From Fibrobacter sp. UWB16 (GTDB taxonomy: Bacteria > Fibrobacterota > Fibrobacteria > Fibrobacterales > Fibrobacteraceae): a DNA stretch of 64,000 bases. The notes below the pieces were generated by a model, which saw nothing but the letters and a program-made list of their open reading frames with translations, had not been told where the DNA came from and did not search any database. The DNA lies in assembly GCF_900215325.1 (NCBI RefSeq), contig NZ_OCMS01000001.1:868001-932000 (forward strand), in the 5' to 3' direction. Positions 1 to 64,000 of this stretch are shown here, piece after piece. Made by a program: the position numbers and the translations under genes. The stretch's first letter is position 1; each line of letters begins with the position of its first letter.

Positions 1-485
1 CCAAGAAGCGTTCTCGCATTCTTGTCAAAGAAGTCCTCATTCGGACGGAACCAGAATTCGACCGTTCCAACACTCAAAGAATCAATCAAATTCACGCCGA
101 GCGGAGCTACCTGACCAGCTTTCAGCTTGAGAGCTTTACCGCAAACACCTTCGACTTGTTCCCCCTCGTCAAAAAGTGATTCCAGTTCATCAAGGTAACG
201 TGTGTTTTCATCCATTTTAAGAGCGGGAGCATCGCAACGAACACTAGAGCGTGAAGAAACACCAATAGTCGGGACTCCCCCCTCCTTTGAAAGGGAATCG
301 AAGTAAGTTGCGATGCTACCAGTTGCATTAATTCGAGCCCAAATCTGCTTGCTATCATTTTTCAAATAGGTTCCATCAGACTCAACAGAAAGAGGTTCTG
401 ACGTATTCGATTCAGAACAGCCAGCAATCAAGGCACCCATGGCTACCAGGGAACCAGAAATCCATTTGACCATTTTGTTACTCAT
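1..485 (-). CDS. Surface lipoprotein with LamG/concanavalin A-like domain, cut by the left edge
   Basis: Only the N-terminal 161 codons are inside the window; the gene runs leftwards off the edge. The start ATG at 485-483 follows a good AGGAG ribosome site. Residues 1-20 form a lipoprotein signal ending in the lipobox IAGC, so the mature protein should be lipid-anchored. After about 100 residues of low-similarity sequence, SLSVGTVEFWFRPNEDF matches the start of a LamG-like (Laminin_G_3) jelly roll, where an SVG/EFWF pattern is typical. Such domains bind glycans or protein partners at the surface. A DUF2341 or LamG lipoprotein is a common Fibrobacter type, and a related protein lies at 47937-49505. 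The ligand is unknown. The lipoprotein call is firm; the LamG call is good but rests on a fragment. Confidence 0.8.
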   Translation of the reverse strand, partial: MSNKMVKWISGSLVAMGALIAGCSESNTSEPLSVESDGTYLKNDSKQIWARINATGSIATYFDSLSKEGGVPTIGVSSRSSVRCDAPALKMDENTRYLDELESLFDEGEQVEGVCGKALKLKAGQVAPLGVNLIDSLSVGTVEFWFRPNEDFFDKNARTLL

Positions 486-720
486 GATAACTCCTGCAAA
501 AAAGAACAAGAATGTTTACATAAATGAAGATATCAAATAATTCATTTGTTGGCATTTTTTTCATACACGAAAGTTTGTATATTTTCGTTTACAAAAGCCT
601 TTTTGATACATTATGATACAATATCCCAATTGATGATACATACGTGATACGATTGCCCTGCAAAAACATTCGTTTTGCCCCCATTGAATACCGTGTAATT
701 TTTTTATTCTTTATCTACAA
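486..720. promoter_or_regulatory. Divergent intergenic region with a phased TGATAC array (604-651)
   Basis: This AT-rich spacer separates the leftward lipoprotein from the rightward glycosyltransferase. TGATAC occurs four times in the same orientation, starting at 604, 614, 634 and 645, which is one, two and one helical turns apart. A TTTGTA...TACAAA-like inverted pair lies at about 574-595. The spacing looks like an operator or iteron array for a DNA-binding protein, but no binder is identifiable here and there is no replication gene nearby to support an origin. Confidence 0.5.
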
Positions 721-1827
721 ATGGAACTGATACACCTCATCTACGACCATCCACAGAATCCCTGGTTAGGCGGCGGCGCGGCACTAAGAGCGAAAGCCGT
801 TTATTCTTTTTTCGCTAAAAAAGGGGACTCGATTCACTATGTGTCGGGAGGATTCCCCAACTGTAACCAAAACAGTGGAGAGGACCAGATCCAATACCAT
901 TACACATCCTGTAGCAAACGTTATCTGTTCAGCAGACTTTTGTTTTCACTCAAAGCAGGCTTTATCGTCCGCAAGCTTAAGAAAACAAACAAGATTGATT
1001 TGCTCGTCGAAGACATATCCATCTTCAATATCATCTTTCCGAGGTTGTTCTGGAAAGGCCCAATGGTATCGCTAGTGCATAATTACCTAGGCCGTCAAAG
1101 CTTCAAGAAATTGGGAATTTTTGGAATTATCCCCTTCTTGATGGAACGTCACTACCTCAAGCACCGAAAGAACTTCATCGTCGTGAGCGAAGCGCTAAAA
1201 AAGCACATTCTGGAGCTGAACCCGACCGCAAACGTCACCGTCATCTACAACGGCATCGATGAATCCGTCTTTTCTTACGAAACACAGCCTAAAGCCGAAA
1301 AAATCGGGTTCATCGGAAGAATCGAAATCAACCAAAAAGGACTTGATACACTGGTTCAGGCGCTTTCGATTCTCAAAAGCGAAAATTTCCCATTCAAGGC
1401 GCTATTAATCGGTGGCGGGAAGGACGAACAAACTCTCAATAAGTTGATTGCAAAGCTCGAACTTGAAGATTCTATCGAAATCACGGGAAGGCTCGACGAA
1501 AAACGATTTGCGCGACTCAGCGAATGCCGCATTGTCTGTATGCCAAGCCGCTTCGAAGGCTGGGGTATCACCGCTATCGAGGCTGCCGCCGAGGGCATCC
1601 CCGTGATAGCATCCGACATTGAAGGCCTAAGAGAAGCGGTCCAAGACAACGAAACAGGCGTTTTAATCGAAAGCAACCCGCAAAATCTCGCAAACGCCAT
1701 CAAAGACCTGCTGAGTAACCCCGACAGGATTCAGGCGCTATCGCAAAATGCCAAGAAACACGCCTCCAAATTCCATTGGGAATCGATAGCGAACGAACAA
1801 CGTGCCATTTACGAGAGCCTCATTTAA
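721..1827 (+). CDS. GT4-family glycosyltransferase
   Basis: A 368-residue GT-B fold retaining glycosyltransferase of family GT4. The N-terminal Rossmann domain carries the acceptor-side glycine loop WLGGGAALRA near residue 16. The C-terminal donor domain contains IGRIEINQKGLDTL near residue 200 and the signature EGWGITAIEAAAEG near residue 280, whose E-x7-E pattern contacts the nucleotide-sugar. It probably adds a sugar to a lipid- or glycan-linked acceptor on the cytoplasmic face of the inner membrane. It is followed 16 bp downstream by a UPF0104 flippase-like gene, and the same pair occurs leftward at 6.7-8.9 kb, which points to envelope glycan or glycolipid assembly. The exact donor and acceptor cannot be read from sequence. 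Confidence 0.88.
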   Translation: MELIHLIYDHPQNPWLGGGAALRAKAVYSFFAKKGDSIHYVSGGFPNCNQNSGEDQIQYHYTSCSKRYLFSRLLFSLKAGFIVRKLKKTNKIDLLVEDISIFNIIFPRLFWKGPMVSLVHNYLGRQSFKKLGIFGIIPFLMERHYLKHRKNFIVVSEALKKHILELNPTANVTVIYNGIDESVFSYETQPKAEKIGFIGRIEINQKGLDTLVQALSILKSENFPFKALLIGGGKDEQTLNKLIAKLELEDSIEITGRLDEKRFARLSECRIVCMPSRFEGWGITAIEAAAEGIPVIASDIEGLREAVQDNETGVLIESNPQNLANAIKDLLSNPDRIQALSQNAKKHASKFHWESIANEQRAIYESLI

Positions 1828-1843
1828 CGAAACCGAAGATATC

Positions 1844-2788
1844 ATGAACAAGTCGCCCTCAAAACTTTCTCGTTACCTCTGGAACCTCCTAAAGGTTTCT
1901 GTCAGCTGTGGCGGTCTTACCTATATCTTCATGAACATTCCGTTCCACGAAGTGAGTCAACACTGGACGCACGAAGCTTTGCCGTGGATACTCGTCACTC
2001 TCGTGACCACATTTTTGAGCATGTGCATCCAGGCAAACCGCTGGCGCGGACTCCTGCTCGACGAAGGGAAAAAAATCAAGTTTCGCTCGTTCTACGCCTA
2101 CATCGCACTCGGCTATTTCTTCAACAACCTGCTCCCGGGCGGATTCGGCGGCGATGCAGTCAAGACGGTCGCCTTCGGCAAGCGATTCGGAAACATGGCA
2201 AACTCGGTTGCAGCCATCGTCATTTCACGACTGATGGGACTTTTGGCGATGTTTCTCTGCTTCTTTGTCGCCCTCCCGTTCGTGGCCTCCCGCTATGAGA
2301 TTCCGCTCATATACACAGGCGCCGTCTGTCTATTTGCGCTTGCCTCCATCGTTATAATCGTCGGTGGACTTTTCCTCGACAAGATCAAGTTACCACAAGG
2401 AATTGCACAGCGATACCCCTTCCTTGAAAAGCTACAGAACGCCTTCAGCATTTACCGTTCCCACAAAAAAGCCTTTATGCTTTCCATTGTCGATTCCATT
2501 TGGCTGCAGGTCCTATCCATCATCATGCATTTTGCATTCTTGAAGGCGGTCGGGATCGATATCGGCCTGGATGTCGTAACCGTATTTACGACCATCACCG
2601 TCACCATCACCATGCTCCCCATTTCCATCAACGGAATCGGCGTACGCGAAGGCGTGAACGTCAGCCTCTTTACCGGGCTCCTCGGAATTCCTGCAGATAC
2701 GGTTCTGGCGGCATCTATTTTGGGTTACATTCCGCTGCTGTTCCAGGTCACGCAAGGGGCGGTCGTGCTCCTCGCTAGAAAGAAATAA
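1844..2788 (+). CDS. UPF0104/AglD-MprF-type flippase-like membrane protein
   Basis: A 314-residue polytopic protein of the lysylphosphatidylglycerol-synthase transmembrane-region family (UPF0104). The family signature NNLLPGGFGGDAVK lies near residue 93, followed by hydrophobic segments and ISINGIGVREG near residue 260. Members move lipids or lipid-linked sugars across membranes or partner with glycosyltransferases. I chose the ATG at 1844, just before the first membrane segment. An upstream ATG at 1802 would overlap the glycosyltransferase by 26 bp and add a polar tail with no family counterpart. It is co-oriented with the GT4 gene and likely co-transcribed, ending at the GC-rich hairpin that follows. 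Confidence 0.85.
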   Translation: MNKSPSKLSRYLWNLLKVSVSCGGLTYIFMNIPFHEVSQHWTHEALPWILVTLVTTFLSMCIQANRWRGLLLDEGKKIKFRSFYAYIALGYFFNNLLPGGFGGDAVKTVAFGKRFGNMANSVAAIVISRLMGLLAMFLCFFVALPFVASRYEIPLIYTGAVCLFALASIVIIVGGLFLDKIKLPQGIAQRYPFLEKLQNAFSIYRSHKKAFMLSIVDSIWLQVLSIIMHFAFLKAVGIDIGLDVVTVFTTITVTITMLPISINGIGVREGVNVSLFTGLLGIPADTVLAASILGYIPLLFQVTQGAVVLLARKK

Positions 2789-2815
2789 AAAAGCCCCGCC
2801 GAGGCGGGGACCTTT
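2784..2815. terminator. Bidirectional GC-rich terminator
   Basis: CCCCGCC/GGCGGGG (2794-2809) is flanked by an A-run on the left and a short T-run on the right. The A-run becomes a U-run in the leftward transcript of the gene ending at 2835, so it serves that gene best and probably also the flippase gene. Confidence 0.75.
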
Positions 2816-2834
2816 AGACTTCGCTTTCGAAGAA

Positions 2835-3473
2835 TTATTCTTCAGCGAGAGCTTCCTTGTATTCATCGACGGTAGCGATATACTCGTCAATCATATCCTG
2901 CTTGGAATCCAGGTGAGCGAGAATCTTTTCGAGGTGTTCCTTGGAGAACACGGTCTTGAGCTGGCGGGATGCATGGCCCTTGTAGCCCCATTCCTTGAGG
3001 ATTTCATCGGTCACAACGAAAGAATCGTCGAGAGAGACAAAACGCATCGGACCGTAGACTGCCCAGTTGTGTTCCATCTGCATGCATTCCGGTTCTTCCA
3101 TTTCCGGGTTTGCCATGTAGCGCTGCACGTGACGGGTGCGCACGTCCTTAATCTTGTCGATACGCATATAACCCATGATGAGGTACTTGTTGCGCATTTC
3201 AGAATCGCTCAAGCCTTCGTAGCGGGTGCCAAACAAAATGTAACGGCTCTTGCTCTTCACAATCGTGTTGATTGCCTTCACATTGTAGCAGCTCATCAGA
3301 CCATAGGTGCTGGTTTCATAGTTCGGTTCATAAAGAAAACCCTTTTCATTTTCATTCAGCTGGTCGCGGACAGGCATTTCGGACTGATGGCTAGTTTCGA
3401 CATAAAGCAGGCTACCTGCCATGTTGCCACGGTAGTCTTGCCAACCTTCGAGATTGATCTGTGTTTTAGGCAT
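2835..3473 (-). CDS. Conserved hypothetical cytoplasmic protein, 212 residues
   Basis: I do not recognise this family. The protein is soluble, with no signal peptide or membrane segment. A beta-rich middle section reads KSRYILFGTRYEGLS, then KYLIMGYMRIDKIKDVR, and the C-terminus (about residues 165-212) is a charged helix with a Glu/Lys-rich heptad-like pattern ending ALAEE. Strong codon bias like its neighbours and a GAGTGG ribosome site before the ATG support expression. It stands alone between two outward-facing operons, with its own terminator at 2784-2815. The repeated I-L-F-G / I-M-G-Y-M strands could suggest a small beta-barrel or nucleic-acid-related fold, but that is only a guess. 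Confidence 0.75.
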   Translation of the reverse strand: MPKTQINLEGWQDYRGNMAGSLLYVETSHQSEMPVRDQLNENEKGFLYEPNYETSTYGLMSCYNVKAINTIVKSKSRYILFGTRYEGLSDSEMRNKYLIMGYMRIDKIKDVRTRHVQRYMANPEMEEPECMQMEHNWAVYGPMRFVSLDDSFVVTDEILKEWGYKGHASRQLKTVFSKEHLEKILAHLDSKQDMIDEYIATVDEYKEALAEE

Positions 3474-3575
3474 TTTATAAATCCACTCAAATAGTTTAAA
3501 GTTCGAAAATTAAAACGAATACAAGCGGACCGAGTACGGTTCGTCAGTAACAATTATCAAAATACAATTTACTTA

Positions 3576-4385
3576 TTAAAAAGTCAACGACTCCGCCGAA
3601 ATATTCTCCATTCCAAAGCGAAAAGCGCCTTTTTTGAAGAATTCTGCGGTATCGGTCGTCAAATAATGCACAGAGCCACCCTTCGAAAGCCGATTTTCCA
3701 TGTCCACATGGCGCCTGAGGTAGTCCAAAGTCTTGTCAGCGACGATATCGCCCTGGACCACCAAGCGGACATGCGGTGGAAGTGCGGCCCGAATTTCAGA
3801 TTCGAGGAGCGGGTAATGCGTGCATGCCAGTAAAACTGTATCGATTTCAGGGTCAGCCGCAAGCAGCTGGTCCACGTCCTTTTTCACGAAGAATCGGGCG
3901 CCCTCGGTTCCGCGTTCGCCGTATTCCACAAGCGGCACCCACATCGGGCAGGCGTGCTGAGTCACCTTCAAGTTCGGGAAAAAGTGGCTGATTTCAAGAA
4001 CGTAGCTGTTCGAAGAGACCGTCCCTGCGGTAGCAAAAATGCCAATATGCCCCGTCTTCGAGAAGTTACCGATCTCTTCGGCGGTCGGGCGGACAATGCC
4101 CAAAACGCGACGGTCCGGGAATTCGACCGGGAGCACCTGCTGCTGGATGCTGCGGAGCGCCTTTGCCGATGCCGTGTTGCACGCGAGAATCACCAGCGGA
4201 CATCCGCGGTGGAAAAGTTCGCGCACGGACTGGAGCGTATAGCGGTAAATCGTCTCGAAACTGCGGGAGCCATACGGCGCACGGGCATTATCCCCCAGAT
4301 ACAGGTAATCGTACTGCGGGAGCGTGTGGCGGAGCTTCTGCAAGATCGTGAGCCCGCCAAAACCAGAATCAAAGACGCCGATCAT
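3576..4385 (-). CDS. murI: Glutamate racemase
   Basis: Converts L-glutamate to D-glutamate for peptidoglycan peptide synthesis. The 269-residue protein has the family start IGVFDSGFGGLT at residues 2-13 and both catalytic cysteines in ACNTAS (near residue 69) and ACTHYPLL (near residue 190), so it should be active. The ATG at 4385 is preceded by GGAAG at the right distance; an in-frame ATG at 4445 would add 20 residues with no counterpart in MurI. The start lies 17 bp inside the end of the helicase/acyltransferase gene, so translation is probably coupled. Linking murI with a PlsC domain puts two envelope-precursor steps in one transcript. Confidence 0.95.
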   Translation of the reverse strand: MIGVFDSGFGGLTILQKLRHTLPQYDYLYLGDNARAPYGSRSFETIYRYTLQSVRELFHRGCPLVILACNTASAKALRSIQQQVLPVEFPDRRVLGIVRPTAEEIGNFSKTGHIGIFATAGTVSSNSYVLEISHFFPNLKVTQHACPMWVPLVEYGERGTEGARFFVKKDVDQLLAADPEIDTVLLACTHYPLLESEIRAALPPHVRLVVQGDIVADKTLDYLRRHVDMENRLSKGGSVHYLTTDTAEFFKKGAFRFGMENISAESLTF

Positions 4386-6564
4386 AAGCTTCTTCCATCT
4401 TGCTGCGGACATACGGGAGCAGTTCATGGCGCGGGTCCATATCATCGCCGCCGTGAGTCTTCTTGAATTCGACCGTATCTATCGGTTCGAGAATCTTGAT
4501 ATTGACTGGGTGGTACTTGGAATCCTTGCGGTGTTCCCAAAGCAGATCAGAACCTCTTGTGACCATCGGCAATATAATAGCGTTCGCCTCGACGGCAAGT
4601 CTAAAGCAACCGCTCTTAAAAGCGACCATGCCATCGCGCTTGCTGCGGGTGCCTTCCGGGAAAACGAAGAGTCTCGGCATTTTGCCCGTCTGGAGCGCCT
4701 TCTGGATAATCGCGGCGCCACCGCCCTTTTCACGGTCGATAAAGACACAACCGAGCTTATGCATCCAGAAGTTCAGAATCGGGATGCGCTGCAACTGCGT
4801 CTTGGCGATAAAGCCAACAGTACGCTGCAAAGCGAGGAACGCAAGCGGGATATCCAAGTACGAACGATGGTTACCCATCACGAACACCGGGCGCGTCCAG
4901 TCCACTTTCGCAAGTTGCGCCTGGTCTTCAATCGTCAAATCCACGCGCAAGACCTTCATGCAGAAGCGGGAAAATACCTGCACCTTTTCTTCAAGCCATG
5001 GATCTAGGTCTTTACGACGGAAAATGTACATGAATGCAATCTTGAAAATATATTCGAGCATAAACGCAAAAATTCTTGCCGCTCCAAATATTCTAAATAA
5101 CATCACTGGCATATTACACTCTGTTTTTGAATTTTCCCTGGGCAAAAAACGAGACCGCTTGAGTTTCGTCAGGCGCCCTTTCCAATATCTACGTTTGCAA
5201 TATAGCAAAACCAAAAAAGATTCAGCCCGTGTGACCCCGACGTAAAACAATCGACGTTCCTCATCGAGCTGTTTTTGGCGCTGTTTACGTGAGCCCAAGC
5301 ACGAACCCGGCGTAAGCCCCTCGGACATCCCCGCATAATAGACCACCGCATACTGAAGCCCCTTGGACGCATGGACCGTCTCGACATGGATTCCGTCTTC
5401 AAGGACTTCGCCCTCCCTCTCACCCGCCTCCGATACGACCATTCCCGCAATCGGGAGATGCGCATCGCGAAGCGCTTCTTCGTAGTATAGGCGTTGCCTA
5501 TTATAGCGCACGAGGATTGCAAAGTTTTTCCATTGGAGGTCATAGCTTTCTCGGAGCAACTTGATACTCGTGATAATTTTCTGCATTTCCTCGACGGGGT
5601 CTTCGCTCACCCAGATTTCGGGTTCACGGTTTTCCTTGAAAATCGGCGAGCCGCCCGAGCCATTCATGTTGCCAGCCCGCAAGACCTTCCGCAAGTGGAT
5701 AGGCTTATTTTCAAAAATCCTATTCGAAAAATGTAAAATGTTCGCGACTGAGCGATAATTCCATTCCAAGCGGATAAGCGAGCTCTCCTTGAAGTCGTCG
5801 CGGAAACGGTTGATATTCCCGATATCGGCCCCACGGAATCCGTAAATAGCTTGGTCATCATCGCCCACAACAAAGAGTGACTTGCGCTCACCCAGCAGCG
5901 CTTTGACAAGCCGATACTGCGATGGGTTGATATCCTGATATTCATCGACAAGTATTTCGGTCCATTGATTTTGGAAATAGGCACGCGCCGACTCGTGATT
6001 TTCGAGCAAGTTTATCGCCTGATAGATAAGGTCTTCAAAAACGACTTGACCCGATTCCAAGATGCGATTACGCAATGGTTCAAGTTTTTTGAGGAGCTTC
6101 GCGGGATGCGCATCCGAGAACAGCTCTTCGCGCGAAAAGCGGAATTTTCGACCGCCGACTTTCGCGAGTTCCTGCATAAAAGTCTTGTCCGCCGATTCCG
6201 TTGGGACCGGCATTTTCTTGAAACCGACAAGCTCGTACGCAGGGCAAGACGCCGCAGGAACTTTCGACTTGAGGATAAACAGTGCGAGCGAGTGGAACGT
6301 GCAGAGCCGCACCCCCGCATTCGGGAAGAGTTTTTGCACACGTTCCCGCATTTCAGCAGCCGCCTTCGCCGTGAACGTGAGCGCCAAGATTTTCTCCGGC
6401 TCAACACCCGACATAATCCGGTACTGGATTCGCTTGGTCAAGACCGAAGTCTTTCCCGAACCTGCCCCAGCTAAGATTAAAAGTTGTCCATTCTTTTCAT
6501 GATCATGCAGCACTGCCGCACGTTGGTCGGAGTTCAGTCCGACCAAAAGACTTTCTACATCCAT
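4369..6564 (-). CDS. UvrD/PcrA-type helicase fused in frame to a PlsC-type acyltransferase
   Basis: One uninterrupted 731-codon frame. Residues 1-480 form a compact superfamily 1 helicase: Walker A GAGSGKTS (33-40), motif II VDEYQDINPSQ (near 205), motif III GDDDQAIYGFRGAD (near 232), motif IV WNYRS (near 266), motif V VETVHASKGLQ (near 393) and motif VI FYVGVTRAE (near 440), closing with RSRFLP as in other UvrD proteins. It is shorter than PcrA/UvrD (usually about 700), mainly in the 2B region. Residues 485-731 are a membrane-linked 1-acyl-glycerol-3-phosphate acyltransferase with NHRSYLD (near 561) and FPEGTRS (near 638). No stop separates the parts. An internal ATG at 5112 could start PlsC separately, but its ribosome site is weak. 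It overlaps murI by 17 bp. Confidence 0.85.
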   Translation of the reverse strand: MDVESLLVGLNSDQRAAVLHDHEKNGQLLILAGAGSGKTSVLTKRIQYRIMSGVEPEKILALTFTAKAAAEMRERVQKLFPNAGVRLCTFHSLALFILKSKVPAASCPAYELVGFKKMPVPTESADKTFMQELAKVGGRKFRFSREELFSDAHPAKLLKKLEPLRNRILESGQVVFEDLIYQAINLLENHESARAYFQNQWTEILVDEYQDINPSQYRLVKALLGERKSLFVVGDDDQAIYGFRGADIGNINRFRDDFKESSLIRLEWNYRSVANILHFSNRIFENKPIHLRKVLRAGNMNGSGGSPIFKENREPEIWVSEDPVEEMQKIITSIKLLRESYDLQWKNFAILVRYNRQRLYYEEALRDAHLPIAGMVVSEAGEREGEVLEDGIHVETVHASKGLQYAVVYYAGMSEGLTPGSCLGSRKQRQKQLDEERRLFYVGVTRAESFLVLLYCKRRYWKGRLTKLKRSRFLPRENSKTECNMPVMLFRIFGAARIFAFMLEYIFKIAFMYIFRRKDLDPWLEEKVQVFSRFCMKVLRVDLTIEDQAQLAKVDWTRPVFVMGNHRSYLDIPLAFLALQRTVGFIAKTQLQRIPILNFWMHKLGCVFIDREKGGGAAIIQKALQTGKMPRLFVFPEGTRSKRDGMVAFKSGCFRLAVEANAIILPMVTRGSDLLWEHRKDSKYHPVNIKILEPIDTVEFKKTHGGDDMDPRHELLPYVRSKMEEAYDRRL

Positions 6565-6582
6565 AATAATACATACTGAAAT

Positions 6583-6660
6583 TTGTCATGCCCGTAAAAG
6601 CGCATTGTCATGCCCGGCACCGACCGGGCATCTCCTTTCAGTGTTGGCACTCCTTTTAGT
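6583..6660. repeat. REP-like palindromes upstream of the helicase gene
   Basis: A partial unit (TTGTCATGCCCG at 6583-6594) is followed by a complete one at 6606-6633, in which TGCCCGG and CCGGGCA pair. A second inverted repeat, AGTG...CACT...AGTG, lies at about 6640-6662. The full unit belongs to the dispersed family listed at the other REP sites in this window. Confidence 0.8.
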
Positions 6661-6703
6661 GCCTATTCATATAGCAAACGATATAGAAAACGGATATAGC
6701 AAA

Positions 6704-7714
6704 CTATTGAGCGTTCTTTGCGGGTTCTGCCGGTACAGGCTTCTGCCCCACCAAAAAGGCGACCGCACCAAACAAGCTCAAAATCAAACTTACAAAATAA
6801 GCGAGCAACTGAATCACAACCGATTCAAGTCCAGGCACGCCTGCACGCGCAAAAAGCGACTGTGCCAAAAATTCACGTGGACCAAAACCGCCAATCGAAA
6901 TCGGGAGCGCACTCACAATGGCGACTAGCGGAATGTAATAGAAGTACCACGACATCGATAGGTTCACACCCACTGCAATGCCACAGAAAAAATGCACAAA
7001 GATGCGGAGCGACTGAGTGACCATCGAAAGGCAAATGATGTTGATCCAGAGTTTCTTGGAGCGGAATTTTTGGAAACGGTCAAACATGCGGAGGAGTCGC
7101 GTTTCAAATTTCTCGGGCAATACCTTCCCCGCCATGCGGCAAAAGAAGCGGCCAATGCGACGGCTCAAAAGCCCTGCAAACATCACACAGAAGCCGAGGA
7201 AAATCCAGACGGACGGCCACATGAACGCACGCTGTTCTGGATCGTGAATAAAGAACAAGGCGCCCACGCCAAGAGCAAACAATGTGATAAAGAAAAGTCC
7301 AAACAAGCGGTCAAACACCGTCGCCGTAAAGCCCGCGCCAACCGTATCTTGTCCGCCCTGCATGCGGATATCGTAAACCTTCTTGACGTCACCGCCGACG
7401 TTACCCGGCATGAAGTTGTTGAAGAACAGTCCCACGTGATAAAGTTTGAGGAGCCTACCGTACTTGAGGCGAACGCCCTGCTTTTCGAGCAAGAGCTTCC
7501 ACTGGAGGCAAGCGGTAAAGTTCGAAACCGCGAGACAAAGGAGTGCAAGCACAAGCGGGAAAACGCTGTTTTTCTTGAACAAGTTATAGAGGTCGCCAAC
7601 ATCCCATTCCGGGTCGCTCACAATGTTACGATAGACAAAGTAAGCGGGAACGAGCGTCACCACCAGCTTTAAGCAAAAAACAATGACCGACTTGAGCTTC
7701 GGATTCAACTTCAT
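6704..7714 (-). CDS. UPF0104/AglD-MprF-type flippase-like membrane protein
   Basis: A 336-residue polytopic membrane protein of the same family as the gene at 1844-2788, with the signature NNFMPGNVGGDVKK near residue 95 and a second family patch, ISIGGFGPRE, near residue 276. Hydrophobic helices begin at residue 10. The ATG at 7714 has AAGGAG nine bases upstream and overlaps the stop of the preceding glycosyltransferase by 4 bp (ATGA), showing translational coupling. It is the last gene of the three-gene operon methyltransferase - GT4 - flippase. The likely role is moving or positioning a lipid-linked glycan made by the partner GT4; this is inferred from pairing, not shown. Confidence 0.85.
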   Translation of the reverse strand: MKLNPKLKSVIVFCLKLVVTLVPAYFVYRNIVSDPEWDVGDLYNLFKKNSVFPLVLALLCLAVSNFTACLQWKLLLEKQGVRLKYGRLLKLYHVGLFFNNFMPGNVGGDVKKVYDIRMQGGQDTVGAGFTATVFDRLFGLFFITLFALGVGALFFIHDPEQRAFMWPSVWIFLGFCVMFAGLLSRRIGRFFCRMAGKVLPEKFETRLLRMFDRFQKFRSKKLWINIICLSMVTQSLRIFVHFFCGIAVGVNLSMSWYFYYIPLVAIVSALPISIGGFGPREFLAQSLFARAGVPGLESVVIQLLAYFVSLILSLFGAVAFLVGQKPVPAEPAKNAQ

Positions 7715-8880
7715 TTTCGTACGCTCCTTTCGATCGTACGTTCCAACAGTTCCAACGTTTCGCGAGCAGAATTTTCCCAGCTGAACGTAAGCGCATAACG
7801 TTTTGCATTCTGACCAAGAGCCGCGCGCAATCCTGCATCGCCATAAATTTTTTCCATTGCCAATGCACACGCGGCCGCATCTCCCGACGGGAACAAAATC
7901 CCCGTCTCGCCGTCACGGACGCTATCGCAGAGTCCCGGCACATCCGACGCAATCGTCGTCTTGCAGAGCTGCGCCGCTTCCATCACCGTGAGGCCCCAGC
8001 CTTCCTTGTAGCTCGTCTGCAACAACGCAAGCGAAGACGAAAGCAGTTCGTACTTGCGAGCGGCAGGCACAAAACCCGTCAGTTCCACCTTGCCATCTAG
8101 GCCATGCGATTTAATCCAGGCCGGAAGCTTTTTCAAAAGCGGACCACCGCCCACAATTTTCAACTGGACTTCGGGATGCGACTTCGAAAAAATTTCAAAC
8201 GCCTCAAGCGCCGTCCAAATTCCCTTGTAACGATGCACACGCGAAAGCCAGATGAAATACGGAGCCCGCGCGTTTTTCAACGCATTGTCCTGCATCGGCA
8301 CATTTTCGTTTGATTCGCAAGAACCGCCACGGAACTGCGCGGCAACCGGAGGCATTTCCGACCCGTTATAAATCACGGAAATTCGGCTTTCGTCCACGCC
8401 AATTTCGGCAAGTTCTTTCTTGGTACTCGGACTCACCACTACAAAATTCTGCGTGCGGTAAAAGAACGGAATAATCCGCTCAAAGAACCAGACCATAAAC
8501 GCAATCGGGAAAATCGCTTCAGCAAAAATCGACTTCCGCCACAAGTGATGCATCTGCACCAGGAGCGGCTTGCGGACGAACCAGTGGGCAAAGACCGGTA
8601 ACTTGTTCAAATCTTCAACAACAACGTCAAAGTTGAATTCGCGGTCAAGCTTTTTCAGATTCAGCGCCACCGTGAGCTGGAACATCAAATCGCCACCCTT
8701 GCGGATGACCTGAATTCCATCGACAACTTCGCGTTCTTTGGCTCCCGGAAATGTCGTCGTAAACAGGACCACCGTGTGGCCCATTTCTACAATCTTTCCG
8801 AAAATGCGATGCAAATGCTTTTCGGCGCCGCCGGCAGCCGGATGCATGCGATCCCGGTAATTTACGACGAGGATTTTCAA
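7711..8880 (-). CDS. GT4-family glycosyltransferase
   Basis: A 389-residue GT-B glycosyltransferase. The N-terminal domain opens with ILVVNYRD and the glycine loop PAAGGAEKHLH (about residues 14-24). The donor domain has VHRYKGIWTALEAF near residue 220 and EGWGLTVMEAAQLC near residue 300, the E-x7-E signature. The start codon is TTG at 8880, chosen because AGGTGA sits five bases upstream and the protein begins right at the first Rossmann strand. Between stop and start of the methyltransferase gene there are only 8 bp, and the downstream flippase overlaps by 4 bp. Pairing with a UPF0104 protein repeats the arrangement at 0.7-2.8 kb. Donor and acceptor are unknown. Confidence 0.88.
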   Translation of the reverse strand: MKILVVNYRDRMHPAAGGAEKHLHRIFGKIVEMGHTVVLFTTTFPGAKEREVVDGIQVIRKGGDLMFQLTVALNLKKLDREFNFDVVVEDLNKLPVFAHWFVRKPLLVQMHHLWRKSIFAEAIFPIAFMVWFFERIIPFFYRTQNFVVVSPSTKKELAEIGVDESRISVIYNGSEMPPVAAQFRGGSCESNENVPMQDNALKNARAPYFIWLSRVHRYKGIWTALEAFEIFSKSHPEVQLKIVGGGPLLKKLPAWIKSHGLDGKVELTGFVPAARKYELLSSSLALLQTSYKEGWGLTVMEAAQLCKTTIASDVPGLCDSVRDGETGILFPSGDAAACALAMEKIYGDAGLRAALGQNAKRYALTFSWENSARETLELLERTIERSVRK

Positions 8881-8888
8881 GCAATCAC

Positions 8889-9665
8889 CTAAGGCTTACG
8901 ACCGATCACGCCGATGCAGAGCTGCGTGTAGTGCATCACCGGCACGGACTGGAGGCTATCCAAAATCTTGTCCTTAATCTTCTGGTAAGCAGTTCCATCG
9001 AGCGGATACTTCGGGAGTTCAATACCGAACTTAAAGCAGAGTTCACGCAGAATGCGGTAGTAAAGATTCGGGCGCATCCAGTCGCCATAAGCATAAACAC
9101 ATTCAAAACCAGCGTCACGCATAAGCGTCTTGAGCTGACCCATCGTGAACTGCTTTTCCCAACCGGCAAACCACTTGTCGAGCGCAATCAAGATATGCTT
9201 GATAATCGTATACGGGTGGACAGTCTGCGGCACATCGCAAAGGCAGCAACCGCCACGCTTGACGATGCGGAAGTTCTCTTGCAAGAGCGGGAGCGAATCC
9301 TTGAAATGTTCGGCCAAGCCCTGATGGAACACCAAGTCAAAAGTGTTGTCCGGGAACGGGGACTTGAAAGCATCGCCACGAACCAAGTGCAAATTCTTGA
9401 GACCTTCACTCTCGCGGAGCGAATTGACAATTTTCAAGCTATTGTCGGCAAAATCGAGCACATAGACATCGGCACCCAAACGAGCGAGTTCGGCACTATC
9501 GCGGCCGGTACCTGCACCGACCTCAAGCACCTTCAGGCCCTCGAGCTTAAAATTCTTCTTAATAGCTTCTATAATAGACGGCGAAGACGGATAGACCTTG
9601 TCCATGTCGTTCTTGCGCTGCCAAAAACGGTTCCATACGGATTGATCGGGCTCTTTAATAGACAT
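8889..9665 (-). CDS. SAM-dependent class I methyltransferase
   Basis: A 258-residue protein with a Rossmann methyltransferase core. Motif I VLEVGAGTGRDSAEL lies near residue 45, the acidic ribose-binding VYVLDFADNSL near residue 70, and the motif-IV region DLVFHQGLAEHF near residue 110. FHQGLAEHF resembles enzymes acting on small molecules or lipids of the Methyltransf_11/25 type. It heads the methyltransferase - GT4 - flippase operon, so a likely substrate is a sugar or lipid-linked glycan handled by those partners, but this is inferred. There is no membrane segment. Confidence 0.85.
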   Translation of the reverse strand: MSIKEPDQSVWNRFWQRKNDMDKVYPSSPSIIEAIKKNFKLEGLKVLEVGAGTGRDSAELARLGADVYVLDFADNSLKIVNSLRESEGLKNLHLVRGDAFKSPFPDNTFDLVFHQGLAEHFKDSLPLLQENFRIVKRGGCCLCDVPQTVHPYTIIKHILIALDKWFAGWEKQFTMGQLKTLMRDAGFECVYAYGDWMRPNLYYRILRELCFKFGIELPKYPLDGTAYQKIKDKILDSLQSVPVMHYTQLCIGVIGRKP

Positions 9666-9701
9666 AACGGGGATAATATATGAAAATTTGATTGTAGAGT
9701 T

Positions 9702-9775
9702 ATTAGTTACTAGTTACTAGTTACTAGAAAACCACTCGTCATCCTCGAAGCGAAGCGTAGGGGATCCAGTAAAGT
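9702..9775. repeat. TTACTAG tandem repeat followed by a REP-like unit
   Basis: Three to four direct copies of TTACTAG (9702-9727) lie upstream of the leftward operon. GTCATCCTCGAAGCGAAGCG...GGATCCAG follows at 9737-9770, a variant of the genome-scattered GTCATCCTG-type repeat that also appears, degraded, at about 20.3 kb. The rest of 9666-10008 shows no convincing gene; a 62-codon frame at 9783 lacks a ribosome site and coding character. Confidence 0.6.
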
Positions 9776-10008
9776 TTCAGATATGAGATATGCGGAAAGC
9801 GTATTCCAAAATGAAACATTGGGCTTTACATTTTTTATTCGGATAGAGCCAATCACCGCGCCCAACTTGTCACGTTTTGAAAAATTTGTTATATTTTTAC
9901 GACAATTTTACAAAATCACGACAGAAATATCGGCCTTTCGGAGCCACGAAAACCGCGAAACCGACATTTAATGGACTTTTTGTAAAAAATTTGGAAAATT
10001 TTACACAA

Positions 10009-10025
10009 TTGGCACGCAACTTGCT
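10009..10025 (+). promoter_or_regulatory. Sigma-54 (RpoN) promoter for the sigma factor gene
   Basis: TTGGCACGCAACTTGCT matches the -24/-12 consensus TGGCACG-N4-TTGCW at every conserved base, with the correct 10-nt distance between the GG and GC doublets. The expected transcript start is near 10036, leaving a short leader with AGGAGCAAGG before the ATG at 10062. No sigma-70 promoter of similar quality is visible nearby. RpoN promoters need an enhancer-binding activator, whose site I cannot identify. Confidence 0.85.
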
Positions 10026-10061
10026 TTAAAAAAGCGATATTATAGGAGCAAGGTTTTTAAA

Positions 10062-10874
10062 ATGCATATTGATTCTACCGATACTACTCTCAAAAGATAC
10101 CTAGAAGATATTCGTCGCACTGCACCTCTCTCCCGCGAAGAAGAACAGATTCTATTCCAGAAAGCTAAAGAAGGCGACAAAATCGCCCGTAAAAAGCTGA
10201 TTTCCGCAAACATGCGCTTTGTTTTGAAGGTCGCCATTCAGTACCGTGGCTGCCCGATTCCGCTTCCGGACTTGGTCAGTGAAGGCGCAATGGGCCTCGT
10301 ACGCGCTATTGAATCGTTCGAACATACCCGTGGTCTTAAATTCATCAGTTACGGCGTTTGGTGGATCAAGGCATACATTACTCGCGCTATTAACGAACAG
10401 GGCAACCTCATCCGCTTGCCGGCAAACCAGCACCTCCGCGTGCGTAAGGCTTTGCACGAACAATCCCGCGGTAAGGAAATCAACGAAGAAATCCGTGAAT
10501 TGATTCAGATCGGTCAGCGCGGCGTTTCGTTCGACAGCCCGCTCAAGGCAGACTCCAAGGCTACTTACGCCGAAGTTCTCCCGGACAGTGGCGCATCGAA
10601 CCCGGAAGCCGATTCCGAAATCCAGAGCGTCGAAGCTTTGGCCCGCGACCTCATGGAACAGCTCCCGGAACGTGAAGCCCGAGTCATCACCGGCATTTTC
10701 GGCATCAACCAGGAAGCACCGCAGACTCTCCGCGAAGTGGGCGAATCCATGAACATCTCCCACGAACGTGTGCGTCAGTTGCGCGACCAGGCTCTCCGCC
10801 GCATCCGCAAGTACAACAGTAAGGACTTCTTGCAAGAAAAGAAGGACGCATTCTTGGCCGCTATCAACAAGTAG
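10062..10874 (+). CDS. RNA polymerase sigma factor, RpoD-related (group 2/3)
   Basis: A 270-residue sigma-70-family protein lacking region 1.1. It begins in region 1.2 (DTTLKRYLEDIRRTAPLS). Region 2 contains DLVSEGAMGLVRAIESF and the -10 recognition stretch FISYGVWWIKAYITRAINEQ (near residues 95-120), and region 4 contains LREVGESMNISHERVRQLR (near residue 225), a helix-turn-helix for the -35 element. The size and the exact region 2.4/4.2 motifs fit an alternative RpoS- or SigA-like factor rather than the essential RpoD, which is usually longer. The gene is preceded by a perfect sigma-54 promoter, implying a sigma cascade. A REP-like hairpin with a T-run follows. Confidence 0.92.
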   Translation: MHIDSTDTTLKRYLEDIRRTAPLSREEEQILFQKAKEGDKIARKKLISANMRFVLKVAIQYRGCPIPLPDLVSEGAMGLVRAIESFEHTRGLKFISYGVWWIKAYITRAINEQGNLIRLPANQHLRVRKALHEQSRGKEINEEIRELIQIGQRGVSFDSPLKADSKATYAEVLPDSGASNPEADSEIQSVEALARDLMEQLPEREARVITGIFGINQEAPQTLREVGESMNISHERVRQLRDQALRRIRKYNSKDFLQEKKDAFLAAINK

Positions 10875-10894
10875 TTAAAAGCCAAAATTAAACT

Positions 10895-10928
10895 TGTCAT
10901 GCCCCGCTCCGACGGGGCATCTCCTTTT
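10895..10928 (+). terminator. REP-like hairpin acting as terminator of the sigma factor gene
   Basis: ATGCCCCG/CGGGGCAT with a six-base loop is followed by TCTCCTTTTTAT. It is a member of the dispersed palindrome family and also lies between the convergent sigma factor and hemW genes, so it may terminate both. Confidence 0.65.
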
Positions 10929-10941
10929 TATGGGGAAAACG

Positions 10942-12102
10942 CTATCGGCAGGCGTTCAGCACATCAGTCACAACGCTGTCCATGAAAATCCAGCCACGGC
11001 CGACAAGTTTTAAGATTCCGCCATCGAGCGTTGCGAAACCTTTCTTGACCCATTGTTCATAGCCTTCCGGCGAAACAGAAATTCCGTCAGCAGCAAGCGC
11101 ATTCAGGTCGAGACCAGAGCGTTGGCGCAGTGAGAGCCATACGCGCTCCGTCAGGATGTCATCTTTATCAAGATCGTCGTAAGTCAGCGATGCATCAGGG
11201 CAACCCGCATTCACGTAATCGCGCCATCGCGGATACATTTCCGGAGCGCAGAAACGGCGACCGCCAAAATAGCTATGCGCTCCCGGCCCAAAGCCAATGT
11301 ACTCACCGCGATTCCAGTAGTTCATGTTATGCAAGCTTTCGTCGCCAGGCTTTGCAAAATTCGAGACCTCATAACGCGCGAAGCCCTTTTTCTCAAGAAT
11401 TTCGACGCTCCCGAGATACATCGGCTCGTACAAACTCTCGTCAATTTTTTCTTCGCCACGAGACACGCGACCGCCCAAAAGCGTCCTCTCGCCCACATTC
11501 AATCCATAAAAGCTCAAGTGCCCAAGCGGAAAATCCGACAAGCAGTCCACATCACTTAAGAAAGAATCGACCGATTGCCCCGGCAAATCAAACATCAGAT
11601 CTGCCGAGACTTTCGCCTGCGGAAGCGAAGTTAACAAACGCAAAGCTTCAAAGCCGCGTTCTACCGTGTGCCTGCGGCCAATGCGGTCCAAGAGCGTTTG
11701 CGAAAACGTTTGAAGTCCAAGGCTAAAGCGGCGCACGCCGCACGAGAGCGCCGTTTGCACAGATTCTTCGGTACACGATTCCGGGTTGAATTCCATCGAA
11801 ACTTCGTCAAGCGCATCTACGCGAACGCCACACGACGCAAGCACCGCAAAAATCCGTTCCAGGCATGCGCTTGGCAAAATCGAAGGCGTCCCGCCACCGA
11901 GATAAAGCGTTCGCGCTTGCGAAAGAACGTTTTGGGATGATGCCGAATGCGATACAGGATGCGCCGCCGTAAAAGCACGGATTTCACGCTCCAACAAGCC
12001 TGCATATTCCTCGAAAAGCCGAGCATTCGCAGGCATCACGCGGAAGTCGCAATAATCGCAAATTTTTGCGCAAAACGGAACGTGAATATAAATACCGAAC
12101 AT
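10942..12102 (-). CDS. hemW: Radical SAM protein HemW (heme chaperone, HemN-like)
   Basis: A 386-residue radical SAM protein whose N-terminus YIHVPFCAKICDYCDF contains the [4Fe-4S] ligands C11-x3-C15-x2-C18. The SAM-binding GGGTPS follows near residue 72, and the C-terminal HemN-like domain includes NYWNRGEYIGFGPGAHS near residue 275. The close HVPFC match and the length (HemW about 380; HemN about 450) favour HemW, a heme-trafficking chaperone, over a true coproporphyrinogen dehydrogenase. It is a single gene, convergent with the sigma factor gene. The start ATG at 12102 places the cluster at the usual distance from the N-terminus. Confidence 0.9.
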   Translation of the reverse strand: MFGIYIHVPFCAKICDYCDFRVMPANARLFEEYAGLLEREIRAFTAAHPVSHSASSQNVLSQARTLYLGGGTPSILPSACLERIFAVLASCGVRVDALDEVSMEFNPESCTEESVQTALSCGVRRFSLGLQTFSQTLLDRIGRRHTVERGFEALRLLTSLPQAKVSADLMFDLPGQSVDSFLSDVDCLSDFPLGHLSFYGLNVGERTLLGGRVSRGEEKIDESLYEPMYLGSVEILEKKGFARYEVSNFAKPGDESLHNMNYWNRGEYIGFGPGAHSYFGGRRFCAPEMYPRWRDYVNAGCPDASLTYDDLDKDDILTERVWLSLRQRSGLDLNALAADGISVSPEGYEQWVKKGFATLDGGILKLVGRGWIFMDSVVTDVLNACR

Positions 12103-12159
12103 AAAACTACGATAAACGAACTTTTACCGCAAAAATATAACTTTTTTCACCTTATCCCC

Positions 12160-12188
12160 TTTACAATTGGAACTTTTATTTCTATAAT
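12160..12188 (+). promoter_or_regulatory. Sigma-70 promoter of the first tRNA-Gly gene
   Basis: TTTACA (12160-12165), a 17-bp spacer and a perfect TATAAT (12183-12188) end 11 bp before the tRNA. The spacing leaves almost no 5' leader. Confidence 0.85.
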
Positions 12189-12199
12189 TGGGTCACCTC

Positions 12200-12272
<73 letters not shown>

Positions 12273-12282
12273 CTAAAAAAAA

Positions 12283-12311
12283 AGAGCCTAGCGTCAAGCT
12301 AGGCTCTTTTG
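12283..12311 (+). terminator. Intrinsic terminator after tRNA-Gly copy 1
   Basis: AGAGCCTAGC-GTCAA-GCTAGGCTCT is a perfect 10-bp stem preceded by nine A and followed by TTTTG, directly downstream of the tRNA. Confidence 0.85.
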
Positions 12312-12407
12312 TTTTATACACAGAATTAGACGAGAACCAGAGAAGAGGGCGCGACCAAATTCTTTCGTGGCTCTCAAAAAAATTTCACTTTTTTCGGGCC
12401 GCACCCC

Positions 12408-12436
12408 TTTATAACTACAAATTTTATTTCTATATA
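12408..12436 (+). promoter_or_regulatory. Sigma-70 promoter of the second tRNA-Gly gene
   Basis: TTTATA (12408-12413), 17 bp, then TATATA (12431-12436), in a block that is nearly identical upstream of copy 3 and similar upstream of copy 1. Confidence 0.75.
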
Positions 12437-12448
12437 TGGGTCACCCTC

Positions 12449-12521
<73 letters not shown>

Positions 12522-12530
12522 CTAAAAAAA

Positions 12531-12565
12531 AGAAAAACCACCTACAAAGGTGGTTTTCTTTTTTT
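12531..12565 (+). terminator. Intrinsic terminator after tRNA-Gly copy 2
   Basis: ACCACCT-ACAA-AGGTGGT, flanked by an A-run and by TTTTCTTTTTTT. The same hairpin with one changed loop base follows copy 3. Confidence 0.85.
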
Positions 12566-12604
12566 ATATCGTAATTTGGACGAGGACCCGAGAAGAGGGG
12601 CCGA

Positions 12605-12709
12605 CTAAACAACGAGATGCACGAAGTGCGTACGAGTTGTTTAGGAATTATCGCGTAGCGATAAGCCCGTAAGGGTGAGGAGTCAGCCCGTGCCTTAGCA
12701 CGGGTGACT
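12605..12709. repeat. Multi-hairpin insertion between tRNA-Gly copies 2 and 3
   Basis: Four consecutive perfect or near-perfect hairpins are packed into 105 bp. CTAAACAAC/GTTGTTTAG (12605-12644) encloses GCAC-GAA-GTGC. TTATCGC-GTA-GCGATAA spans 12648-12664. CCC-GTAA-GGG lies at about 12666. AGTCA.CCCGTGC-CTTA-GCACGGG.TGACT spans 12681-12709. There is no coding sense. It sits in an intertandem spacer whose flanks are shared with the other spacers, so it looks like an inserted palindromic element. Confidence 0.7.
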
Positions 12710-12719
12710 GACGACGAAT

Positions 12720-12737
12720 CATTCCCTTTCCCGCTCT
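12720..12737 (+). pseudogene. Remnant of a tRNA-Gly 3' end
   Basis: ATTCCCTTTCCCGCTCTA matches the 3' end of the neighbouring tRNA-Gly genes (GTCCCTTTTCCCGCTCTA). The corresponding place in the first spacer (ATTCTTTCGTGGCTCTC, about 12358) is a more decayed version. This suggests a once longer tandem array. Confidence 0.5.
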
Positions 12738-12771
12738 ACAAAAAAAAATCACTTTTTTCAGCCATCACCCC

Positions 12772-12800
12772 TTTATAACTACAAATTTTATTTCTATATA
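12772..12800 (+). promoter_or_regulatory. Sigma-70 promoter of the third tRNA-Gly gene
   Basis: TTTATA (12772-12777), 17 bp, then TATATA (12795-12800), the same block as in front of copy 2. Confidence 0.75.
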
Positions 12801-12812
12801 TGGGCTACCCTC

Positions 12813-12885
<73 letters not shown>

Positions 12886-12894
12886 CTAAAGAAA

Positions 12895-12923
12895 AACCAC
12901 CTGCAAAGGTGGTTTTCTTTTTT
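12895..12923 (+). terminator. Intrinsic terminator after tRNA-Gly copy 3
   Basis: AACCACCT-GCAA-AGGTGGTT followed by TTCTTTTTT. Confidence 0.85.
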
Positions 12924-12960
12924 ATCGTAATTTGGACGAGGACCCGTTCCCGTCTAAGTA

Positions 12961-12988
12961 AAAAAAGACGCTGTTAAGCGTCTTTTTT
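12961..12988. terminator. Symmetrical terminator between the tRNA array and putP
   Basis: AAAAAAGACGC-TGTTAA-GCGTCTTTTTT works in both directions, closing the tRNA array and catching leftward read-through from putP. Confidence 0.8.
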
Positions 12989-13031
12989 GTTATCAGGAGC
13001 CAGGCGTTACGGGCTGGTCACCCCCATCCAA

Positions 13032-13067
13032 TTACAGTTTCATATCGCTCAAGCGAGTGCTTTGTAC
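13032..13067 (-). pseudogene. Duplicated C-terminal fragment of a PutP-like gene
   Basis: Read leftward, this stretch encodes VQSTRLSDMKL followed by TAA, matching the last residues of the putP gene just upstream (VESTRLSDIKL and TAA). The nucleotides have diverged at synonymous and other sites, so it is an old duplicate, not a recent copy. The sequence between it and the intact putP stop (13068-13152) is repeat-like and non-coding. Confidence 0.7.
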
Positions 13068-13152
13068 TTTCGCTACGCTCAAGTACCAAATGCTAGGCTC
13101 GGAAATGTCAATGCAAGCATTGACGCTTCGCTCGCCTGACGCATTTGTCAAC

Positions 13153-14694
13153 TTATAGTTTAATGTCAGAAAGTCTCGTGCTTTCCACGCGGTCAAATTC
13201 CAGCTGGATTTCGGCAGAGGGTTCCTTGGTCAAAAGGCTCACGACGACGATCGTCACGAAGGAGAGGATAAAGCCCGGCACGAGTTCGTAAATCTGGAAG
13301 ATTTCAGCAGAGAAGCCGGAGAGGTAGAACTTCCAGATAAACGTCGTAAGGCCACCCACGAGCATACCCGCAACAGCAGCCGGGAGCGTCGTGCGCTTCC
13401 AGAAGAGGGCGAGCAACATAATCGGGCCAAACGTTGCACCGAAACCGCCCCAGGCAAAGCTCACGAGGCTCATCACCACGTCAAGGAAGCTTTTGCCATG
13501 CTTCACGCCATCGGCACTCGGAGCGCCCTGCATAGCGACAATCACGGCAATAAGCGTAATCACCACGACCACGCCACGGCTAACCCACATCACTTCCTTG
13601 TTGCTTGCGTTCTTGCGGAACAGGTGCTTGTAAAGGTCGTTACTGAAAGCGGAAGCAGAAACCAGAAGCTGGGAGTCAGCAGTACTCATGATAGCAGCGA
13701 GAATGGCAGCCATGAGGATAGCGGCAATCGCCGGATGGCAAAGTGCCTGGCAGAGAATCATGAAAATGCGTTCCGGGTCATCAACGGTGATGCCATGAGC
13801 CGTCACGTAATAGCGACCGAGGAGAGCAATCATCACGACAGCGGCAAGGCAGATAATCACCCAAGTCATAGCGATACGGCGAGAATCCTTGATTTCTTCG
13901 GCGTTCTTGATGGACATGAAGCGCACGAGGATGTGCGGCATGCCAAAGTAGCCAAGGCCCCAAGAGAGGCTAGAAATCAGCGCGATAAGGCCAATGGACT
14001 TGCCCGTCGTAGCGTTCGTGAAAAGGCTCATCAAGTACGGGTTCTGAGCGTTCACAGCATCCATCGTCGAGGCAAAGCCGCCAGAGCCGCTCATGATCAT
14101 CAGAGGAATCACGAGGACGGCAATCAGCATCATAGAAGCCTGGATAAAGTCAGTCCAGCACACGGCAAAAAAGCCGCCCATGAACGTGTAGCTCACCACC
14201 ACGATGGCACCGAGAATGAGACCCGTGGTGTAATCCATACCAAAGATGGTGCTGAAGAGTTTTGCGCTAGCGACAAAGCCCGAGACCGTATAGAAAAGGA
14301 AGAAGGCCAAAATGAAAATCGAGGCGATGACGCGGATGATGCCCTTGTTATCGCGGAAACGGTTCGAGAAAAAGTCCGGGAGAGTAATCGAGTCGCCGCA
14401 GAAATGGCTGTACTTGCGGAGCCTGCGACCGACGATTTTCCAGTTGAAGTACGTACCGACCACAAGGCCGATACCGATCCAAGCTTCGGAAAAACCGCTC
14501 ACGAACACGGCGCCCGGAAGGCCCATCAGCATCCAGCCGCTCATGTCGGACGCCTGGGCGGACATGGCGACCACCCACTTGTTCATGCCGCGGTTACCGA
14601 GGTAATAGGCGTTCAGGCTGTTCGCCTTGCGAGAGAAATACGCTCCGATGCCAAGCATCATCAGCAAATAAAGGATAAAGACGACAATCGTCAT
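13153..14694 (-). CDS. putP: Sodium/proline symporter (SSS family)
   Basis: A 513-residue polytopic protein of the sodium:solute symporter family. Several stretches match PutP closely: MMLGIGAYFSRKANSLNAYY at the N-terminus, the sodium- and substrate-site region MSAQASDMSGWMLMGLPGA (about residues 45-62), and the SSS core GFVASAKLF plus SADSQLLVSASAFS in TM9. The role is Na+-driven proline uptake through the inner membrane. It stands alone, with the NAD-binding protein upstream in the same direction but separated by a REP-like element at 14747-14775. A degenerate duplicate of its 3' end lies downstream. Confidence 0.9.
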   Translation of the reverse strand: MTIVVFILYLLMMLGIGAYFSRKANSLNAYYLGNRGMNKWVVAMSAQASDMSGWMLMGLPGAVFVSGFSEAWIGIGLVVGTYFNWKIVGRRLRKYSHFCGDSITLPDFFSNRFRDNKGIIRVIASIFILAFFLFYTVSGFVASAKLFSTIFGMDYTTGLILGAIVVVSYTFMGGFFAVCWTDFIQASMMLIAVLVIPLMIMSGSGGFASTMDAVNAQNPYLMSLFTNATTGKSIGLIALISSLSWGLGYFGMPHILVRFMSIKNAEEIKDSRRIAMTWVIICLAAVVMIALLGRYYVTAHGITVDDPERIFMILCQALCHPAIAAILMAAILAAIMSTADSQLLVSASAFSNDLYKHLFRKNASNKEVMWVSRGVVVVITLIAVIVAMQGAPSADGVKHGKSFLDVVMSLVSFAWGGFGATFGPIMLLALFWKRTTLPAAVAGMLVGGLTTFIWKFYLSGFSAEIFQIYELVPGFILSFVTIVVVSLLTKEPSAEIQLEFDRVESTRLSDIKL

Positions 14695-14746
14695 AAGACC
14701 TCCGTTAGAGTTTTTATAAAAATTAAAAATATTCTTCTATAAAAAG

Positions 14747-14775
14747 GGGATGCCCGCTCGGAGGCGGGCATGACA
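14747..14775. repeat. REP-like palindrome
   Basis: GATGCCCGCTCGGAGGCGGGCATGACA is one unit of the dispersed family, located between the putP start and the stop of the upstream gene at 14779. It may also terminate the two-gene unit upstream. Confidence 0.75.
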
Positions 14776-14778
14776 GCA

Positions 14779-15501
14779 TTACAATTCGCGAAGTTGACGG
14801 TTATAGATAATGCGCTTGCCTTTTACACCATCGGCTGCGCAAACGTGGTCCACGGGAGGCTTGAGCATGTTCGCCACGAGATGCGCGGCAACCGTCTCTG
14901 CAGGCACCGGACGGAAATGCGCCGGCACCCATTCCGGGTGCGCCCCGAAAAGCTTTTGCATCAGCTCTTCGCCAAAGCGCTTGTCCTTATGTTTGCCAAG
15001 AAGCAGTGACGGACGCACGAGCGTCAGGCTATCGAAGCCCATCATCGTAAGGCCTTCTTCAAGTTGCCCCTTCAGGCGGTTATAGAAGAACGGCGAATTC
15101 GAATTTGCCCCCATGGCACTCACGCACAGGAAATGCTTGACACCCTGACGCTTTGCCAAAGCTGCAAGCGTGAGCGGCAAACGCAAATCGACCTTTTCTT
15201 GAGCGGGTTTACTCCCCGCCTGTTTGAGCGTCGTCCCCAGGCAGCAAATCACGGCGTCGCAACCAGCAAAGTTCTTGCAAACGCTAGACGCCCATTGCTC
15301 TTCGGGCCGAGCACTCAAAAGAGCATCAAAATCCACCGCCTCAAAATTAAACTTCGATATGCCATTAAAAATGCCCAGCGCATTCAAGTCTGGGACCGAA
15401 CGCACCGGGCAAAAAACAGATTCCACGTCATCTAAACGGGAAAGCAACTGAGCGACGCTCTTCCCGATAAGTCCTGTGGAGCCAAGAAGAGCGACTTTCA
15501 T
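14779..15501 (-). CDS. NAD(P)-binding Rossmann protein, atypical SDR (HTATIP2/YwnB-like)
   Basis: A 240-residue protein with the dinucleotide-binding start VALLGSTGLIGKSVAQLL (G-x-x-G-x-x-G at residues 7-13), a mid-region VICCLGTTL and HFLCVSAMGANSNSPFFYNR, and the SDR-like Y-x3-K in YNRLKG near residue 147. It fits atypical short-chain dehydrogenases that sense or reduce unknown small molecules. The ATG shares one base with the stop of the lipoprotein phosphatase gene upstream (TAATG), so the two are translationally coupled. Substrate unknown. Confidence 0.82.
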   Translation of the reverse strand: MKVALLGSTGLIGKSVAQLLSRLDDVESVFCPVRSVPDLNALGIFNGISKFNFEAVDFDALLSARPEEQWASSVCKNFAGCDAVICCLGTTLKQAGSKPAQEKVDLRLPLTLAALAKRQGVKHFLCVSAMGANSNSPFFYNRLKGQLEEGLTMMGFDSLTLVRPSLLLGKHKDKRFGEELMQKLFGAHPEWVPAHFRPVPAETVAAHLVANMLKPPVDHVCAADGVKGKRIIYNRQLREL

Positions 15502-16598
15502 TAGACACCTTCGTCGACTTCGTCTCTCGGGCGCATCCAGCCCACTTCATCACCACGAACCGGAAGAGCCATCACAGCACCCGCTTCATCAACAATCACT
15601 GCGATGCCCGAAATGTAGTTGACCCAATGGTTCGTTTCTTCGTAAATTCTCAAATCAACGGTTCTTTTTGACACCAAAATAATAAGCGGAGCCACCAACA
15701 TGTCATGGCTTACAAGAACGCTCACGCGCTTCCAAGAAGGCATATTGGCAACGATAACTTCGTTGATGAACTGATTTCCGCGCTGGAAGAAGTCATGGAA
15801 ATACGTCGGAAGAATGACATTGAGATTGGCAACCGTCGGGAACGGTTCACCATAAGCATACATGGCGATATATCTCGGATTGCCGCCCTTCTTGGCAACA
15901 AGAGCATCCAAAGTATCTGAGGGGACCGTCAAGAAATAACTACCGTTGATGCCTTCGTCCCAAGTGACAACATCAACTTCACCTTCACCACGGCCGATTG
16001 CAACGTTCGTGCAAGTTTCACGAGTACGCACAAAGTCCGTAGATGCATAATAGAACGGTTCATCGCCCGCAAGCTTTGTTCCGAGAGTCTGCGCCATTTG
16101 AATACCAATCGGAGTCAACGGGGAATTCTTGCCCGTATTCGTCTTGGAGCGCTTGGAATGGCGAAGCACAAACGCAATCTTACTGGTCTTGGGCACAGCC
16201 TTATAGACATCGCCAGCATCGTAGAAACCATCGGCATCCGGAACAAGTCCAAGAGCAGCCGGATTCGTTTCAAAAGTATAGAATTCCGTGCCAGGCGGAA
16301 TTTCACCAGCGCTCGACGTCGGAGTAGGTGTTACCGCAGACGAACTCGACACACCCGGATTCACGAGAACCGAGGAACTGGAAACGCTCGGATCAATCAA
16401 AAGAGAAGAACTAGAAACCGGGGAAACAACGCTAGAAGAAGACTGATTTACAGGCAGCGAAGCATCGCTCGAAGAAGATACATAGCTCTGACCTGGCGTA
16501 GCAGAAACCGGATCAGACGAATCATCGCCACAACCGACAAAAACACAAAGCCCAGCCAAAAGGGCACCCACAAAATACTTGGCGGAAAGTCTTTTCAT
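15501..16598 (-). CDS. Lipoprotein with histidine-phosphatase (phosphoglycerate-mutase-like) domain
   Basis: A 365-residue exported lipoprotein. The ATG at 16598 starts MKRLSAKYFVGALL, ending in the lipobox FVGC. Residues 25-110 are a low-complexity Ser-rich linker with SSSS blocks, typical of Fibrobacter surface proteins. From about residue 135 the histidine-phosphatase fold begins: FVLRHSKRSKT supplies the Arg-His catalytic pair (the usual RHG is RHS here), TPIGIQMAQTLG follows, and LVSHDMLVAP near residue 305 gives the second His. An upstream in-frame ATG at 16625 would spoil the signal peptide. The phosphatase may act on phosphorylated molecules outside the cell; the substrate is unknown. 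Confidence 0.85.
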   Translation of the reverse strand: MKRLSAKYFVGALLAGLCVFVGCGDDSSDPVSATPGQSYVSSSSDASLPVNQSSSSVVSPVSSSSLLIDPSVSSSSVLVNPGVSSSSAVTPTPTSSAGEIPPGTEFYTFETNPAALGLVPDADGFYDAGDVYKAVPKTSKIAFVLRHSKRSKTNTGKNSPLTPIGIQMAQTLGTKLAGDEPFYYASTDFVRTRETCTNVAIGRGEGEVDVVTWDEGINGSYFLTVPSDTLDALVAKKGGNPRYIAMYAYGEPFPTVANLNVILPTYFHDFFQRGNQFINEVIVANMPSWKRVSVLVSHDMLVAPLIILVSKRTVDLRIYEETNHWVNYISGIAVIVDEAGAVMALPVRGDEVGWMRPRDEVDEGV

Positions 16599-16755
16599 AT
16601 TCCAAAATTCCTCATATACTAACATTGAAATTTAGATTTTTCACAAAAATTTCCTCGTAAAAAATTCCTAAACACGGCAAAACTATGTATATTTAGGGCA
16701 TCACTTTTATCAGAGGCTGGATGTTATCTAGTAAATATTGGTTCATTGTTTAGCG

Positions 16756-16793
16756 CCTTGGAAGACGAATGTTTTCTAGGCGGTCTTCCAAGG
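16756..16793 (+). promoter_or_regulatory. 11-bp inverted repeat in the leader of the GNAT gene
   Basis: CCTTGGAAGAC (16756-16766) and GTCTTCCAAGG (16783-16793) pair perfectly around a 16-nt loop, ending 39 bp before the GNAT start codon. No T-run follows, so this is not a simple terminator. It could be a protein operator or an mRNA structure. Confidence 0.5.
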
Positions 16794-16832
16794 TGATTGT
16801 GCCGATTCACACAAAAATTTTGGAGATAAACA

Positions 16833-17456
16833 ATGAAAAAATACAATATCCGCACGGAACAACCGCGCGACTTTAAAATCGTCGAAAATCTCACCCGAGA
16901 AGCATTCTGGAACGTTTACCGTCCCGGCTGCGTGGAGCATTTTGTCCTCCACCATTACAGGAACGACCCAAGCTTTATCCCGGAACTCTCGCTCGTCATG
17001 GAAGTTGACGGACAAATTATCGGACACGTAATGTATGCGTGGTCGAAAATCGACGCCGACGACGGACGCAAAATCCGCATGATGACCTTCGGGCCCATCA
17101 GCATCCATCCGAACTACAAGCGACAGGGATACGGCAAGGCGCTCCTCGACTATTCCATGGAACTCGCCCGCCAAATGGGCGCAGGTTGCCTGCTCATCGT
17201 CGGAAACATCGGATTCTACGGCAAGAGCGGATTTGTCCCCGCTTACGTCAAGGGCATCCGCTACGCCGACGACCCGAACAGCGACGCACCGTACTTTTTG
17301 TGCAAGGAACTCGACGAGGGGTTCTTGGACGGAGTGACAGGCTCGTACAAAGACCCCGAAGGCTACTTCGTGACCGAGCGAATGCCCGAAGAATTCGAGA
17401 AGTACGAGGCTAGCTTTCCACCTAAGGAAAAGCTAGTACTCCCCGGACAATTGTAA
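16833..17456 (+). CDS. GNAT-family N-acetyltransferase (YhbS-like)
   Basis: A 207-residue acetyltransferase using acetyl-CoA. Strand and helix pattern plus motif A FGPISIHPNYKRQGYGKALL (residues 87-106, with the acetyl-CoA pyrophosphate loop RQGYGK) define the fold. LIVGNIGFYGKSGFVPA near residue 135 is the usual motif-B region. The C-terminal 60 residues carry an extension (YFLCKELDEGFL...GYFVTERMPEEF) common in the YhbS branch. GGAG lies before the ATG. It is a single gene between two divergent units and ends before the terminator at 17560. Acceptor unknown. Confidence 0.85.
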   Translation: MKKYNIRTEQPRDFKIVENLTREAFWNVYRPGCVEHFVLHHYRNDPSFIPELSLVMEVDGQIIGHVMYAWSKIDADDGRKIRMMTFGPISIHPNYKRQGYGKALLDYSMELARQMGAGCLLIVGNIGFYGKSGFVPAYVKGIRYADDPNSDAPYFLCKELDEGFLDGVTGSYKDPEGYFVTERMPEEFEKYEASFPPKEKLVLPGQL

Positions 17457-17559
17457 TCAAACGCTTTTCCCGCAATAACGAGATGCGCGACGACGAGATG
17501 TGCGACAACACAATTGGAATGCGTCGCGATGTTCCCGGGAATGCACGGAAAATAGCAAC

Positions 17560-17592
17560 GGCAGCTCGCAAGAGGCGGGCTGCCTTTTTTTT
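17560..17592 (+). terminator. Intrinsic terminator after the GNAT gene
   Basis: GGCAGC...GCTGCC with an internal loop, directly followed by eight T. The 100 bp between gene and terminator contain a direct repeat GACGAGATGYGCGAC. Confidence 0.8.
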
Positions 17593-17721
17593 CACAAACA
17601 TCATTTACATATCCTGAAAAGGCTTACAACTGTGGTTTACAGAATTAACGTATTGCAAATCTCGTAAAAATTTCTAAACTTTTCCTTGGATTGAATAAAC
17701 AATACCAGGCAGGTTAGATTT

Positions 17722-20196
17722 ATGGCTAAAACTACCAAGAATGCAAGTGACATTACCGTGCTCGGTACCGATGCGGAAGCTTTCCGCAAGGCATTTACCG
17801 ACCACATCCACCACACGCTCGCCCGCAGCAAATACACGGTGACGGACCACGAAAAGTTCCTCGCTGTGGCTTACGCCGTGCGTGACCGTCTTGTTGACCG
17901 TTGGATCAAGACGCAGAACACCTATTACGAAAAAGACGTCAAGCGCGTCTATTACCTCTCTCTCGAATTTTTGATTGGCCGTACGCTCGGCAACTCCGTG
18001 TTGAACCTCGACGTCGAAAGCGCCGTCACAGAAGCTCTTGACGAAATCGGCATGACGCTCGAAGAACTCCGCGAACAGGAAGTGGACGCTGGGCTTGGCA
18101 ACGGCGGTCTTGGCCGCTTGGCAGCTTGCTTCCTCGACTCCATGGCTACGCTCGAGCTCCCGGCAACCGGTATGGGCATCCGTTACGAATACGGTATGTT
18201 CAGCCAGAAGATTGTGAATGGCGAACAGGAAGAACAGCCGGATAACTGGCTGCGCCTCCCGAACCCGTGGGAAATCGCACGCCCGGCTAACGCCATCAAG
18301 GTGCCGTTCTACGGCTACGTGGTAAGCTGGATGGACGAAAACGGTCGCCTCCGCAACCGCTGGGAAACGAAGGACTACGTGATGGCCCTCCCGTACGATA
18401 CGCCGATCCCGGGTTACAAGAACAACACGGTGAACAACCTCCGCCTCTGGAGCGCCAAGTCCGCTGACGACTTCGGTCTTAGCTACTTCAACAACGGTGA
18501 CTACATCGCCGCTGTGCAGGACATGGAACTTTCCGAAACGATTTCCAAGGTCTTGTACCCGAACGACGCTTCCATGAACGGTAAGGAACTTCGCCTCAAG
18601 CAGCAGTACTTCCTCTGCTCTGCTTCTTTGCAGGATATCATCAAGCGCTTCAAGAAGCTCCACAACAACGATTGGAAGCTCTTCCCGGAAAAGGTCGCCA
18701 TCCAGTTGAACGATACGCACCCGGCAATCTCTATCGCCGAAATGATGCGCATCCTCCTCGACATCGAAAACCTCGAATGGGACGAAGCTTGGGACATCGT
18801 GACACACACGTTCGCTTATACGAACCACACGCTCATGCCGGAAGCTCTTGAAAAGTGGCCGGTCAGCTTGTTCGAAAAGCTCTTGCCGCGTCACCTCCAG
18901 ATCATTTACGAAATCAACGCTCGCTTCCTCCGCATGGTTTCCATGAAGTGGCCTGGCGACAATGCTCGTCTCGCCCGCATGAGCCTTATCGAAGAAGGCG
19001 GCTGCAAGATGGTCCGCATGGCATACCTCTCCATCGTGGGTTCATTTGCTGTGAACGGCGTGGCAGCTCTCCACTCCGACCTTTTGAAGACGACGCTCTT
19101 CAAGGACTTCTACGAACTGTGGCCTGAAAAGTTCAACAACAAGACGAACGGCGTGACGCCGCGTCGCTGGGTCCGCAAGGCTAACCCGGCTATGTCCGAA
19201 CTCATCACTTCTAAGATTGGTGAATCCTGGGTCAAGGATTTGGACGATTTGAAGAAGCTCGAAAAGTTCGCCAAGGACGCCGATTTCCAGAAGAAATTCA
19301 TGGAAGTCAAGAAGCAGAACAAGGAACGCCTTGCCAAGTACCTCAAGGCAACGCAGAATGTCGATGTCGACACGAACACGTTCTTCGACGTGCAGGTCAA
19401 GCGTATTCACGAATACAAGCGCCAGCTCTTGAACATCCTCCATGCCATCCACCTTTACATCCAGGTGAAGGACGGCAAGGAAATCATGCCGCGCACCATC
19501 ATGATCGGTGGTAAGTCCGCTCCGGGTTACTGGATGGCTAAGCAGATTATCCGTCTTGCTAACGCTGTGGCTTCTATTATCGACGCTGATCCGGATTGCA
19601 AGGGCAAGCTCAAGATGGTGTTCCTCGAGAACTACCGCGTGTCCTTCGCAGAAAAGATCATTCCGGCTGCAGACCTTTCCGAACAGATTTCTACCGCCGG
19701 TACCGAAGCTTCGGGTACGGGTAACATGAAGTTTGCTTTGAACGGCGCACTCACGATTGGTACGCTCGACGGCGCTAACGTGGAAATGAAGGAAGAAGTC
19801 GGTGACGACAACATCTTCATCTTCGGTCTCACCGTTGAAGAAGTGACGGACCTCCTCGCTAAGGGTTACCGTCCGCGCGACTTCTACGAAAAGGATGATG
19901 ATCTCCGCCGCGTGATTGACCTCATCGCTTCTGGCTTCTTCAGCCCGGATCATCCGGAAACCTTCAAGCACATTGCAGAAAAGCTCTTGTCGCATGACCC
20001 GTACATGCTCTGCGCAGACTTCCGCAGCTATGTGGATATGCAGAAGAAGGTTGCCGATGCTTACCAAGACAAGAAGCACTGGGCAGAAATGGCAATCCTC
20101 AACGTCGCTCGCATGGGCAAGTTCAGCTCTGACCGTACCATCAAGCAGTACGCTGAAGAAATCTGGAACGCCAAGCCGTGCAGCATTACGCTGTAA
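17722..20196 (+). CDS. glgP: Glycogen phosphorylase
   Basis: An 824-residue PLP-dependent enzyme (GT35) that releases glucose-1-phosphate from glycogen. The N-terminal half has YLSLEFLIGRTLGNS and GNGGLGRLAACFLDS, and the PLP-lysine region EASGTGNMKFALNGALTIGT lies near residue 675. GANVEMKEEVGDDNIFIFG closes the catalytic site. Length and motifs fit the bacterial GlgP/MalP group. Codon use is highly biased (CTC, AAG, GAA), suggesting strong expression. Its partner for synthesis may be the diverged GT5 gene at 59.6 kb; there is no glg operon here. It is ended by the hairpin at 20239. Confidence 0.97.
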   Translation: MAKTTKNASDITVLGTDAEAFRKAFTDHIHHTLARSKYTVTDHEKFLAVAYAVRDRLVDRWIKTQNTYYEKDVKRVYYLSLEFLIGRTLGNSVLNLDVESAVTEALDEIGMTLEELREQEVDAGLGNGGLGRLAACFLDSMATLELPATGMGIRYEYGMFSQKIVNGEQEEQPDNWLRLPNPWEIARPANAIKVPFYGYVVSWMDENGRLRNRWETKDYVMALPYDTPIPGYKNNTVNNLRLWSAKSADDFGLSYFNNGDYIAAVQDMELSETISKVLYPNDASMNGKELRLKQQYFLCSASLQDIIKRFKKLHNNDWKLFPEKVAIQLNDTHPAISIAEMMRILLDIENLEWDEAWDIVTHTFAYTNHTLMPEALEKWPVSLFEKLLPRHLQIIYEINARFLRMVSMKWPGDNARLARMSLIEEGGCKMVRMAYLSIVGSFAVNGVAALHSDLLKTTLFKDFYELWPEKFNNKTNGVTPRRWVRKANPAMSELITSKIGESWVKDLDDLKKLEKFAKDADFQKKFMEVKKQNKERLAKYLKATQNVDVDTNTFFDVQVKRIHEYKRQLLNILHAIHLYIQVKDGKEIMPRTIMIGGKSAPGYWMAKQIIRLANAVASIIDADPDCKGKLKMVFLENYRVSFAEKIIPAADLSEQISTAGTEASGTGNMKFALNGALTIGTLDGANVEMKEEVGDDNIFIFGLTVEEVTDLLAKGYRPRDFYEKDDDLRRVIDLIASGFFSPDHPETFKHIAEKLLSHDPYMLCADFRSYVDMQKKVADAYQDKKHWAEMAILNVARMGKFSSDRTIKQYAEEIWNAKPCSITL

Positions 20197-20238
20197 GCTT
20201 AGACGAAAGTAGACGCAGGTTAAAACGTTATTACAGAA

Positions 20239-20268
20239 GAGTTCGCGATGAAAGTCGCGGACTTTTTT
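20239..20268 (+). terminator. Intrinsic terminator of glgP
   Basis: AGTTCGCGA-TGAAAG-TCGCGGACT, with one G-U pair, followed by TTTTTTC. Confidence 0.85.
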
Positions 20269-20352
20269 CATTCTAAAAATAACTGGATCCTGCTCCTTCG
20301 AACCTAATTCAACTAAAGCAACAAGTTGCCAAGTTTCATATATCACGTTCGT

Positions 20353-21282
20353 TCAGGATGACGCTGTAGCCATCGTCGAGGATGACGCTGTAGAAATTGT
20401 CGCGAGCTTGACGGCGTTCGCGGCGCTTTGCGCGGCTCGCCTACCCCATTCAGAACAGGCGCCCACCATCAGCTTCAAAAAGAATTTGTGTTCATTCTCA
20501 AGCGAATCCGAAATATGGATAACCTCGCCATTTTCGTCATGCGGTGCAAGGCTCACCGAGTAATCGCAAGCCGGGCCACCATCGCCCCCGAACTCCACAG
20601 AAATTGTCCGCACATCGATATCGCTATTGCGGTCTACAATAAAGTCGAGTTCAGCCCCAGCATGAGCGCCTTTTACAATGCTTATTTGCATTTGCGCACG
20701 GTCTTCATTTTTTGAAATCGTGAACTTTTCCACTTTCAAATCTTCATAGCGGAACATCGAAAGGCAAAGGCTCAAGTCATGCACCAGCAAATCGAGCGCC
20801 ACGTTCACATCGCGGCAACGCGCAGAATACTTGTGTTCGCGACGGAATTCCAAACGGAACGACGAACCCGCGGCTCCGATTTCATTCATAAAATGTTTGC
20901 GGAAATTCAAGAACACCGAATTAAAACATTCCGACTGAGCCACAAATAAAATCACATTATTGCGGATAGCCAAATCCACCAATTCTTGCGCTTGCGCACC
21001 AAGCGTTGCAAGCGGTTTTTCTACAAATACAGAGATTCCGCGTTTCAAACAAAGCTTTGCATACTCGTAATGCGTTGTTGCCGGAGATGCAATCACGGCA
21101 AAATCAACCTTATCTTTAGAAACAAATTCATCGACGAGCGAAGCGCGCACATTCCCTGCGCTATCTAAATCTTCTAAATCAAAAATTTTTAAAAACTGTA
21201 CGTCGGAATACTCAAAAAACTTGCGATGGCGTTCGCCCATAGTGCCATTGCCAAACAGCACAGCCTTGTAATCTCTTCTCAT
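20353..21282 (-). CDS. Gfo/Idh/MocA-family oxidoreductase
   Basis: A 309-residue NAD(P)-dependent sugar-type oxidoreductase. The N-terminus YKAVLFGNGTMGERHRKFF is the dinucleotide loop, FAVIASPATTHYEYAKLCL follows, and VFVEKPLA (near residue 90) supplies the family EKP lysine. DVNVALDLLVHDLSLCL carries the D-x3-H catalytic pair. I start at the ATG at 21282, because the preceding in-frame codons overlap the GGDEF gene and do not fit the family. It follows that gene by 7 bp, suggesting co-expression. The last residues, TASSSTMATASS, come from a 14-bp tandem repeat of REP-like DNA, so the C-terminus seems recently extended. Confidence 0.87.
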   Translation of the reverse strand: MRRDYKAVLFGNGTMGERHRKFFEYSDVQFLKIFDLEDLDSAGNVRASLVDEFVSKDKVDFAVIASPATTHYEYAKLCLKRGISVFVEKPLATLGAQAQELVDLAIRNNVILFVAQSECFNSVFLNFRKHFMNEIGAAGSSFRLEFRREHKYSARCRDVNVALDLLVHDLSLCLSMFRYEDLKVEKFTISKNEDRAQMQISIVKGAHAGAELDFIVDRNSDIDVRTISVEFGGDGGPACDYSVSLAPHDENGEVIHISDSLENEHKFFLKLMVGACSEWGRRAAQSAANAVKLATISTASSSTMATASS

Positions 21283-21289
21283 GGAATTT

Positions 21290-22159
21290 CTACTCTTTCG
21301 GTTCAGAGTACTTTGTACTCTTTTCCATGTACATTCGCTTATCCGCAATTTCCATAGCCTGCATAAAGTTGAGCGATGGCGACGGAATTTCGCAAGAACC
21401 CAAAGAAACGCAAATCGGCTTGCCCTTCAAAAGCAACGCACGTGAAACTTCATTCATGTTATCGATATATTTTTTGCATTCATCTTGCGTCGTATTCGGG
21501 AGCACAAGGAAGAACTCGTCACCACCCACGCGAAACATCATTGCTTTTTCCGGGAGCACCACGCGGAACAGCGATGCCGTCAGGCGAATCAGTTCATCAC
21601 CGATGGCATGTCCGTAGGTATCGTTCGTTTTCTTTAAACCGTCGCAGTCCGCAGAAATCACGCACATTGGGCACATCTCTGGCTTTACAGGACTCGAAAC
21701 CCACTCTTCGAAATAATTACGGTTGTACAAGCCCGTGAGCATGTCGGTGTGGGCATACTTTTCGAGTTTCTTTTCGAGCAAGACTTTTTCGGTCACGTTG
21801 TTGATAAGACCGACAATACCAATAATATTGCCATCGTCATCGCGAACCGGATTCTTGATGAGTTCCAAAAATTCAGTCACGCCATCCTGATTGATTTCAA
21901 TGACGTACTGCGTTCCCTTGCCTGTACGGAGAATTTCGCGATCCTGTTCCATCGCGAGTTTTGCATTTTCCTTATCCTTGCGGATATCCAGGTCGGTCTT
22001 GCCGGCAATATCCCACGAAGGATCCTCGGCACCTTGAAGGTGGCGCCAGTAATGCGTCGAAAAAACGTAGCGGCATTCGGTGTCCTTGAAGAAAATATTC
22101 GATGGAATCTCTTTCAAGATTTTCTTGAACAAGTCATAGTCAATCTTCATTACGTCCAT
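21290..22159 (-). CDS. PAS-domain diguanylate cyclase (GGDEF)
   Basis: A 289-residue soluble signalling protein. Residues 1-115 are a PAS domain (FKDTECRYVFSTHYWRHLQG, then a VIEINQDGVTEFLELIKNPV region) and residues 125-289 a GGDEF domain. The active-site loop is RVGGDEF, and LTGLYNRNYFEEW and DCDGLKKTNDTYGH mark its start, so it should make c-di-GMP from GTP. The RxxD product-inhibition site upstream of GGDEF is absent. The ATG at 22159 is favoured because AGGAG lies six bases before it. It is followed by the Gfo/Idh gene after a 7-bp gap. Confidence 0.9.
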   Translation of the reverse strand: MDVMKIDYDLFKKILKEIPSNIFFKDTECRYVFSTHYWRHLQGAEDPSWDIAGKTDLDIRKDKENAKLAMEQDREILRTGKGTQYVIEINQDGVTEFLELIKNPVRDDDGNIIGIVGLINNVTEKVLLEKKLEKYAHTDMLTGLYNRNYFEEWVSSPVKPEMCPMCVISADCDGLKKTNDTYGHAIGDELIRLTASLFRVVLPEKAMMFRVGGDEFFLVLPNTTQDECKKYIDNMNEVSRALLLKGKPICVSLGSCEIPSPSLNFMQAMEIADKRMYMEKSTKYSEPKE

Positions 22160-22303
22160 AGAAAACTCCTTCTCCACCAAAACACCATACAACTACACTT
22201 TTTTAATTTAGCTTTCACTTACAACTATTGCAACCGGTACCCTCAAAGATTTATATTTGAAATTGGAATATTCAAGGGGTTTAAACCCGCTTTTGAGGAA
22301 TTT

Positions 22304-22807
22304 ATGGACATCAAAAAGACTAATGCCGCCCGCATTTTGGACAGGCAGAAGATTCAATACGAACTAATCCCATACAAGGTTGACGAAAACGACCTTGGCG
22401 CACAGCACGTGGCCGACAGCCTGGGCGAAGATATCAACCAGGTTTTCAAGACAATTCTCGTGCATGGCGATAAGATTGGTTACCTTATTTGCGTTGTTCC
22501 GGGCAATCTCGAAGTGGACTTGAAGGGCGCCGCCAAAGTAAGCGGCAACAAGAAAATCGACACCGTCCCGCTCAAGGATTTGACTCCGCTGACGGGTTAC
22601 ATTCGTGGCGGTTGCAGCCCACTCGGACTCAAAAAGAACTACCCCATTTTCATTCACGAAACAGCGATGCAGTTCCCGTACATTTACGTGAGCGCAGGCG
22701 AACGTGGTTTGCAGTTGAAAGTGGCGCCGGCGGACTTGGTTAAGGCTACGCGAGCAACGGTTGGCGTGATTGCACGTGTCCACCCGGAAGATCCGGACGC
22801 AAAGTAA
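22304..22807 (+). CDS. ybaK: Cys-tRNA(Pro)/Cys-tRNA(Cys) deacylase YbaK
   Basis: A 167-residue protein of the YbaK/ProRS-editing family, which hydrolyses Cys mischarged on tRNA-Pro. VFKTILVHGDKIGYLICVVP (near residues 50-68), the nearby GNLEVDLKGAAKVSG, and GYIRGGCSPLGLKK near residue 105 match the YbaK core. GAGGAA stands before the ATG at 22304. The frame is open further upstream (to about 21.7 kb), but that part is antisense to the GGDEF gene and non-coding in character. The GH16 lipoprotein gene follows 20 bp later, perhaps on the same transcript, without an obvious functional link. Confidence 0.92.
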   Translation: MDIKKTNAARILDRQKIQYELIPYKVDENDLGAQHVADSLGEDINQVFKTILVHGDKIGYLICVVPGNLEVDLKGAAKVSGNKKIDTVPLKDLTPLTGYIRGGCSPLGLKKNYPIFIHETAMQFPYIYVSAGERGLQLKVAPADLVKATRATVGVIARVHPEDPDAK

Positions 22808-22827
22808 AAAAGTAAGGGGTTGGTTTT

Positions 22828-23880
22828 ATGGGATATAAGTTTGTTGCAATGGGATGTGCCGCCTTAATCGCTTGTTTAGCAGCATGTTCCGATGATGCGT
22901 CACCATCGGCATATGTCATTCCCGCCTCGAGCGGGAATCTCCTTTCGAGCTCTAGCGAAATCGCGATTGAAAGTTCCGCGGAGTCCTCCTCATCCGTCAT
23001 TCTGAGTGGCGATAGCCGCGATGATTCGGCAGGCTCATCAACCAAATCCAGTGACTCTAGGAATTCCTCAAGCAGCGCGGCAGGTCAATCTTCGAGCAGT
23101 TCCGAAACGGTTTCCTCAAGCAGCTCGGAAACAACTTCTTCAAGCAACGCCGAACCCGTAGCACAATACCTCTGGAACGATGAATTCGACGGTGAATCCA
23201 TCGACTTAAACAAATGGACATTCGACATTGGCACAGGCGCAAGCGGCTGGGGCAATAACGAATGGGAATACTACACAGACCGCAAGGAAAACGCCTATAT
23301 CAAGGACGGCGTCTTGCACATCCGCGCCCAGAAAGAAGACTACGAAGGTCAAAAGTACACCTCCGCCCGCATGCTCACCAAAGGCAAATTTTCGTTCAAG
23401 TACGGCACCGTAGAAGCGCGCATCGCACTACCGACCGGCAAGGGAATCTGGCCTGCATTCTGGATGCTCGGAGAGAATTTCGACACTGTCGGATGGCCCG
23501 CCTGCGGCGAAATTGACATTATCGAAGCGGTCAATACAGAAAACAAAATCTACGGAACAAACCACTGGGCAAACGGCGCCGAATACGCGACCTATGGCAA
23601 CAACACCGGCAATTACCGCAACCAGAAATTCGACCTCGACATCACGCAGTTTCACACGTACAAATTCACGTGGGACGAGAAATACATCCGCATGTTCGTC
23701 GATGACTTCATGTACCACGAAATTCTAATTGAAGGCAACGAAGGCGATACCGAGGAATTCCATAAGCCGTTCTTCTTCTTGCTGAACGTCGCTGTGGCAG
23801 GCAACTGGCCCGGCTTTGAAGTAGACGATTCGCAATTCCCGAACGAAATGCTCGTCGATTACATTAGAGTTATCAAGTAA
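22828..23880 (+). CDS. GH16 beta-glucanase lipoprotein (laminarinase-type)
   Basis: A 350-residue secreted lipoprotein. The signal MGYKFVAMGCAALIACLAAC ends at lipobox LAAC. Residues 27-110 form a Ser-rich linker, and part of it (22914-22945) is a REP-like palindrome read as VIPASSGNLL. The catalytic GH16 jelly roll spans about 112-350, with WNDEFDGESIDLNKW, ARMLTKGKFSFKYG and the active site GEIDIIEA (near residue 229), where the two Glu are nucleophile and acid/base. The extra residue in EIDIIE (beta-bulge type) is typical of laminarinase-like enzymes, not of lichenases of the EIDIE type, so a beta-1,3- or mixed-linked glucan is the likely substrate. Its end overlaps the convergent PPTase gene by 8 bp. 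Confidence 0.92.
   Translation: MGYKFVAMGCAALIACLAACSDDASPSAYVIPASSGNLLSSSSEIAIESSAESSSSVILSGDSRDDSAGSSTKSSDSRNSSSSAAGQSSSSSETVSSSSSETTSSSNAEPVAQYLWNDEFDGESIDLNKWTFDIGTGASGWGNNEWEYYTDRKENAYIKDGVLHIRAQKEDYEGQKYTSARMLTKGKFSFKYGTVEARIALPTGKGIWPAFWMLGENFDTVGWPACGEIDIIEAVNTENKIYGTNHWANGAEYATYGNNTGNYRNQKFDLDITQFHTYKFTWDEKYIRMFVDDFMYHEILIEGNEGDTEEFHKPFFFLLNVAVAGNWPGFEVDDSQFPNEMLVDYIRVIK
22914..22945. repeat. REP-like palindrome inside the GH16 coding region
   Basis: TGTCATTCCCGCCTCGAGCG and the following GGAATCTCCTTT form a complete unit of the dispersed family, in frame, so it codes for part of the linker. About 50 bp further, CGTCATTCTGAGTGGCGATAG (22996-23016) resembles another member. Confidence 0.75.
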
Positions 23881-24556
23881 ACTGCACTTGCTTTATTTCG
23901 GACGGTGCAATAAAGCCATCGTTCTTGATGCAATAAGCATAGCGGTAGCCATCGTGCAAGTCGATTTCCCGGAATGAATATTCTAGGCGCTTGCCATCGT
24001 GAAACAGCGTCACATTTTCGAGTTCGTCCATATGTAGCGCAAACATATCCGGCATAAGCGACAAGCCTCGACCCGTTACTTTCATATAACATTCCTTGAG
24101 CGTCCACAGTCTGTAAAACGCCTCGGACTGCGCTTCAAGAGTTTCGAAATGCTTGATCCACGCGGATTCTTCGGGCTTGAAAAAACGCTCGGCGAGCTTG
24201 CCACGGTCGCCCTTGATGATTTCCACATCGCAGCCAACCTCGAATGGCGAAATCACGCACATCACGCGTTCGCCCGAATGCGACAAGTTAAAATGCACTT
24301 CCGGGAAATCCACCAAATATGGCTTGCCATTTTCGCCATACGCAATATGATTATCCGCGCCTTCAAACCCCGCATCGCGACATGCCCGCTTAAGCAAAAG
24401 GCCAACGCCAAGCGATTGCATTTTGCCCTTAGGGAACTTAAACGACATTGCCTTTTTTTGACGATATTCGGGAACTTGCCCCAAAAAACGCTCAAAAACA
24501 GGCGTTTCTTTCAACGCAGAAATATCGGCAATATATACTCGGGTCGTCACAATCAC
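23873..24556 (-). CDS. 4'-phosphopantetheinyl transferase (Sfp-type)
   Basis: A 227-residue Sfp-type enzyme that transfers 4'-phosphopantetheine from CoA to carrier proteins. The signature segments are HFNLSHSGE (near residue 95), the Mg-binding GCDVEII (near residue 112), and WTLKECYMKVTGRG (near residue 155) with the catalytic E-x3-K. The C-terminus ends 8 bp inside the GH16 3' end (convergent overlap). The start is uncertain: the first codon of the long frame is GTG at 24556, with a poor ribosome site, and a second GTG follows two codons later. Its targets (ACP or a secondary-metabolite carrier) cannot be deduced from neighbours. Confidence 0.9.
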   Translation of the reverse strand: MIVTTRVYIADISALKETPVFERFLGQVPEYRQKKAMSFKFPKGKMQSLGVGLLLKRACRDAGFEGADNHIAYGENGKPYLVDFPEVHFNLSHSGERVMCVISPFEVGCDVEIIKGDRGKLAERFFKPEESAWIKHFETLEAQSEAFYRLWTLKECYMKVTGRGLSLMPDMFALHMDELENVTLFHDGKRLEYSFREIDLHDGYRYAYCIKNDGFIAPSEIKQVQFT

Positions 24557-24636
24557 AAAAAAAATATAAAAATCTGACTTTCTACCATTTATTTATATAG
24601 TTTAAAAAAAGCACTATTAAGCAAGGAGAAAATACT

Positions 24637-24798
24637 ATGGCAAAATACAAATGCGAAGCTTGCGGCTACATTTACGACCCTGCAGTCGGCGACCCGGATA
24701 GCGGTATCGCCCCCGGCACAGCATTCGAAGACATCCCCGATGATTGGACCTGCCCCATTTGCGGTGTCGGCAAGGACATGTTTACAAAAGTCGAATAA
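24637..24798 (+). CDS. Rubredoxin
   Basis: A 53-residue electron-transfer protein that binds one iron through four Cys. [10 protein letters not shown] (C-x2-C near residue 6) and [10 protein letters not shown] (C-x2-C near residue 38) are the family motifs, and [10 protein letters not shown] and FEDIPDDW are typical. AAGGAG lies before the ATG. A single-gene unit with a clear terminator follows, and a plausible promoter lies upstream (about 24.57 kb). It likely supports oxidative-stress or reductive reactions in an anaerobe. Confidence 0.97.
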
Positions 24799-24805
24799 TT
24801 TTTTT

Positions 24806-24834
24806 GCCGGGGATCTAAATCACCCGGCTTTTTT
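24806..24834 (+). terminator. Intrinsic terminator of the rubredoxin gene
   Basis: GCCGGG-GATCTAAATCA-CCCGGC followed by TTTTTT. Confidence 0.9.
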
Positions 24835-24931
24835 GTAAATAACCATATAATCCAATCACATCATCCTTGTTCGGCTTTGACAATTTTATAATTGTAACTT
24901 ATTTTAGCTGTTGAACTAGGATTCAAATTTT

Positions 24932-27640
24932 ATGAGATGGATTTTTCAGGCATTTTGCGCAAGCATTTTTTTATGTTGTTCCGATAGCGGCACATCATCA
25001 CCATCCGTGCCACATTCTTTTATTCAAGAAGACGCTAAACACGTCGGCATGATGCTTGTAAATTCAAAAGACTCCTCGGTAAAACTGAGTTCGAAACTCA
25101 CTGTTGAATTCACATATAATTTTTCAATAGACAAGCACGAAGTGACTCGCGAGGAATACGCCAAATACATTAAGACGGCGCACTTCGATTACCCTCCATT
25201 CCCTGTATCGGACATTACCTTTTTTGACGCAATCCTTTTCGCTAACGAAAAAAGTAAAAGCGAAAATTTAGACACAGCCTACAGCTATATCAGCGCTTCG
25301 TTTGATTCTGATGGACATTGCACAGGCATGGTCGGTTACGAATTCCATGCCGACCGAGACGCCTACAGACTCCCAACAGAAGCCGAATGGACTTTAGTCG
25401 CTTCGCACAGTTGGAATCCATCGAACGCCTGGACTGCCGAAAACTCCAATTACACGCTCCAATTGCCATGTACCGCAGACACGCTCAATGGATTCTGCGA
25501 CTTTACCGGCAACGCCATGGAATGGGTCAACGACTGGATGGGGGACCTCCGCGATACAACTGTTACAAATTATGCAGGAGCATCAGATGGCGGAAACATT
25601 GGCGAACGCATCATCAAAGGCGGTTGCTACCGCAACGAAGCCTCCAGAATTACGCTAGATACCCGCAGCGATGTCTACACAGTCACATCCTCAACAAAAG
25701 CCTTCTACATCGGTTTTAGACTTGCTTTTGGAAAAATTCCAAACGCCGTCTGGATGAGCAAAAAAGGGAACGTGACCTCAAGCCCCATTAACGTTCTGTC
25801 CACATCGGCACAACTAAAGTCACTTACAAATACGCACCTGAACAAACTCGTATTCCGCAATGACGAGACCAGCAACATCGCCATCGTCAATTTTTCAAGC
25901 AGCAAAGCAAACGTCAGGGAAATCGAGGATTCCGTCGACGCCTACCACCCCACGCTTTCACCAGACGGGAAATACGTTGCATTTTCAACAAAGTACGAAG
26001 GTATCTCCGGAGAATCGGAGCTTTTTGTCCGACGCGTTGACTCTTTAGAAGCAGATAAAATAAAACTAGAAGTCCAAAGTGCGGCAATCCCGCGATGGAG
26101 AGTTACCAACGCCGATACTGAAATCGTCTACATCACAACTGCCGAAAACAATTCCGACCAGGCCATATGGGAAAAAAAATCCACATGGAGTGTCCCCTTT
26201 GCTAACGGGAAATTCGGAACACCCAAGAAACTTTACGATGGTTCGTTTAACGGAGGCGTAAGCACAGACGGCAAGTTCGCCGTATCAGGAGCTAGTCTCC
26301 TTCGTACAAACGTCAACGGCAAAAACAGTATCTGGTACAATAATGAACAAGCCTGCAACGTTTCGCTTTCTGACTTGACTAAACAGACGCTATTCCTAGA
26401 TTTTGCTGGAAATACCGGAAAAAATTTCGCCGGCCACCAATACACCACGCACGAGCAACTGTTAATTGCCGACAGCACAGGCGAACTCATCAAGATGATC
26501 CCTGCGCCCAAGGGATACACATTCGACCACACGGAATGGGTACACAACAGCGGAAACCTCGCCGTAGCTACACTGACAAGCATTGACGGTACACATCCGA
26601 AAATCGTTTTAGTCAACACAAACGATTCCTCCATCACGGAAATTGCAAGCGGAGCCGAATTATGGCATCCGGATTTATGGACCGGCGTTCTTCAAAATTT
26701 CGAAACCGCGCTAGACGTCGACAGTGCAGGCATGTATGAACTCGATTCTCCTTTTACAGGTGACATGAGCCCCATGAACACACGTTACGATTTGGAGATG
26801 CTCTACAAATACCGCGATTCCATCAACGTTCTGGTTTCGGGTTCTTCAAGACCCTGGGCAGGCATAGACCCACTTGTTTTAAACAAAAATCCAGACATTT
26901 TCTCAATCAACGCCGCAAACCCGGCTGTAGACTTATCGGTTGCCAAGCGAATTCTGTTCCATTACGGATTCAATTTTTTGCCCAAACTGAAAGTAGTCAC
27001 TGTATCGCTAGATTTAGACATTCTATTCCAACGTCATTACGAGCTACCTTCTTTTTGGGACGTCATTTATTTAAAATCGCCCGGATTCATTTACGACGAA
27101 GCTCATGAGTTCTGGCCCAACGGATACCCACAAGGATTATACGAACTCACACGTGATTCATACGGCTCCGACGAACAAAGCCGAAGCAACGAACAAGATA
27201 GACTCGGTCATAAATTCACACCAGATGACGGATGGCAAGGCAACCCCATTTACGTCGATTCCACATACATGGATGCCGAAGTTCCTAATCCCGAGAATAT
27301 GCTGATTGCAGAAATCGAAGATTTCATCAAGGAAGCCGAAAGCAAAAATCTCTACCTCATCGGTATAATTTTCCCGCAATCGCCCGATTATAAAGAAACT
27401 GGATCTTTCGGGCGCTATGGATTACGCCGCTCCGTTGCCGAAAAAATGATTGCAATGCTAAAAGGATACGAAGAAAAATATCCACATTTCATTTTGATGG
27501 ACGAAAACCAAATGGGCATGCATGATTACGGTGACGAAATGGCATTCAACTGCGATCACCTTTCGTACAAAGGTGCAGAAAAACTGACAAAGCGTCTCGA
27601 TTCACTGATCCAGACATTAAACATCGAATGGAATAAATAA
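24932..27640 (+). CDS. TIGR02171-like Fibrobacter paralogous lipoprotein (FGE-sulfatase + TolB-like propeller + C-terminal domain)
   Basis: A 902-residue exported lipoprotein (signal MRWIFQAFCASIFLCC, lipobox FLCC). Residues 40-270 are an FGE-sulfatase/SUMF1-like fold: HVGMMLVNSKDSSVKLSSKL, the typical IDKHEVTREEYAKYI, YRLPTEAEWTLVASHSWNP and IIKGGCYRNEAS...IGFRLAF. Residues 300-590 resemble TolB-type beta-propeller blades (AYHPTLSPDGKYVAFSTKY). Residues 590-902 form a third, SGNH-like domain with SGSSRPWAG and a closing FNCDHLSYKGAEKL, a possible Asp-His pair. Length and order fit TIGR02171, a family reported as about eleven paralogues of unknown function in F. succinogenes. The FGE domain need not be catalytic. 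Confidence 0.83.
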   Translation: MRWIFQAFCASIFLCCSDSGTSSPSVPHSFIQEDAKHVGMMLVNSKDSSVKLSSKLTVEFTYNFSIDKHEVTREEYAKYIKTAHFDYPPFPVSDITFFDAILFANEKSKSENLDTAYSYISASFDSDGHCTGMVGYEFHADRDAYRLPTEAEWTLVASHSWNPSNAWTAENSNYTLQLPCTADTLNGFCDFTGNAMEWVNDWMGDLRDTTVTNYAGASDGGNIGERIIKGGCYRNEASRITLDTRSDVYTVTSSTKAFYIGFRLAFGKIPNAVWMSKKGNVTSSPINVLSTSAQLKSLTNTHLNKLVFRNDETSNIAIVNFSSSKANVREIEDSVDAYHPTLSPDGKYVAFSTKYEGISGESELFVRRVDSLEADKIKLEVQSAAIPRWRVTNADTEIVYITTAENNSDQAIWEKKSTWSVPFANGKFGTPKKLYDGSFNGGVSTDGKFAVSGASLLRTNVNGKNSIWYNNEQACNVSLSDLTKQTLFLDFAGNTGKNFAGHQYTTHEQLLIADSTGELIKMIPAPKGYTFDHTEWVHNSGNLAVATLTSIDGTHPKIVLVNTNDSSITEIASGAELWHPDLWTGVLQNFETALDVDSAGMYELDSPFTGDMSPMNTRYDLEMLYKYRDSINVLVSGSSRPWAGIDPLVLNKNPDIFSINAANPAVDLSVAKRILFHYGFNFLPKLKVVTVSLDLDILFQRHYELPSFWDVIYLKSPGFIYDEAHEFWPNGYPQGLYELTRDSYGSDEQSRSNEQDRLGHKFTPDDGWQGNPIYVDSTYMDAEVPNPENMLIAEIEDFIKEAESKNLYLIGIIFPQSPDYKETGSFGRYGLRRSVAEKMIAMLKGYEEKYPHFILMDENQMGMHDYGDEMAFNCDHLSYKGAEKLTKRLDSLIQTLNIEWNK

Positions 27641-27643
27641 ATG

Positions 27644-28792
27644 CTATCGGCGACTACGGCGGTCATGCCCCGTAGCCTCGTAATAAGCACGCTTGTCTTC
27701 GTACATGAGCTTATCAATTTTTTTCAAAATTACATCAACGCTGTTCTTATCCAAGTCAAAAACGCCAACACCAATCGATGCGGACAGTTTATATTTCTTT
27801 TTGTGGTTTTTGTTGAAATCTTCAAGATTTTTCTTGATAAGATTCTTATAGGACTCAGCCTTTTTTTCATTGTCATTATCAAGAACAATCACAAATTCGT
27901 CACCCGCATAACGGACTACCGTTCCATCGGGCCCTACCGACATCTGCAAAACATTCGATAACGAGACCAGCGCATCATCGCCCTGCGAATGGCCGAAAGT
28001 ATCATTGATGCTCTTGAAATCATTCATGTCGAGCATCATCATCGCAATCTTTCTTTTGCGTTTCAGTTCTCCAGAAATTTTATCCAAGTAATAACGGTTG
28101 TAGAGGCCGGTTAATTTATCAATGAATATATTTTCGTTCTGGAGAGAAAGCATCAAACTCGTGTAACCGACGGCGATACCCACCCAAATCGTAGAAATTC
28201 CATAATAAAAAATCTGCAGGCAAACGCAAATAAATATTGGAGTCACAAACTGCAAAACCGGGAAAAACTTGACGCCACCGCTCCTGTAACGGCTAATCAA
28301 ATAAATGACAACGCCATCCGCCATCAAGATGACCTCGAGCAGGTTCTTGACCATGAACAGCGGGCCGCGAGTATAGACATTCCGTTCGTTGATATCAAAA
28401 ATAATCGGATTAAAGAAATTCACGACCATCAGGACCGTAATGACGCTGCAAACAATCAACATAAAATTACGCTGGAATTTGGACACGACGCCATTGAGGT
28501 GCAAAGAAATCAGCATCACCCAAAGTGGGCCAATCGCCATGTTGGACAAGAACAGGATATTGTTCGAGACATAAGCCAATACTTTCACGAAACGGCCTGT
28601 ATGACCATCAATGGAAAAAGTTATCGCATCGGCAATGCAGGCGACAATCACAAGAATGATGATGCCAAGCAAAACTTTGTCTTCGCCATTCTTTTTTTGC
28701 AACTTCCAAGCACCGCTGAAAATTGCACCGAGAATCAAAAAGATCCCCAGCATATCAGCGACATAAACTTCACGCAAATAGACTTCTTGCAT
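27644..28792 (-). CDS. Membrane-anchored diguanylate cyclase (GGDEF)
   Basis: A 382-residue protein. Residues 10-225 hold about seven hydrophobic helices, followed by a GGDEF domain (about 228-382) starting LTGLYNRYYLDKISGELK. The signature loop is RYAGDEF, so the first Gly is Ala, which is known in active enzymes. The Mg-binding LDMNDFKSINDTFGHSQGDD fits, but the RxxD feedback site is missing (GPDG precedes the loop). It should make c-di-GMP in response to a membrane or envelope signal. I take the ATG at 28792 because AGAGG lies six bases upstream; a TTG two codons earlier is less likely. Its 3' end lies three bases from the lipoprotein gene end (convergent). Confidence 0.88.
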   Translation of the reverse strand: MQEVYLREVYVADMLGIFLILGAIFSGAWKLQKKNGEDKVLLGIIILVIVACIADAITFSIDGHTGRFVKVLAYVSNNILFLSNMAIGPLWVMLISLHLNGVVSKFQRNFMLIVCSVITVLMVVNFFNPIIFDINERNVYTRGPLFMVKNLLEVILMADGVVIYLISRYRSGGVKFFPVLQFVTPIFICVCLQIFYYGISTIWVGIAVGYTSLMLSLQNENIFIDKLTGLYNRYYLDKISGELKRKRKIAMMMLDMNDFKSINDTFGHSQGDDALVSLSNVLQMSVGPDGTVVRYAGDEFVIVLDNDNEKKAESYKNLIKKNLEDFNKNHKKKYKLSASIGVGVFDLDKNSVDVILKKIDKLMYEDKRAYYEATGHDRRSRR

Positions 28793-28847
28793 AAGCAACC
28801 TCTAGAGGGTTATGTAAGAAATTTATAATATTTTTCTAAAAAGTACA

Positions 28848-28885
28848 AAAACGCAGGCTCGGAATGTACGAGTCTGCGTTTTTTC
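28848..28885. terminator. Bidirectional terminator upstream of the membrane GGDEF gene and downstream of thrS
   Basis: AACGCAG.CTCG...CGAG.CTGCGTT with A- and T-runs on both sides; as a leftward terminator it lies 46 bp below the thrS stop. A REP-like CGTCATTCCGGG...CCCGGAATC follows at 28891-28920. Confidence 0.75.
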
Positions 28886-28931
28886 AAATGCGTCATTCCG
28901 GGCTTGACCCGGAATCGCTCAAGTCGCGAAA

Positions 28932-30869
28932 TTAGCGGACGACTTTTCTGTCTTCAGCAGTCATGTCGATGAATGCCTTGACACTCATCTGGCCCTTGTC
29001 GCCGTCCTTACGCTTACGGACAGAAACAAGACCTTCTGCTGCTTCCTTTTCGCCTACAATGAGGAGATACGGAACCTTCTGGAGTTCGCACTGGCGGATC
29101 TTGTAACCCAACTTTTCGTTGGATTCGTCGATTTCAGTACGCACGCCGGCAGCCACGAGTTCATCCTGCACCTTCTTGGCGTAGTCCACGAACTTTTCAG
29201 AAATCGGGAGCACGCGAGCCTGCACCGGAGCAAGCCACAGCGGGAAGTCGCCCATGAATTCTTCGATAAGAATGCCGAGGAAGCGTTCGATGGAACCGAC
29301 AGCAGCACGGTGCAACATCACCGGAATGTGCTTCTGGTTGTCCTTGCCGACATATTCAGCACCAAGGCGCTGCGGCAAGTTGAAGTCCACCTGGATGGTA
29401 CCGCACTGCCAATCACGTCCGAGGGAGTCCTTCAGCGTGAATTCGAGCTTCGGGCCGTAGAAGGCACCTTCGCCCGGGTTCAGCACGTAGTCAAGACCAG
29501 CGAGCTTCGTAGCTTCGGCGAGAGCGGCTTCAGCCTTGTCCCAGATTTCGTCAGAACCCACACGCTTTGCCGGGCGGGTAGAGAACTTCACCTTCACATC
29601 GTCAAATCCGAAGTCGTGGTAGATTTCCTTGACCAAGTGGCAGAAGTCAGCCACTTCGCTTGCAATCTGGTCTTCGGTGCAGAAGATATGAGCATCGTCC
29701 TGCACAAAGCCACGCACGCGCATAAGGCCGTGCATCGTACCGGCAGGTTCGTAACGATGGCACTTACCGAATTCGGCAAGGCGCATCGGGAGGTCACGCC
29801 AGCTACGGAGCTGAGAATTGAAAATCAAAATGTGGCACGGGCAGTTCATCGGCTTCACAGCCATTTCGACATCGCCAGCCATCGTCTTGAACATGTTTTC
29901 ATTGTACTTGTCAGCGTGGCCGGACTTGATCCACAAAGTCTTGTTCACGATTTCCGGAGTGATCACTTCGAGGTAGCCGCGATGGTCGATCTTGCCACGG
30001 ATGTAATCCTTGAGGGCGTTCACCATCTTGGTGCCCTTCGGGTGCCAGAACACCATGCCAGGAGAATGGTCTTCGATGTGGTAAAGGTCCATTTCCTTGC
30101 CGATCTTGCGGTGGTCGCGCTTGGCGGCTTCTTCGAGCAACTTCACGTAAGTTTCGAGACCTTCCTTGTCAGCAAAGCAGGTACCGTAAACACGAGTGAG
30201 CTGGTCGCTCTTCTGGTCGCCGTGCCAGTAAGCACCGGAAATCGAAAGCACCTTGAAAGCCTTAAGCTTGCCCGTAGAAGGCACGTGAGGACCGGCACAG
30301 AGGTCTTCCCAGTTCTTGCCCGGTTCGCCCGTTACATAAAAACTCAACTTGCCATCCGAACCTTCGCGAGCGAGAGCACGTTCAGCGTTATCGTGCTTGT
30401 ACTTGTCGCCTTCCGTGCGAGCGAGGCCTTCTTCGGCGCTAACTTCGCAACGAGTGAACGGACGGTCTTCCTTGATGATTTCCTTCATCCGCTTTTCAAT
30501 CTTCGGGAAGTCTTCTTCCTTGAGCGGAGTCGGTGTCATCAAATCGTAGTAGAAACCCTTGTCGATTGCCGGACCGTAAGCGAGCTTTGTGCCCGGGAAC
30601 AAGTCGCAGATGGCTTCGGCGAGCACGTGGCTGCAGCTGTGACGGAGGAGCATCAATGCATCCGGATCGTCGTTGCTCGGGGTGATGATGCGGATGGAAC
30701 CGCTTTCGGTGAGCGGACGGGTAAGGTCCAAAACCTTTTCGCCGAGTTTAACGCCAAGAGCCTTGCGTGCGAGGCCTTCAGAAATGCTCTTTGCAATTTC
30801 GAGGCCGGTGGTGCCCGATGCTACGGAACGTACGGAGCCATCGGGGAAGGTAAGTTCGATTTGAGACAT
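28932..30869 (-). CDS. thrS: Threonyl-tRNA synthetase
   Basis: A 645-residue class II aminoacyl-tRNA synthetase. The N-terminal TGS domain (residues 1-63) opens IELTFPDGSVRSVASGTTG, and the editing domain includes LRHSCSHVLAEAICDLFPG near residue 80. The catalytic core shows the zinc site MNCPCHILIF (near residue 335) and HRAAVGSIERFLGILIEEF (near residue 520), with the anticodon domain after it. The full length and all motifs are present. It is single, preceded by a leader (30870-30960) with two short hairpins (CCAGA/TCTGG and GGGCG/CGCCC) that could be an autoregulatory operator, though no tRNA mimic is evident. Leftward transcription stops at the 28.85 kb hairpin. Confidence 0.97.
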   Translation of the reverse strand: MSQIELTFPDGSVRSVASGTTGLEIAKSISEGLARKALGVKLGEKVLDLTRPLTESGSIRIITPSNDDPDALMLLRHSCSHVLAEAICDLFPGTKLAYGPAIDKGFYYDLMTPTPLKEEDFPKIEKRMKEIIKEDRPFTRCEVSAEEGLARTEGDKYKHDNAERALAREGSDGKLSFYVTGEPGKNWEDLCAGPHVPSTGKLKAFKVLSISGAYWHGDQKSDQLTRVYGTCFADKEGLETYVKLLEEAAKRDHRKIGKEMDLYHIEDHSPGMVFWHPKGTKMVNALKDYIRGKIDHRGYLEVITPEIVNKTLWIKSGHADKYNENMFKTMAGDVEMAVKPMNCPCHILIFNSQLRSWRDLPMRLAEFGKCHRYEPAGTMHGLMRVRGFVQDDAHIFCTEDQIASEVADFCHLVKEIYHDFGFDDVKVKFSTRPAKRVGSDEIWDKAEAALAEATKLAGLDYVLNPGEGAFYGPKLEFTLKDSLGRDWQCGTIQVDFNLPQRLGAEYVGKDNQKHIPVMLHRAAVGSIERFLGILIEEFMGDFPLWLAPVQARVLPISEKFVDYAKKVQDELVAAGVRTEIDESNEKLGYKIRQCELQKVPYLLIVGEKEAAEGLVSVRKRKDGDKGQMSVKAFIDMTAEDRKVVR

Positions 30870-31015
30870 AAATAATCCTTTTTGTGGGCGGTTCTCGCCC
30901 GGTTCCCCAGAAATACGACATCTGGCGGTGCGGGCTAAGATAGAAAAAGACTATAAGTGTGGCTAGTGGTGGTGGTTTGTGATTAGGGAATGTAATCGGA
31001 AATTGACCCGAAAAA

Positions 31016-31132
31016 CGTCATTGCGAGGAAAAAAATGACGAAGCAATCCATACAAAAAGGGAGGGGAAAGCCTTCCCCTCGCTCGCACTACGTTGCTCGC
31101 TACCCTTTCTAGCGGGGACACCCCGCAACGCC
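31016..31132. repeat. REP-like repeat and second dispersed repeat (family B)
   Basis: CGTCATTGCGAGG...GACGAAGCAATCCAT (31016-31051) is a variant of the GTCATTGCGAGCGAAGCAATCC-type repeat. It is followed by a GGGGAAAGCCTTCCCCTCG palindrome and CTAGCGGGGACACCCCGCAACGCC (31058-31132). That second block recurs in altered form at 51989-52149. The region 30960-31179 has no gene. Confidence 0.6.
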
Positions 31133-31179
31133 CGATTAAATCGCATAAATATCAATTTTCAATCAACTCAAAGGCAATG

Positions 31180-32094
31180 TCATTCATTCAGATTATATGA
31201 TTGTCTAATTAAACTCACCACATATTCAATATCGGCGTCCGAATTTAGAGCGATTTCATAATCGCCATTTCCCCAATGTCCAATGTCAGCAACATTCCTA
31301 GCAATTTTTTTGCTGTCTTCTAATTTCCCTTTTTTCACATTCAACCAAATTTTTATTTGATTTTTTTGAATGTTTATGTCGCAAAAATTAGTTTTTCTGA
31401 TAAATGCTATATAGAACTTTGTAGCTTTGATTGAAATGTCATCTCCAATATTTAAAATCATACGCTTAACTTTGTCGTATAGCTCCTGCATTTCCAAAGA
31501 ACCGGCCTCTTTTCGATTGCTTTCTGTGTAAATTTTTATTTCTTTGTTAACAGCTTTAACTTTTTCATTTGTTTTTGAAATAGTCGTTATTGACTCTGAA
31601 GACTGTTTAGCAAGTATTTGCATGAATGTAATCGTATTATTGGCGTATTTCTTTATTTCATACAACTCTATTGGAAGATCATTAAAACCAATAGCTTCTC
31701 GCTGATAAGAGGTAAAAGATGGTGCTACGAAAATAACCTTAGATTGAGACCAATCAACATCGTTTCTCTTTAAATTTTCACCAGTAGTTTCATTGTACTC
31801 TAATATAAGGTCAGATTTGTGGTTTAACATAACGGAAAGATACGCGTAACCCTGATCTATTACGCTAAAATTTTTATCGCGCTTGTATTCAACAATTACG
31901 AAGGACTGGTTGTTTTTGTCAAAACCTAGAGAATCAAATCTGAACTTTTCAATAGAAAATTCCGTTTTGATGAATTTACAACCTAATAATTCCTCCATGT
32001 TTTTTTCGCATAATGATTGAATGTCTTTTTCTAATCTAAAAGAGGATTCTTTGATACGCTTTAAGTTATTATTTTCAAGATGAAATAACGGCAT
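31180..32094 (-). CDS. DUF5655 protein with PD-(D/E)xK nuclease-like N-terminal domain
   Basis: A 304-residue AT-rich gene unlike its neighbours in base and codon use. The N-terminal half has a nuclease-type core: RFDSLGFDKNNQSFVIVEYK (D...E-x-K near residues 53-71), followed by VIDQGYAYLSVMLNHKSD and VIFVAPSF. The C-terminal half (about residue 210 on) matches DUF5655: FCDINIQKNQIKIWLNVKKG and ARNVADIGHWGNGDYEI, the family's IGHWGNGDYE signature. TAGGAG stands six bases before the ATG. Proteins with this pairing are often near defence or mobile genes; here it flanks the structured RNA and the AlbA_2 gene. DNA or RNA cleavage is plausible but not shown. Confidence 0.72.
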   Translation of the reverse strand: MPLFHLENNNLKRIKESSFRLEKDIQSLCEKNMEELLGCKFIKTEFSIEKFRFDSLGFDKNNQSFVIVEYKRDKNFSVIDQGYAYLSVMLNHKSDLILEYNETTGENLKRNDVDWSQSKVIFVAPSFTSYQREAIGFNDLPIELYEIKKYANNTITFMQILAKQSSESITTISKTNEKVKAVNKEIKIYTESNRKEAGSLEMQELYDKVKRMILNIGDDISIKATKFYIAFIRKTNFCDINIQKNQIKIWLNVKKGKLEDSKKIARNVADIGHWGNGDYEIALNSDADIEYVVSLIRQSYNLNE

Positions 32095-32246
32095 ACAGTA
32101 CTCCTACAGTTTGCATAAATATACTTCTTTTTTTATAGTCTAGCGAATGCAATATGCATAAATACCATTTTTTGACTCAATGTTTTATTATTTCGAATCA
32201 AAAGATGAATAAACGAATATATTAAAGGAAATGAGCTTTTATCTCC

Positions 32247-32275
32247 TTGACGCTGACAACCTATTTGTGTATATT
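32247..32275 (+). promoter_or_regulatory. Strong sigma-70 promoter of the structured RNA
   Basis: TTGACG (32247-32252), a 17-bp spacer and TATATT (32270-32275). The predicted transcript start near 32282 fits the first base of the folded RNA. There is no coding sequence between this promoter and 32612. Confidence 0.8.
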
Positions 32276-32281
32276 GTAGCC

Positions 32282-32475
32282 GATATTCGATAATCCTCGT
32301 GACAGTCGACATAGACCTTCGGGTCCGTACGTGCATTCGCGGCGGGGCCCATCAACCTTCTTGATGGTTCTGTTGGATAGCTGGTAGGAACACGACCTAC
32401 TCGAGTTCACTCGAAAGAGTGGCAAGTAACGCCGGGGAAAGCCCCCGCCAACAGGATTGCAAGATTATCCCATTC
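32282..32475 (+). ncRNA. Unidentified structured RNA or leader, about 190 nt
   Basis: The sequence folds into a closed multi-branch structure. GATAATC (32289-32295) pairs with GATTATC (32463-32469) as an outer stem. Inside lie hairpins GACC-UUCG-GGUC (32314-32325) and CCATCAA/TTGATGG (32349-32367). An inner long-range stem CTGTTGG (32370-32376) with CCAACAG (32448-32454) encloses GTAGG/CCTAC (32384-32400), CACTC-GAAA-GAGTG (32408-32421) and CGGGG/CCCC (33-37 and 42-46 of 32400). Two stable tetraloops and two distant helices argue for selected structure. It lacks the conserved sequences of RNase P, tmRNA, 6S or SRP RNA, and I do not recognise it as a known riboswitch. No terminator follows, so it may be the 5' leader of the gene at 32612. 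Confidence 0.6.
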
Positions 32476-32611
32476 CGCGCAAGACGTGGAAAATCTCAAT
32501 ACATAACAAATAAGCAAGGGCATGTTGTGCGCTGTTTTTTAGCATAATCGCAACGGCCTGTCAAAATGTCGCCCAATGGCGACGTTCAACTAAAATTTAT
32601 AAGGAATAATT

Positions 32612-32785
32612 ATGTTCGATGAAATTTTTGGAAAATTCAACGGAGGCCCGAATCGCAGTGCTAACAACGCCATCGGGGATTTTGCCAAGGTGCTAGAAGA
32701 CAAAGATGCCGAAATCAAGCGGCTTAAGGAACTGATTCTGCGTTGCCCTAAATGCGGTGCGAAACTGCGTTACCCGAGAGGATAA
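32612..32785 (+). CDS. Small zinc-ribbon protein, 57 residues
   Basis: A short gene with AAGGA before the ATG. The predicted protein has an amphipathic helix (DFAKVLEDKDAEIKRLKELI) followed by CPKCGAKLRY, a C-x2-C zinc-ribbon half with only two Cys, so metal would need a partner chain or a dimer. No homologue is known to me. It ends 11 bp before the AlbA_2 gene on the same strand and lies about 136 bp after the structured RNA, suggesting one transcription unit: RNA leader, small zinc protein, AlbA_2 protein. Confidence 0.7.
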   Translation: MFDEIFGKFNGGPNRSANNAIGDFAKVLEDKDAEIKRLKELILRCPKCGAKLRYPRG

Positions 32786-32796
32786 AAGGGGCCGAT

Positions 32797-34248
32797 ATGG
32801 ATGAAAAAGAATTGAGAAAAATCATTCGTCAGGGAGAAAGCTTGACGGTCGAATTCAAGAGGGCAAAGACTGCATTGCCCGACAATCTTTTTGAATCTGT
32901 TGCGGCATTCTTAAACCGCAATGGGGGGCATATTGTCCTTGGTGTTACAGACGACAAAAAAATTGAGGGCGTTGCCCCCAATTGCGTCGAAAAACTTTGC
33001 AAGCAAATAGCGAATTTAAGCAACAATCCTGAAAAATTGGATCCTCAGAACTTGATAGACCCGCAAGTTGTTGATTACAAAGACAAAAAATTGATCTACT
33101 TCTTTGTTCCCGCCAGTTCGCAGGTCCACAAGACCGGCAAGAAGGTTTTTGACCGTAGCGTCGATGGCGATTTTGTGGTAAAGACGCAGAGCGCAATTAG
33201 TGCAATGTATTTGCGCAAAAGCAACAGCTATACGGAAAATACCGTTTATCCGGGGCTTCGCGAAATTGATATTAAACGCGGAATGCTTAAGAAGGCCAAG
33301 GATTTGATTCGTTCCATCAGGTCCAATCACCCGTGGCTCAAGTTGAACAAGGAAGATTTTTTCAAAGCGGCTGGTTTGATTCGCTATGATTCTACCATTG
33401 GAAAGTCGGGTTATACACTTGCTGCACTTATGCTGTTCGGCACGGACGAAGCGATTTCGAGTTATTTGCCATATTATAAAATTGAAGCAATAGTCCGCAA
33501 ACAAGACCTGATGCGTTACGATGATCGCTTGACTGTTACATGCAACTTGATTGATGGTTACGAATTATTGAACGGGTTTATCGAAAAGCATCTCCCAGAC
33601 AAATTCTATTTGGATGGGAAAACAAGACTCTCTTTGCGTGACAAGATTTTTAGAGAAGTGATTGCGAATATGCTGATTCATCGTGAATACATGAATCCGA
33701 TTCCAACAACGCTCGTTATTTATAAAGATAAGCTTGTGACGAATAACGCGAATAAGCCCTTTGCGTACGAGAAAATAGCATCTCAACTTTGTTCTTATCC
33801 TAAGAATCCGCATATTGCCACAATGTTTGCACAGATGGGGTTTGCGGAATACCTTGGTACGGGTATCCGTAAAATTAGTGACTTGTGCGAAATTTATTCT
33901 GGGTTAAAACCCAAATTTGTGGATAATGATATTTTTATAGCGGAGATTCCGTTGACAGATCATGTGCCAGAAAAGAGCAATATTGGCGGATTAAATGGCG
34001 GATTAAATGGCGGATTAAATGGCGGATTAAAAATTGAACTAAATGAAACACAGCAGAAAGTGTTCCTGGAAATCACAAAAAGACCTGGAGTTATGATAAA
34101 AGAACTTTCCGGCAGACTACAAATACCTATTGACACACTTGATAAGGTTGTTTCGTCTTTGCGTAAAAAAGAACTTATTGAACGTCGTGGTTCTAAAAAG
34201 ACTGGCGGCTATTGGGTAAAAAAGGAACCTACGTCCACAAACTGGTAA
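32797..34248 (+). CDS. AlbA_2/Schlafen AAA_4-type protein with C-terminal winged helix
   Basis: A 483-residue protein of the AlbA_2 (formerly AAA_4) family, often annotated as a transcriptional regulator or RecG-like. The N-terminal fold has SLTVEFKRAKTALPDN and FLNRNGGHIVLGVTDDKKI (about residues 13-60). The family's central helical part has FREVIANMLIHREYMNPIP near residue 290, and a Gly-Asn segment precedes a C-terminal winged helix with KRPGVMIKELSGRL. Between 33990 and 34028 there are four copies of a 12-bp unit coding NGGL, a replication-slippage repeat that gives a length-variable linker. The ATG at 32797 follows GGGG; an in-frame ATG at 32752 would overlap the small gene. It ends 15 bp from the convergent upp gene. 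Confidence 0.8.
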   Translation: MDEKELRKIIRQGESLTVEFKRAKTALPDNLFESVAAFLNRNGGHIVLGVTDDKKIEGVAPNCVEKLCKQIANLSNNPEKLDPQNLIDPQVVDYKDKKLIYFFVPASSQVHKTGKKVFDRSVDGDFVVKTQSAISAMYLRKSNSYTENTVYPGLREIDIKRGMLKKAKDLIRSIRSNHPWLKLNKEDFFKAAGLIRYDSTIGKSGYTLAALMLFGTDEAISSYLPYYKIEAIVRKQDLMRYDDRLTVTCNLIDGYELLNGFIEKHLPDKFYLDGKTRLSLRDKIFREVIANMLIHREYMNPIPTTLVIYKDKLVTNNANKPFAYEKIASQLCSYPKNPHIATMFAQMGFAEYLGTGIRKISDLCEIYSGLKPKFVDNDIFIAEIPLTDHVPEKSNIGGLNGGLNGGLNGGLKIELNETQQKVFLEITKRPGVMIKELSGRLQIPIDTLDKVVSSLRKKELIERRGSKKTGGYWVKKEPTSTNW

Positions 34249-34263
34249 TAAACATCGGACTTG

Positions 34264-34911
34264 CTATTTCGTTCCGAAAATGCGGTCGCCGGCATCACCG
34301 AGGCCGGGGCAAATGTAGGCAACCTCGTTCAGGCAGCGGTCCAGATGCCCGACATAAATCTGGACATCGGGGTGTGCGTCGTGCAGTTTTTTCAAGCCTT
34401 CGGGAGCGGCGATGATGCACATGAACTTAATCTTCTTGCCACCGTGTTTCTTTATCATGCTGATGGCATCGGCGGCAGACCCGCCAGTCGCAAGCATGGG
34501 GTCCACGACTACGATTTGCCGCTCGTCAATCGGGTCTGGGAGCTTGCAGTAGTATTCCACCGGTTCGTGCGTGCTTTCATCCCGGTAAAGTCCGATGTGG
34601 CCCACTTTTGCTGAAGGGACCAGCGCCTGCATACCGGAGACCATGCCGAGCCCCGCGCGTAGAATCGGAATCAGGGCGAGCTTTCGCCCGGCAAGCACCG
34701 GCGTAGTGCATTTTTCAATGGGGGTCTCGATTTCCTTGTCTTTAAGCGGGAGGTCCGCCAGGGCCTCGAACCCTTCGAGCATCGCGATTTCTTCGACAAG
34801 ACGGCGAAATTCGTTAGTGCCCGTTTCCTTGTCGCGCAGGTGCGAAATTTTGTGTTGTATAAGCGGGTGCTTGAAAATGGTCACGTTTTCCATGTTTTCA
34901 AATTCGTTCAT
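34264..34911 (-). CDS. upp: Uracil phosphoribosyltransferase
   Basis: A 215-residue pyrimidine-salvage enzyme that makes UMP from uracil and [21 protein letters not shown] (near residue 14), the loop [15 protein letters not shown] and the PRPP-binding [16 protein letters not shown] (near residue 136) are diagnostic, and [14 protein letters not shown] closes the C-terminus. AGGATAGG precedes the ATG. The only upstream partner in the operon is the remnant of a uracil permease, so salvage now depends on another importer or on uracil made in the cell. Confidence 0.95.
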
Positions 34912-34917
34912 GGGAAC

Positions 34918-35037
34918 CTATCCTTTCTTGCTTAGCATTGCATCTACAATAATACCTAAAATAAGGGCGACGGCAATATTCGTCAGTGTTACCGCTCCCA
35001 CAGAAATAGTAATCCCGCCTATGCCGGTGATAAAAAT
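34918..35037 (-). pseudogene. 3' remnant of a uracil permease gene (uraA-like)
   Basis: Thirty-nine in-frame codons end at a TAG six bases before the upp start. They read FITGIGGITISVGAVTLTN then IAVALILGIIVDAMLSKKG, the shape of the last two membrane helices of UraA/NCS2 permeases. The frame is blocked by a stop at 35038, and nothing upstream resembles the missing part. The deletion removed most of an ancestral permease-upp operon. Confidence 0.7.
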
Positions 35038-35148
35038 TTAGCCGTTTAGAACTGTTCACGCTATGTGAAAAAAACTGCTTTTCATAATATACCAATTTGC
35101 TGATATAATATATTATTAATAATAATCAAGATAGCATGGGGTGTGAAT

Positions 35149-37233
35149 ATGAAAAAGAAAATCCTTCTTGCGGCAACGCTTGTAACCGTTTCGTCCATGT
35201 TAATGTCCTGCGGTGACGATGATTCCGTCAGCAAGGATTTTGACGAAGACGACCCCATTCTGGATATCCCCGGAGATTCTCTCGGTCAGGAAAACCCCAA
35301 GGATTCCCTCGATCCAGTTCTGCCCAAGGACACGGTTGACTCGGTTCTGCCCAAGGATACCGTCAATTCCGTCCAGCCAAAGGATTCCCTTTCTCAGGAA
35401 TTGCCTAAGGATTCTCTCGGCAATGACGAAATAAAGGATGAGGTTGCTGTCGCCAAATTCGATATTGCCCTGTCTATCGAGGATATCATTGTAGATTGGT
35501 ACGGCGGCGGTGGCGAAAAGGACCCCGACAACAATAGTTTTACCTATAAGCAGTATGCCAACAACTACTGGGACATACACGACCTGAATACGGATGTCTA
35601 TACTAAGGTGGAGATAAACTTTGCCAAGGCTGTCGCATACGATAACATTGATGTGATTGCGACTTATAGCGACGAGGCCAAGACTACGGAAAGAATTCCT
35701 AGTGGCGCAACAAGCCTTGTTCTGTCCTTTGAACCGGGCAAGACGCTTGTCAGTTTGGCTCTTGCCGTAAGCCCAGACACTCCAAGTGATGCCGCAACGA
35801 TCAGTTTCGGTAAAATCATTATCCGGGCAAAGGATTCCGATGGCACGGTAGGCAAGATGCCTGTAAAGTCCCCAAAATTAGGCTTGGACAATGCCAATCC
35901 TATATTGGATTTCCAGTATTGTGCGGACCCGACGGCCATTGAGTACAAGGGGCGTCTCTATGTCTATGGCACCAACGACCATCAGCAGTACGAAGAAGGT
36001 GTCAGCAATACTTACGAGAAAATCAAGACGCTGGTAATGATGTCCACTGACGATATGGTCAACTGGACTTATCACGGACTGATTCCTGTCGGTGAAGTGG
36101 CTCCGTGGATTATGGCTTCGTGGGCACCCAGCATCATTAGCAAGGAGCAGGCCGATGGCAGCACGCTTTTCTCCCTCTATTTCTCCAATAGCGGCTTTGG
36201 CACCGGCGTTATCCAGGCGAAGTCTCCGGTGGGTCCGTGGACATCTCCTTTGAGCAAGAGCCTTATCGATGGCGACAATCCTGTTGTAAAAGGCAGCGGC
36301 TCCATATTTGATCCGGGTGCCGTAATTGACGACAACGGCGATGGCTGGATTTCGTTCGGTAATGGGCAGGGCTGGATTGCCAAGCTCAATCCGGACTTGC
36401 ATTCCCTTGACGGGGATCCGGTGAAACTTCCGTCCCCGTTCCACTTTGAGGCAAATGAACTCAATTATATCAACGGCAAGTACGTATATACTTTCAACAA
36501 CGACTGGAACGACCATACTCCTTGGGAATGGGGTGGTGAGGCTCCGACGGCCTGCAGCATGAACTACTTCACCAGTACCGAGCCCCTGAATCCTGATTCC
36601 TGGACCTACGGCGGGAACTACTTCAAGAACATGGGTGAGAATGGCATGACCTACGGCAACAATCACACTCATCTCCATAAGTATCAGGACAAGTGGTACA
36701 TATTCTATCAGGCAGCTATTCTAGAGGCTTCCATAGGTACCCACGGCGGTTTCCGCAGCATTCTGGTTGACGAAATTGAAGTGGACGAAGCAAATGTCGT
36801 TATCAAGGAAGCGAAACCGACCTACAAGGGTGTAAAGGCCATCAAGAATCTTGACCCCTATTCCGTGCAGCAGGCATCTACGGCTGCCGCAACCCTGGGC
36901 ATTCGCTACGTGCCAACGGAGGAACCCGGCCACATGGTGGCTTCCGTCGGTACTCCCAGCAAGGATGGCCCGGCACCTACAGAAGGCGTCATCGAAGTTC
37001 GCAATGTGAATTTCAGCAGCGCAAAAACGCTGAAGGCCCTGGTGAAAGGCAAGGGCTCGGTAACGCTCCGTCTTGACAAGCGAGATGGCGCGAACGTAGC
37101 CTCAATCAACAGCGCTGGCAGTGACTGGCAGGAACAGGAAGCGAAGTGCGGCAACATCTCAAGCGGCGTCCACACGGTCTATCTGATTATAAAGGGTGAT
37201 GTGCTGTTCGATACCTGGCAGTTTGCGAATTAG
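35149..37233 (+). CDS. GH43-family lipoprotein with C-terminal CBM6-like domain
   Basis: A 694-residue lipoprotein (signal MKKKILLAATLVTVSSMLMS, lipobox LMSC). Residues 28-100 are a repetitive linker of PKDSL/PKDTV units, and residues 105-245 hold an immunoglobulin- or CBM-like beta region. The five-bladed GH43 propeller spans about 258-560 with the three acidic catalytic residues in QYCADPTAI, SIFDPGAVIDDNG and FEANELNYING. Residues 590-694 look like CBM6 (VEVRNVNFSSAKTLKALVKG). It probably hydrolyses arabino- or xylo-oligosaccharides at the cell surface. The ATG at 35149 is favoured because a GGGG site lies seven bases before it; a GTG two codons earlier is also open. Confidence 0.85.
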   Translation: MKKKILLAATLVTVSSMLMSCGDDDSVSKDFDEDDPILDIPGDSLGQENPKDSLDPVLPKDTVDSVLPKDTVNSVQPKDSLSQELPKDSLGNDEIKDEVAVAKFDIALSIEDIIVDWYGGGGEKDPDNNSFTYKQYANNYWDIHDLNTDVYTKVEINFAKAVAYDNIDVIATYSDEAKTTERIPSGATSLVLSFEPGKTLVSLALAVSPDTPSDAATISFGKIIIRAKDSDGTVGKMPVKSPKLGLDNANPILDFQYCADPTAIEYKGRLYVYGTNDHQQYEEGVSNTYEKIKTLVMMSTDDMVNWTYHGLIPVGEVAPWIMASWAPSIISKEQADGSTLFSLYFSNSGFGTGVIQAKSPVGPWTSPLSKSLIDGDNPVVKGSGSIFDPGAVIDDNGDGWISFGNGQGWIAKLNPDLHSLDGDPVKLPSPFHFEANELNYINGKYVYTFNNDWNDHTPWEWGGEAPTACSMNYFTSTEPLNPDSWTYGGNYFKNMGENGMTYGNNHTHLHKYQDKWYIFYQAAILEASIGTHGGFRSILVDEIEVDEANVVIKEAKPTYKGVKAIKNLDPYSVQQASTAAATLGIRYVPTEEPGHMVASVGTPSKDGPAPTEGVIEVRNVNFSSAKTLKALVKGKGSVTLRLDKRDGANVASINSAGSDWQEQEAKCGNISSGVHTVYLIIKGDVLFDTWQFAN

Positions 37234-37275
37234 TCCGCTGATAGCCCTGGGCTATTATATAACTATATTTCTTGC

Positions 37276-37479
37276 ATGACCATTTACAACATTGGCAATC
37301 GGGTCGTCAACAATTATCTTTTTGCAATTGATGAAGGGTACATTCTCATTGACACGGGATACGAGAACGGTTTTGCGCGTTTTCAAAGAAACCTCAAAAA
37401 GCTCAATATACAGCCAAGCGGATATAATATCCATCATGTTCATACGCCTTGGGGTCTTTCACAAAGCCAAGCGCGGTAA
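37276..37479 (+). pseudogene. Truncated metallo-beta-lactamase-fold hydrolase
   Basis: Residues 1-47 read MTIYNIGNRVVNNYLFAIDE then GYILIDTGYENGFARF..., the exact start of a metallo-beta-lactamase hydrolase, including the first strand pair. The HxHxDH metal motif that should come next (LTHAHDDH) is absent. After NIQPS (about 37420) the reading frame turns into sequence antisense to a different small gene and ends. The junction shows that a rearrangement removed the rest. No ribosome site is clear. Confidence 0.75.
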
Positions 37480-37546
37480 GTTCTTTTGCAACCGCATAGA
37501 ACGGCAAAAGCAAAATAAATAGACAAGCAAAAACAAAATATTTCAT
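37403..37546 (-). CDS. Small exported protein, 47 residues, probably cut at its 3' end
   Basis: Read leftward, this is a short frame with a clean signal peptide (MKYFVFACLFILLLPFYAVA) and a mature part ELTALGFVKDPKAYEHDGYY. It lies 18 bp after the membrane protein gene at 37565 in the same direction. Its final codons IRLAVY fall at the same junction as the metallo-beta-lactamase stub on the other strand, so the natural C-terminus is likely lost. No homologue is known to me, and the ribosome site is weak. Confidence 0.45.
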   Translation of the reverse strand: MKYFVFACLFILLLPFYAVAKELTALGFVKDPKAYEHDGYYIRLAVY

Positions 37547-37564
37547 ACAATTTAACACTTTATA

Positions 37565-38392
37565 TTACTCTCTTTTGACTGTCGTTGTAACTTTCAGCGT
37601 ATCGGCTTTGCTGTACGGAGTCTTGTATATTAATTTCCAAGTGAAAGAGCTATCCCTCAAAGACAATACGTCCATCGCATAAAAATGAGATTCTGGAAGT
37701 GCAGGCAAATTTGTGTATTTAGGATTCCCACAATAAGTTGGATAATTGTCGCAATAACACGTATAGTGCGGAAACGAATGCATCTCAGGACAAGAAATAG
37801 AAACAGAATGTATTGTCGGCGCCGTTTTGAGATTCGAGCTTAAAGAATCTTTGCGTTCATTTTTTTCTTTTGACTTTGCAGATTTTTTGGAGTCTTTTTT
37901 CTTTCCTGTTTCATAGAAAGTCACGCCACTAGGCAAATCAATGGCAGTCAACTCATACGAAGACGAAAACCTTTTTGAATGAGAACAAGGGAAAGTTTTC
38001 TTTACTGAAGCAAATTGTTTTTTAAAATAAGCGGTGTCAAACGTTGCATATACAGGACGAGGGATATAACTCGTTTTCTTAAACAGACCAAAATTTAAAT
38101 TTATATAGGCCGTATCTTGATACGTATTTGTGTCCGGTTTATATTTCCGCGAAAGTGGATAACCTTTAAATGTATCATCGGGACACAGTTCTGCATGGCA
38201 CTGAAATTCATCCCCTTTTATCTCGCAGTTAGAAGCCCGCCATACAGAAATTTCGCCTTTGTGATCTTTAATGCGATAATACACCAAGGCATTTTCAGGA
38301 ATACGATTGTTATAGTACAGAAAGAAAAGTGTTCCTGCAACCAGAACAAGCAAAATAGGTAACACAATTTTCAAAACAAACTTGAACTTCAT
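37565..38392 (-). CDS. Hypothetical single-pass or lipoprotein-like envelope protein
   Basis: A 275-residue AT-rich gene that I do not recognise. The N-terminus MKFKFVLKIVLPILLVLVAG and the following FFLYYNNR form one membrane helix with a short cytoplasmic face, so the rest should be outside. The mature part has eleven Cys, many in pairs, suggesting disulphides (for example SCPEMHSFPHYTCYCDNYPT). A Lys/Ser-rich stretch (TGKKKDSKKSAKSKEKNERK) interrupts it near residue 165. The upstream boundary is unclear; I prefer the ATG at 38392, but no strong ribosome site exists. It is probably an accessory surface protein of a lineage-specific island. Confidence 0.6.
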   Translation of the reverse strand: MKFKFVLKIVLPILLVLVAGTLFFLYYNNRIPENALVYYRIKDHKGEISVWRASNCEIKGDEFQCHAELCPDDTFKGYPLSRKYKPDTNTYQDTAYINLNFGLFKKTSYIPRPVYATFDTAYFKKQFASVKKTFPCSHSKRFSSSYELTAIDLPSGVTFYETGKKKDSKKSAKSKEKNERKDSLSSNLKTAPTIHSVSISCPEMHSFPHYTCYCDNYPTYCGNPKYTNLPALPESHFYAMDVLSLRDSSFTWKLIYKTPYSKADTLKVTTTVKRE

Positions 38393-38472
38393 ATCGCACA
38401 ACATACAAAAGTCAAACAGTACGCGCAAGAGACTTCGCAAATTCGTTCACAGTTTTACCTCTTTTACCGTAC

Positions 38473-38501
38473 TTGTTTTTCTCAAATTTTAATTGTATAT
38501 T
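38473..38501 (+). promoter_or_regulatory. Sigma-70 promoter of the DprA-like gene
   Basis: TTGTTT (38473-38478), a 17-bp spacer and TATATT (38496-38501). It gives a leader of about 75 nt that contains the hairpin at 38532-38570. Confidence 0.65.
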
Positions 38502-38531
38502 ACGTTTAGCACTAGAAAGGGTGATGTTATT

Positions 38532-38570
38532 AGATCGCAGTTCGCGCAAGCGGGGCGGTCTTTATTTTTT
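38532..38570 (+). terminator. Terminator-like hairpin inside the leader of the DprA-like gene
   Basis: AGATCGC (38532-38538) pairs with GCGGTCT (38555-38561), one G-U pair, around a nested CGC-GCAA-GCG hairpin, and TTTATTTTTT follows immediately. This is 15 bp before the ATG at 38585, in the right place for transcription attenuation. Either a sensor controls it or it ends a short independent RNA. Confidence 0.6.
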
Positions 38571-38584
38571 AAGGGAGCAAAAAT

Positions 38585-39076
38585 ATGAACAGAATCAAAC
38601 TTATCGGAATCAACACAGAGGGGGCCATGCGATTGTGGTTTGGGCCAGAAACGAAAATCGGTGTTTTCGCGTCGAGAGATTTTGACGCAGATGATTATCG
38701 ACTGGAGCAATGGGCCGCAGAAGCAGGGGGGTTCCACCAGTGCCTTGTGGGCACGTTCCATTCGGATGCGGAACGTCGGATTTTAGACATTGCGCTTGCG
38801 AACGGTGCGTTTGCGGTCTGGATTCGCGGGTGCAGCCTCCCCCGCATTTATCGTGGCGCCGTGGAAAAAGCGATGGAAAACGACCATTTGCTTACGCTTT
38901 CGTGCTTCCACAGAAAGCACCACACAGAAGCGACTGCGCGTTATTGCGTGCAATTGGTGTCCACGTGCACGAAAAAGCACACGTTCTTTATGAACGAAAA
39001 CGATTCGCTGCTAGAGCCGGTTTATCGCAAAGTGGCTTGGCATCGCAACACGCAGCTTTTTTACGGACGCGATTAG
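38585..39076 (+). CDS. DprA/Smf-like Rossmann-fold protein (tentative)
   Basis: A 163-residue cytoplasmic protein of no firm family. The pattern KIGVFASRDFDADDYRLEQW, then GGFHQCLVGTFHSDAERRIL and DIALANGAFAVWIRGCSLPR, resembles short DNA-processing (DprA/Smf, SLOG-superfamily) proteins, in which a nucleotide-binding Rossmann fold is followed by a Cys-rich ALANG segment. MENDHLLTLSCFHRKHHTEA also fits. The likeness is from pattern only. It is preceded by a promoter and an attenuator-like hairpin and ends before the acid phosphatase gene. Confidence 0.55.
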   Translation: MNRIKLIGINTEGAMRLWFGPETKIGVFASRDFDADDYRLEQWAAEAGGFHQCLVGTFHSDAERRILDIALANGAFAVWIRGCSLPRIYRGAVEKAMENDHLLTLSCFHRKHHTEATARYCVQLVSTCTKKHTFFMNENDSLLEPVYRKVAWHRNTQLFYGRD

Positions 39077-39135
39077 TGCGCATTTCATTACTGTAATAAA
39101 CGTTCACGCGTTTTCTAAAAATATATCTTTAAAAT

Positions 39136-39870
39136 ATGATTACACTTCTCCAAAAATCTGTTTTCGCTCTTGCCATTTGCGGAGCAACTCTTTGCAGTTT
39201 TGCGGCAGACGCAAAACCATACGTCAAGGCAGACGCGCTTCCGAACGCGCTCAACTTCTACCCTGCGCCGCCGGAAACAACGTCCGTCCAGTTCATGTAC
39301 GACATCTCGCAATACATGTGGGGCAAAGCGATGCGAGCGGATTCCGCACGTGCAGCCCTGGCCGTGGCGCAGGCGGTAGAAACGATCGAGGACATGGCCA
39401 AGATGTTCAGCGAACCTTTTGGCATGGAAATTTCGGCAAAGAAGACGCCCGCCATCATGAACATGCTCGAACGCGGAATCCGGACGCTTAAGCAGGTGGG
39501 GAGCCTGCCCAAGAGGCATTACATGAGGCGCCGCCCCTATGACCGCTTCAACGAATCGACTCTTGTCCCTGCCGAAGAAGAGCGGCTGAGAACGAATGGC
39601 TCCTACCCGTCGGGACATACCGTTCGCGCCAGGTCAATGGCATTGCTCTTGGTCGAGGTGAACCCGGCTGCGCAAGACGCATTGTTGAAGTACGCCTATG
39701 AATGGGGGCAAAGTCGCGTGATTGCAGGGTTCCATTGGCAAAGCGATGTTGATGCCTCCAAAGTTCTTGTTTCAGGAGCGTTTGCAAGTTTGCACAATGA
39801 CGAGACTTTCCTTGCCGACATGAAAAAGGCACGAGCCGAATTCAAGAAGTTATCTGCAAAGAAGAAATAA
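39136..39870 (+). CDS. Class A non-specific acid phosphatase (PAP2 family)
   Basis: A 244-residue exported enzyme with the signal MITLLQKSVFALAICGATLC ending near AADA. The catalytic triad of the PAP2/vanadium-haloperoxidase fold is complete: KRHYMRRRP (K-x6-RP, about residue 126), GSYPSGHTVRARS (near residue 157) and SRVIAGFHWQSD (R-x5-H-x3-D, near residue 196). It removes phosphate from nucleotides and sugar phosphates in the periplasm. It ends one base before the convergent BASS transporter gene. Confidence 0.93.
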   Translation: MITLLQKSVFALAICGATLCSFAADAKPYVKADALPNALNFYPAPPETTSVQFMYDISQYMWGKAMRADSARAALAVAQAVETIEDMAKMFSEPFGMEISAKKTPAIMNMLERGIRTLKQVGSLPKRHYMRRRPYDRFNESTLVPAEEERLRTNGSYPSGHTVRARSMALLLVEVNPAAQDALLKYAYEWGQSRVIAGFHWQSDVDASKVLVSGAFASLHNDETFLADMKKARAEFKKLSAKKK

Positions 39871-39871
39871 C

Positions 39872-40807
39872 TTATTTATCCCAGCGGCGGTAAACATTCG
39901 CCAAAATCGCACCGGAAATGTTATGCCATACGGAGAATATGGCGCCGGGGACGGTTGCCATGGCAAGGCCCGAGAACGCAGTCGCCGCAAGGCTTGTTGC
40001 AAGCCCAGAATTCTGCATGCCGATTTCAATGGAGAGCGCTTTTGTCTTGGGCGTAGAGAACTTGAGCATTTTGCCGAGACCAAAGCCACAGCCGTAACCG
40101 AGCAAGTTGTGAAGAATCACCACGGCAAACACGATAGCGCCCGTAGAGAGAATCTTCGCTGCATTGTGCGAAACGACAGCCGCGACAATCATCGCAATAG
40201 CAATCACAGAAACAAGCGGCAAAACTTTAATCGCCCGCGCTGTCCATTTGCCAAAGAACTTGTTGATAACAAATCCTAACGCAATCGGCACAAGCACCAC
40301 CTTCACGATGGAGAGGAACATCGCCATCACATCGACATTGACCGTCGTTCGAAGCAGCAAGTACGTAATCGCCGGAGTCAGCACAGGCGCAAGAAGCGTA
40401 TTCACGCTCGTCATGCCGACAGAAAGCGCGACATCACCCTTCGAGAGGTAAGTGATGACGTTACTCGCAGTGCCACCTGGGCAAGTGCCCACGAGAACCA
40501 CGCCCGCCATTAAAGCAGCATCGAGTCCAAACGCTTTCGAAAGCAAAAAAGCAAGTGTAGGCATCACCACAAACTGCGATGTGCAACCGAGGATGATTTC
40601 TTTCGGTCGCATGAACACCAGCGCAAAATCACTCAACTTGAGCGTAAGCCCCATGCCAAACATCACGACCATCAAAAGGTAATTCACCCACGAAAGTTGG
40701 ATCCAAAGAGTCGTGCTTGGGGCAAATAAAGAGAGTGCCGCAACTGCAAGCACCACCACCGCCATCCACTTGCCAATAAATTCACTGATTTTTTCAAAAA
40801 TTCGCAT
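39872..40807 (-). CDS. Bile acid:sodium symporter family (BASS) transporter
   Basis: A 311-residue membrane protein with ten hydrophobic segments and the BASS signatures FGMGLTLKLSDF (near residue 52), GTCPGGTASNVITYLSKGD (near residue 106), and IEIGMQNSGLATSLAATAF near residue 257. Such carriers move anions such as bile acids, pantoate or pyruvate with sodium; the substrate here is unknown. The ATG at 40807 follows AAGGTG. A longer in-frame start at 40882 lacks a membrane-compatible N-terminus. Convergent with the acid phosphatase gene. Confidence 0.88.
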   Translation of the reverse strand: MRIFEKISEFIGKWMAVVVLAVAALSLFAPSTTLWIQLSWVNYLLMVVMFGMGLTLKLSDFALVFMRPKEIILGCTSQFVVMPTLAFLLSKAFGLDAALMAGVVLVGTCPGGTASNVITYLSKGDVALSVGMTSVNTLLAPVLTPAITYLLLRTTVNVDVMAMFLSIVKVVLVPIALGFVINKFFGKWTARAIKVLPLVSVIAIAMIVAAVVSHNAAKILSTGAIVFAVVILHNLLGYGCGFGLGKMLKFSTPKTKALSIEIGMQNSGLATSLAATAFSGLAMATVPGAIFSVWHNISGAILANVYRRWDK

Positions 40808-40929
40808 TGTAAAACACCTTGTCAAAGCAAAAGTCCGGCCATCCAAGAACTCCAATGAATATAGAATATTTACAGTTTTCACTGGAAAAATTGATATCGC
40901 TATTTTAAAAAATCAAGTATATTAATAAT

Positions 40930-41958
40930 GTGAACAGCGTACTTCAATTATTGTCAAAACACAGAAGTGCCATAATGGGCTTTGCCATATTATGGATTAT
41001 GCTGTTTCATTTGCGAGTCCCTACAGATATAGACTTCATAGATTTCTTCAGGTCCGTCGGTTATGGCGGCGTAGACATTTTCTTATTCTTGTCCGGTTTC
41101 GGTCTTTACTATTCCCTATCCAGAAAAAATTTTGATTTAAAGAAATATTATAAGAGCCGTTTTTTCCGCATCCTTCCTGAATTTTGGGTTGTGATAGGCT
41201 TTGCCTTTTTGGCGCAAATGGATTTTAGCACTAGGGCTTTTTACCAATTGATATGCAAGGCAACGACACTGGGCTATTGGATCGGATACCGTGACGAGTC
41301 GTGGTTTATTTCTTGCATTGTATTTTTATACGCAATATTCCCCGTTTACTTTAAGCTATTCAAAAAATACGGATATAAAGCATCCTTCTATTTTATCGGA
41401 GCAGGATTTTCTTTAATGTTAATCTACGCATTAACTTGTATTCTTTGTTACAACAACAAGAATTACGGGGGATTCATCATATTGACTTACGCAAGGCTCC
41501 CGATATTTTTCATAGGCGCAATTTTTGGGCATTGGGCAAAAGACGGATGTAATATTAGGCTTACTAAAAAACTAAAAACAATTGGATTGACAGCCGCGTT
41601 TATCGCCACCATTATTTTATTTATATTCCAGACCTATTTTTTCTACGCCTTGCAAACTTGTTCCCTAGCGTACCTTCCCTACATTATCATAACTCCCGTT
41701 TTGTGCTTACTTCTTGCAAAATTTTTTGACAAATACAAAACCATTGATAAGATTTTTACCATTTTCGGGCTAATGTCATTAGAATTGTATTTGTGTCACA
41801 TATTTATATACAAATTATTCTTTGATTTTATAGACTTTTTGGATAAAGATTCTTCGAACATTTTGACCATGCTAATTTCATTTTTTGCGGCATACCTCTT
41901 GTACATCGTCAATAAAAAAGTCCTGTCAAGAAGAACAAACATTAGAATCAGGCCTTAA
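40930..41958 (+). CDS. Acyltransferase-3 family membrane protein
   Basis: A 342-residue polytopic protein of the acyltransferase-3 (OafA/YrhL) type, which transfers O-acyl groups to sugars or exopolysaccharide. The first segment has GFAILWIMLFHLRVP (family His near residue 27). FFRSVGYGGVDIFLFLSGFG and KKYYKSRFFRILPEFWVV (Arg-rich catalytic loop near residue 77) are characteristic. The start is GTG at 40930, with a weak ribosome site. It is strongly AT-rich compared with the neighbours, pointing to recent acquisition. It may modify a glycan made by the GT4 genes, but there is no direct link. Confidence 0.85.
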   Translation: MNSVLQLLSKHRSAIMGFAILWIMLFHLRVPTDIDFIDFFRSVGYGGVDIFLFLSGFGLYYSLSRKNFDLKKYYKSRFFRILPEFWVVIGFAFLAQMDFSTRAFYQLICKATTLGYWIGYRDESWFISCIVFLYAIFPVYFKLFKKYGYKASFYFIGAGFSLMLIYALTCILCYNNKNYGGFIILTYARLPIFFIGAIFGHWAKDGCNIRLTKKLKTIGLTAAFIATIILFIFQTYFFYALQTCSLAYLPYIIITPVLCLLLAKFFDKYKTIDKIFTIFGLMSLELYLCHIFIYKLFFDFIDFLDKDSSNILTMLISFFAAYLLYIVNKKVLSRRTNIRIRP

Positions 41959-42016
41959 CGCCATTCGAGGTTATGCAAAGTCCATGTTGTAAAAATCGTT
42001 TTATTACATTTTGATT

Positions 42017-42601
42017 ATGAAATTGACAAAACATCTTTTTTACACAGCCGCAATTTCCGTTTTTGCTACAGCCTGCACAACGTCTGCACCAGAAGACAAC
42101 TGCAAAGAAGTATCTTACGACAATATACAGTGTTATAAATATTCACACGATGAATGCGGAAATATTATTTGTGCACCAGATGCGTTTAACCAAGAGGACT
42201 ATTTTACCTCTATCCTCGATGCCGTCCAAGAATCCGGAAAATACACTACACGCGATTCTGTGGCTGCATACTTGTGCAAGTTCGACAAATTACCAGGCAA
42301 CTATGTAAGCAAGGACGAAGGTCAAAAACTTTACGAATCGAAAACAGGCAAGACTTTCGAGAAGTGGAATTTTAACCCGTGGACAACGATCGGCGTGATG
42401 ATCGGCGGCGATAAATTCAGCAATTACGCTTCAAACGCTAGCAATTATCATGCAACTTTGCCAGAAGGCTCATACCATGAAGCCGATGTCGACTACTCGG
42501 CTAAAAATCGCGGTACAAAGCGCCTCGTCTATCAAAGCGATTGCGTCATTTACTACACCGCAGATCATTACGAATCTTTCGACAAGCTAGAAATCAAGTA
42601 A
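42017..42601 (+). CDS. Lipoprotein of unknown function
   Basis: A 194-residue protein with the lipoprotein signal MKLTKHLFYTAAISVFATAC (lipobox ATAC). The mature domain is unfamiliar and has a central Tyr/Trp-rich part (FEKWNFNPWTTIGVMIGGDK) and several Cys (NCKEVSYDNIQCYKY, ECGNIICAP) that could form disulphides. It lies 40 bp before the giant GH-A gene on the same strand, possibly in one unit. A TTG two codons upstream is also open, but ATG fits the signal. Confidence 0.65.
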   Translation: MKLTKHLFYTAAISVFATACTTSAPEDNCKEVSYDNIQCYKYSHDECGNIICAPDAFNQEDYFTSILDAVQESGKYTTRDSVAAYLCKFDKLPGNYVSKDEGQKLYESKTGKTFEKWNFNPWTTIGVMIGGDKFSNYASNASNYHATLPEGSYHEADVDYSAKNRGTKRLVYQSDCVIYYTADHYESFDKLEIK

Positions 42602-42641
42602 ATTTTCACAACAAACCCTACCCCATTTTTGAGGAGGATAA

Positions 42642-45563
42642 ATGAAATTCAAACAACTTTTGTGCAGCACAGCTTTTGCAATTTCTGCGACATCTGCGCT
42701 TGCCGCACAGAACATCATCGAGATTGACGATGCGCATCCGGGCGTTGTCATCAACAAGCAAAACATGATGGGCGCCGATCTCGCCATCTGGAATCCGCCC
42801 ACGCGTTATTACGACATGACGCCCGCCCTCGTCGATGGCGGCTACACGATATTCCGCTTCCCAAACGGAAGTTTGAGCAATGACTACCACTGGAACGGCG
42901 CAGGCAAATACGACAGCACTGGACTCTGGACACCAAGCGAAGAAAGCTGGGCTCCGGGATTCCTCGGCGAAACAATTTACCGCGGCACGACAAAAGACAA
43001 CTACGGTTTCATCCGTCGCAGCCACCTTGCCGATGGCGACAAGAGCACTATGTGGTGGGGCGAAATTCTCGATCCAAAAGACCCGCCTTGGATCGTCATT
43101 GAATTCCCTGAAAAGAAAGACCTCGATTCCATCGTCGTCGAATGGGGCAATCTCCGCCCGAAGTCTTTTGAACTTTCATATTGGACGGACGAATACGCCG
43201 AATACCCGGGCGTTCACCAGAATCTCGAAAATAAGTTAAAGAGATGGGGTACCGTCAAGGTCACTAGCGGCGAAACAAAGTACAAGTTCGCCACAACGCG
43301 CGCTCGCTATGTAGCGCTCCGCTTCAAGACGACCGACTTGCCGTCTAAAGGCGTGCAAATTCGAGAAATGAAGCTCTATAGCGGTTCTGACGATTTGCTC
43401 GCCGGGAACGATTACAAGTTCTTCGCAATGTCCACGCGCAACGGCGACAAGCCGCGCACCGACTGGACCAACATCAAATGGCATTTCGAAGAATTCATGA
43501 CCTACATCAACAAGCTCCCAAAACTTGTCAATGGTCAAAAAGCTCAAGCCGTCATTTGCGTCAACGCAGGCACTGGAACCTCTAAGGAAGCAGCCGCTTG
43601 GGTGCGCTACGCCAACAAAGTCAAAAAGTACAACATCAAGCAATGGCAAATCGGCAACGAACTTGATGGAGAATGGGAAGAGTCCGGTCCACTTTCGGCA
43701 AGGCAATATGCCGCACGCTTTATCGAATACGCCCGCGCCATGAAAGCTGTTGACCCGAGCATCATCTTGCATGGTCCGCTTCTCAGCACGCACAAGATGC
43801 AGCAGAAAGGCGCAGGCCTCATGGATGGCAAATACTGGATGGCAGAATTTTTGCGCATCGTCGGCGAAGCCGAAAAGGCCGATGGCAAACGCTATCTCGA
43901 TGTCGTTGACTTGCACACTTATCCGTACTGGGCTCCGAACAACTTGAATGCTGCAGACATGCTCAAGGCAAGCCTCGATGTCGCACACAACGCCGACACG
44001 CTCAACGCCTGGATGAACAAGTATCTCGAAGGCAAGCGTCGCGTATTCCTCTCGGAATTCAGCACGTCCGTGCAAGGCTCACAAATCTGGATGGACTCCC
44101 CGCAAGCCGCTGGCATGGCAAACATTTTTGCACAGTACGCCGTCCGCTTTGGCGACCGTTTCCAAGCGCTCCCGTGGGATGCATTCGGCAACGTGTTTGA
44201 AGGCCCGGACCACACGTGGGGAACTATCAGCATGACAGCACTCGTCAAGGAAGGTTCATGGAACCGCTGGGCAAGCCTTGAACCCACCGCCGAATATTAC
44301 GGTGTCTACATGACGTTCAAACGATTCCTCGAAAGCGGTTACGCCGTCGTTCCCGTCAAGAGCACTACAGAATCAGTCGTGCCTTACGCCATTTGCAAAG
44401 GCAACAGTTGCAACGTGCTTCTCGTGAACCTCACCGACACTAAGCAAATTGTGCAGGTTGACCGCAAGAGCGAAAAGAAAAAACCGAGCAACGCACGCGT
44501 AGAAGTTGACGTGTTTGGCGCAGAACAATTCAAGTGGATTGGCGACCAACGCGACGCTTACCCGTACCCGAAAATGGGTCCGAGCGGCCGCCGCATCGAA
44601 GGCAAGAACCGCGATATCGAAGTTCCGCCGTTTGGAACTGTCGTTGTCCGCATGAACCCGGCTCAGCAAAACAGCGCACCCGAAGTTCTCGCCGCTGCGC
44701 TTGAAAAGAAAGTCCTTGTCGTAGGCGATACGCTTGACCTCTTTGTAACCGCCGTGCAAGAAGGTGGTGAGCTCGCCGGTGCAGAAGTTCAAATCAAGAA
44801 ATGGGACAAGAACGGCCCGCTCACAGTTCGTGCAACTCCCGATGACGGCAAATGGAATTCTTCCATCGAAAGTTTCCACTTGCAAATTCCGCTCACAGAA
44901 AAAGTCTCGATTGGCAATAAGGAAATCAAAGTCACCATCACTGGCAAGAACAAAAAGCAGACTTCGTTCAACATTCCGTTCCGCGTCCGTGGCGCTTACC
45001 GCACCACAAGCGTGATGCAGAACTTCGACAACGGTTTAGACAACGTATCGTGGTTCCCGGTCGTGAATGGCGACAACGCCACCTCGATGGATGCCAAGGT
45101 CTTTAACGGTAACCCGCCTCTCGGCGGCTACATCCGCCACGACTTCATTGTCGAACAACCGCCTAATCTCGGTTGGCCGAACTACTCCGGAGCCTACTAC
45201 AACGTGCCGGAAGAAATCAAGAATTCCGTCGGTATCGTTTTCGATTACGCCACATCGCACAACAATCCGCAGGGCTACATCGAACTGCAAATCATGTCGA
45301 GTCAGGTCGAAGACTACGACGAATTCATGGTCCGTCTCAAAAACACGCGAGGCAACTGGGTTCGCGACACGCTCATCTGGGAAAACATGAAGCAGGAAGG
45401 TTGGGGCAAGACGATTCCGCAGCTCGACCCGACCAAGATCAAGAACTTCGCATTCCGCGCCCGCTATAGCGGCAAGGGATTCATCAACCTCGACAACATC
45501 TACTTGCTCGGGGAAAACGGCAAGGAAGTCCCGATGCCAAGAGGCCTGCGCAGACTCCGATAG
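42642..45563 (+). CDS. Clan GH-A glycoside hydrolase (GH51/GH44-like) with inserted discoidin-like domain and C-terminal CBM
   Basis: A 973-residue secreted enzyme (signal MKFKQLLCSTAFAISATSAL to ALA). A (beta/alpha)8 fold has the early strand GGYTIFRFPNGSLSNDYHW (near residue 67), the acid/base Glu in WQIGNELDGEW (near residue 342) and a C-terminal Glu in RVFLSEFSTSV (near residue 470), with VVDLHTYPYW between. Between residues 105 and 250 an F5/8C (CBM32/discoidin)-like domain is inserted (SHLADGDKSTMWW, DSIVVEWGNLRPKSFELSYW, TTRARYVALRFK). Residues 790-973 look like a carbohydrate-binding sandwich (NFDNGLDNVSWFPVVNG, ending INLDNIYLLGENGK). GH51 endoglucanases of about 118 kDa are known from F. 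succinogenes; this one may be related. Exact GH family unsure. Confidence 0.8.
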   Translation: MKFKQLLCSTAFAISATSALAAQNIIEIDDAHPGVVINKQNMMGADLAIWNPPTRYYDMTPALVDGGYTIFRFPNGSLSNDYHWNGAGKYDSTGLWTPSEESWAPGFLGETIYRGTTKDNYGFIRRSHLADGDKSTMWWGEILDPKDPPWIVIEFPEKKDLDSIVVEWGNLRPKSFELSYWTDEYAEYPGVHQNLENKLKRWGTVKVTSGETKYKFATTRARYVALRFKTTDLPSKGVQIREMKLYSGSDDLLAGNDYKFFAMSTRNGDKPRTDWTNIKWHFEEFMTYINKLPKLVNGQKAQAVICVNAGTGTSKEAAAWVRYANKVKKYNIKQWQIGNELDGEWEESGPLSARQYAARFIEYARAMKAVDPSIILHGPLLSTHKMQQKGAGLMDGKYWMAEFLRIVGEAEKADGKRYLDVVDLHTYPYWAPNNLNAADMLKASLDVAHNADTLNAWMNKYLEGKRRVFLSEFSTSVQGSQIWMDSPQAAGMANIFAQYAVRFGDRFQALPWDAFGNVFEGPDHTWGTISMTALVKEGSWNRWASLEPTAEYYGVYMTFKRFLESGYAVVPVKSTTESVVPYAICKGNSCNVLLVNLTDTKQIVQVDRKSEKKKPSNARVEVDVFGAEQFKWIGDQRDAYPYPKMGPSGRRIEGKNRDIEVPPFGTVVVRMNPAQQNSAPEVLAAALEKKVLVVGDTLDLFVTAVQEGGELAGAEVQIKKWDKNGPLTVRATPDDGKWNSSIESFHLQIPLTEKVSIGNKEIKVTITGKNKKQTSFNIPFRVRGAYRTTSVMQNFDNGLDNVSWFPVVNGDNATSMDAKVFNGNPPLGGYIRHDFIVEQPPNLGWPNYSGAYYNVPEEIKNSVGIVFDYATSHNNPQGYIELQIMSSQVEDYDEFMVRLKNTRGNWVRDTLIWENMKQEGWGKTIPQLDPTKIKNFAFRARYSGKGFINLDNIYLLGENGKEVPMPRGLRRLR

Positions 45564-45589
45564 CATCAGCGATTCGAGACACGTATGGT

Positions 45590-45662
45590 GATGCCGGCAC
45601 AAAGACCGGCATGACATGAAAAAAACGCCGTCCTTGCGATAAGCAGGGGCGGCGATTTTCAT
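45590..45662. terminator. REP-like palindrome followed by a bidirectional terminator
   Basis: GATGCCGGCACAAAGACCGG and CATGACA (45590-45617) is a REP unit. AACGCCGTCCTTGCGATAAGC and AGGGGCGGCGATTTT (about 45625-45660) form a GC-rich stem with A/T runs on both sides. It closes the GH-A gene and the leftward gene ending at 45678. Confidence 0.65.
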
Positions 45663-45677
45663 AATAGAAGTAAAAGC

Positions 45678-46688
45678 TTACGCGAGTTCGTTCACGTGCT
45701 GAAGCACGAGCTTTTGAGCAGCACCATTGTACAAGACAGCATCATAGTTTTCGCCATTCTTGCCCACGCGCGATTCCGTCACAATGCCGTTTTGAGCGCC
45801 CGTTTCCGTCGGTTCAAAGAAAATCTTGCCTAGAGCAGTTTTCTTTTCTTCAAGCATGTTCTGAGCAACAAACCAGTCGCGAATGGCCTTGAAATAAATC
45901 TTTTCAACATTCGAATCCTGCGGGAGCAAGTCGTTCAAACGTCTTGCAATTTCGCTGACCGGCACCGGAGATTCATCTGTCGGATAATTCTTGAGCTGTT
46001 CTTCGGTCACATGGAATTTTTCCTTACCACTGCGGCCAGTCTCGCCCAATTCTGCACGCGATTTGCGCCTTGCCAAGCGTTCATTCGCCTGAGCAACGCA
46101 TTTATCAATATTATCCAAAATAAACTTCTGAGCATCGGCATTGCATTTCGTGTAAACCGAATGGTGTCCACGAATATCAGCTTCAACCTTTGCAAAACCA
46201 AGTTCTTCACCACGCGGAGTCGGCAAATTCAGGTCCTTGCCCTTATCGCCCTCTTCCTTCAAAAGAACGCCTTCTCTCGAAAGCACTTCAGCCACGTCTG
46301 CGTACACAAGCGGCATCATTCCACTTTCATGCGGGATCAAGAAATTCAAGCGGCGTACAACACCCGATACAGAAACCGGTTCAACAGAAATTTCGAACTT
46401 GGACAACATTTCGGGAGTAAAGACAAGTTCTTGCGTTGCCACTTCACGGACTGGGCGCGGCTTTACAGCCTTTTGCGGTTTCGGAGCCACCACCTTTTCG
46501 CGACGTTCCATCACCGGCATAACCTTTTGCTTTAAATAATCAGCCACATAAGCAAGGCATTTGCTAATACGTTCCTGCTTACACACATCACCTTCCGGAA
46601 GAGTTTCCTCAGTCAAAGGATTCACCCCACAAGAAAGCTTTCGCAAATACATTTCAGCACGTTCAAGAATCTTTATTTCTGCTGGCAT
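45678..46688 (-). CDS. Hypothetical protein with two winged-helix-like repeats
   Basis: A 336-residue cytoplasmic protein without a name. Residues 1-55 contain RAEMYLRKLSCGVNPLTEET and ISKCLAYVADYLKQ, a helical unit seen in some Firmicute and Bacteroidetes hypothetical proteins. There are two similar segments, PVSVSGVVRRLNFLIPHESG and PVSEIARRLNDLLPQDSN, with a helix pair after each (SREGVLLKEE / VAQNMLEEKKT), so an internal duplication of a winged-helix-like unit is likely. A nucleic-acid role is plausible but unproven. The ATG at 46688 is preceded by AGGGA. Confidence 0.6.
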   Translation of the reverse strand: MPAEIKILERAEMYLRKLSCGVNPLTEETLPEGDVCKQERISKCLAYVADYLKQKVMPVMERREKVVAPKPQKAVKPRPVREVATQELVFTPEMLSKFEISVEPVSVSGVVRRLNFLIPHESGMMPLVYADVAEVLSREGVLLKEEGDKGKDLNLPTPRGEELGFAKVEADIRGHHSVYTKCNADAQKFILDNIDKCVAQANERLARRKSRAELGETGRSGKEKFHVTEEQLKNYPTDESPVPVSEIARRLNDLLPQDSNVEKIYFKAIRDWFVAQNMLEEKKTALGKIFFEPTETGAQNGIVTESRVGKNGENYDAVLYNGAAQKLVLQHVNELA

Positions 46689-46744
46689 TTTTAACAATCC
46701 CTTTTTAATCTTTTTCAGGCTAGAACAATATAACATCTTTTATA

Positions 46745-46775
46745 AACAAAAAAGCCAGTGCAGCTCTTAACCGCA
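46745..46775 (-). terminator. Leftward terminator of the 27-residue gene
   Basis: In the leftward direction CTGGTGC...GCACTGG, a seven-pair stem with two G-U pairs, is followed by CTTTTTTG, 38 bp past the stop of the small gene. Confidence 0.6.
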
Positions 46776-46812
46776 CCAGCTTTACGCCTATACACCAAAT
46801 TTTACTTAAAGA

Positions 46813-46896
46813 TTAGCCGTAAACGAAGCCTAGTACAATAGCAATCAGTGAAAAAATCACAACTTGCCTTAAAACAACGATGTCTTCTTTCTGCAT
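46813..46896 (-). CDS. Small membrane protein, 27 residues
   Basis: ATG at 46896 follows AGAGG with a five-base gap. The peptide reads MQKEDIVVLRQVVIFSLIAI then VLGFVYG, a charged start and one hydrophobic helix. The ribosome site, the good codons and a terminator after the stop make it a credible gene, despite the size. The 190 bp between it and the next gene are AT-rich and could hold its promoter. Small single-helix proteins of this sort often regulate a larger membrane partner; none can be named. Confidence 0.6.
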   Translation of the reverse strand: MQKEDIVVLRQVVIFSLIAIVLGFVYG

Positions 46897-47088
46897 AGCT
46901 ACCTCTCTGTTTTTCTTGCCTTAAATTAGATTTTTAGCTCGAAAATCGTACAGATGTAAGAAAAACATCATTTTTACAAAAATAATCCGTGATAAACATC
47001 ATACACCATATTGTCAATTCGTCAATAAAACTTCAAAAAAAACGATCCTAGCTCTTTGTAAAAAATCTATTTCATAGTAGAGGCGGTT

Positions 47089-47940
47089 ATGTTAAATATT
47101 GACGAAATTGGCGATTACAGAGATCTACTGAAAAATTTCTTCGTGCAGAAGAAATTGGAATTTCCGCTATTTTCCTATAAGATGATGGGACAAAAACTTG
47201 GACTCGAAACGAGCCAGGTTTTCCGTGTATTGAATAAGGAATCCCACCTCCCCGCGCAGAGTATCCCGCTCTCCAAAAAATTGCTCGGGCTCAAAGGCCG
47301 CGATGGAGAACTTTTTGAGATTTTGGTAGCGGCATCGCGCACAAAATCCAAAGCAAAAAAAGATAAGCTTTACAAGATGGCACTCGCATTGCAAGACGTG
47401 AGCCTCCGCAAACTGAATTCCAACGAAATTTTATTCCTCAGCCGCTGGTGGATACCCGTAGTCCGTTCGATTATCGAAATCAATGGCGGCAAGGCCGATG
47501 TCCACACCTTGGTTAAGCAGATTACGCCAGCCGTTTCCGAGGACCAGGTGAAAGAAGCCATTCGAGTCTTGAAAGAGCTCAAGATGATTACGCCGCTCGC
47601 CTCCGAACGTTACGCCGTTTCGACCGTCAATTTTACATCGGCAGGGGCAACCAAAGTTACCGCCATTCGCAGTTACCAGAATCAACTGCTTACGCTTGCG
47701 CAAAACGCGCTCGTCAACATTCCGCCAAGCGAGCGCAACATTTCATCTATTCTCGCTTGCGTTGATGACGAATGTCTTGAAGATCTCGTCGAGATGACTT
47801 GCGAATTTCGCAGACAAGTTCAAAAACGCGTTGCCGAAGTTGCAGAGCCAAAGAAGGTCATGCAGTTCATCTTCTCGCTGTACCCGGTTGCCGATATTTC
47901 GGACAAAGAAACAACAAAAGAAAAAGCGAGGATAGCATGA
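47089..47940 (+). CDS. TIGR02147/DUF4423-family protein (Fibrobacter paralogous regulator-like)
   Basis: A 283-residue cytoplasmic protein. The start MLNIDEIGDYRDLLKNFFVQ and SYKMMGQKLGLETSQVFRVL (residues 29-48, HTH-like) and the C-terminal half (KLNSNEILFLSRWWIPVVRSI, VNIPPSERNISSILACVD, FRRQVQKRV) match TIGR02147, a group known mainly from F. succinogenes with DUF4423, thought to be transcription regulators. Its stop overlaps the start of the downstream lipoprotein gene by 4 bp (ATGA). This tight pairing suggests that the regulator controls that lipoprotein, or that both form a regulator and surface-protein cassette. Confidence 0.83.
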   Translation: MLNIDEIGDYRDLLKNFFVQKKLEFPLFSYKMMGQKLGLETSQVFRVLNKESHLPAQSIPLSKKLLGLKGRDGELFEILVAASRTKSKAKKDKLYKMALALQDVSLRKLNSNEILFLSRWWIPVVRSIIEINGGKADVHTLVKQITPAVSEDQVKEAIRVLKELKMITPLASERYAVSTVNFTSAGATKVTAIRSYQNQLLTLAQNALVNIPPSERNISSILACVDDECLEDLVEMTCEFRRQVQKRVAEVAEPKKVMQFIFSLYPVADISDKETTKEKARIA

Positions 47941-49505
47941 AAAGATTATTAGCATCTCTATCCTGTGTATTACTATTCGCCTGCTCCTCAGATAAGAATC
48001 TCGCAGGCGCTAGCACCGTTGAAACCGAAAACGCTTGCATCATCAACGTTGTAAACATCAATTCTAAACCGGCTGCCAACGTTGTCGCAAGAATCCGTCC
48101 GCTTTGGTACGTGGAAGGAGTTTCATCGAATTCCGCCGTCACGCAAAATAATATACAAGACGCAACATTAGAAGTCGCTGCAGATTCGCTCGGCAACATC
48201 GTCATGGATTCCATCAACTTTGATAAAGGCTACATCGAAATCATTGATGGCAATTCCGGCGTTTTCCAAGCTATTGCCTCTAGCGACTTAAAGAAGAATA
48301 AATTAACAACCATGCAAATGGAAGAACTCGGCTCCGTCACCGGCAAGGCTGCACTCCCCGAAGGAACCGACTACGCCTGGGTCCAGATTTACGGCACCGA
48401 TAAAATCGTAAAGACCAACAAAGACGGCGAATTCACACTCGATTCACTTCCGCCCGCAAGCTACCAGATTCGTGCCATATTGCCCGATGAACAAGCGACA
48501 ATTGGCGAAGCCTCCATTACAATTTCTGCTGGCGAAAAGAGCGATATCCAAGCGCTAGCAAAACCGACTCTCGAAAACGAACAATTAGAGCAATGGGCAC
48601 ATGTTCGCACCATTCCGCTTGATTCTACAATCTCGGATTGGATGAAACCCATCGCAGAAACTACCGTTGTCTTTGTGCGATTAAACGAAACGAACTTCGA
48701 CTTTAGCGAAGCCATGGACAACGGAAACGACATCCGATTCACCGACCAAAGCGGGAACCGTCTCGCATTCAAGCGAGCTTTCTGGAACAGCACCACTCCA
48801 GACACTCCGCAGTCCGCAGAATTCCAAATCCGCATCGACGGCTCATCAAGCGTTGAAAACCTCGAAATGTACTGGGGCAAGACCGCAGCACTCGACGCAA
48901 GCGCAAGCAATGATATCTGGGCAAGCCTCCCCGACTCGCTCGTAAAAGCCATCCATTCCATCACGCTGATTGACTTCGAAAATCAAAAACTCGAATCCGC
49001 ATTTGACTACGGCGACGGTCCGCGCGAATGGTACTTCCATCCACAAGACACAAACGTCACGACAACGCCCTCAAGCGAAAACATTCAGGACGCCTTTGAA
49101 TCCAGCAAGGAACGTGGCGGCTACGTATTCCATTGGAAGAGCACTAGCAAAACAAGAGGCAAGTGGTCGATGATCGGCTCACGCGTAAGCCGCGTCCCGT
49201 CTAGCCTAGAAGGCATCGATTCCATCGCATTCTACGCCAAAGGCAAGGGCGAGCTCGGTTTTGCGGTAGAAGTTCTCAACGAGCCGACCGGAAAAACAAA
49301 GTATGTGGACTATCTCGATTCCACCTGGAAACGCTTCTGCTTTACACCAAGCGATTTTGTCGAAGGCGATGGCGAGTTCGGGAATATGGGATGGGATTTC
49401 GTCAAGCCGCGCGTCACGACTTTCACCATTTGGATTGTAGACGAAAGCGAAATGTGGATTGACGACGTTATTTTATACGGAGTAAACCGCGATAATTTTA
49501 ATTAG
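47937..49505 (+). CDS. Lipoprotein with carboxypeptidase-regulatory-like, DUF2341-like and jelly-roll domains
   Basis: A 522-residue lipoprotein with signal MKRLLASLSCVLLFACSSDK (lipobox LFAC). Residues 130-200 carry a CarboxypepD_reg-like sandwich (GSVTGKAALPEG...TNKDGEFTLDSLPPASYQIR). Residues 255-350 fit DUF2341: DIRFTDQSGNRLAFKRAFW is the family's hallmark. Residues 375-520 form a CBM-like jelly roll (SIAFYAKGKGELGFAVEVLN). Such proteins decorate the surface or help bind polysaccharides. The start ATG overlaps the TIGR02147 stop by 4 bp; an upstream frame start at 47799 lies within that gene and is not used. Followed by tandem repeats at 49504-49578. Confidence 0.82.
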   Translation: MKRLLASLSCVLLFACSSDKNLAGASTVETENACIINVVNINSKPAANVVARIRPLWYVEGVSSNSAVTQNNIQDATLEVAADSLGNIVMDSINFDKGYIEIIDGNSGVFQAIASSDLKKNKLTTMQMEELGSVTGKAALPEGTDYAWVQIYGTDKIVKTNKDGEFTLDSLPPASYQIRAILPDEQATIGEASITISAGEKSDIQALAKPTLENEQLEQWAHVRTIPLDSTISDWMKPIAETTVVFVRLNETNFDFSEAMDNGNDIRFTDQSGNRLAFKRAFWNSTTPDTPQSAEFQIRIDGSSSVENLEMYWGKTAALDASASNDIWASLPDSLVKAIHSITLIDFENQKLESAFDYGDGPREWYFHPQDTNVTTTPSSENIQDAFESSKERGGYVFHWKSTSKTRGKWSMIGSRVSRVPSSLEGIDSIAFYAKGKGELGFAVEVLNEPTGKTKYVDYLDSTWKRFCFTPSDFVEGDGEFGNMGWDFVKPRVTTFTIWIVDESEMWIDDVILYGVNRDNFN

Positions 49506-49578
49506 CTATTAGTCATCAGTCATTAGTTAATAGTTATTGATTGAATCTAACGACTATTGACTATTGACTATTGACTAA
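49504..49578. repeat. TTAGTCATTAG / TGACTAT direct repeats
   Basis: Several imperfect copies of ATTAG(T)CAT and three to four tandem GACTATT units lie directly downstream of the lipoprotein stop and just before the convergent DUF3392 gene. They resemble the TTACTAG repeat at 9.7 kb. Confidence 0.6.
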
Positions 49579-49581
49579 GTA

Positions 49582-49905
49582 TCAGATATCTTTCCCGCTT
49601 TTGGCGAGGAACGCAAGCAGCACAAAGCATCCCGCAACCACCCCAATCAACGGGAGGTCCGAAAGTTCGCGCAATACCATGCGCAAAAGGCGCACCATCT
49701 GCGAACTTGCAAACGCATACCCCACGCTGCACAGCACCACGAACAGTGCAAAGCGCCCAATGAACGGGATGCTTTTCGTGATGCGCTTGAAATAGTTATT
49801 GATGCAGGCGCCATAGAGCATCAAAAGCGTTGCAATCAGCCCGACCGAAATTGAATTCAAGTGAGCCCTTAAAAAGTTCGCGAACTGGTGAATATAAGGT
49901 TGCAT
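49582..49905 (-). CDS. DUF3392-family small membrane protein
   Basis: A 107-residue protein with three hydrophobic helices and the DUF3392 pattern: LRAHLNSISVGLIATLLMLY (near residue 13), INNYFKRITKS and LFVVLCSVGYAFASSQMVRLL. Family members are about 110 residues and unstudied. It follows coaE on the same strand after 12 bp, so both probably share a transcript. Confidence 0.75.
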   Translation of the reverse strand: MQPYIHQFANFLRAHLNSISVGLIATLLMLYGACINNYFKRITKSIPFIGRFALFVVLCSVGYAFASSQMVRLLRMVLRELSDLPLIGVVAGCFVLLAFLAKSGKDI

Positions 49906-49917
49906 AATTCCAATAAA

Positions 49918-50550
49918 TTAGTGTAAGTCTCTTAGCAGTTCATCAAGCTGCTGTTCCACGTGCAATTTATCGCCATCGTTCATAACCGTGCGAATCCGCT
50001 TGCCCGGAAAAAGTTCCAGAGCACAGGCGCCACGCTGATTTTCAATACGGCGTTTAGCATCGCTTTCACTGAGTCCGCGATGTACCAAGCGTTCCAGGCG
50101 AGCACTTTCAGGCGCATCGACAATCCAGATTTCGTCAAGCATTTTTACAAGCTCGGGCGCACGCGAGAAAAGCGCAGCCTCCACGAATCGGCACTTGTCC
50201 GCGACACTCGTCAACTGCGAGGCACTTTCACTAGAAGAGTCAGCGGCCTCCCCTGAAAAAAATTCCGCCACGGCACGGTTTAAGTACGGGTAAACAATCT
50301 GCTCCAACTTCACGCGAGCATTAGCATCCGCAAAAACGCGGTCTGCAATCAGCGCGCTATTCACGCCCGTCGGCGTCAAGCATTCTTCGCCAAAGTACGC
50401 CACCATTTCAGCGCGCAGCCCCGCCGAATCGCGGTAAAGTTCATGCACTTTGCAATCGGCATCAAGCACCTGGAAATTACGCGCACGCAGCAAGGCCCCG
50501 ACAAAGGACTTGCCCGCACCTATCGAACCCGTAATTCCAATCTTCAGCAT
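49918..50550 (-). CDS. coaE: Dephospho-CoA kinase
   Basis: A 210-residue enzyme that phosphorylates dephospho-CoA in the last step of CoA synthesis. The P-loop IGITGSIGAGKSFVG (residues 4-18), the DAD motif FQVLDADCKVHELY near residue 30 and LVHRGLSESDAKRRIENQ near residue 155 are typical. The protein has a Ser/Ala-rich insertion near residue 100 (EAADSSSESASQLTSVADK) not usual for CoaE. The ATG at 50550 is close to the P-loop. In an operon with DUF3392 and next to the EamA transporter. Confidence 0.95.
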   Translation of the reverse strand: MLKIGITGSIGAGKSFVGALLRARNFQVLDADCKVHELYRDSAGLRAEMVAYFGEECLTPTGVNSALIADRVFADANARVKLEQIVYPYLNRAVAEFFSGEAADSSSESASQLTSVADKCRFVEAALFSRAPELVKMLDEIWIVDAPESARLERLVHRGLSESDAKRRIENQRGACALELFPGKRIRTVMNDGDKLHVEQQLDELLRDLH

Positions 50551-50578
50551 AACGCCACTACTCCGCGACCATTAAAAA

Positions 50579-51448
50579 TCAACGTCCGAGCGAAATCAAG
50601 CACAAGCCAATGACCACGCCCAACATTGCAAAAAACTTCGTCTTACTCTTGCGTTCCTTGAATATAAGAATTCCCGCCAAGAAGCTGATGAACACACTCG
50701 AACGACGCAGCACCGTAATGATCGAAATCAACGCATCCGAATCGCTCACCGCCAAAAAATAGCAACGGTCTGCAATAATCAACAGCGCCGCCACCGCCAA
50801 GAACGACCAACGGAACTGAAACGGAGTCGTCTTTTTACGCGTCGGGTACCACGTGAACAAAGTCGTCAAAAACTGCACCACGCACATGTAAATGCTGAAC
50901 CAGACCTGCACTGTCAACGGTTCAAAATTCATGCGCTGCAAAATCAGCTTATCGTAAATGCCGCTGCAAGCCGCCAAAATCGTTCCGAGGAGCATCGCCA
51001 CGACCCAGCCGTTGCTAAAGAAATGCCCCATTTCCTTGCGACCCGCAAGCGAGAGTCCGATGTACGAACAAACGCAAACCGCAATGCCGATCCACTGCAT
51101 CACCTGCGGACGCTCGCCGAGGAATCCGACTGCGATCATGATTGTAAACAAAGGCGCAAGCGCACGAATCGTCGTCGAAATGCTGAGCGGCATGTGCGCA
51201 ATCGCGCTGTACGTGAAAAGCCAGCTCCCGCCGACAATCACCGATTTGACCATCAAAAACAGGTGGTCATGCAAAGTCAGCGGCTCGCAATGCCCGGTCA
51301 AAAGCACCGGCAACATCAAAAGCGCATAAAAAACGCTGCAGAGCAAAAGTACCGGACGGACAGCGTTATCCTGAACCGATTTTTTCTTAGCCAAGTCGTA
51401 AAAGCCAAGAAAAACTGCCGAAGCAAAAGCCAATATTAACCATGACAT
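50579..51448 (-). CDS. EamA-family (DMT) transporter
   Basis: A 289-residue membrane protein with about ten helices in two similar EamA halves. The first has SWLFTYSAIAHMPLSISTTI (near residue 75) and the second the usual AVSDSDALISIITVLRRSSV then FISFLAGILIFKERKSKTKF near residue 235. DMT carriers export or import amino acids, nucleotide sugars or drugs; the substrate cannot be told. It is 28 bp upstream of coaE in the same direction. Confidence 0.85.
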   Translation of the reverse strand: MSWLILAFASAVFLGFYDLAKKKSVQDNAVRPVLLLCSVFYALLMLPVLLTGHCEPLTLHDHLFLMVKSVIVGGSWLFTYSAIAHMPLSISTTIRALAPLFTIMIAVGFLGERPQVMQWIGIAVCVCSYIGLSLAGRKEMGHFFSNGWVVAMLLGTILAACSGIYDKLILQRMNFEPLTVQVWFSIYMCVVQFLTTLFTWYPTRKKTTPFQFRWSFLAVAALLIIADRCYFLAVSDSDALISIITVLRRSSVFISFLAGILIFKERKSKTKFFAMLGVVIGLCLISLGR

Positions 51449-51534
51449 AACGCGCCAAATTTAAAAAATACCGCCCAATCTTTAAAGACTTTGCTATTAT
51501 TTAATAAGAAACCAATCATAAAGGGGACTCAAAA

Positions 51535-51984
51535 ATGAGCATTAAAAATAAAGCAGCTTCACTCATTGAAGAATTCAAGGCATTTGCCTTCAAGGGTAAC
51601 ATCGTCGACATGGCCATCGGTATCATCATCGGTGCCGCCTTCGGTAAAATCGTTAACTCCTTCGTGAACGACATCGTGATGCCGCTCGTCACCGCCATAA
51701 TCACCAAGTGCGGTGGCCAAGAAGCAGGTGAAGGCCTCAAGACTCTCGCATACAAGACCGCTGAAGGCGTGACCATTCCGTACGGCAACTTCGTTGGCGA
51801 AATCCTGAACTTCCTCATCGTCGCATTCGCCGTGTTCCTCATGATGAAGAAATTCCTCGGTTTCATGCAGAACATGCGCAAGAAGAAAGAAGCTGAAGCA
51901 GCCGCAGCTCCGGCAGCACCTCCGGCACCGAGCGCCGAAGAAAAGCTCCTCACCGAAATTCGCGACTTGCTCAAGAACAAGTAA
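51535..51984 (+). CDS. mscL: Large-conductance mechanosensitive channel
   Basis: A 149-residue channel that opens in response to membrane tension to prevent lysis on hypo-osmotic shock. [20 protein letters not shown] (near residue 15), [19 protein letters not shown] and [20 protein letters not shown] (TM2) are the MscL core. The C-terminus has an Ala/Pro stretch ([17 protein letters not shown]) and the terminal helix bundle [19 protein letters not shown] lies before the ATG. Confidence 0.97.
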
Positions 51985-51988
51985 TATA

Positions 51989-52149
51989 GAGGGGGAAGCC
52001 TCCCCCTGATTGCAGCCTCGGCTGAATCCGAGTCTTCCATCACCCTCTCTAGCGGGGGCAACTGCGTAAGGCGAACAAAACAGGGCTGCTTGCAGACCTA
52101 CTTTTGAGCCTAGCAGTTGGGACTTTGTTCCCACCCCGCAACGCCCCGA
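51989..52149. repeat. Second copy of dispersed repeat family B
   Basis: GAGGGGGAAGCCTCCCCCTG, then CACCCTCTCTAGCGGGGGCAA and later CACCCCGCAACGCCCCGATG match the block at 31058-31132 in order, with extra sequence inserted between the last two parts. No reading frame is plausible. Confidence 0.6.
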
Positions 52150-52156
52150 TGCAAAA

Positions 52157-52183
52157 AACGCGCAAACCCTTGCGCGTTTTTTT
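52157..52183. terminator. Symmetrical terminator between mscL and recF
   Basis: AACGCGCA-AACCCT-TGCGCGTT with A-run before and T-run after. It closes mscL on the right and recF on the left. Confidence 0.8.
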
Positions 52184-52187
52184 GTAT

Positions 52188-52255
52188 TGTCATGCCCGCC
52201 TCCGAGCGGGCATCACCTTCTTGAAAGGAGATTCCCGCTTTCGCGGGAATGACAT
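52188..52255. repeat. Two REP-like palindromes in tandem
   Basis: TTGTCATGCCCGCCTCCGAG and CGGGCATC (52188-52214), then GAGATTCCCGCTTTCGCGGG and AATGACAT (52228-52255). They lie in opposite orientation, giving a larger REP pair directly after the recF stop codon. Confidence 0.8.
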
Positions 52256-52261
52256 AAAGAT

Positions 52262-53521
52262 TTAAATTTTCAACTCAAACATTGCATCTGCTTTAAACGG
52301 CAGATCTTCCGCCTGCGGCGTAGCAATTACAACCTGGCATTCCTTTTCGCGAATGAGCGAAGCGACTGCATCACGGCGGTTCACATCGAGTTCGGCAAAA
52401 ATATCGTCCAAAAGCAAAATCGGCTTTGTCAAGTAACGCGACGCCACATCGACTGCTGCAAAACGCATCGCAACCGCCGCCGAACGGCATTGCCCCTGCG
52501 ACCCGACAGAACGCATCTCGTAACCAGACGCACACAGAGCCAAGTCGTCACGGTGCGGCCCCGCCATTGTCATTCCCTGCAAGCGTTCCACAAATTCCAA
52601 ATCCGCGAGCTTTCGCGCAAACGCATTCCGCAGCATTTCCTCGCTTACCGCATCCGAGCCATCCGCCGCGTTCCCGGCGACATTCCCGGAACCGTCCGCA
52701 GAACATTCCGCGCACTCCCTGCGAGCAATTTCAACAACACCTTCAGCAGCACCCGTCGCGCCCGATGGAATTTCATCCATCATCTCATCCGACAGCGGGT
52801 CCGCCGCATCTAGCGCATCAAGCGACTTCAGAATCGAGCTCTTGTAAGCGCAAGTGATTTCATCCACCCCGCCCGAAAGCTTGCGATAGTACCGCGTAAT
52901 AATTTCCGAGACTTCTTTCGAGAGCGCAATTCGCGCCGCCCAAAGTTTGGCACCAAGATCTATCAGCTGTTGCGTTAGCACACGGAATAAGTCTTCGCCA
53001 CCGACCGCAGAGCCCTTCTGCTTAAATTCCTTAAGCCACTTGTTACGCTGTTGCAGCACGCGCTTGTAATTGCGCAACACCAAAGAATTTGCAGAAGAAC
53101 GGAAACAGAGAATTTCATCGAGCCAATGCCTGCGCACATCCGGTCCACCTCGCAAAAGCTCAATATCCGAAGGCTGCATAATCACCGCCGGGCACGTCCC
53201 GAAAAACGCAGTCGGAGACTTAAGCGATTCACCGTTTTCACGAACCTCGCTCCCGCGAGAAAACACGCGAAGCGCTCGCTTCCGCTCGCGCCCCTCATCT
53301 TCAAATTCACCGCGCAGAATCAGTTCGTTCTGCTTCCATGTAATCAGTTCACGCAAGTCACGCGACCGAAACGAGAATCCCTGCGCAAGCAAATAAATCG
53401 ACTCCAAAATCGTCGTCTTGCCGCAGCCATTCGGTCCGCAAATCACATTGATGTGAGCATCGAAGTTGCAGTCCATCGATTCTAGACTGCGTACCTTCGA
53501 AATGAACACTTTAGAGATCAA
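52262..53521 (-). CDS. recF: DNA replication/repair protein RecF
   Basis: A 419-residue ABC-type ATPase that binds ssDNA-dsDNA junctions with RecO/RecR. The Walker A GPNGCGKTTILESIYLLAQG is near residue 29. FFGTCPAVIMQPSDIELLRG and the Walker B ILLLDDIFAELDVNRR (near residue 372) are intact, with the ABC signature near SQGQCRS. About 60 residues (roughly 240-300, Ala/Gly/Glu-rich with RRECAECSADG) are inserted in the coiled-coil region, explaining the length above the usual 360. The start codon is TTG at 53521, overlapping the stop of the upstream gene (TTGA). Confidence 0.93.
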   Translation of the reverse strand: MISKVFISKVRSLESMDCNFDAHINVICGPNGCGKTTILESIYLLAQGFSFRSRDLRELITWKQNELILRGEFEDEGRERKRALRVFSRGSEVRENGESLKSPTAFFGTCPAVIMQPSDIELLRGGPDVRRHWLDEILCFRSSANSLVLRNYKRVLQQRNKWLKEFKQKGSAVGGEDLFRVLTQQLIDLGAKLWAARIALSKEVSEIITRYYRKLSGGVDEITCAYKSSILKSLDALDAADPLSDEMMDEIPSGATGAAEGVVEIARRECAECSADGSGNVAGNAADGSDAVSEEMLRNAFARKLADLEFVERLQGMTMAGPHRDDLALCASGYEMRSVGSQGQCRSAAVAMRFAAVDVASRYLTKPILLLDDIFAELDVNRRDAVASLIREKECQVVIATPQAEDLPFKADAMFELKI

Positions 53522-54567
53522 GGAATGTATCCCCGCAAGCCAAGCGTAAACGGAGTCCAGATGCCAGCACGAGATTCATAAAGGAACGCATAGTTCACTT
53601 CAATCGGGAACCTCTTACGCCCAATGCGAATATCAAACTTGTAACCCGCACCAAACATCCAATCCAAATCGTCCATACCAATGCGAAGCGTACCATTCGG
53701 GATGATTTCGCAATCAAAGCCCACGCGGCCAGTCCAAACATGGAGCTGCGGGTCAAAAGCCAAGAGCGTATCAGCCACCTGATAGTCAATCGCTTCCATC
53801 CAGGCGCCCACATTCTTTCCTAGCAACTTTGTACGGTAGCCAATCCCAATCTGCAACACCTTCGGGCGAACGCCTTCGGTCGATGCAAGCGAATTATCCT
53901 TGCTCGGATTCTTCGTCCACTTTGCAGACAAGTTTTCGCTAAAGCTTAAATTGCGGATAATGACAGAAGACGACCACTTTTCATTCCACTGGCGAAACCA
54001 GCTCAAGTTGATCGTCACCGGGCTGCGGAAAGAATCTTCCATTTCAATTCCATCGAAATACTGCGCCACATCCAAATTATCATAGCTCATCGAAAGCGAA
54101 AGCCCGAATGCATCCTGACGAGTCGCACGGAACGCAAAGCCAAGATAGAACATCGAGAAAAACGGAGACGCAGAACCCAGCGTCTTATCGTCATCGTCAA
54201 TCACCTTGAAATCCGTATCACCGCGATAGAGCATGGCAAAGCCAACACCCATGCGCTTCCCGACCTTGCCTTCAACACCCACGGCACCACCAATACGGTC
54301 CAAGTCGCGTTTTTCAAAGTTCACCGTATAGCCAATATTTTCACGGAAACCAAGCAATGCCGGGTTCCAGTAAGCACCAGGCATAGAAGCCGTATCGGCC
54401 GAGCCCGTATTACCGCGTCCAAGTTCACGGACGCCGGCCCCCATACGTTCCACAAAGCCGTCAAAGCCACCAAGTTCGGATTTTTTCGTAAAGCCGATAG
54501 CCATAGCAGAGGAGGCAAAAGCACCAACCGCCAAGGCGGCAACAACAAGATTCTTAAACTTAATCAT
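53518..54567 (-). CDS. PorV/UPF0164-like outer-membrane beta-barrel protein
   Basis: A 349-residue exported protein. The signal MIKFKNLVVAALAVGAFASS ends at AMA. The mature N-terminus VRELGRGNTGSADTASMPGA and YWNPALLGF match the PorV/PorQ/UPF0164 start (GRG/GMGGA...YWNPA), and the rest alternates hydrophobic strands ending FTLGLRGYIP, as in a membrane barrel. PorV proteins hold secreted substrates of the type IX system. The ATG overlaps the upstream stop by 4 bp (ATGA). Third gene of the operon lolA - propeller - this - recF. Confidence 0.82.
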   Translation of the reverse strand: MIKFKNLVVAALAVGAFASSAMAIGFTKKSELGGFDGFVERMGAGVRELGRGNTGSADTASMPGAYWNPALLGFRENIGYTVNFEKRDLDRIGGAVGVEGKVGKRMGVGFAMLYRGDTDFKVIDDDDKTLGSASPFFSMFYLGFAFRATRQDAFGLSLSMSYDNLDVAQYFDGIEMEDSFRSPVTINLSWFRQWNEKWSSSVIIRNLSFSENLSAKWTKNPSKDNSLASTEGVRPKVLQIGIGYRTKLLGKNVGAWMEAIDYQVADTLLAFDPQLHVWTGRVGFDCEIIPNGTLRIGMDDLDWMFGAGYKFDIRIGRKRFPIEVNYAFLYESRAGIWTPFTLGLRGYIP

Positions 54568-56195
54568 CTGAAGTTACCTCCGAGCGTCATAGTCTTGCCC
54601 CAGCCAATGTGACCGTGATTATCCTTTACCCTGATATAGTAGACACCCATCGTGCAATCCTTGCCGTGGTCATCTCGACCATCCCAAAAATCTTCTTTCG
54701 GATTCGTGCTACGCAAAGCATCCGCATTGCGCACTGCATTTTTCACAATCGTTCGGACCTTGCGCATGTCGTAACTGAAAACTTCAATCGTGATTTTAGA
54801 TTCACGACCAACCTTGTACGAAACAAGCGCTTCGTCGCCTGGCGTAATCACGGAAGGCACCATGCGAATGGAACCCAAGTTGTTATCAAGCTTTGCGCGG
54901 TTCAAAATCACATTCCACGTAGCGCCCGAGTCTGCCGAAACAGAAATTCCATTTCCATAAGTCGCAATGGCAAGCCCCATCCGCTTTTTCGAAAGAGGGA
55001 ACGCACACATAGACTTGATAACGAACCTACGGTCTGTCGCACCAGTTTCATAGCCATACAGCCACTGGTTCTTTCCGTCATCATCTTGTTCCCAGGCCTT
55101 AACACCAAGAGAATCAAGCTTAAGATAGCCACTAGCCGAGCCACCCGCCGTACGGACAAGGACAAACGCCTTATTCCCGATAAAAGCGACATCGCCCACC
55201 GTGTAATCGGCTTCATCATAAATGTCCTTTTTCAGGACCTTGCCAGCCGTATCCAAGAAATCCACCTTGACAAAGTCTTTGGACTTTTCGCCATAGATGC
55301 GCCAAAGCCCGCCTACGACATTCTTTTTATCCTTATAGTTCGTCTCGGCAATAATCTGAAGCGGATTTCCGCCCATCCAAAGCCCAGTCACACGGGAATC
55401 CTTGAGATTTTTCGAAACATTCTTGAGACCGCTCGAAGACTTGACCCAAATTCCCTGAGCCGTTGCAAGCCAAAGATCGCCTGTTTCAGGGTGCAAGCGC
55501 ACATCATAAACATCCAGGTACTTTGTCGAATCCAGAACGGTACTACCTTTGAGCTGTTCGAGCTCTTCTTTTTCTACATTCAAGACAAACGTCGTATCTT
55601 TCGAGCCCTTATTGCTCGAAACGTCATGGACCATCAAGCCCAAAGCACCGCGGGCAAGCCACAAGCGTTTTCCCGTTGAATCGTAAGCAAATCCGCTCAC
55701 CGTATATTTCATCGGGTCCTTAAAATCTTCGACATTCGAAGGAACTTCAATGGCATATTCATTAATCGTCTTCGGATCAAGAATCGAGAAAAATCCAGCC
55801 GGCTGCAAGTAACGGTCATCGTCGTCCATTGCAAACATCGGAAGCACAAGGCCAAGTTTAGAACCCGTATAAACAGCGGGGATGCGCCTGCGTTCTGCAA
55901 ATTCGTCACTGTCGAACAGGAACCCATTATGCACCGCCGTCAACGTATCCGAAACAGCTTCCTTTTCCGTAGATTCGAGCGACACGGAGCCCTTGTCAGG
56001 CACATTGAACGTCAACAACGTAACGCCGCTGTAGCTACCATTTCGGGAAAAAGCCCACAACGAGCCTTCGGCACCAGCAGGAGCAACCGCAAACACATTG
56101 TTACTGAACAATGTTTCGGCGGCAATGGCATTACCGCACAAAGCACCCCCGACAAGGAGGCCAGCAACGATACTCTTTATATTGCCAAACTTCAC
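54564..56195 (-). CDS. Secreted beta-propeller protein with C-terminal FlgD-like Ig domain
   Basis: A 543-residue exported protein with a signal peptide (MKFGNIKSIVAGLLVGGALC to AIA). The middle 400 residues carry propeller-like repeats such as LDVYDVRLHPETGDLWLATA and GLWMGGNPLQI. The last 90 residues (VPSVITPGDEALVSYKVGRE then FDMRKVR-type, WDGRDDHGKDCTMGVYYIRV) are a FlgD-like Ig domain common at the C-termini of type IX-secreted proteins. The start is GTG at 56195, with GAGG upstream inside the end of lolA. It precedes the PorV-like gene with 4-bp overlap, so the two proteins probably work together. Confidence 0.8.
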   Translation of the reverse strand: MKFGNIKSIVAGLLVGGALCGNAIAAETLFSNNVFAVAPAGAEGSLWAFSRNGSYSGVTLLTFNVPDKGSVSLESTEKEAVSDTLTAVHNGFLFDSDEFAERRRIPAVYTGSKLGLVLPMFAMDDDDRYLQPAGFFSILDPKTINEYAIEVPSNVEDFKDPMKYTVSGFAYDSTGKRLWLARGALGLMVHDVSSNKGSKDTTFVLNVEKEELEQLKGSTVLDSTKYLDVYDVRLHPETGDLWLATAQGIWVKSSSGLKNVSKNLKDSRVTGLWMGGNPLQIIAETNYKDKKNVVGGLWRIYGEKSKDFVKVDFLDTAGKVLKKDIYDEADYTVGDVAFIGNKAFVLVRTAGGSASGYLKLDSLGVKAWEQDDDGKNQWLYGYETGATDRRFVIKSMCAFPLSKKRMGLAIATYGNGISVSADSGATWNVILNRAKLDNNLGSIRMVPSVITPGDEALVSYKVGRESKITIEVFSYDMRKVRTIVKNAVRNADALRSTNPKEDFWDGRDDHGKDCTMGVYYIRVKDNHGHIGWGKTMTLGGNFR

Positions 56196-56198
56196 AAG

Positions 56199-56831
56199 CT
56201 ACCTCATATCGATTTCATCAACACCTGCGACAGGCTTGTACTTGAAATCGTCGTTAGAAATTTTCTTGATGACCTTGATATCCAAAATTCCGTACCATGT
56301 ACTGTTCCCCGCCGGATCTTCCGTAAAAAGCCGTACCGGAGAATAGTCCTTCTTGGAAAGCCAGACTTCCATCTTGGTAAACTGTCCCGCATATTTCGCC
56401 GGATCAAGTTTCAGCACCCAGAGTTCTTGCCCTGCAAATTTTGCCTCGCCCATCGAAAGCGCCTTGCAGTTCAGGTACTTGAACAAAAGTTCTGAAGGAT
56501 GGAGCGCACTCGACAAGTCTTCCACAGCCTTGATGAGGACCTGTTTCTGTTCCACATTCCACTGCCAAAGGCTCTCGCCATCGCTATAGAACTTTATGCC
56601 CAATAGGTCCAGCTTGAACTTATCCCCTTCGGCCACAACGAGACTTCCCGATTGCGTATTGATATCCGGAGAATCAGCCTGATAAACCTGAGCCCTAAAA
56701 TTAAGGCTCCATGCCTTGCCCGACTTAAACCAGGATTTGGACTTGTCCAAGACCTGCTCTGCAGTCAACGCGAAAACACCTTGCACCAAGGCAAGCAACA
56801 AAAAAACAAGATAACGGGAGGAGAATTTCAT
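56199..56831 (-). CDS. lolA: LolA-like outer-membrane lipoprotein carrier
   Basis: A 210-residue periplasmic protein with the signal MKFSSRYLVFLLLALVQGVF. The mature sequence fits the LolA/LolB-type half-barrel: LTAEQVLDKSKSWFKSGKAW, LNFRAQVYQ, DKFKLDLLGIKFYSDGESLW and KMEVWLSKKDYSPVRLFTED. It should carry lipoproteins from the inner membrane to the outer membrane, needed for the many lipoproteins in this window. The start is the ATG at 56831 with AAGGTG; the in-frame ATG at 56891 would place charged residues before the signal. First gene of the four-gene leftward operon that ends in recF. Confidence 0.8.
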   Translation of the reverse strand: MKFSSRYLVFLLLALVQGVFALTAEQVLDKSKSWFKSGKAWSLNFRAQVYQADSPDINTQSGSLVVAEGDKFKLDLLGIKFYSDGESLWQWNVEQKQVLIKAVEDLSSALHPSELLFKYLNCKALSMGEAKFAGQELWVLKLDPAKYAGQFTKMEVWLSKKDYSPVRLFTEDPAGNSTWYGILDIKVIKKISNDDFKYKPVAGVDEIDMR

Positions 56832-56994
56832 ATTCACCTTTATTAAAGACTCCTTCAAATTTACAAAACTGAATCTTTCTGGACTTTGCATATTCGTATA
56901 TTTTGGGGTATATGGAACAAAACATTGGTTTCACAGCCAAGATATTTCTATCTTTTGCACGTAAAAATCAATAAATCTTTTTTGGAAGGATTGT

Positions 56995-58119
56995 ATGCGT
57001 AAACTCATTTTGCCGATTGCCCTCGCCGCTACCGGTTTTGCCGCGGCCGCCGATGTCGAAATTCACGGAAATGTCGATTTCGACTTCGCTAGTTATTTCG
57101 ACAGGGATTTTGACCCCACCAACGCCGCAAACCAGGACATCGACTTGTCCGTCAAGGCTAATCTCGACGAAAACGTTTCCGTGACCGTATTCACGAACAC
57201 CAAGAGCAATATTACGAACTCCGACCAGGCCGCAGAAATCCGCCATGGCCTCGCCCGTTCGACCGCCATCAATAGCGACGCAGACCGCTACACCGCATTC
57301 AACTTTGACGGCGTAGAACTCCGCTGGACTCCGTTCCAGGACGTAAGCTTCATCTTCGGTGACTTGACTTACAACGCAGGTACTTTCAATTACTACTTCT
57401 GGCGTGATGCAGGCCGCTACGCCGTGATTTCCCGTGACCAGAGCATTCGCGGTTTCGGTGTCGAAGTTGGCAACAACAAGTTCGGCGACGGCAAGTTCTA
57501 CATTGGCGCCACGGACGACAGCAAGAGCGCAGTTGCCGTGTTCGGCAGCTACGGCCTTAAGCTTTTGAATCGCCCGGACGAACACTTGACCATCACCCCG
57601 AGCGTAGACTGGGTATTCGGTTCCGAAGTCGGTCGTGGTTACACCTATTTCTTCGGCACAGAACTTGACTACTCCAAGAGCCTCGAAGTCCTCAACTACA
57701 GCATCTATGCCGTCTACGGCCTCCACCCGTACAAGGGCAATGCCGTTCACTCCTTCCTCCTCGAACCGAGCTTGAACTACGGCATTTTCAACTTGGGACT
57801 TAACTACTTCTACGCAATCACTAACAAGGATTACGAAGCCGCCCCGCAGATGTTCACCGAAGACCAAATGCTCTTCGCCATCGAACCGAGCTTCAACATC
57901 ACAAAGAAGTTCACTCTCGGCTTGAGCTTCGAATACCACGATCCGGATTCCGAAATCAAGAAAGACGAATTCAAGTTCCTCGGCATGAACTTCTACGTCT
58001 ACCCGACACTCAACACGAATGTGGTCTTCTGGTTCGGCTACAACTTCAGCAAGGACAAGAACCCGGTCGTCGGCAAATCCAAGTTCGCCCTCGGCATGAG
58101 TGCCCACGCAGACTTCTAA
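56995..58119 (+). CDS. Porin-like outer-membrane beta-barrel protein
   Basis: A 374-residue exported protein with signal MRKLILPIALAATGFAAAAD. The mature part opens VEIHGNVDFDFASYFDRDFD and alternates aromatic strands, such as FGDLTYNAGTFNYYFWRDAG, to FALGMSAHADF at the C-terminus with its final Phe, as in outer-membrane barrels. The family is not named; similar proteins in Fibrobacter are annotated as porin-like. GGAAGG precedes the ATG. Codon bias is strong, hinting at high abundance. It is divergent from lolA, sharing a 160-bp promoter region. Confidence 0.82.
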   Translation: MRKLILPIALAATGFAAAADVEIHGNVDFDFASYFDRDFDPTNAANQDIDLSVKANLDENVSVTVFTNTKSNITNSDQAAEIRHGLARSTAINSDADRYTAFNFDGVELRWTPFQDVSFIFGDLTYNAGTFNYYFWRDAGRYAVISRDQSIRGFGVEVGNNKFGDGKFYIGATDDSKSAVAVFGSYGLKLLNRPDEHLTITPSVDWVFGSEVGRGYTYFFGTELDYSKSLEVLNYSIYAVYGLHPYKGNAVHSFLLEPSLNYGIFNLGLNYFYAITNKDYEAAPQMFTEDQMLFAIEPSFNITKKFTLGLSFEYHDPDSEIKKDEFKFLGMNFYVYPTLNTNVVFWFGYNFSKDKNPVVGKSKFALGMSAHADF

Positions 58120-58122
58120 CAT

Positions 58123-58150
58123 TTGTCATGCCCGTCTCCGAGCGGGCATC
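58123..58150. repeat. REP-like palindrome
   Basis: TTTGTCATGCCCGTCTCCGA and GCGGGCATC, directly after the porin stop. Confidence 0.8.
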
Positions 58151-58172
58151 GCCCTCTTGAAAACGTTTTAGC

Positions 58173-58199
58173 TCCCCGGTAAACGCCGGGGATTTTTTT
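58173..58199 (+). terminator. Intrinsic terminator after the porin gene
   Basis: CCCCGG-TAAACG-CCGGGG followed by ATTTTTTTG. Confidence 0.85.
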
Positions 58200-58282
58200 G
58201 TATGGCGAGACTTTACTGGACCTTTCGCCCCTAACGGGTCTCAAGGTGACGGAGGCAGCGCAAACAATCTTACCGCACGCAC

Positions 58283-58312
58283 AAAAAAAGACCCGCCGCG
58301 CATCCGCGGCGA
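58283..58312 (-). terminator. Leftward terminator of the 58.3-kb lipoprotein gene
   Basis: CGCCGCG-CATC-CGCGGCG next to an A7 run, giving a U-run in the leftward RNA. Confidence 0.8.
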
Positions 58313-58343
58313 GCCTTAAACAGTCTTTAAATTCCGTTACGAA

Positions 58344-59399
58344 TTAGTGACCGAGGTACTTACGACCAATGCCGTACTGGTCCTTGTATTCGATGTAGTC
58401 CGGAACAAAGCCCTTCGGGTAAGAGAAGCTAACATTCACAGAGCACTGGAATTCGTTCATCAACTTGCCCTTGCCCTTGAACTTTTTCTGCTTCTTTTCA
58501 ATCTTTTCGTCACCCTTCTTGCCTACGAGAACTTCGGCTTCGCACCAGCCCGTGTTGCCCTTGGCGTAGACTTCCTTGCCATCGGTAGAAACGAGCTTGA
58601 TCTGGGACGGGTCGAGTTCAGTGTTGTTACCCGTAGAAGCCCAGAACTGGAGTTCGCAGGAGAAGCCATTCTTGGACTGCTTCATAGTCGGGAGAGCCAT
58701 CACGTAACCCCACTTGTCCACGCGCTGCTTGCCGCTCAAGTCCGGAACGTTTTCGCCGAAGATGAGGAAGTAACCGCGAGTGACCTTGCGGCTCTTGTTC
58801 AAAGCATTCTGGATTTCCTGGTTCGTCGGAGCCATTTCAGCCATGCGGAGGAGCAAGTATTCCTTCACGACCGGATCGTCTTCGCTCAAAGCTTCCTGCA
58901 AGTTGCGAGAGACATAGAGTTTTTCAGTTTCTTCACGGATGCTCTTGATGGCAGATTCTGCAATGTGGCGGGTCTTAGCGACGGATTCAGCAGAGTCGAT
59001 CTTTGCAAAAGCATTGATGATCGTTGCGTAGTCAACGCCTTCCTGAGCAGCTTGGCGCTTACCGATATCGCCGAGCGTCTTGACGTATTCTTCAACAGTA
59101 GCGTCTTCCTTGACCTTACCGATGTTGGATGCAGCCTTTTCAAAGTAGTTGCTGATGAGATCGCTGCTCAAGTCCTTCTTGGATTCCATATCACCGGCAC
59201 GCACGAGAGCGAGGGTGAAGTTGTCAAAGAATTCATCGGACATCTTGCCCTTCTTCTTTGCCTCAAGATAAGAGTTGATAGCATTGCGGAAACGGCCTTC
59301 CTTAAGGTGTTCGTCGCCGCGCTTTTCGTTAGTACCCTTACAGCCAGTCATCGTCAAGGCGACGGCAGTAGCCAAAGCAGCAATGAAAATCTTCTTCAT
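58344..59399 (-). CDS. Helical-repeat lipoprotein of unknown function
   Basis: A 351-residue lipoprotein (MKKIFIAALATAVALTMTGC, lipobox MTGC). The first 200 residues are helical with TPR-like units (RGDEHLKEGRFRNAINSYLE and further pairs), and the last 150 a beta-rich domain (GFSCELQFWASTGNNTELDP, FQCSVNVSFSYPKGFVPDY). Its role is unknown. AAGGAT stands before the ATG. A TACCTAT/ATAGGTA inverted repeat lies in the divergent region shared with the GT5 gene. Confidence 0.78.
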   Translation of the reverse strand: MKKIFIAALATAVALTMTGCKGTNEKRGDEHLKEGRFRNAINSYLEAKKKGKMSDEFFDNFTLALVRAGDMESKKDLSSDLISNYFEKAASNIGKVKEDATVEEYVKTLGDIGKRQAAQEGVDYATIINAFAKIDSAESVAKTRHIAESAIKSIREETEKLYVSRNLQEALSEDDPVVKEYLLLRMAEMAPTNQEIQNALNKSRKVTRGYFLIFGENVPDLSGKQRVDKWGYVMALPTMKQSKNGFSCELQFWASTGNNTELDPSQIKLVSTDGKEVYAKGNTGWCEAEVLVGKKGDEKIEKKQKKFKGKGKLMNEFQCSVNVSFSYPKGFVPDYIEYKDQYGIGRKYLGH

Positions 59400-59510
59400 T
59401 TTGTATCCTTCAGATGAAGTTTTGGTAAAAAAAATTGAAAAGGACTCTTTATCAGGTTAAAAAATAAAATTCACCCTTTCAGTTGAAATTTAAATAAATA
59501 AATTTATACA

Positions 59511-59528
59511 TACCTATTTTTATAGGTA
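59511..59528. promoter_or_regulatory. Operator-like inverted repeat before the GT5 gene
   Basis: TACCTAT (59511-59517) and ATAGGTA (59522-59528) form a perfect 7-bp palindrome around a 4-bp spacer, in AT-rich DNA of the divergent promoter region. It could bind a dimeric regulator. Confidence 0.45.
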
Positions 59529-59557
59529 AATTTTTATTTGGAGTGTATAAAAAAACA

Positions 59558-60991
59558 ATGAATATACTCGTCGTAACTCCAGAAGCGGGGAACTGGAAGG
59601 TACCGAGCCCCCTCGCGACCGCAGTAAACTGCATGACACAGGCATTTGCCAATGCCGGGTCCCAGGTTATTACCTGTTCGCCGTTCTACAAAGACCATAT
59701 TGTAGATTCCGACAAGTATCATTGCGTTTTCAAGGGCGTCGAAGCGCTACAGGACAAGCCGTTTGAGGTCTGGCGTTCTGACGACGACCCACTCCACACT
59801 TATATATACAACGAGGAATATTTCGGCAGGCCCTATGTTTACGGGCCTCCGCACTCGCTCCCCTATAGCGACAACCACCTGAGATTTGCCATGTTCGCAT
59901 CAGCCGTGCTCACATACTGCAGCCAGAGCGACTTCAAGTTCCAGGCAATTCTCGGGCACGAATGGGGTGGCGCACTCGTCGGCGCACTCTGCCACACCGT
60001 TTACCAAGAAGCGTTCCACAACATCCCGTTTTTCTTCAACGTCCATAACATCACTTACGACTTCCACGTGCAGCCGAGCGAAATCGAAAAGATCGGCCTC
60101 CCGCGCAAGGACTTCAACATGGACGGTTACGAATTCTGGGGCAAGGTCAGCCTCCTCAAGGCGGGCATCCTGTATGCCAACAAGGTCCTCTTCCCGTCTT
60201 CGGGCTATCGTGACGCCATGCTCAACACGAACCTCCCCGGCGGCCTCAGCGGATTTTTGAACCGCAACAGCGAAAAGCTCCTCGGCATCCAGTTCGGCGT
60301 GAACTACAAGTTCTGGGACTTCAACGACAAAGCAAAGCGCCCCATCAAGGAAGCGAAGCGTATCGCCAAGGCGAGCCTCGGCCGCCAGTTCGGCATGGAT
60401 CTCACAAACAAGCTGATTATTTACAGCCACATGGACATGGATTCGGGCAACGCCTCCGAAACGCTTGCAACAATCCTTTCGGATATCGCAAAGGAAAACG
60501 CCCTCATCATCGTGGGCATCCCGCCGGAACACCCCGAGTGGAACTACTACCAGGAAGTTTCTCACCAGTACGGCAACTTCATCCGCATCCTCCAGTTCGA
60601 TTCCGAAGAAGCGAACAACAGAGAAAAGTTGCGCGACACGCTCGCCGCTTCTGACATTTTGTTTGCAGCCAACCTGCAAGAGCCGTCCGCCTCGATTATC
60701 CTCAAGGCCATGGCCGCAGGCACCCTCCCACTTACCGGCCGTAACGTGGGCATTGCAAGCATGCTCACCGACTACACCCTCGAGACCGCAGGCGAAGCAA
60801 ACGCCTTCCTCGTCGATGATGCGAACGCCCCACACCAGATGTTGCGCCGCATCAAGGATGCGATCAATGTGTACAACACGGAAGTCGCCGATTGGGACAA
60901 ATGCGTTGTAAACGCCTATAGCGGATTCCACTACGAGTGGGCAAAGACAATTTCAAAATATTTACTAATTTTGGGTGAACTGGGGCTTTAG
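59558..60991 (+). CDS. GT5 (glycogen/starch synthase-like) glycosyltransferase, diverged active site
   Basis: A 477-residue GT-B protein starting MNILVVTPEAGNWKVPSPLA. The fold follows glycogen synthase (HEWGGALVGALCHTVYQEAF near residue 135, FNVHNITYDFHVQPSEIEKI). But the N-terminal ADP-glucose loop K-x-G-G-L is replaced by KVPSPLA, and the C-terminal EPCGL-type motif reads EPSASIILKAMAAGTLPLTG, so the donor or acceptor may differ from ADP-glucose and glycogen. The ATG at 59558 fits the fold; a GTG at 59543 is also open. The stop TAG is formed by the first bases of the next tRNA gene, overlapping it by 10 bp. Confidence 0.83.
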   Translation: MNILVVTPEAGNWKVPSPLATAVNCMTQAFANAGSQVITCSPFYKDHIVDSDKYHCVFKGVEALQDKPFEVWRSDDDPLHTYIYNEEYFGRPYVYGPPHSLPYSDNHLRFAMFASAVLTYCSQSDFKFQAILGHEWGGALVGALCHTVYQEAFHNIPFFFNVHNITYDFHVQPSEIEKIGLPRKDFNMDGYEFWGKVSLLKAGILYANKVLFPSSGYRDAMLNTNLPGGLSGFLNRNSEKLLGIQFGVNYKFWDFNDKAKRPIKEAKRIAKASLGRQFGMDLTNKLIIYSHMDMDSGNASETLATILSDIAKENALIIVGIPPEHPEWNYYQEVSHQYGNFIRILQFDSEEANNREKLRDTLAASDILFAANLQEPSASIILKAMAAGTLPLTGRNVGIASMLTDYTLETAGEANAFLVDDANAPHQMLRRIKDAINVYNTEVADWDKCVVNAYSGFHYEWAKTISKYLLILGELGL

Positions 60992-61055
60992 CTCAATCGG
61001 TTAGAGCCGCGGACTCATAACCCGTTGGTTCCCGGTTCAAGTCCGGGAGGCCCCA
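60982..61055 (+). tRNA. tRNA with CAT anticodon (elongator Met or Ile2)
   Basis: A 74-nt cloverleaf: acceptor GGGGCTT/AGGCCCC with discriminator A, D arm GCTC/GAGC, anticodon loop CTCATAA and T arm CCCGG-TTCAAGT-CCGGG. The anticodon stem GCGGA/CCCGT has an A-C mismatch at its loop end. Whether it is Met or lysidine-modified Ile2 cannot be decided without the modifying-enzyme context; the variable loop TGGTT leaves both open. Its 5' end overlaps the stop codon of the GT5 gene, so it is probably transcribed with that gene or from a promoter within it. Confidence 0.9.
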
Positions 61056-61057
61056 CG

Positions 61058-61091
61058 AAAAGCATTACCTAACAAGGTAGTGCTTTTTTTT
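61058..61091 (+). terminator. Intrinsic terminator after the CAT tRNA
   Basis: AAGCATTACCT-AACA-AGGTAGTGCTT, followed by a T-run. Confidence 0.85.
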
Positions 61092-61161
61092 CTTTTCCAA
61101 TCCTTTTCATCGGTAAATAACTTATTTTTAAATTAAATAAAACATCGATATGTGGAGCAAT

Positions 61162-61665
61162 ATGGAGAAACAAGGTTTTTCCCTTATTGAATTAATGGTG
61201 GCAGTCGTCATCTCGGGCATCCTTGCTGCGGTTGCCGTTCCTAAGCTGTTCGGCTTTATTGACAAATCCAAAGCTTCCGAAATTAGCGTTGCCGCAGGAA
61301 CCTACATGAAATTGCAAGAAACATACGCATTCGAACATGGAAAAGGCGGCAGCTGGCACGACATCGGATACAGGTCCCCCGCAGGCAACAGCCTCGGAAT
61401 CGCAAGCTCCGCAAACTTCACCTACGACGCCACGGAACACTATTACAACTGGGTCACCGAATCTACCGTCAACCTAAACAATTGTCCCAAAGGCAGCAAA
61501 TGGTTTCTCAATTACTCCCTTAGCGAAGGGGCTCACAACATCAAGTTTTGGACCTCCAGCGATAACGTTATCGGTTGCATAGACGAATTGACACCAAGCT
61601 TCAAACGACTGAGCAACACGACAACCCCAATTACAACGCCCACAAAGTCCGGCGGCAAAGAATAA
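61162..61665 (+). CDS. Type IV pilin-like (type II secretion) prepilin
   Basis: A 167-residue prepilin. MEKQG|FSLIELMVAVVISG has the prepilin-peptidase cleavage site after Gly5, followed by the Glu5-containing hydrophobic helix. The rest (YRSPAGNSLGIASSANFTYD, NNCPKGSKWFLNYS and a final Cys pair with FWTSSDNVIGCID) is the globular pilin or pseudopilin head. It may form a pilus or a pseudopilus for attachment to plant fibre. The ATG at 61162 is used because GGAG lies just upstream and the leader is then the normal five residues; an earlier ATG at 61150 gives nine. Confidence 0.9.
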   Translation: MEKQGFSLIELMVAVVISGILAAVAVPKLFGFIDKSKASEISVAAGTYMKLQETYAFEHGKGGSWHDIGYRSPAGNSLGIASSANFTYDATEHYYNWVTESTVNLNNCPKGSKWFLNYSLSEGAHNIKFWTSSDNVIGCIDELTPSFKRLSNTTTPITTPTKSGGKE

Positions 61666-61689
61666 AAATTGTGTCCAGACGTACACAGT

Positions 61690-61724
61690 AAAAAGCGGGC
61701 TCGTGTTTTCACGCCCGCTTTTTT
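61690..61724 (+). terminator. Intrinsic terminator after the prepilin gene
   Basis: GCGGGC...GCCCGC with A-run before and TTTTTT after. Confidence 0.85.
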
Positions 61725-61755
61725 GAATGTAGATTTATCTTGTAAAAGGTAAATT

Positions 61756-63792
61756 ATGAATTTTTCAAAAATCGGCATTTTTGCATTTGCGACAATCGCA
61801 GCCATCACCACTGCACAGGCAGGAATCAGCGGCGTCATCGTTGATGAATCCGGCACTTCCGTCCACAACGCTGCAGTCACCGTCAGGACACTCCCGAAGC
61901 TCATCGCCAACGCGCGAACACTCTCAAACGACAAAGGCGCATTCAGCTTGGGTAATGCCAAGAAAGGTCAAAGCATCGTCGTACGCAAAGCGGGATTTTT
62001 ACCCGAAACACTCAGAGTCGTTCCCGGCAAAAACAATTACAGCAGCATCACGCTAAAGCGCGACCCGATTGAAACTCGCATCGACAGCATCATGGCAAAG
62101 ATGACTCTCGACGACATGATAGCCCAAATGACGCAAGCCAAAGCTCCGGCCATAAAATGCGGCAACAGCATCTGCGGATCCGCACTCGAAGGCGGCGGTG
62201 CATACACGGCAGACTTTTACGCAAACGCCTGGAAACAGAAAATCCCGGTCACCTACGGCAAGGACAACGTCCACGGCGTCGCCGACGTGAATAACGCAAC
62301 AATCTTCCCGCATAACATCGGGCTCGGCGCCACGCGAGATTCCGCACTCGTTCGTAAAATCGGACAGGCCGTCGCCGAAGAAATGTGGGCAGCACACATC
62401 GACTTGAACTTCGCCCCCGCCATCACTGTTCCGCAAGATGAACGCTGGGGCCGCGTGTACGAAGGCTTTGGCGAAACAACGGAACTCGCTGTTGACCTCG
62501 GAGCCGCATTTGTACGCGGTCAGCAAGGCGACAACAATGACGCCGAATGGCGCATCATCACCACGCTCAAGCACTTCATTGGCGACGGCGCTACCGACAA
62601 CGGTTACGACCGCGGGAACGCCACCATGACAGACAAAGTTCTCCGCCAAAAGTATTTGCCGCCTTACGAAGCAGGCATTGAACAAGGCGCACTCAGCGTC
62701 ATGGCAAGTTTCAACCAAGTAAACGGCATCCACCAGCACGTAGACTCCGCAAAAATCACAGGCATCCTCAAGACAGAACTTGCTTTTGACGGTTACGTCA
62801 TCGCCGACTGGGAAGGCATCGAAAGTTCGACAACGCCGGGCGCCGCAGGCGACTACTCGCCCGGACTCGTCACCGGAATTTCTTCGAAGGACGCCATCAA
62901 GAACGCCATCAACGCAGGCCTCGACATGGCAATGGTTCCGCAATCCGCCGAAAGCTTTGTCAAGAGCATGAAGGAGCTCGTTGCATCAGGTGCGATTAGC
63001 GAAGAACGCGTCAAGGATGCTTGCCGCAGAATCTTGCGCGCCAAGATTCGCGCGGGCAGGATTGACAATCCAAGCGGCCCTGCCGCTTACGTTGGCGTCA
63101 CAAAGAACATCGGCAGCGCAGAGCACCGCCAACTCGCCCGCGAAGCTGTGCAAAAGAGCCTCGTCATTTTGAAAAACAAGAAAGTACTCCCGCTCAAGAC
63201 TACAGACAAGATTTTCGTCACCGGAACCCACGCCAACAACACCGGCTTACAATGCGGCGCATGGACACAAGGTTGGCAAGGCACCATGGAAAACGTCCCC
63301 GGCGCAACATCTATCCAGGCAGGCTTTGACGAAGTTGCAAATGGCGCACGCGTTGCCACCACCGAAGAAGCAAAGACAATCGTCTATGTAATCGGCGAAG
63401 TTCCGTATGCCGAATGGTTCGGCGACTACCGCGGCGATGACTTCAACAACAAAATCATCACCAAGAAAGCCAGAACCGATATGTCGTTCAATAGCACCGA
63501 CAGTGACATCGCACAAATTAAAGAATGGCAAAAAGCAGGCCACAAAGTCGCCGTCGTACTCATCACCGGCCGCCCACTCCCCATCACCTCGCTCATCAAC
63601 GCCGCCGACGCATTCGTCGTCGCATGGCTCCCCGGAAGCGAAGGTGCTGGCGTTGCGGATGTACTCTTTGGCAAAGTCAAGCCCACGGGCAAACTCCCGC
63701 ACACTTGGCCCAAAGACGCCAAGCAAATCCCGATCAACGTTGGCGATGGGAAAAAGGGACTCTACCCGTACGGATTCGGGTTGACTTACTAA
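61756..63792 (+). CDS. GH3 beta-glucosidase-type glycoside hydrolase
   Basis: A 678-residue secreted enzyme with signal MNFSKIGIFAFATIAAITTA to AQA. Residues 24-105 form a carboxypeptidase-regulatory-like sandwich. The GH3 barrel starts RIDSIMAKMTLDDMIAQMTQ (about 110), has VTYGKDNVHGVADVNNATIF (near residue 172), the acceptor-side HFIGDGATDNGYDRGNAT (near residue 275) and the nucleophile Asp in GYVIADWEG (near residue 347), followed by the C-terminal domain ending FGLTY. It probably releases glucose from cellodextrins or laminarin fragments, complementing the GH16 enzyme. Its end overlaps the convergent ImmA/IrrE gene by 4 bp. Confidence 0.93.
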   Translation: MNFSKIGIFAFATIAAITTAQAGISGVIVDESGTSVHNAAVTVRTLPKLIANARTLSNDKGAFSLGNAKKGQSIVVRKAGFLPETLRVVPGKNNYSSITLKRDPIETRIDSIMAKMTLDDMIAQMTQAKAPAIKCGNSICGSALEGGGAYTADFYANAWKQKIPVTYGKDNVHGVADVNNATIFPHNIGLGATRDSALVRKIGQAVAEEMWAAHIDLNFAPAITVPQDERWGRVYEGFGETTELAVDLGAAFVRGQQGDNNDAEWRIITTLKHFIGDGATDNGYDRGNATMTDKVLRQKYLPPYEAGIEQGALSVMASFNQVNGIHQHVDSAKITGILKTELAFDGYVIADWEGIESSTTPGAAGDYSPGLVTGISSKDAIKNAINAGLDMAMVPQSAESFVKSMKELVASGAISEERVKDACRRILRAKIRAGRIDNPSGPAAYVGVTKNIGSAEHRQLAREAVQKSLVILKNKKVLPLKTTDKIFVTGTHANNTGLQCGAWTQGWQGTMENVPGATSIQAGFDEVANGARVATTEEAKTIVYVIGEVPYAEWFGDYRGDDFNNKIITKKARTDMSFNSTDSDIAQIKEWQKAGHKVAVVLITGRPLPITSLINAADAFVVAWLPGSEGAGVADVLFGKVKPTGKLPHTWPKDAKQIPINVGDGKKGLYPYGFGLTY

Positions 63793-64000
63793 GCGTCAAA
63801 ACCCGCCTCCAGCATGCACTTCTGCGCAAAGCAGTTGGCTTCGTCCTCTTTTTCGGGATAGTTGTGCGTGATTTCGATGTTCTGCAAGCAGATTCCCTTC
63901 TTGCCATGATAAAGCACATGCGCAAGCTCATGAAAGAATGTGAACCACATCGTTTCACGCTTTTTAAAGCGGTCATGCAACTGGATTAGCGGAACATCCT
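63789..64000 (-). CDS. ImmA/IrrE-family metallopeptidase, C-terminal part at the right edge
   Basis: Seventy residues are visible. They contain FFHELAHVLYHGKK, the zinc site H-E-x2-H of ImmA/IrrE peptidases, and a C-terminal DEANCFAQKCML with the third metal-ligand Glu of the family (E-x-E/D-A-N). Such proteins cleave repressors, often paired with an XRE-type HTH domain in mobile or stress modules. The N-terminal part and the partner gene lie outside the window. It ends 4 bp inside the end of the GH3 gene. Confidence 0.85.
   Translation of the reverse strand, partial: DVPLIQLHDRFKKRETMWFTFFHELAHVLYHGKKGICLQNIEITHNYPEKEDEANCFAQKCMLEAGFDA

Follow-up and report, generated by a model that had tools for sequence, protein, structure and literature searches.

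We conclude with good confidence that sigX of Fibrobacter, the gene of an alternative sigma factor, is transcribed by the RpoN RNA polymerase from a -24/-12 promoter at positions 10009-10025, that an enhancer-binding protein (EBP) acts at a dyad further upstream, and that the protein L101 is the most likely activator. The gene lies within a window of 64 kb, by which we mean the whole stretch of DNA that was analysed (G000:C1:868001-932000, where G000 is the genome of the window). The features on which the argument is built are collected in Table 1.

Table 1. Features of the sigX transcription unit (positions in the window) and the gene of its candidate activator (position in the genome).
Feature	Position	Strand	Basis or remark
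Possible second, sigma-70-type promoter TTGTCA-N17-TATATT	9867..9895	+	score 11/12; -10 overlaps the dyad
Putative enhancer (UAS) dyad TTGTTAT-ATTTTT-ACGACAA (TTGTTATATTTTTACGACAA)	9886..9905		12/14 to the ideal dyad
Sigma-54 promoter, -24/-12 elements TTGGCACG-N4-TTGCT	10009..10025	+	exact consensus match and conservation
Predicted transcription start, within the GCGATATT block	10036	+	geometry (C of TTGC = -12); about the position of the preliminary description
Ribosome-binding site region AGGAG..AAGG	10044..10053	+	sequence; AAGG conserved
sigX, likely alternative sigma-70-family factor (270 aa)	10062..10874	+	regions 1.2, 2, 3, 4; no region 1.1; region 3 shortened
Intrinsic terminator-like hairpin 3' of sigX	10899..10920	+	closes a single-gene unit
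L101, EBP gene	G000:C1 ~488064-489434		beside proC; Sigma54_activat and HTH_8

Results

The sigma-54 promoter and its conservation

A preliminary description of this DNA had pointed to TTGGCACGCAACTTGCT as a perfect sigma-54 promoter. We find the site at exactly this place, 53 nt upstream of the sigX open reading frame. The -24 GG and the -12 GC stand at fixed spacing in the context TGGCACG-N4-TTGCW and all specified bases match. The pattern TGGCACGNNNNTTGCW occurs in the 64-kb window only here, against a mean of 0.01 in shuffled sequences, and it has 13 matches in the genome against none for the reversed control pattern. Because glutamine synthetase and glnK-amtB, both classical RpoN targets, are among the genes with one of the 13 exact sites, we take the motif to be the organism's own RpoN motif. 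RpoN itself is encoded at G000:C4:143955-144443 (Sigma54_DBD E = 9e-51) and is present in 28 of 28 Fibrobacterota genomes.

The promoter should then be kept by the orthologues, as the same description had asked to be checked. The GG...GC doublets are indeed retained at 74 of 80 orthologous loci, and at 65 of the 80 the site has at least 11 of the 13 consensus bases, with the start codon nearly always 52-66 nt downstream. Within the genus Fibrobacter, where nine records encode an identical or near-identical SigX of 270 amino acids (F. succinogenes type), the DNA further upstream can for the most part not be aligned; the -24 and -12 blocks and the CGATATT block at the expected start are kept nonetheless. 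Nine distant Fibrobacteria (L085-L093) carry at the same place the weaker forms CTGGAACG-N4-TTGCT or GG-N10-GC, whose single-sequence chance values range from below 0.0005 to 0.13. No sigma-54 site was found at six of the 80 loci (L076, L082, L083 and the Fibrimonas-type loci L095-L097). As sigX is kept there without the site, control by RpoN is not indispensable to sigX function. Loss of RpoN was rejected as the cause, since no sampled Fibrobacterota genome lacks it.

Nearly all sigX orthologues of Fibrobacter share the block GCGATATT (10034-10041), which falls on the predicted start and follows TTGCT by 9-11 nt. CGATATT lies where transcription is expected to begin, and GCG is frequent at this place in other sigma-54 promoters of the genome too. 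The TATT part of the block is conserved without an explained role. Reading CGATATT as a -10 box together with TTGGCA was rejected because the spacing is 21-23 nt and variable. Elsewhere in the window TGGCACTCGCATTGCA (47378-47393) is one base off the full RpoN consensus; it lies within a coding frame of 283 amino acids (47089-47940) and is probably a chance occurrence.

SigX and its sigma class

The gene behind the promoter had been described as coding for a sigma-70-type factor without region 1.1, and this is borne out: the Pfam models Sigma70_r1_2, r2, r3 and r4 all score above cut-off. The label RpoD-like, on the other hand, was too loose, as SigX lies at much the same distance from RpoD/SigA as from RpoS and forms a clade of its own. 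No relative found outside the phylum shares more than 38% identity with it. In the tree the SigX proteins come together in a single clade (support 100/99) that is separate from the RpoD, RpoS and L003 groups, L003 being another sigma factor of the organism; E. coli RpoS groups with the RpoD sequences and SigX stands apart, the deeper placement being unsure owing to long branches. Against the RpoD_Cterm model SigX reaches 158 bits (cut-off 354) and, with A and H at the equivalents of Q437 and R584, it falls outside group 1 (RpoD/SigA). L003 too scores below this cut-off (189 bits), so that the score alone cannot separate the two proteins. The scores are likewise far from the cut-offs for RpoS (TIGR02394, NF004207; 193.9 bits, cut-off 378.7) and RpoH (TIGR02392; 126 bits, cut-off 323).

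Promoter-contact residues are altered in all aligned SigX proteins. In region 2.4 K-A-Y replaces R-Q-x, such that WWIRQ reads WWIKA, and in the helix of region 4.2 H replaces R at the equivalent of E. coli R584. In E. coli numbering these invariant changes affect the equivalents of R436, Q437 and R584. Part of region 3 is also absent from every aligned SigX protein. At the contact positions of regions 2.4 and 4.2 L003 has retained the canonical residues, and it is nearer to the RpoD of Bacteroidota (42% versus 36% for SigX). Judged by its sequence SigX is therefore neither RpoD nor RpoS, and its clade, in which promoter-contact residues are altered, is specific to Fibrobacterota. On the basis of the contact residues, the identity to Bacteroidota RpoD and the tree, we consider SigX to be likely an alternative sigma factor and L003 likely the primary one. 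The genome encodes two other sigma-70-family factors besides SigX.

The upstream dyad

We searched for dyads common to 34 representative sigX upstream regions and obtained GTCAT-N6-ATGAC. This core is present with at least 9 of 10 bases in 18 of the 34 representatives versus 0.5% of shuffles, a contrast that is weakened by shared ancestry. The full dyad TTGTCAT-N6-ATGACAA reaches at least 11/14 in 53 of 81 upstream regions versus 20 of 810 shuffles. In the window the distance from the beginning of the dyad to the -24 element is 123 nt, and the dyad is centred at about -140 from the predicted transcription start. Nowhere else does the genome match TTGTYAT-N6-AYGACAA exactly, and it is the best dyad of the window. 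Across genomes the dyad is phased to the -24 element, its positions following a periodicity of roughly 10.3-10.5 nt (R = 0.71, n = 23, Rayleigh p < 1e-4), figures which shared ancestry again weakens. At 12/14 the dyad was found at no other RpoN promoter examined. Nor was it found in the F. intestinalis group, though L101 and the RpoN site are present there.

Two motifs that accompany other RpoN promoters of this organism, GTTTC-N5-GAAAC at chaperone genes and TTACA-N5-TGTAA at nitrogen genes, show no enrichment over shuffles upstream of sigX and were rejected as its enhancer. An enhancer candidate spotted by eye at the outset, TTTCGGAGCCACGAAA (9937-9952), was dropped since it was not recovered as a dyad shared by the orthologues.

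A candidate activator

The genome encodes seven EBPs. One of these, L101, combines a sigma-54-interacting AAA+ domain with a Fis-type helix-turn-helix. For the first 130 residues Pfam gives no match; they resemble a degenerate receiver in which the acidic pair is missing and the usual acceptor position is occupied by D or N. Of the 13 genus-level genomes in which sigX has its RpoN site, 12 encode full-length L101; none of the six genomes that lack the site (G012, G015, G016, G026-G028) does so. A simple count that ignores ancestry puts this co-occurrence at about 3e-4, and related genomes are not independent samples. The exception is G002, a 1.9-Mb assembly which has the site and in which L101 was not found. 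Most telling is G012, a member of the genus: it has lost both the site and L101, whereas RpoN, the sigma-54 site of dnaK and EBPs of five other types are still present.

The recognition helix points in the same direction. RTALYNRL is invariant in six genomes with the full dyad; in G008, where the helix reads RTALHNRA, the core of the dyad is kept and the flanks are not, and the helix differs in genomes where the dyad was not found. We thus propose as a hypothesis, for which there is good circumstantial support, that L101 pairs with the dyad.

A possible second promoter

Further upstream TTGTCA-N17-TATATT could be a sigma-70-type promoter of sigX (null P ~0.003). It is identical in close relatives of the F. 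succinogenes type, and a similar TTGnnA-N17-TATATT is present upstream of most other orthologues. Other genomes have the TATATT on the downstream side of the dyad; in the window the -10 hexamer overlaps it, and so one of the two elements may be only apparent here. This overlap makes the second promoter uncertain in the present genome.

Discussion

We suggest that the relay could proceed in the following steps. An AAA+ EBP bound to the dyad would loop to the -24/-12 promoter, the RpoN polymerase held there would then melt the DNA, and sigX would be transcribed. SigX in turn would steer the polymerase to promoters of its own. The preliminary description had proposed such a cascade, with an RpoN activator switching on an alternative sigma factor. 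The cascade is supported by a promoter kept amid diverged surroundings, the phased dyad, the matching profile of an activator and the specificity changes of the sigma factor. That RpoN is the sole switch does not follow, because the upstream promoter may express sigX as well and RpoN may boost rather than solely switch. If this promoter is real, it would provide basal expression to which RpoN adds an induced level. RpoN very probably turns on sigX; it is activation itself, and with it the direction of control, that we infer from these sequence features.

Several other explanations have to be weighed. Short motifs can arise by chance, but with 0.01 sites expected in the window and the large majority of the orthologous loci keeping the site at the same place, a chance match is practically out of the question. 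It could further be argued that SigX is the housekeeping sigma factor of Fibrobacter and that its control by RpoN amounts to control of general transcription. SigX evolves very slowly and is indeed better conserved at class distance (70-74% identity) than L003 (60-66%). However, its contact residues in regions 2.4 and 4.2 are off the primary-sigma consensus in all aligned orthologues, whereas L003 has the consensus residues and the closer relationship to Bacteroidota RpoD, which makes this interpretation very improbable. 

The remaining explanations concern how sigX is controlled. Transcription might come mainly from the upstream sigma-70-type promoter. The dyad would then be the operator at which this promoter is repressed or activated, and the sigma-54 promoter would contribute a minor second input. 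The high score of the hexamers, their similar counterparts at most orthologues and the overlap of the -35/-10 region with the dyad speak for this. Yet across the genus the upstream hexamers are less well conserved than the sigma-54 element, and the dyad is at enhancer distance, phased to the -24 element and in its form follows L101; we therefore regard this arrangement as unlikely. More serious is that RpoN may control sigX through another activator, such as L099, L103 or L104, the last of these a GAF-domain protein, or may do so with no specific enhancer. L099 and L103 types were found in nearly all genomes sampled, and in G012 sigX (L076) has a divergently oriented L104-type gene as its neighbour. 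This is, however, the very genome that has lost the sigma-54 site of sigX, for which reason the adjoining L104-type gene was rejected as activator, and no EBP gene was found within the retrieved flanks of any other locus. Moreover, L098 and L104 are not among the classified EBPs of G007, which has site and dyad (1 of its 4 EBPs being unclassifiable), and only L101 tracks the site both in its presence and in its recognition helix. We hold another activator to be possible though rather doubtful, and L101 to be the most likely activator of sigX.

RpoN-dependent sigma genes are known elsewhere, such as the flagellar sigma-28 genes and hrpL. Direct control by RpoN of a stress-type sigma factor of the sigma-70 family is chiefly known from Borrelia. 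The closest known system is the Rrp2-RpoN-RpoS pathway of Borrelia burgdorferi, in which an NtrC-type activator and RpoN transcribe the gene of a sigma-70-family factor from a -24/-12 promoter (PMC2940757, PMC4014564, PMC3037356). The first step, a sigma gene behind such a promoter, appears to be shared. In contrast to the Borrelia pathway, SigX is not an RpoS orthologue by scores and tree, a conserved dyad lies in phase upstream of sigX, the receiver-like domain of the candidate activator is degenerate, and Fibrobacter is not a pathogen. A 2025 survey links sigma genes of COG1191, COG0568 and COG1508 with sigma-54 promoters (PMC12316311), such that sigma genes as RpoN targets are already a known class in general. 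In the parts of this survey that bear on the question the COG0568 link is a general one, with neither activator nor enhancer for such a gene, and Fibrobacter is absent from its main text. Our literature search found no paper on RpoN in Fibrobacter and no regulatory literature for the phylum Fibrobacterota. The RpoN-sigma relay is known as a kind, and the Fibrobacter instance and its parts are new. A second case in a main rumen cellulose degrader, conserved over the genus and coming with a recognisable enhancer as well as a candidate activator, offers an entry into the gene regulation of this phylum and gives specific, testable predictions.

RpoN appears to serve further genes. Exact or near-exact sites precede groES-groEL, dnaK, clpB, htpG and grpE in the genome of the window (L005, L006, L009, L016, L113). 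The dnaK site is present in all genus-level genomes from which the gene was retrieved, often with GTTTC-N5-GAAAC upstream, and was not found in more distant lineages (loci L121-L144). As neither HrcA nor a further sigma factor of the RpoD/RpoH type was found in the genome, RpoN may run the heat-shock chaperones, which suggests that it carries the chaperone response in the genus Fibrobacter. The survey cited above also describes sigma-54 control of chaperone genes in Bacteroidota (grpE, groES) and Planctomycetota (PMC12316311); the likeness to Bacteroidota concerns the wider regulon and not sigX, where the chaperone enhancer motif is not enriched. Tentatively, one may imagine that the genus handles protein-folding stress through RpoN instead of HrcA or sigma-32, with separate chaperone and nitrogen enhancers, and that SigX was added as a clade-specific stress sigma factor with its own activator, in a relay independent of that of Borrelia. 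A role of SigX in stress or starvation would fit this picture.

Some minor observations from the same genome may be added. The RpoN sites at purF, ilvB, pyrG, a type III-like glutamine synthetase, glnK-amtB and gltB (L011-L015, L112) have an upstream TTACA-N5-TGTAA dyad (9-10/10), likely a nitrogen enhancer. Those before spoVG-comM (L010) and a HigB/HigA-like pair (L117) have in common GATTAATC repeats about 83 nt upstream, a putative third enhancer type. The site before secA (L119) is near-exact and accompanied by a near-complete dyad of the GTTTC-N5-GAAAC type (9/10), and exact sites precede the genes of a secreted coiled-coil protein and an outer-membrane porin-like protein (L007, L017). 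Finally, the frame at 12188-12574 of the window contains AGIAQLVEHDLAKVGVEGPSPFSRSKKK twice, which points to a tandem repeat.
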